Shown here: one piece after another, positions 1 to 16,561 of the stretch | Layout: each line of letters starts with the position of its first letter | How positions within the stretch are numbered: position 1 is the stretch's first letter | NCBI GenBank assembly: GCA_020846815.1 | Contig: JADLDF010000438.1 | Span: forward strand, 1-16,561 | DNA: 16,561 nt | Source of the DNA: Gammaproteobacteria bacterium | GTDB lineage: Bacteria > Pseudomonadota > Gammaproteobacteria > Steroidobacterales > Steroidobacteraceae | Reading direction: 5' to 3' | The notes under the pieces: model-generated | Seen by the model: only the letters and a program-made list of their open reading frames with translations | What the model was told of the DNA's origin: nothing | The model's database searches: none | Translations under genes and position numbers: made by a program

Positions 1-200
1 CCTTCGTCACGCGTCCGGCGGTGCTGTTCGCCGACGAGCCGACCGGCAACCTCGACACGGTGACGGGTGCGCGCGTCACGCAGCTGCTGTTCGACATGAA
101 TGCGAACGCCCACACGACCATCGTGCTTGTGACGCACGATCGCGAGCTCGCGTCGCGCTGCGGGCGCGTGCTGGTCATGGAAGGCGGGCGGCTCGTCTGA
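1..200 (+). CDS. ybbA: ABC transporter ATP-binding protein, YbbA/LolD type (3' end only)
   Basis: This is the C-terminal end of an ABC ATPase; the gene begins left of the window, and complete codons start at base 3. The 65 visible residues contain the Walker B and D-loop segment LFADEPTGNLD and the H-loop VTHD, followed by a short tail (VLVMEGGRLV) and TGA at 198-200. DEPTGNLD is the typical form in the MacB/LolD/YbbA group of ATPases that pair with FtsX-fold permeases. The Walker A and signature motifs are outside the window. The YbbP-type permease starts 24 nt downstream, so the two subunits very likely form one transporter. YbbA rather than LolD is chosen because of the size and architecture of the partner permease. 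By family knowledge it powers movement of hydrophobic or lipid-like substrates from the inner membrane. Confidence 0.92.
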   Translation, partial: FVTRPAVLFADEPTGNLDTVTGARVTQLLFDMNANAHTTIVLVTHDRELASRCGRVLVMEGGRLV

Positions 201-224
201 GGCGGTAGCGGGAAAAAGAACGCA

Positions 225-2723
225 ATGGTCATGCGCGCACTGCAGCTCGCGATGCGGATGCTGGGCCGGGAGTGGAAGTCCGGCGAGCTCGGCGTGCTGC
301 TGCTCGCGCTCACGGTCGCGGTCGCGGCGCTGACCGGGGTCGGCTTCCTCGTGAACCGCATCGGCCAGGCCGTGGATCTGCAGGCCACCGAGGTGCTGGC
401 GGCGGACTTGCGTCTGGGATCGCCGAATCCGCTCGCCGACGATCATCTCGCCGCAGCGCGGCGCCAGGGGCTGTGGACCGCGCGCACGACCTCGGTGCTG
501 AGCGTGGTGTTCCGCGGCGAGGTCAGCCAGCTCTCGAACATCCGCGCCGTCAGCGGCGGCTATCCCCTGCGCGGGCGGGTCGTCGTCGCGGACGAACCCT
601 TCGGTGTCGGACGGGCGATCGAGGGCGGACCTGCGCCCGGCGAGGCCTGGCCCGACTCCAAGCTGGTCGCCGCACTCGGGGCGAAGCTCGGCGACGAGCT
701 GTCGATCGGCGCGGTCGGCTTCCGCATCACGAAGGTGCTGATCACGAGGCCGGATCAGGGCGGCACCTTCGCCGACCTCGCGCCCAGCATCCTGATCAAC
801 GACGCAGACCTTGCCGCGACGCGGCTGATCGGTCCGGGCAGCCGCGCGCAGTTCGCGCTGCTGTTCGCCGGCGAGCGCGACGACGTCGCGGCCTTCAAGA
901 CTTACCTCGAGTCCACGCGCCGGCGCGGTGAGCGGCTGCGGGACATCACGGATGCGAGCCCGCAGATCAAGAACGCGATGGACCGTGCGGGCCGCTTCCT
1001 GAGTCTCGCGAGCCTGGTCGCGGTGCTGCTCTGTTCGATCGCCGTGGCGATGGCGGCGCGGCGCTACGTGCAGCGGCATCTGGATTCGGTCGCATTGATG
1101 AAGACGCTGGGTGCGACCCGCAACCTCACGCTCGCAGTGAGCCTGCTGCAGCTCCTGGCGGTCGCGATCGGTGCCGCGCTGCTCGGTTCGGCGATCGGCT
1201 TTGGTACCCACGAATGGCTGCTGCGCACGCTGAAGGGCCTGGTGCAGGCGCAGCTGCCGCCGGCGGACCTCGCCCCGGTGGGACTCGGATTCCTGACGGC
1301 GGTCGCGGTGCTGGGCGGCTTCGCGCTGCCGCCGCTGCTGCAGCTTTCGCGCGTGCCGGCGATCCGCGTGCTGCGGCGCGACGTCGGCCCGCCGCCGCCG
1401 CTTGTCTGGCTGGCATTCGGCCCGGCGATCGCGGCCGTGGTCTTCCTGATCTGGTGGGTCACGCGGGATCTGCAGATCTTCCTCGGCTTCGTGGCGGGTC
1501 TCGCGGCCTTCGTCACGCTGCTGGCACTCGCCGGCGTGCTGCTGGTGCGAGCGGCCTCGGGCCTGCGCGGCTCGGTCGGCGTGTCCTGGCGCTACGGCAT
1601 CGCCAATCTCAGCCGCCGGCGCGGCGAGAGCGTCATCCAGATCGTCGCTTTCGGCCTCGGCATCATGGTGCTGCTGATGCTCGCGGTGGTGCGCAACGAC
1701 CTGCTCGCCGACTGGCGCCGCAGCCTGCCGGCGGACCTGCCGAACTTCTTCTTCATCAACATCCCGCCGGCGGATCGCGACCCGTTCGTCGATTTCCTGC
1801 GGGACAGCGGCGCACGCACCTCGCGGGTGCTGCCGATGATCCGCGCGCGCCTGGCGCAGCTCGATGGCCGCGACGTCGAGCAGATCGAGTTCGCATCGCC
1901 GCGTGGCGAGGATTTCGCGCGCCGCGAGCAGAACATCACCTGGCAGGATGAGCTCGGCGACGACAACCGCATCGTCGCGGGCCGCTGGTGGACGGCGCAG
2001 GACCGTGGCAAGGCGCTGGTGTCGGTGGCGACGGAGGTGCAGGAGGCGCTGGGCCTCGAGATCGGCGACCGGCTGACCTTCGACGTCGCGGGCGAAGCCT
2101 ACGAGGCCACGGTGGCGAGCGTGCGCAAGGTCAAGTGGGACAGCTTCCAGCCGAACTTCTTCCTGGTGTTCGCGCCCGGGCTGCTCGACGACACCGTCGG
2201 CACCTGGATGACCAGCGCGTACTTCGAGCGCCAGGAGGGCCGGACGATCGCCGAGCTGGTGCGGCGCTTCCCGAGCGTGTCGGTGTTCGATCTCGACGAG
2301 CTGCTGACGCAGGTGCGCTCGGTCATCGACAAGGCGATCCTGGCCGTGCAGAGCGTGTTCCTGTTCACGCTGTTCGCGGGCCTGGTGGTGCTGCTGGCCG
2401 CCGTCCAGGCGACGCGCGACGAGCGTCGCTACGAGAGCGCGATGCTGCGCACGCTGGGCGCGAGCCGTGCCACGGTGGCGCGGGGCGTGCTGGCCGAGTT
2501 CACGATGCTCGGCCTGCTGTCGGGTCTGCTGGCTGCGGCTGGTGCCTCGGTGGCCGGCTGGTTGCTGGCGCGCTTCGTGCTCGAGATCGAGTATGCGTTC
2601 GATCCGCTGGTCTGGGTGATCGGCCTGGTCGGCGGCGCCGTACTGGTCGCCGTGGCGGGCTGGGTCGCGACGCGCTCGGTCGTGCGGCAGCCGCCGGTCG
2701 TGACGCTGCGGGCGGGTCGATGA
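225..2723 (+). CDS. ybbP: ABC transporter permease, YbbP-type (FtsX fold, duplicated)
   Basis: An 832-residue inner-membrane permease, the usual length for YbbP. A membrane helix at about residues 21-43 is followed by a large periplasmic segment (about 50-250). The first FtsX-type unit is at about 255-380 and includes the coupling-helix sequence ALMKTLGATR (290-299). Further helices lie near 395-445 and 465-490, then a second periplasmic segment. The second FtsX unit is at about 710-825 and includes AMLRTLGASR. About ten helices can be seen. The duplicated LxTLGA motif is the known site of contact with the ATPase. The start ATG has a purine-rich stretch (GGGAAAAAG) upstream; a second ATG two codons later is equally possible. 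In E. coli YbbA-YbbP is associated with the thioesterase/lysophospholipase TesA and linked to export of hydrophobic molecules; the substrate here is unknown. The stop overlaps the start of the next gene (ATGA). Confidence 0.93.
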   Translation: MVMRALQLAMRMLGREWKSGELGVLLLALTVAVAALTGVGFLVNRIGQAVDLQATEVLAADLRLGSPNPLADDHLAAARRQGLWTARTTSVLSVVFRGEVSQLSNIRAVSGGYPLRGRVVVADEPFGVGRAIEGGPAPGEAWPDSKLVAALGAKLGDELSIGAVGFRITKVLITRPDQGGTFADLAPSILINDADLAATRLIGPGSRAQFALLFAGERDDVAAFKTYLESTRRRGERLRDITDASPQIKNAMDRAGRFLSLASLVAVLLCSIAVAMAARRYVQRHLDSVALMKTLGATRNLTLAVSLLQLLAVAIGAALLGSAIGFGTHEWLLRTLKGLVQAQLPPADLAPVGLGFLTAVAVLGGFALPPLLQLSRVPAIRVLRRDVGPPPPLVWLAFGPAIAAVVFLIWWVTRDLQIFLGFVAGLAAFVTLLALAGVLLVRAASGLRGSVGVSWRYGIANLSRRRGESVIQIVAFGLGIMVLLMLAVVRNDLLADWRRSLPADLPNFFFINIPPADRDPFVDFLRDSGARTSRVLPMIRARLAQLDGRDVEQIEFASPRGEDFARREQNITWQDELGDDNRIVAGRWWTAQDRGKALVSVATEVQEALGLEIGDRLTFDVAGEAYEATVASVRKVKWDSFQPNFFLVFAPGLLDDTVGTWMTSAYFERQEGRTIAELVRRFPSVSVFDLDELLTQVRSVIDKAILAVQSVFLFTLFAGLVVLLAAVQATRDERRYESAMLRTLGASRATVARGVLAEFTMLGLLSGLLAAAGASVAGWLLARFVLEIEYAFDPLVWVIGLVGGAVLVAVAGWVATRSVVRQPPVVTLRAGR

Positions 2724-4573
2724 GCGAGCCCGACGCGCCTGCGCCCGGGCCAGTGCCGCGGCCGGAGGCGGTGACGCCGGCGGCCGTGGCCGGCAAGGCC
2801 GCAAAAGCCGGGCTGCACGTCGGGCGCAAGCTGGTCGAGAACCTGCTGCCGTCCAGTCGCGCGCGCATGGTCGGCTGGTACGACCCGAAAGTGCTCGCGC
2901 AATCGGCCTGGCTGATGACGCTGGCGAACATCTTCGGTCGCCATTCCGATTCGCGGCTGATCGAGGCGCTCGCCAGCCAGCCGCAGCGCGAGTTCGAGTT
3001 CGCCGCGGACCCGCAGAGCGGCGAGCTGTGGCTCGACTACGTCAGCGACGTGGCCGATGGTTGGAACCCGACCTTCGCGATCGCGAGCGCGATCGCGGAA
3101 CCGCAGCTCGAGGTCGCGGCCGCCAGCGGCGAGCGCGTCGCGACCCGCGGCGGACAGGTGCTGGTGTTCGGCGGCGACGAGGTCTACCCCTATCCCTCGC
3201 GCGAAGCCTATGCGAGGCGCACCGAGGCGCCTTACGAGGCGGCGTTCGAGGGCGCGGGGCGCCGGCCGCAGGTGTTCGCCGTGCCGGGCAACCACGACTG
3301 GTACGACAGCCTGGTCGCGTTCTCGCGCACCTTCTGCCGCCCAGAACGGGGCTTCGCGGGCTGCACGACGCAGCAGACCCGCAGCTACTTCGCGCTGAAG
3401 CTGCCGCATGACTGGTGGCTGCTGGCGATCGATCTGCAGCTCGGTGCCGATCTCGACGAGCCGCAGGTGCGCTATTTCCGCGACGTGGTGTCGCGCATGC
3501 CGGCCGACGCGCGCGTGATTCTCTGCGTGCCGGACCCGCAGTGGATCTACGAGGCCGGCTACCCGGACCATGCCAGCTACTCGGACGATGCGCTGCGGTT
3601 TTTCGAGAAGCGCATCCTGCAGCGCAGGGTCGCGGTGTTCCTGACCGGCGACCTGCATTTCTACAAGCGCCACGAGCGCGAGGACGGCGTGCAGAAGATC
3701 GTCTCGGGCGGCGGCGGTGCGTTCCTGCACCCGACACATGCGCCGCCGACGGCGCGCCTGCGCGGCGGCTTCGTCGAGCGGGCCTGCTATCCGGACACGA
3801 AGACCTCGCGCCGGCTGACCTGGTGGAACCTGGTCTTTCCTTTCCTCAACCCGAAGTACCTGCCGATTCCGGCGGTGCTCTACATGATGTCGGCGTGGTT
3901 CGCTTCCGCGACCTTCGGGCCGAGCGACGTCGGCAGCCTGCGCTCCGCGTTCCATGCGGCGCTCGCCGGCGCGATCCGCGACCCAATCAACGGCCTGTGG
4001 CTGATGCTGTTCGTCTCGGCCTTCGTCTTCTTTACCGATACGCACGTACGCTGGTACCGCGTGCTCGGCGGCATCGCGCACGCTGTGGCGCATCTCGGCG
4101 CGGCGTTCGCACTCGGCTGGCTCGCGCTCGTGGTCACGACGCAATGGTTTGGACTGCCTTTCGGCGATATCGTGCAGATGCTGGCTTCGGCGGTGATCAC
4201 CTTCGTCGGTGGCGGCATCGCCGGGTCCATCGTGCTCGGCCTGTACCTGTTCGTCTCGCTGCGCATCTTTGGGCGGCATTCGAACGAGGCATTCTCATCG
4301 CTGAAGATCCAGGACTTCAAACAGTGGGTGCGGCTGCGGATTGACGCCGCCGGCGAGCTCACGATTCTTGCGATCGCGATCGATCGCGTGCCGCGTCGCT
4401 GGAGCGAGCATCGCAGCGGCGGCCGCGGGCGCATCCAGCCGGACGACCGCGCCGCGACCGCGCCACGTCTGATCGAGATGCTGACGCTGCGTCCGCGTGG
4501 CGAGGATCGCTACGCGGTACACGGGATCGACGAACGCGGCCGCAGATATTCACGTGAAGCGCAGTCGCGCTGA
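2720..4573 (+). CDS. Metallophosphoesterase with C-terminal membrane domain
   Basis: A 617-residue protein whose ATG overlaps the permease stop (ATGA), which fixes the start and implies translational coupling. The open frame runs upstream inside the permease gene, but that part is shadow. The catalytic region shows the motif set of a calcineurin-like subfamily in order: DYVSDVADG (106-114), GGDEVYP (151-157), GNHDWYD (190-196), CVPDPQW (269-275), GDLHFYKRH (310-318) and GGGGAFLHPTH (330-340). The usual DxH and GHxH motifs are altered (DxxD, GDLH), as I recall for this subfamily. After about residue 370 come hydrophobic helices near 383-400, 424-440, 452-475 and 488-515, then a basic cytoplasmic tail. 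It is therefore probably an inner-membrane phosphoesterase. The substrate is unknown; its place in a ybbAP operon suggests a lipid or envelope substrate, which is inference. Confidence 0.88.
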   Translation: MSEPDAPAPGPVPRPEAVTPAAVAGKAAKAGLHVGRKLVENLLPSSRARMVGWYDPKVLAQSAWLMTLANIFGRHSDSRLIEALASQPQREFEFAADPQSGELWLDYVSDVADGWNPTFAIASAIAEPQLEVAAASGERVATRGGQVLVFGGDEVYPYPSREAYARRTEAPYEAAFEGAGRRPQVFAVPGNHDWYDSLVAFSRTFCRPERGFAGCTTQQTRSYFALKLPHDWWLLAIDLQLGADLDEPQVRYFRDVVSRMPADARVILCVPDPQWIYEAGYPDHASYSDDALRFFEKRILQRRVAVFLTGDLHFYKRHEREDGVQKIVSGGGGAFLHPTHAPPTARLRGGFVERACYPDTKTSRRLTWWNLVFPFLNPKYLPIPAVLYMMSAWFASATFGPSDVGSLRSAFHAALAGAIRDPINGLWLMLFVSAFVFFTDTHVRWYRVLGGIAHAVAHLGAAFALGWLALVVTTQWFGLPFGDIVQMLASAVITFVGGGIAGSIVLGLYLFVSLRIFGRHSNEAFSSLKIQDFKQWVRLRIDAAGELTILAIAIDRVPRRWSEHRSGGRGRIQPDDRAATAPRLIEMLTLRPRGEDRYAVHGIDERGRRYSREAQSR

Positions 4574-4576
4574 TCC

Positions 4577-4590
4577 GGGACCGTGGTCCC
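4577..4590. terminator. Short hairpin between convergent genes
   Basis: GGGACCGTGGTCCC is a perfect inverted repeat (5-bp stem GGGAC/GTCCC with a CGTG loop, or 6 bp with a 2-nt loop). It lies in the 29-nt gap between the metallophosphoesterase stop and the stop of the opposite-strand gene. The position suits a bidirectional terminator, but there is no T-tract on either side, so intrinsic termination is uncertain. Confidence 0.3.
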
Positions 4591-4602
4591 GAGGCGGCCC
4601 GA

Positions 4603-5358
4603 TCAGCGCGGCCTGCGCGGCGCGACCTCGAACGACGTCCAGGCCGCCGGGCTCGGTCGGCCGCGCCAGTCCAGCCCTTCGATCGTGACGTCGTAGGTGC
4701 CGGGGCCGAAGGCCGCGCTGTTGAGCGCGATGCGCAGATGGCCGTTCGAGTCCTTGAGCACGTTGTGCAGCACGGCGACCATGCCCTGGTCGGCGCGCTC
4801 GATCTCGACGCGGAACGCCCGCGCGCCGGACCACGACAGGTCGGTCTTGATCTCGACGAGCTCGGCGCCATTGCCGCCGATGCCGAACATCGGCGAGGCC
4901 GGCGGGCCGCCGCGGCTCGGCATCACGGTCAGCGCACGGCGGCTGGCTGCCGGGTCGATCGGCCGCTCGGCGACCACGCTCTCGAGTCGCTGGATTTTCG
5001 ATTCGGCCGCCGACAGACGGCTCGCGAGTACGGCGACGCCGATCAGCGCGACCAGCAGCACGCCGCCGAGCGCCGCCACGAATGCGGGCTTTTCCCAGGG
5101 CTTCTTCGGCTTTTCCGCCCAGAGCTCGGGCTGGCCGCTGGCCTCGATGAGCCGCACCGCCCGATGGACGCGCTCCGCGAGGCCCGTCTGGTCGATCAGC
5201 GCGGGGTTCTCGCGCACCTCGCGCTCGAAGTCGGCAACGCCGCGCGGCGGCAGCTTGCCGAGCAGATAGCGCTCGACGATCTGGTTCCTGTCGATGAACT
5301 CGCGATCCATCGGTTCGCGCACGGCCGGCGCCGGTGGCGAAGCGGCCACGGTGTTCAT
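4603..5358 (-). CDS. Single-pass membrane protein, anti-sigma-factor-like
   Basis: A 251-residue protein read right to left. Its N-terminal cytoplasmic part (about 17-75) is helical and charged, with IVERYLLGKLPPRG and DFEREVRENPALI. This resembles the N-terminal segment of zinc-less anti-sigma factors of the RskA kind, but without cysteine/histidine ligands. One transmembrane helix lies at about 92-113, then a short coiled-coil-like stretch (SRLSAAESKIQRLESVV). The periplasmic domain (about 140-247) is beta-rich, with VEIKTDLSW, FRVEIERA and GTYDVTIEGLDW. No sigma factor gene is adjacent in the window, so the anti-sigma role is not shown. The ATG at 5358 was chosen over longer in-frame starts because the extra N-terminus is low-complexity, and a TATGCT -10-like element lies just upstream. 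ATG at 5310 is an alternative. It is the only - strand gene here and converges on the ybb operon. Confidence 0.7.
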   Translation of the reverse strand: MNTVAASPPAPAVREPMDREFIDRNQIVERYLLGKLPPRGVADFEREVRENPALIDQTGLAERVHRAVRLIEASGQPELWAEKPKKPWEKPAFVAALGGVLLVALIGVAVLASRLSAAESKIQRLESVVAERPIDPAASRRALTVMPSRGGPPASPMFGIGGNGAELVEIKTDLSWSGARAFRVEIERADQGMVAVLHNVLKDSNGHLRIALNSAAFGPGTYDVTIEGLDWRGRPSPAAWTSFEVAPRRPR

Positions 5359-5376
5359 GCGGTCGGCACCGGACGG

Positions 5377-5382
5377 AGCATA
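5377..5382 (-). promoter_or_regulatory. Possible -10 element for the anti-sigma-like gene
   Basis: On the - strand the sequence GCTATGCTCCG contains TATGCT, a fair -10 match, about 18 nt before the proposed ATG at 5358. There is no convincing -35 at 17 nt. If used, the leader would be only about a dozen bases. Confidence 0.3.
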
Positions 5383-5538
5383 GCGGCGATGGGCAGCAAG
5401 GACGAGCTGGTCGGACCGGAGCGGCGACGCGCCGGAGCACGGCGCAGGCCTGGGCTCGTGCCGGGCTGCTCCCCGTCGGAGCGGGCCGTCGCAGCGGCGG
5501 TGGCCGCTATGGCCCGGTACGGACGCGGCGTCCGCTGC

Positions 5539-5635
5539 GTCAGGGTGCGATTCAGGTAGGCGGCACGCCATTCAGGGCGCGCTGGGCGATCGCTCATGCC
5601 TGGTTCAGCCGCAGTTCAGGATGACGGCCTATCCT
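5539..5635 (+). promoter_or_regulatory. TTCAG direct-repeat cluster with -10-like hexamer (putative response-regulator promoter)
   Basis: TTCAG(G) occurs at 5551, 5571, 5604 and 5615, with a related GTCAGG at 5539. The last pair, TTCAGCCGCAGTTCAG, has starts exactly 11 bp apart; 5571 and 5604 are 33 bp (three times 11) apart. TATCCT at 5630-5635 follows the last pair by about 10 bp, and no -35 match exists at 17 bp. Direct repeats with 11-bp spacing placed about 10 bp before a -10 are the layout of promoters activated by OmpR/PhoB-family regulators. Orientation and position point to control of the DUF4139-diguanylate cyclase pair. The regulator is not in the window; this is inference from spacing. 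Confidence 0.5.
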
Positions 5636-5732
5636 GCATCGCGACGCCCCGCAACGGTGCGCCGTGGCTCACACTTCCACCCGGGCGCCGACCCTTTCGG
5701 GACGCGCCGCGCGTTGAACCCCCATCCGCAGT

Positions 5733-5747
5733 CACCTCAGGCAGGTG
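5733..5747 (+). promoter_or_regulatory. Small hairpin overlapping the Shine-Dalgarno of the DUF4139 gene
   Basis: CACCTCAGGCAGGTG is an inverted repeat (CACCT/AGGTG, 5-nt loop). Its right arm, AGGTG, is the best ribosome-binding site for the ATG at 5752, so pairing would hide it. The stem is only five base pairs, so any effect would be modest. Confidence 0.3.
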
Positions 5748-5751
5748 TGGC

Positions 5752-7332
5752 ATGTCGAAGTCGAGTCGAAACTCCGTCTCCAAGCGTTCGGCCCCTGCGC
5801 TCGGAGTTGCGATGGCCGTGGGCGCCGGCGTCGTCACCAGCGGCGCGGCCACCGATCGCACCGCCGAGCGCGACGCATCGCGCGACGATACGGCGATCAC
5901 GATCTACAGCTCGGCCCAGCCGGGCGCGATCCCGCCCGAGCTCTACCGGCCGGTTCCGGGCGGCGGCGTGCCGAACGGCATGGCGGTTCCGGGCTATGCG
6001 ATGGTGCGCCACGATCGCCCGATCCGCCTCGAGGCGGGGCGCTCGACGCTGCGCTTCACCGACGTCGCCGGCCTCATCGACCCGACCACGGTCACATTCA
6101 GCTCGCAGACCGACCCTGCGACGCGCGTGCTGGAACAGAACTTCCAGTTCGACCTGGTGAGCTCGGACAAGCTGCTGCAGAAATTCATCGATCGCCCCGT
6201 GACGGTCGAGCGCACGGTCGGCAACCAGGCGTCGAATGCCTCGGGCACGCTGCTGTCGTCCGCCGACGGCCTGGTGCTGCGGGGCAGCGACGGCTCGATC
6301 ACGGCGCTGCGCGAGTACTCGGCCGTGAAGTTCCCCGAGCTGCCGGGCGGGCTGATCACCAAGCCGACGCTGGAATGGCTGCTGTCCGCGCCGCGCGGCG
6401 GCGAGCAGAAGACGCGCGTGACCTACCAGACCGGCGGCATCACCTGGTGGGCGGACTACAACCTGGTGTTCAACCCCGGCAAGGATGCCAACAGCGGCCT
6501 GCTCGATCTCTCGGCCTGGGTCAGTATCATCAACCAGTCCGGCGTCGGCTATCCGGACGCGAAGCTGAAGCTCATCGCCGGCGACGTGCACCGCGCACCG
6601 GCGGCGCCGGTCGCCTTGCCGCGTGCGATGGCCATGGCCGCCAAGACCATGGAAGCCGACGACGCGGGCTTCGCGCAGAAGGCGTTCTTCGAATTCCACC
6701 TCTATACGCTCGGTCGCCGCGCGACGCTGCCGAACAACTCGACCAAGCAGATCGAGCTGTTCGACCAGGCGAAGCAGGTGCCGGCGAAGAAGGTGCTGGT
6801 CTACTACGGCCTCACCGGCAACTACGGCTGGGACACGCCCATGATGGAGCGCGATCTCGGTCTGCCGATGAACCGCAAGGTCGACGTCTACCTCGAGTTC
6901 CGCAACGACAAAGCCGTGGGGCTCGGCGTGCCGCTGCCGGCCGGCCGCATCCGCGTCTCGCAGCTCGACAACGCCGATGGCAGCCTCGAATTCATCGGCG
7001 AGGACCGGATCGACCACACGCCCAAGGACGAAGACGTGCGCGTCAAGCTCGGCTCGGCGTTCGACGTCGTCGGCGAGCGGCGCCAGGTCGACTTCGCGGT
7101 CGACACGCGTGCGCGCTGGATGGAAGAGGAAGTCGAGGTGAAGCTGCGCAACCACAAGGACCAGCCGGTCGACGTGATCGTCAAAGAAAGTCTCTATCGC
7201 TGGACCAACTGGAGAGTTATGACAAAAACCCATGACTTCGTCCGGGAGGACGCGCGTACGATCCACTTTCCGGTGCGCGTCGCGAAGGATGGTGAAGCCG
7301 TGGTGCGCTACCGGGTGCACTACAGCTGGTAG
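5752..7332 (+). CDS. DUF4139 domain-containing secreted protein
   Basis: A 526-residue protein with an apparent Sec signal peptide: basic start (MSKSSRNSVSKR), hydrophobic core to about residue 30 and small residues SGAA as a possible cleavage site. The mature N-terminus begins with a beta strand (AITIYSS). The segment LEAGRSTLRFTDVAGLIDPTTV is typical of the N-terminal part of MuiA/DUF4139 proteins. The DUF4139 region covers roughly residues 210-526, with TGGITWWADYNLVF (227-240) and a C-terminal stretch rich in beta strands. The molecular function of the family is not established; it is likely periplasmic or envelope-associated. ATG 5752 was chosen over an in-frame ATG at 5596 because it gives a clean signal peptide and has AGGTG upstream. 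A GTG-started diguanylate cyclase follows after 11 nt, so the two are probably co-transcribed. Codons near 7211-7230 are unusually A-rich for this genome. Confidence 0.88.
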   Translation: MSKSSRNSVSKRSAPALGVAMAVGAGVVTSGAATDRTAERDASRDDTAITIYSSAQPGAIPPELYRPVPGGGVPNGMAVPGYAMVRHDRPIRLEAGRSTLRFTDVAGLIDPTTVTFSSQTDPATRVLEQNFQFDLVSSDKLLQKFIDRPVTVERTVGNQASNASGTLLSSADGLVLRGSDGSITALREYSAVKFPELPGGLITKPTLEWLLSAPRGGEQKTRVTYQTGGITWWADYNLVFNPGKDANSGLLDLSAWVSIINQSGVGYPDAKLKLIAGDVHRAPAAPVALPRAMAMAAKTMEADDAGFAQKAFFEFHLYTLGRRATLPNNSTKQIELFDQAKQVPAKKVLVYYGLTGNYGWDTPMMERDLGLPMNRKVDVYLEFRNDKAVGLGVPLPAGRIRVSQLDNADGSLEFIGEDRIDHTPKDEDVRVKLGSAFDVVGERRQVDFAVDTRARWMEEEVEVKLRNHKDQPVDVIVKESLYRWTNWRVMTKTHDFVREDARTIHFPVRVAKDGEAVVRYRVHYSW

Positions 7333-7343
7333 CGCGCCGGCGG

Positions 7344-8651
7344 GTGAGGCGACCCGCGGCGCTGCCGGCCGCGATTCTGCGTTCCGGTCACGCCGAGGTC
7401 CACGATCCCGTGCTCCGGTTTCCCGATACCGATCGGCTGCCGCCGCCCCGCTCGGCCTACGAAGCCGAGCTGGAGCGCGGCGTCGTCGCGCTGCGTTTCC
7501 CGGCGCCGCTGGAGCGCGAGTTCCGCAAGGTTCACCTGGCGCGCATCGCCTCGCGTGTGCGTGCCTGGCAAGCGGCACTGTTGCTGGTCGTCGTTGTCTC
7601 CTGTATCTATCGCCTCGGGTTGCTCGGCGGTCTCGCACCAAACTTCGAGACCCTGCTGCGCTTGGGCGTGCTGCTGCCGGCCAGCGTGGCGATGTTCGCG
7701 GCCGCCTGGAGCCGCAGGTTTGCCACGACCTACCTGCGCACGGCGCTGTTCGGCTCGATGGTGGTGTCGGTGGCCTCGTCGGCGCTGGTCGCGCAGCTCG
7801 TTGCCGAGGGCAGCGGTTCGGCGCTCGCGTTCCTGACCACCAATGCCTTCGCGACCTTCTTTCTCGCAGGGCTGCTGTTCTTCGACGCGCTGCTCGTGGC
7901 TGCGCTCGGCGTCGTGGCCTTCGTCGCCGCGGGCTCCTTCCACGGACTAGGTGCGGTGGAGCTGGCCTACTGCGGTACGCTGCTCGCGCTCGTGGTGGCG
8001 GTAGGCACTTACATCGCGCACGGCGTCGAGGAGAGCAACCGGCGTTTCTTCCTCGAGCGCGGCCGGCTCGGTGACCTTGCCGAGCGCGACGGCCTGACGG
8101 GGCTGCGCAACCGGCGCGCGTTCGACGAGCACCTGGTCCGTGTCTGGCAGCAGAGCCTGCGCGACCGCTCGGCGATCGCGGTGCTGATGATCGACCTCGA
8201 TCACTTCAAGAGCTACAACGACAGCTATGGCCACCAGGCCGGCGACGCCTGCCTGCGCCACGTCGCGCAGCTCGTGCAGGGCTTCGCGCGCCGCCCGCTG
8301 GACGTCGCCGCGCGCTACGGCGGCGAGGAGCTCGCGATCGTGCTCTACCAGGTCACGGCCGAGCACGCGCTCGCGGTCGCCGAGCAGCTGCGCGCCAGCG
8401 TCGAGGCGGCGCGCATCGAGCATCGTCAGGCGCCGGTGCGTGGTCAGGTTACGGTCAGCATCGGCCTCGCCTGGATGGAGGTCTCGCTCGAGCGCTCGCC
8501 CGACGAGGCCGTGCGGCTGGCCGATCAGGCCCTGTACGGGGCCAAGCTCGGGGGCCGCAACCTCGTGCGCATGGTCGGCTACGACGAGGTGCGGGTGTTC
8601 GCGAGCGGGCTGCGGCGGGTGCCGCTCAGCCGGCCGGTCGGTACGCCCTGA
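7344..8651 (+). CDS. Membrane diguanylate cyclase (GGDEF domain)
   Basis: A 435-residue protein (GTG start) that should make cyclic di-GMP from two GTP at the inner membrane. About six transmembrane helices lie at residues 74-93, 103-121, 133-154, 160-178, 180-198 and 205-226. The GGDEF domain starts at about 243 with RDGLTGLRNRRAF, then DLDHFKSYND (284-293), GHQAGD and the active-site loop RYGGEEL (324-330). RPLD at 317-320, five residues before GGEEL, is a canonical product-inhibition I-site. The catalytic loop is therefore the active GGEEF-type form and feedback control is expected. No EAL domain or recognisable extracellular sensor is present; the helices themselves may sense the signal. 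The start is uncertain: GTG 7344 has no good ribosome site, whereas the in-frame GTG at 7410 has GAGG about 11 nt before it and would remove 22 residues. It lies 11 nt after the DUF4139 gene. Confidence 0.92.
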   Translation: MRRPAALPAAILRSGHAEVHDPVLRFPDTDRLPPPRSAYEAELERGVVALRFPAPLEREFRKVHLARIASRVRAWQAALLLVVVVSCIYRLGLLGGLAPNFETLLRLGVLLPASVAMFAAAWSRRFATTYLRTALFGSMVVSVASSALVAQLVAEGSGSALAFLTTNAFATFFLAGLLFFDALLVAALGVVAFVAAGSFHGLGAVELAYCGTLLALVVAVGTYIAHGVEESNRRFFLERGRLGDLAERDGLTGLRNRRAFDEHLVRVWQQSLRDRSAIAVLMIDLDHFKSYNDSYGHQAGDACLRHVAQLVQGFARRPLDVAARYGGEELAIVLYQVTAEHALAVAEQLRASVEAARIEHRQAPVRGQVTVSIGLAWMEVSLERSPDEAVRLADQALYGAKLGGRNLVRMVGYDEVRVFASGLRRVPLSRPVGTP

Positions 8652-8869
8652 CGTTTTCGTCGTTGCCCCGGGTCCAGCCGGCCACGAGCTGCGACAGGAG
8701 CGCCCGCAGCGCTTCCTCGAGGCTGGCGCCATGGCCTTCGGGCGCGCGTGCAGCGGGTGCGTCGCCGGCGCTGGCGCCCTGAACCGTTGCCACAGCCGCG
8801 TCGCGGCATACAACTGCGTGGCGCGCCGTCTCCTGTGCTAGGTTCCGCGCCTCCTATCAGGCGAGAACC
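8652..8869. other. Intergenic region before propionyl-CoA synthase
   Basis: A 218-bp region without a supported gene. It contains a promoter-like pair near its right end and a ribosome-binding site (AGGCGAG, 8859-8865) for the next gene. A short GGCGC/GCGCC inverted repeat at 8767-8778 has no T-tract. No riboswitch or RNA gene was recognised. Confidence 0.6.
8787..8814 (+). promoter_or_regulatory. Sigma70-like promoter for propionyl-CoA synthase
   Basis: TTGCCA (8787-8792, 5/6 match to TTGACA) and TACAAC (8809-8814, 4/6 match to TATAAT) are separated by 16 bp. Transcription would start near 8821, leaving a leader of about 50 nt before the ATG at 8870. It is the best promoter-like pair in the gap and would drive both large downstream genes. 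Confidence 0.5.
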
Positions 8870-11800
8870 ATGACCCACGAGCGCCTCGGCGCCCCGTGCG
8901 CCGCAGCGGGTCCAGCGGCTGTCGCGCCGCCGACCGCGCGTCACAATCCGCTGCGCACCCGCGCCGACTGGCAGGTGGCGCGCGAGGCTGCGGCACGCGA
9001 CCCCGGCGCTTTCCATGGCGCCATCGCCCGCCGCGAGCTGCACTGGTTCGATCCGATGCTCGGGCCCGATGGTGCCTGGATCTGCTTCGATGCGGACGCG
9101 GGCCGCTGGCAGGGCTTCGATGCACGCACCGGCATGCCGGTGGCGGTGCCGTACGCGGCCGATCACGAGCCCTGGACGCGCGCTTTCGACGACCGCGAGG
9201 CGCCGTTCTACCGCTGGTTCGCCGGCGGGCTCACCAATGCCTGCTTCAACGAGGTCGACCGGCACGTGCTCGCCGGACACGGCGCGGAGGCGGCGCTGCA
9301 GTTCGAGGGCGACCGCTGGGACCAGTCGCTGGATGGCGGACGCGGCGGGCCGGTCGTGTCGTACGCGGTGTCGCGCCGCCGGCTGCTGCTCGAGGTCGCA
9401 AAGTGCGCGCTGGCGTTGCGGCGCCTCGGGCTGCGGCCCGGCGATCGCGTCGCGATCAACATGCCGAACGTCCCCGAGCAGCTGTACTGGACCGAGGCCT
9501 GCAAGCGCCTCGGCATCGTCTACACGCCGGTGTTCGGCGGCTTCAGCGACAAGACGCTGTCGGACCGTATCCACGATGCAGGCGCCCGCGTCGTGATCAC
9601 GGCCGATGGCGGCTACCGCAATGCCCAGGTGGTGGCGTTCAAGGAGGTCTATACCGACCCGGCACTCGATGCCTACGTGCCCGCGGAAGTCGCGATCGCG
9701 ACGGTCGAGCGTGCGCTCGGCACGCTCGATGGGCTCGCGCCCGCGGTGCTCGTGGCGATCCTCGGCGGCGCAAGAGCCGCGGCACGCGGCGAGATCACGC
9801 TCGAACGCTCCGATCTCATGCGCGGCATCGGTCGTACGCTCGAGTCGATCGCCGGTCTCGATGCGGCGCAGGCGAGCCGCATCCGCATCGCCATCGCCTC
9901 GGCCCTGGTCGCCACGCCGCCGCGCGTCGAGGCGGTCGTCGTGGTGCGCCACGTCGGCATGACCGATATGCCGTGGCGTCCCGGGCGCGACCGCTGGGCC
10001 CACGAGCTCACCGACGCTGCGCTGCGCGAGCTCGCGGCGGCGGCGCGCGCGGTCGGACTGTTGCCCGCGCTCGCATCGGGCGCACCAAGTACGACGGATG
10101 CGCGGGACGCGCCGAATGCGCCAACCGCGCCGGATGCGGCTACCGCCGCACTCGAGGATGCGCTGCTCGCGCTCGACGATCGCGCGCTGGTCGCGGCCGT
10201 CTGGGCGGCGGTGCCGCCGCTGCCGGTCGATGCCGAGTTCCCGCTGTTCTTCATCTACACCTCCGGCTCCACCGGCAAGCCGAAGGGCGTGGTGCACGTG
10301 CACGGCGGCTATGTCGCCGGCGTCGCGTACACCCTGCGCATCGCTTTCGACGCCGCGCCGGGCGACGTGATCTACGTCGTGGCCGATCCCGGTTGGATCA
10401 CCGGACAGAGCTACATGATCTGCGCGGCGCTGGCGACGCGCGTCACCACGGTCATCACCGAGGGCGCGCCGGTGTTTCCGAGTGCAGGCCGCTTCGCGAG
10501 CACCATCGAGCGCTGTGGTGTGACGATCTTCAAGGCCGGTGTCACCTTCCTGAAGACCGTGATGAGTGATCCGCAGAATGCCGCCGACGTGCGTGCCCGC
10601 TCGCGTGCCTCGCTGCGCGTCGCGAGCTTCTGCGCCGAGCCGGTGTCGCCGGCCGTGCAGCACTTCGGCATGGACCTCGTCACGCCCTGGTACGCCAACT
10701 CGTACTGGGCCACGGAGCACGGCGGCATCGTCTGGACGCATTTCTACGGCAACGGCGAGTTCCCGCTGCGTGCCGATGCGCACACCTACCCACTGCCCTG
10801 GGTCATGGGCGACGTCTGGGTCGCCGACGGCGAGCCCGAGCCGTCGACGGGGCGCGTCGCCGCACGGCCGGCGGCGATCGGCGAGAAAGGCGAGATCGTC
10901 GTCACCGCGCCGTATCCCTATCTCTGCCGCACGATCTGGGGCGATGCAGTGCGCTTTCGTGTCGTCGGCACGCGTATCGACCCGGTATGGAAAGGTGACT
11001 TCGAGCGCTTTGCGCGCACCTATTGGTCCCGCTGGCGGGACCGCTTCGCCTACACGCAAGGTGACTTCGCCGTGAAGCACGCCGACGGCGGCTTTTCGCT
11101 GCATGGGCGCTCCGACGACGTCATCAACGTTTCGGGCCATCGGCTCGGCACCGAGGAGATCGAGGGCGCGATCCTGCGCGACCGGCAGGTGCATGCCGAT
11201 TCGCCGGTGGGCAACGTCATCGTCGTGGGCGCGCCGCATGAGCAGAAGGGCCTGACGCCGCTGGCTTTCGTGAAGCCCGCGCCCGGGCGGCGGCTCGGCG
11301 CCGACGATCGGCGCCGCCTCATCGAGACGGTGCGGCAAGAAAAGGGCGCGGTGGCCGTGCCCGAGGACTTCATCGAGGTCACGCAGTTCCCGGAGACGCG
11401 TAGCGGCAAGTACCTGCGCCGCATGCTGCGCGCGCTGGTCGAGGGCGGCGAGGTCGGCGACACTTCGACGCTGCGCAATCCCGAATCGGTGCCGGAGCTG
11501 CGTCGCCTCATCGACGCCTGGCGGGCACGCCGGCGCGTCGCCGACGAACAGCGGCTATTCGAGGACTATCGCTACTTTCGTATCGAATACCACATGCTGT
11601 CGGCACCGGCACCGGCACCGGCATCGGCATCGGCAACGCCACCAGCAATGGCACTGGCATCGGCCGCAGCGCCTGCGCGGCTCGCGCTGGTCACGGTGAA
11701 CAATCCGCCGGTCAATGCGCTCAACGAACGCGCGCTCGACGAGATGAACATCGTCGTCGATCACCTCGCGCGGCGCGAGGACGTGGGCGCGGTGATCTTC

Positions 11801-14497
11801 ACGGGCCAGGGTACCGGATCGTTCGTTGCCGGCGCCGATGTGCGCGAGCTGCTCGAGGACGTGCACACCCTCGAGCAGGCCTTGCCGCTGCCGAACAATG
11901 CGCAGCTCGCGTTCCGCAGGATCGAGGCGATGGGCAAGCCGGCGATCGCCGCGATCAACGGCGTCGCGCTCGGCGGCGGCATGGAATTCGCACTGGCCTG
12001 CCATCTGCGGCTCGCCGAGCCGACTGCGAGCCTGGGTCAGCCCGAGGTGCGCCTGAACCTGCTGCCCGGCTACGGCGGCACGCAGCGTCTGCCGCGTCTG
12101 CTGGAAGCGGCAGGCCATCCGGCCCCGCTGTTGCGCGCGCTGGAGATCGTGCTGGGCGGCCGCACGCTGTCGGCGGCCGAGGCGCGTGACGACGGCCTGG
12201 TCGATGCACTCGCCGGCGACGAGGACGTGCTGAGCCTCGCCGTGCGTCTCGCGGCCGAGTATCTGCGCGAGCCGCGAGGAGACGGCCTGGTGGCGCGCGC
12301 GTTTCAGTCGCGCCTCGCGGCGCAGTCACGGTGGCGCGATCCAGGGCGCGACGACTTCGAGACCGCACTGCGCGATCCGGAGGCGCAGCGCCTGCTCGAA
12401 CAGGCGCGGCTCGTCGGCCGCGAGACCACCGCGGTCCGCATCCTCGATGCGCTGCGCACCGGCTGGACGCGGGGCATCGATGCAGGGCTCGCGCAAGAGG
12501 CGCTGCTGTTCGCCGCGGCGGTCGTCGATCCGCGGGAAGGCAAGGCCGGCATCCGCGCATTCATGGACCGGCAGAGCGCGCCGCTGCCGACGCGCCGGGC
12601 TTCCCGGCCGGCATTCGAGGACGCCGCGGTACTGGAGGCGCGCGGCGAGCTGCTGCCGGTCGGCAGCGTGTTCTTTCCCGGCGTCACGCCCCTGCCGCGT
12701 TGGCAGCACGGCCAGGCGGTGCTGCGCGATCCGCGTACCGGCGCGCCTGCGCACGGCCTGCCGCGCGAGGCCGAGCGGCCGATCCTGCTGCCGGTGCCGC
12801 GCCCGGGCGCGAACGAGGCGCTGGTCTATGTGCTCGCTTCCGAGGTCAACTTCAACGACGTCTGGGCGATCACCGGCATCCCGGTTTCGCCTTTCGACAA
12901 CCACGATCTCGACTACCAGGTCACCGGCTCGGGTGGCGTCGGCCTGGTCGCGGCTCTCGGTGTCGAGTTGCGGCGCGAGGGTCGCCTCAAGGTCGGCGAC
13001 CTGGTCATGATCTACAGCGGTCAGAGCGAGCTGCTGTCGCCACTCGCCGGCCGCGACCCGATGTACGCCGGCTTCGCGATCCAGGGCTACGAGACCGATA
13101 CCGGCAGCCACCAGCAGTTCCTGCTCGTGCAGGGGCCGCAGCTGCATCACCTGCCGCCGGACCTGACGCTGGAAGCAGCCGGTTCCTGTGTGCTGAACCT
13201 CGGCACGATCGTGCGCGCGCTGTTCACGACCCTGCAGGTGCAGCCCGGTCGCACGATTTTCGTCGAGGGCGCGGCCACGGGCACGGGGCTCGAGGCGCTG
13301 AAGTGCGCGACGCGTCACGGCCTCGACGCGGTCGGGCTGGTGTCGAGCGATGCACGCGCACAGTTCGTGCGCTCGCAGGGCGCGGTCGGTGCGCTCGATC
13401 GCCGCGATGCGCGCTGGGCCGGTGCTTTCGTGCCCGTGCCGGAGGGCGCGGCGCAGATCGCGGCCTGGGAATCCGCGGGCGAGCCGCTGTGCGCTGCGCT
13501 GCGCGCGCAGACCGGCGACCGGCTCGCCGACTACGTGGTCTCGCACGCGGGCCAGGAGTCGTTCCCGCGCGCGTTCCAGCTGCTCGCCGACGGCGGCACG
13601 CTGGCGTTCTACGGTGCGACCAGCGGCTATGCGTTTTCGTTCGTCGGCAAGCGCGGTGCGGCGAGCCCCGACGAGATGCTGCGGCGTGCGGCGCTGCGCG
13701 CCGGCGAAGCGGTGCTGTTGTACTACGGCGTCGACGGCGCGGCGCTGCTCGATGCGGTCGGGCTGGAAGCGATCGAGGCGGTGCGTGCGCGGGGCGGCCG
13801 GTTGGTCGTCGTCACCGCGACCGATGCACAGCGCGAGTTCGTGCAGTCGCTCGGCTTCGGCGACGCTGTCCGGGGCGTGGTGTCGCTCGAGGATCTCCAG
13901 CGTCGTGAAGGCGCCGGCTTCGAGTGGCCGGCTTCGCTGCCACCGCTGCCGGATGCGAAGCGCGAGACCGCGAAGTTCAAGGAAGCCGTGCGCCTCTACC
14001 AGGAGCGGACCACCAAGCCTTTCGGCGCCGCGATCGGCCGCCATCTGCGCAGCGGCGACAATCCACGCGGCGCTCCCGATCTCGTCATCGAGCGCGCCGG
14101 GCACGATGCGCTCGCCGCCAGCAGCGCGCTGGTGAAGCCGTTCACCGGCCGCGTGGTCTACTGCGAGGACATGGCGGGCCGTCGCTACACTTTCTACGCG
14201 CCGCAGGTCTGGATGCGCCAGCGCCGCATCCTGATGCCGCGCGCGACCATTGCCGGCACGCATCTCTGCTACGCCTGGGAAGTCACGCGCATGAACGAGA
14301 TGATCGCCGCCGGCCGGCTCGAGGTGACGCCGCCGACCATGGTCCCCTGGGAGGCGCTGCCGCAGGCTCACCAGGCGCTGTGGGACAACGCGCAGGCCGG
14401 CGCGAACTACGTGCTCAACCACGCGCTGCCGCGCGCCGGCCTGCGCTCGCGCGACGAGCTGCTGCAGGAATGGGCAGCGCGGAGCACGGCGCGATGA
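8870..14497 (+). CDS. pcs: Propionyl-CoA synthase (trifunctional, 3-hydroxypropionate to propionyl-CoA)
   Basis: A 1875-residue fusion catalysing 3-hydroxypropionate + ATP + CoA + NADPH to propionyl-CoA in three steps. The CoA ligase domain (about 25-890) has P-loop YTSGSTGKPKG (463-473), HGRSDDVINVSGHR (745-758) and the catalytic lysine K847 in TRSGKY. The enoyl-CoA hydratase domain (about 935-1200) has both catalytic glutamates, E1039 in GGGMEFALAC and E1059 in GQPEVRL. The reductase domain (about 1290-1865) is of the crotonyl-CoA reductase type, with NADPH loop EGAATGTG (1466-1473). Similarity to the roughly 1820-residue Chloroflexus enzyme, from memory, is strong along the whole length, including FSDKTLSDRIH, NPPVNALNERALDE and SEVNFND. 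Extra length comes from a low-complexity insert at about 405-427 and a repetitive linker after about 907. Acryloyl-CoA is expected to be channelled inside the enzyme. It is followed by malonyl-CoA reductase, the preceding step of the same pathway. Confidence 0.96.
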   Translation: MTHERLGAPCAAAGPAAVAPPTARHNPLRTRADWQVAREAAARDPGAFHGAIARRELHWFDPMLGPDGAWICFDADAGRWQGFDARTGMPVAVPYAADHEPWTRAFDDREAPFYRWFAGGLTNACFNEVDRHVLAGHGAEAALQFEGDRWDQSLDGGRGGPVVSYAVSRRRLLLEVAKCALALRRLGLRPGDRVAINMPNVPEQLYWTEACKRLGIVYTPVFGGFSDKTLSDRIHDAGARVVITADGGYRNAQVVAFKEVYTDPALDAYVPAEVAIATVERALGTLDGLAPAVLVAILGGARAAARGEITLERSDLMRGIGRTLESIAGLDAAQASRIRIAIASALVATPPRVEAVVVVRHVGMTDMPWRPGRDRWAHELTDAALRELAAAARAVGLLPALASGAPSTTDARDAPNAPTAPDAATAALEDALLALDDRALVAAVWAAVPPLPVDAEFPLFFIYTSGSTGKPKGVVHVHGGYVAGVAYTLRIAFDAAPGDVIYVVADPGWITGQSYMICAALATRVTTVITEGAPVFPSAGRFASTIERCGVTIFKAGVTFLKTVMSDPQNAADVRARSRASLRVASFCAEPVSPAVQHFGMDLVTPWYANSYWATEHGGIVWTHFYGNGEFPLRADAHTYPLPWVMGDVWVADGEPEPSTGRVAARPAAIGEKGEIVVTAPYPYLCRTIWGDAVRFRVVGTRIDPVWKGDFERFARTYWSRWRDRFAYTQGDFAVKHADGGFSLHGRSDDVINVSGHRLGTEEIEGAILRDRQVHADSPVGNVIVVGAPHEQKGLTPLAFVKPAPGRRLGADDRRRLIETVRQEKGAVAVPEDFIEVTQFPETRSGKYLRRMLRALVEGGEVGDTSTLRNPESVPELRRLIDAWRARRRVADEQRLFEDYRYFRIEYHMLSAPAPAPASASATPPAMALASAAAPARLALVTVNNPPVNALNERALDEMNIVVDHLARREDVGAVIFTGQGTGSFVAGADVRELLEDVHTLEQALPLPNNAQLAFRRIEAMGKPAIAAINGVALGGGMEFALACHLRLAEPTASLGQPEVRLNLLPGYGGTQRLPRLLEAAGHPAPLLRALEIVLGGRTLSAAEARDDGLVDALAGDEDVLSLAVRLAAEYLREPRGDGLVARAFQSRLAAQSRWRDPGRDDFETALRDPEAQRLLEQARLVGRETTAVRILDALRTGWTRGIDAGLAQEALLFAAAVVDPREGKAGIRAFMDRQSAPLPTRRASRPAFEDAAVLEARGELLPVGSVFFPGVTPLPRWQHGQAVLRDPRTGAPAHGLPREAERPILLPVPRPGANEALVYVLASEVNFNDVWAITGIPVSPFDNHDLDYQVTGSGGVGLVAALGVELRREGRLKVGDLVMIYSGQSELLSPLAGRDPMYAGFAIQGYETDTGSHQQFLLVQGPQLHHLPPDLTLEAAGSCVLNLGTIVRALFTTLQVQPGRTIFVEGAATGTGLEALKCATRHGLDAVGLVSSDARAQFVRSQGAVGALDRRDARWAGAFVPVPEGAAQIAAWESAGEPLCAALRAQTGDRLADYVVSHAGQESFPRAFQLLADGGTLAFYGATSGYAFSFVGKRGAASPDEMLRRAALRAGEAVLLYYGVDGAALLDAVGLEAIEAVRARGGRLVVVTATDAQREFVQSLGFGDAVRGVVSLEDLQRREGAGFEWPASLPPLPDAKRETAKFKEAVRLYQERTTKPFGAAIGRHLRSGDNPRGAPDLVIERAGHDALAASSALVKPFTGRVVYCEDMAGRRYTFYAPQVWMRQRRILMPRATIAGTHLCYAWEVTRMNEMIAAGRLEVTPPTMVPWEALPQAHQALWDNAQAGANYVLNHALPRAGLRSRDELLQEWAARSTAR
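10082..10150 (+). repeat. Low-complexity xAP insert in the CoA ligase domain
   Basis: Residues 405-427 of propionyl-CoA synthase read as a run of small residues with an xAP triplet pattern (DAPNAPTAPDA), encoded by degenerate 9-bp-like repeats of GCGCCG/GCGCCA. It sits about 36 residues before the ATP-binding P-loop. Compared with my memory of the Chloroflexus enzyme, this region is about 25 residues longer. It is probably a surface loop. Confidence 0.6.
11601..11636 (+). repeat. In-frame hexanucleotide repeat in the ligase-hydratase linker
   Basis: Six tandem CGGCAY/CGGCAA units (three CGGCAC, two CGGCAT, one CGGCAA) encode an Ala-Pro/Ala-Ser linker (APAPAPASASAT) between the CoA ligase and hydratase domains. 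A looser continuation reaches about 11670. The reading frame is kept, so unit gain or loss would change only linker length. Confidence 0.8.
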
Positions 14498-14532
14498 GCG
14501 GCTCCGGCCGGAAATGGAGGAGGATCCAGTGA
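14494..14532 (+). CDS. Putative coupled mini-ORF 1 (12 residues)
   Basis: ATG overlaps the propionyl-CoA synthase TGA (ATGA). The frame encodes MSGSGRKWRRIQ and stops at TGA 14530-14532, overlapping the GTG of the next mini-ORF (GTGA). No strong ribosome site of its own lies upstream, so translation would depend on ribosomes finishing the synthase. Expression is not shown; the basic peptide has no recognised function. Confidence 0.35.
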   Translation: MSGSGRKWRRIQ

Positions 14533-14603
14533 GAGGCAGCGGCTGGAAACAAAGGAGGGGTCCAGTGAGTGGCAGCAGCTGGAAACGGAGGAACGTCCAG
14601 TGA
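14529..14603 (+). CDS. Putative coupled mini-ORF 2 (24 residues, two repeat units)
   Basis: GTG start preceded by GGAGGAGGA. Because its first unit is 36 bp instead of 35, the frame reads through into the next unit, giving two copies of the peptide repeat: MRGSGWKQRRGP then VSGSSWKRRNVQ. The second copy begins at an in-frame GTG (14565) with its own AGGAGGGG, so a 12-residue product is also possible. It stops at TGA 14601-14603, overlapping the next GTG. Expression is not shown. Confidence 0.35.
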   Translation: MRGSGWKQRRGPVSGSSWKRRNVQ

Positions 14604-14638
14604 GCGACAGCGGCCGCGGACGGAGGATGGCGCGATGA
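14600..14638 (+). CDS. Putative coupled mini-ORF 3 (12 residues)
   Basis: GTG start preceded by GGAGGAA. It encodes MSDSGRGRRMAR and its TGA (14636-14638) overlaps the ATG of malonyl-CoA reductase. Like the other two it is basic and Ser/Gly/Arg-rich. It could serve only to deliver ribosomes to the reductase start; expression is not shown. Confidence 0.35.
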   Translation: MSDSGRGRRMAR

Positions 14639-16561
14639 CCCAGGGTGCAGGCTCGCCGGCGAGCGACGGTTGCCGCCCCGGCCGGCTCGCCGGCAAGGTG
14701 GTGCTCGTGACCGGTGCCGACGGCCACCTCGGCGGGGCGATCGTGCGGCGCTGTCTCGAAGAGGACGCGCGCGTCGCGATGGTCGGCCGCCAGCGGGCCG
14801 GACTCGAGGCGGCGCGGGCGCGGATCGCGCAGGCGCTCGGCCGCGAGTTGCCCGATGCCGAGGTGTTGCTGCTGCCGTTCGACGCCGCGGATCCCGCGCA
14901 GGCACGCCGCTGCGTCGAGCGTGTCGTCCGCAAGCTCGGCCGGCTCGACGTCCTGGTCAACAACGCCGGCTCGACCGGTCTGCGACAGCCGCTCGTCGAT
15001 CTGCCGCTGACGCGGGCCGAGGTCGAGGCGCTGCGCGCCGGCGGAGCGAGTGACACCGAGACCGTCGGCGAGGCCATCACCAACGTTTTCGGACTGGTCT
15101 GGCACATGTGTCGCGCCGTCGCGCCGCATCTGCAGCCGGGTGCGAGCGTCGTCAACGTGTCGACGATCTTCTCGCGCACGCGCTACTACGGTCGTTCGGC
15201 CTACGTCGTGCCCAAGGCGGCGCTGAATGCATTTTCGCACCACCTCGCGCTGCAGCTCGGAGCGCGCGGCATCCGGGTCAACGTCGTCTATCCGGGGCCA
15301 GTGGAGGGCGTGCGCATCCACGAGGCGTTCGCGGCCATGGACGGCTTGAAGCAGGTGCCGACCGGGACCACGGCCCAGGAATTCCTCGGCACCATGGCGC
15401 TGGCGCGCGACGACGGCATGGGCGAGCTGCAGCCGGCCTTTCCGTCGGTCGAAGACGTCGCGAACACCATCGTGTTCCTCGGCTCCGACGAGTCGCGGGC
15501 GTTTTCCGCGCACGGCTTCGAGGTGACGAACGGCATGGATGTCCCGCAGGAGTCGCGCTCGACACTGATGTCGCGCCCGGACCTGCGGACGCTGGACGGC
15601 CACGGCGCCACGGTATTGGTGCTGGCCGGCGATCAGGTCGCCGATGCGCTCGCAATCGCGAGGGTGCAGGCCGGCCTGGGTGCGAAGGTGTTGCTCGGCC
15701 TCGGCTCGGCCGAGGCGGTTGCTGCCGCACGAGTCGCGCTCGGCGCGGACGGAGCGGCACGCGTGCGCGCCGCGACGCCAGCCAGTGGACGTGACGGGCA
15801 GATCGAGCCGCTGCTGTTCGAGCGCGATCGTGCCGACGCGGTGGAGGAGCTGCTCGCCGCCACGGGCGCGCAGTTCACGGCGACGCGTGGCGCGCTGCAC
15901 GGCGCGGTCGTGCTGCCGGCGAGCGGCGCGGCCCGCTTCCGCGGCGCACTGCTCGAAGCCAGCGACGCCGACGTCGATGCCTTCCTCGGCAGCGAGCTCG
16001 CCGGCACGATCGCGATCGCCCGCGAGCTGACGCGCTTCTGGAAGCGGTCGGCGGTGCGCGGCGCGGCGCCACGCGCGATCTTCGTGTCGAATGGCGACGA
16101 CGGCGCCGGCAATGCCCATGCGGACATCCTGCGCGCGGCCGTCGAGGCGCTGGTCCGCGTCTGGCGCGACGAGAGTGGCCGCCAGGCGCGCTCGGGAGCG
16201 CGCGCAGCCGTCGAGTGGTCGAACCAGATCCTGCGCTGGAGCAGCGCCGACACCGAGTCGCTGCCGTTCACGGCCGGTGCGGTGGCGCGCCTGCTGTTCA
16301 TGAACCGGCGCATTCCGCAGATCTGCCTGTACACGCCCGCGCACATCGCCGAGGTCACCGGTGCACAGCGCTCCATGCCCGGCTGGACCGAGTCGCTGAC
16401 CGGCCTGCACCTCGGCAAGTGCGTGCTGATCACGGGCGGTTCGGCCGGCATCGGCGGCCAGCTCGCGCGGCTGCTGGCGATCGCCGGCGCCAAGGTCATG
16501 ATCACGGCGCGCCGGCCGGAGCCGCTGCTGGCGATGCGTGCCGCGATCGTGCGCGAGCTCG
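14635..16561 (+). CDS. mcr: Malonyl-CoA reductase, bifunctional (3' end beyond window)
   Basis: The visible 642 codons are open without interruption to the window edge; the Chloroflexus enzyme has about 1220 residues, so roughly half is present. It reduces malonyl-CoA with two NADPH to 3-hydroxypropionate. The N-terminal half, which reduces malonate semialdehyde, is a short-chain dehydrogenase: TGADGHLGG (26-34), NNAG (109-112), NVSTIFSR with S176, and catalytic Y190xxxK194. Then comes a degenerate dehydrogenase-like region (about 320-580). The second unit, which forms the semialdehyde from the CoA ester, starts with LGKCVLITGGSAGIGG (593-608) and is cut by the edge. Segments such as NVSTIFSR, PKAALNA, TESLTGLHLGK and GGSAGIGGQ are near-identical to the known enzyme from memory. 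ATG 14635 has GGAGGA 7 nt upstream and follows the tandem repeat array. It works directly before propionyl-CoA synthase in the pathway. Confidence 0.95.
   Translation, partial: MTQGAGSPASDGCRPGRLAGKVVLVTGADGHLGGAIVRRCLEEDARVAMVGRQRAGLEAARARIAQALGRELPDAEVLLLPFDAADPAQARRCVERVVRKLGRLDVLVNNAGSTGLRQPLVDLPLTRAEVEALRAGGASDTETVGEAITNVFGLVWHMCRAVAPHLQPGASVVNVSTIFSRTRYYGRSAYVVPKAALNAFSHHLALQLGARGIRVNVVYPGPVEGVRIHEAFAAMDGLKQVPTGTTAQEFLGTMALARDDGMGELQPAFPSVEDVANTIVFLGSDESRAFSAHGFEVTNGMDVPQESRSTLMSRPDLRTLDGHGATVLVLAGDQVADALAIARVQAGLGAKVLLGLGSAEAVAAARVALGADGAARVRAATPASGRDGQIEPLLFERDRADAVEELLAATGAQFTATRGALHGAVVLPASGAARFRGALLEASDADVDAFLGSELAGTIAIARELTRFWKRSAVRGAAPRAIFVSNGDDGAGNAHADILRAAVEALVRVWRDESGRQARSGARAAVEWSNQILRWSSADTESLPFTAGAVARLLFMNRRIPQICLYTPAHIAEVTGAQRSMPGWTESLTGLHLGKCVLITGGSAGIGGQLARLLAIAGAKVMITARRPEPLLAMRAAIVREL

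Follow-up and report, generated by a model that had tools for sequence, protein, structure and literature searches.

The window analysed here, the whole stretch of 16,561 nt, comes from a bacterium related to Steroidobacteraceae and carries two genes of a carbon pathway, pcs and, running past the window end, the 5' part of mcr (Table 1). The product of pcs is 69-81% identical to those of 28 relatives, chosen among 120 matches listed. The nearest pcs proteins and loci are of Steroidobacteraceae-type and other proteobacteria, the host being not mycobacterial, and a tblastn search of 2187 plasmid records with PCS returned relatives of less than 60% identity and nothing closer. The mcr product has 641 of 642 residues in common with P0137, which stands for an MCR cluster of nine sequences, and malonyl-CoA reductase is the JGI name for many relatives among the matches listed for it. 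Strand and distance suggest that pcs and mcr form one operon.

Anatomy of the repeat array

The stop codon of pcs and the start codon of mcr, now 137 nt apart, are separated by four tandem units of 35, 36, 35 and 35 bp, which are 63-83% alike, i.e., 17-37% diverged. Tandem Repeats Finder gives the array a score of 122, and when the region was shuffled 300 times with its dinucleotides preserved, no repeat with a period of at least 20 appeared. Five start codons follow one another at spacings of 35, 36, 35 and 35 nt: ATG 14494, GTG 14529, GTG 14565, GTG 14600 and ATG 14635, the last being that of mcr. The two genes are joined through three mini-ORFs by four stop-start overlaps of the A/GTGA type: pcs/ATG14494, mini-ORF 1/GTG14529, mini-ORF 2/GTG14600 and mini-ORF 3/ATG14635. 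The initial annotation had described a chain in which all the stops and starts overlap; the four links from pcs to mcr are indeed present, but GTG14565 does not belong to them. Due to one extra base in unit 2, this codon falls in frame within mini-ORF 2 and is therefore an internal entry site with no stop-start link, and the chain stays intact despite the extra base. A further in-frame start is available to mcr at GTG 14569, which would add 22 residues in comparison with ATG 14635.

The Shine-Dalgarno (SD) sequences of the last four starts rank in the best 0.3-0.6% of the 1061 NTG codons of the window, and the SD:anti-SD duplex energy of the first start, ATG14494, is -5.8 kcal/mol, all these energies being based on assumed anti-SD letters. 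The columns of AGGA and TGA are invariant across all of the units (7/7 vs. 9/28 of the other columns; hypergeometric 0.0017), and looser definitions of the SD lead to column P values of 0.03 and 0.07. Coordinates, repeat score and duplex energies confirm the four repeats of 35-36 bp, the five starts and the SD preceding each of the last four, as originally reported. Furthermore, the two ends of the array match at 16 of 18 bases, or 12 of 14 when ATGA is left out (binomial 5e-7 and 4e-5, respectively).

Table 1. Features of the pcs-mcr junction, in window coordinates; duplex energies rest on assumed anti-SD letters
Feature	Position	Strand	Remarks
pcs, trifunctional propionyl-CoA synthase-like gene, 1875 aa	8870..14497	+	Pfam AMP-binding, ECH_1, ADH_zinc_N; stop TGA 14495-14497
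Left boundary copy of initiation region, weak SD GGAG, ATGA overlap	14480..14497	+	16/18 identical to 14621-14638
Mini-ORF 1, MSGSGRKWRRIQ and stop	14494..14532	+	unit 1 = 14498-14532
SD region of GTG14529, GGAGGAGG	14516..14523	+	-12.1 kcal/mol
Mini-ORF 2, VRGSGWKQRRGPVSGSSWKRRNVQ and stop	14529..14603	+	units 2 (14533-14568, 36 bp) and 3 (14569-14603); in-frame GTG 14565 inside
SD region of GTG14565, AAAGGAGGG	14551..14559	+	-12.1 kcal/mol
SD region of GTG14600, CGGAGGA	14586..14592	+	-9.5 kcal/mol
Mini-ORF 3, VSDSGRGRRMAR and stop	14600..14638	+	unit 4 (14604-14638); stop overlaps mcr ATG
SD region of mcr ATG14635, CGGAGGA	14621..14627	+	-9.5 kcal/mol
mcr, malonyl-CoA reductase-like gene, 5' part	14635..16561	+	Pfam SDR domains; runs past window end

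The junction in relatives and the spread of the array

The array is absent from all of the 31 pcs-mcr junctions of relatives. In 23 of these, a start in the mcr frame overlaps the pcs stop by 4 nt, which is the position of the mini-ORF 1 start here, and the N-terminal tails of the mcr products at these overlaps range from 7 to 66 aa; gaps of more than 20 nt separate the genes in four relatives. Eight of the 31 junctions contain short tandem repeats with other periods; periods of 12 or more are divisible by 3, with one exception (period 13). The SDs of the array (-9.5 to -12.1 kcal/mol) equal or exceed the best of the 23 overlaps (median -7.8, best -9.5). In the closest relative among the genomes searched (G003), the two genes are about 2.6 kb apart and mcr has an SD of -12.1 kcal/mol.

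The array is known from a single sequence, at one junction, and no further copy is found inside the 16.5-kb window. A DNA search of 217 genomes from the family to which the closest relative belongs, in which three candidates per genome were scored among the matches listed, gave a match at E<=1 in 214 genomes (best 8e-4 per genome; listed matches spanning 17-51 nt), all at chance level, and a core motif by which units 1 and 3 of the array are recognised was absent from all 187 loci searched. As far as these 217 family genomes and 187 loci are concerned, an element dispersed in related genomes was not seen. A scan for chained ORFs of up to 40 codons on both strands of 85 loci plus the window (86 sequences, 1.59 Mb) found 15 chains of at least four A/GTGA links, the one described here included, and this is the only one with an SD-like tetramer before all four successive starts.

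Two pattern surveys covered 369 genomes of the class. The first, whose pattern does not match the array of the window, had hits in nine genomes vs. two in the backward control; its strongest lookalike, the GGAGGGAGCCGATGACAG arrays of 18-19 bp in G435 and G533, shows no gene chaining in G435, where it stops about 380 bases short of the next likely gene, with flanks alike in G533. The second, able to find units 3-4 at one spacer length, had hits in 13 genomes vs. four in the control; judged by the letters listed, these resemble repeats of the calcium-binding type, a dispersed ...GGAATGAC repeat and single pairs.

Probable origin and possible role of the array

The overlapping start in most relatives, together with the resemblance of the array ends, supports the simpler of the two readings first put forward, namely that the initiation region of mcr was duplicated; this appears to have happened in tandem in the lineage of the window. 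By the criterion first set, under which short unrepeated junctions in related genomes and no copy elsewhere would argue for a neutral, recent duplication, the evidence from relatives leans towards a lineage-specific duplication; with units 17-37% apart, the event was not a very recent one. Our preferred reading, to which we give slightly less than even odds (about 0.48), is that the mini-ORFs born from this duplication link themselves and let ribosomes pass stepwise from pcs to mcr. The ancestral start of mcr would have been an ATGA overlapping the pcs stop, and a stretch of about 35 bp, with an SD and the overlapping start, would have been duplicated to four copies, each copy becoming a mini-ORF with its stop codon overlapping the start that follows. 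As 35 equals 2 (mod 3), each duplication gives a mini-ORF ending at the next start, and coupling could therefore survive the insertion. A ribosome leaving pcs would reinitiate at 14494, 14529, 14600 and 14635 in succession, thus reaching mcr, and the strong SDs could also admit ribosomes de novo at several points, all leading to mcr. A more ambitious version, in which the unit length of 2 (mod 3) makes the mini-ORFs self-linking, the number of units could set the level of mcr against that of pcs, the SDs, the overlaps and the phase are maintained by selection, and one arithmetic rule is shared with the mycobacterial interspersed repeats known as MIRUs, seems rather doubtful. Against a relay, mcr has a strong SD of its own and may not need coupling, as the distant mcr of G003 and the gaps of more than 20 nt in four relatives also suggest; in addition, it has two possible in-frame starts (14569 and 14635).

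That the array is a neutral relic is a real possibility. Slippage in a repeat-prone mcr 5' end would have produced the units, only the last of which, with its SD and ATG14635, would matter, the upstream starts having not yet decayed. The variable tails and the other-period repeats of the relatives fit such an origin, as do the chance-level matches across the family. With the unit of mcr held fixed, every SD, every start and the chain are kept in 7.8-9.0% of neutral simulations, so that selection on the array signals is not proven. On the other hand, all of these signals persist despite the divergence of the units, and the extra base in unit 2 did no harm to the chain. The relay originally proposed is compatible with published coupling, but the conservation of its signals is only weakly better than neutral. 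A selection test that counted mcr's own unit gave 1.0%; it was set aside, since mcr needs unit 4 in any case and the comparison is then not a fair one. Even if neutral, the array would still be a clear record of the duplication of an initiation region at gene overlaps.

It is unlikely that the four SDs act as independent sites of de novo loading that raise mcr above pcs, coupling to pcs being unimportant. Their strength relative to the relatives' overlaps speaks for such multiple entry, as does the SD of the uncoupled mcr of G003, towards which arrangement the array would then be a step. However, the chain would still be needed, because ribosomes entering upstream would reach mcr only via the overlaps, and the internal GTGs are predicted to be partly paired (start-codon openness of 0.11-0.49 at 14565 and 14600).

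Alternatively, a basic N-terminal tail of the reductase might be hidden in the array, broken by frameshifts or by sequencing errors: with single-base changes, the units would read as basic repeats of 12 residues. Such a tail would fit the mini-peptides, which are basic (net +4, +7 and +3) like most tails of the relatives (median +10, 23 tails), as well as the 47 codons at hand, a number inside the range of tail lengths. We consider this reading very unlikely: indels would be required in three of the four units; the peptides use AGG and AGA, which make up 1.2% of the 238 Arg codons in pcs and mcr and are expected if these bases are SDs; the relatives' junction repeats of period >=12 keep, bar one, to multiples of 3; and the reductase of the window, like P0121-P0125, begins with a short tail showing no lysine enrichment, the other compared relatives being basic.

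A DNA or RNA element unrelated to translation, such as protein-binding iterons, a promoter or a structured RNA, is highly improbable. The units can be drawn as a stem whose loop holds the SD; over all four, 18 of 20 positions pair, three of them compensatory, and column shuffles do as well in 4 of 2000 cases (in 1 to 3 of 1500 when stem lengths of 4-6 are taken). Moreover, promoter activity has been reported for the MIRU region of senX3-regX3 (PMC4213456), so that such repeats can act on transcription. Nevertheless, the stem is predicted in context for units 2 and 3 only, the pairing of unit 4 does not reach significance against its own null models (0.067 and 0.31), the fold energy is ordinary (z = -0.21; 88/200 shuffles fold as well), Rfam gives no match, and neither a terminator consensus nor a promoter consensus, the latter sought for sigma-70-type promoters only, was found.

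If the stepwise passage of ribosomes from pcs to mcr does work, the junction shows how two genes can stay coupled after some 140 nt have been inserted between them, thanks to a phase rule with which the published MIRU unit lengths also agree. It would further offer a natural case of reinitiation in several steps, with a yield that could be measured for each. If the rule holds for MIRUs as well, repeats of 2 (mod 3) could spread inside coupled operons leaving translation uncut.

Comparison with known systems

Every link of the array is a -4 overlap, the commonest geometry of genes coupled by termination-reinitiation (PMC6728339, PMC10666635), but here successive mini-ORFs replace one direct overlap between two genes. 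Published coupling needs an overlap or a very short distance: in Haloferax little of it is left at 22-23 nt, and in E. coli a distance of 38 nt lowers it by 80-90% or abolishes it. According to a review, ribosomes can be brought to a coupled gene by short ORFs, a principle used in biotechnology (PMC12548453); the mini-ORFs would serve as such deliverers. Fifteen nt of the native upstream gene were sufficient for coupling, but this is no proof that ORFs of 39-75 nt can carry it, because fusions to a long reporter were used. In iraD a single short ORF is reportedly coupled (PMC5574718), whereas here three repeat-derived ORFs lie between two genes. The TAACTGA repeats of marine Beggiatoaceae are likewise intergenic direct repeats with a possible post-transcriptional role, but they are heptamers, in 169 sets in one draft genome (PMC4679880), and are not known to form chained mini-ORFs.

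The closest parallel is offered by the mycobacterial MIRUs, described in such similar terms that the earlier remark that no element of this form had been described is unsupported. MIRUs lie between genes with the ORF of the unit coupled to the gene at a spacing of -4 nt, according to the review (PMC12548453), a likeness which for our array is one of geometry only; the array, too, is a tandem repeat between two genes of a putative operon. At rnc-fpg, related species have short junctions and the M. tuberculosis complex has tandem MIRU-VNTR repeats, and differential translation within an operon has been proposed for MIRUs (PMC2734929). MIRU units measure 40-100 bp and occur dispersed over 41 sites of the M. 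tuberculosis H37Rv genome (PMC2734929), while those of the array, at 35-36 bp, fall outside this range, are diverged and are known at one junction, in an operon of proteobacterial type and not in a mycobacterial host. The senX3-regX3 MIRUs are tandem units of 77 and 53 bp (PMC4213456), and both lengths are 2 (mod 3), as in the array. Likened by description and not by sequence, the array is apparently independent of MIRUs and has much the same architecture.

The array and the genes it joins

The two genes flanking the array encode a 1875-aa protein (pcs) with AMP-ligase, enoyl-CoA hydratase and zinc-dehydrogenase domains, as expected for propionyl-CoA synthase, and a protein with SDR domains (mcr) that equals the reductase-group protein P0137 at 641 of 642 residues; many of the relatives listed for P0137 carry the JGI name malonyl-CoA reductase. 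Among the matches listed, the closest pcs proteins and genome loci come from Steroidobacteraceae-type MAGs and other proteobacteria. The array itself (Tandem Repeats Finder score 122) consists, in order after the pcs stop, of units of 35, 36, 35 and 35 bp with a pairwise likeness of 63–83%, the first three ending in GTGA and the last in ATGA, and 300 shuffles yielded no repeat of period at least 20. The pcs stop TGA (14495–14497) overlaps ATG14494, from which a chain of short ORFs leads to mcr, and at all four stops (4/4) the following chain start is overlapped by 4 nt. Since GTG14569 also opens into the mcr frame, a reductase starting there and 22 residues longer is possible.

Mini-ORFs of the array and the reductase start
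Feature	Position	Strand	Remark
mini-ORF 1	14494–14532	+	12 aa
mini-ORF 2	14529–14603	+	24 aa; covers two units, GTG14565 internal
mini-ORF 3	14600–14638	+	12 aa
mcr start	ATG14635	+	next after mini-ORF 3

With the anti-Shine-Dalgarno letters assumed, the Shine-Dalgarno (SD) duplex energies of the five starts are, in order, –5.8, –12.1, –12.1, –9.5 and –9.5 kcal/mol, placing the last four within the best 0.6% of 1061 NTG codons. The mini-ORFs contain AGG/AGA, which make up 1.2% of the Arg codons in pcs and mcr, and on the strength of these rare codons the sequence seems formed to provide SDs and not to encode protein.

Junctions in related genomes

Junctions were drawn from the 80 pcs loci kept and from a genus search (24 genomes) and a family search (217 genomes) around G003, the closest relative among the genomes available; in the family search mcr was found at E ≤ 1e-100 in 23 of the 217 genomes. 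We required mcr to follow pcs on the same strand at a spacing of –50 to +400 nt, loci with other arrangements, among them most of those from Chloroflexota and haloarchaea, being excluded, and 32 distinct junctions (the window and 31 others) were left after duplicate removal. Counting in-frame codons, which are not proven starts, a start in the mcr frame lies at –4 nt in 23 of the 31; the remainder comprise three other overlaps, one gap of at most 20 nt and four longer gaps. At the 23 overlaps the SD energy has a median of –7.8 (range –9.5 to –4.8) and the reductases begin with a tail of 7–66 residues, mostly lysine-rich. Many malonyl-CoA reductases of the group (P0121–P0240 and the junction loci) carry N-terminal tails rich in lysine/alanine; these differ widely in length, and some are built of short repeats.

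Of the 31 junctions, 8 contain small repeats with other periods and none a repeat of period 35–36; the duplication is apparently specific to the lineage of the window. Coupling of the two genes can be lost, as in G003, whose mcr has a strong SD of its own and sits some 2.6 kb downstream of pcs. Near this mcr, the pcs-like copy is split over two frames (residues 13–1072 and 1075–1871), and contigs C83 and C85 of G003 (loci L090, L110 and L081) contain at least two pcs-like copies or fragments. Two loci from GenBank MAGs titled Klebsiella pneumoniae (L033 and L043) carry a pcs 73–74% identical to that of the window, followed by mcr; their junctions also occur in genomes from the genus search, and the titles look wrong.

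Origin, selection and RNA structure

The array is real and well built, and is best read as a tandem duplication of an initiation region. Its two ends (14480–14497 and 14621–14638, the latter being its last 18 nt) match at 16 positions, as expected if one initiation region had been duplicated in tandem and the copies between the ends had then diverged; the ATGA is kept at 14494 and the frame from there closes after 12 codons. Given an overlap inside each unit, a unit length of 2 mod 3 would make each new copy an ORF ending at the next start, a length of 0 mod 3 would fuse two ORFs, as with unit 2, and with 1 mod 3 the links would be lost. That a chain exists is thus mostly a direct outcome of unit length and no independent surprise; the part that might need selection is its retention while the units diverged. 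All units agree in four AGGA and three TGA columns, compared with 9 of 28 other columns (hypergeometric 0.0017; 0.03 and 0.07 with wider SD definitions). In simulated neutral decay, every signal was retained in 1.0% of runs when all units were counted; with the unit of mcr itself kept fixed, the share was 9.0% or 7.8%. The case for selection on these signals is suggestive only.

Over the units one can draw a stem whose loop contains the SD and whose foot contains the start (18 of 20 pairs, three compensatory positions), and equally good ones arose in 4 of 2000 column shuffles and, for stem lengths 4–6, in 1 to 3 of 1500. In sequence context it is predicted for units 2 and 3 only (14542–14566 and 14578–14601), as a 6-pair stem whose foot holds the first bases of the start codon; under stricter nulls the pairing of unit 4 gives P = 0.067 or 0.31, and overall folding of the region is average. 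As a weak lead, such a stem may make de novo initiation at the inner GTGs less frequent and so favour ribosomes arriving from upstream.

Possible ribosome transfer and known repeats

In E. coli and Haloferax, according to PMC10666635, coupling falls steeply with distance and requires overlaps or very short gaps. By these data, direct coupling across the 137 nt from the pcs stop to the mcr start would be abolished in the absence of a bridge. The mini-ORFs could form this bridge, and the array, as its sequence is read, keeps a putative coupled path from pcs to mcr. The same work reports that coupling needs no more of the native upstream gene than its last 15 nt; this was seen in fusions to a long reporter and does not establish that an ORF of 39–75 nt is enough. 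According to a review (PMC12548453), a coupled gene can receive its ribosomes from short ORFs. Losses at each step would multiply along the chain unless de novo loading adds ribosomes; a function of the array in ribosome transfer is plausible, though unproven.

Large 18–19-bp tandem arrays of GGAGGGAGCCGATGACAG type occur in two genomes of the class (L168:315–870 and L169), in a likely intergenic stretch; they are SD- and ATGA-like, yet do not link genes. A limited search of the open-access literature found no description of a similar array outside mycobacteria. Within them, mycobacterial interspersed repetitive units (MIRUs) are described in PMC12548453 as repeats whose ORF is coupled at a spacing of –4 nt, and at senX3-regX3 they stand in tandem as 77- and 53-bp units (PMC4213456), both lengths being 2 mod 3. 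The senX3-regX3 region is said in the same paper to have promoter activity, a warning that such repeats may act by other means. An ORF in the repeat at a spacing of –4 nt and tandem units of 2 mod 3 are, as far as these sources go, common to MIRUs and the array, whereas its unit length and its host both lie outside MIRU membership. As to dispersal over a genome, no further copy turned up in the window, the DNA matches listed for the 217 family genomes were at chance level, and the core motif was absent from 187 loci searched. The array is not classed as a MIRU, but by analogy it would work like one, and MIRUs provide the precedent for it.
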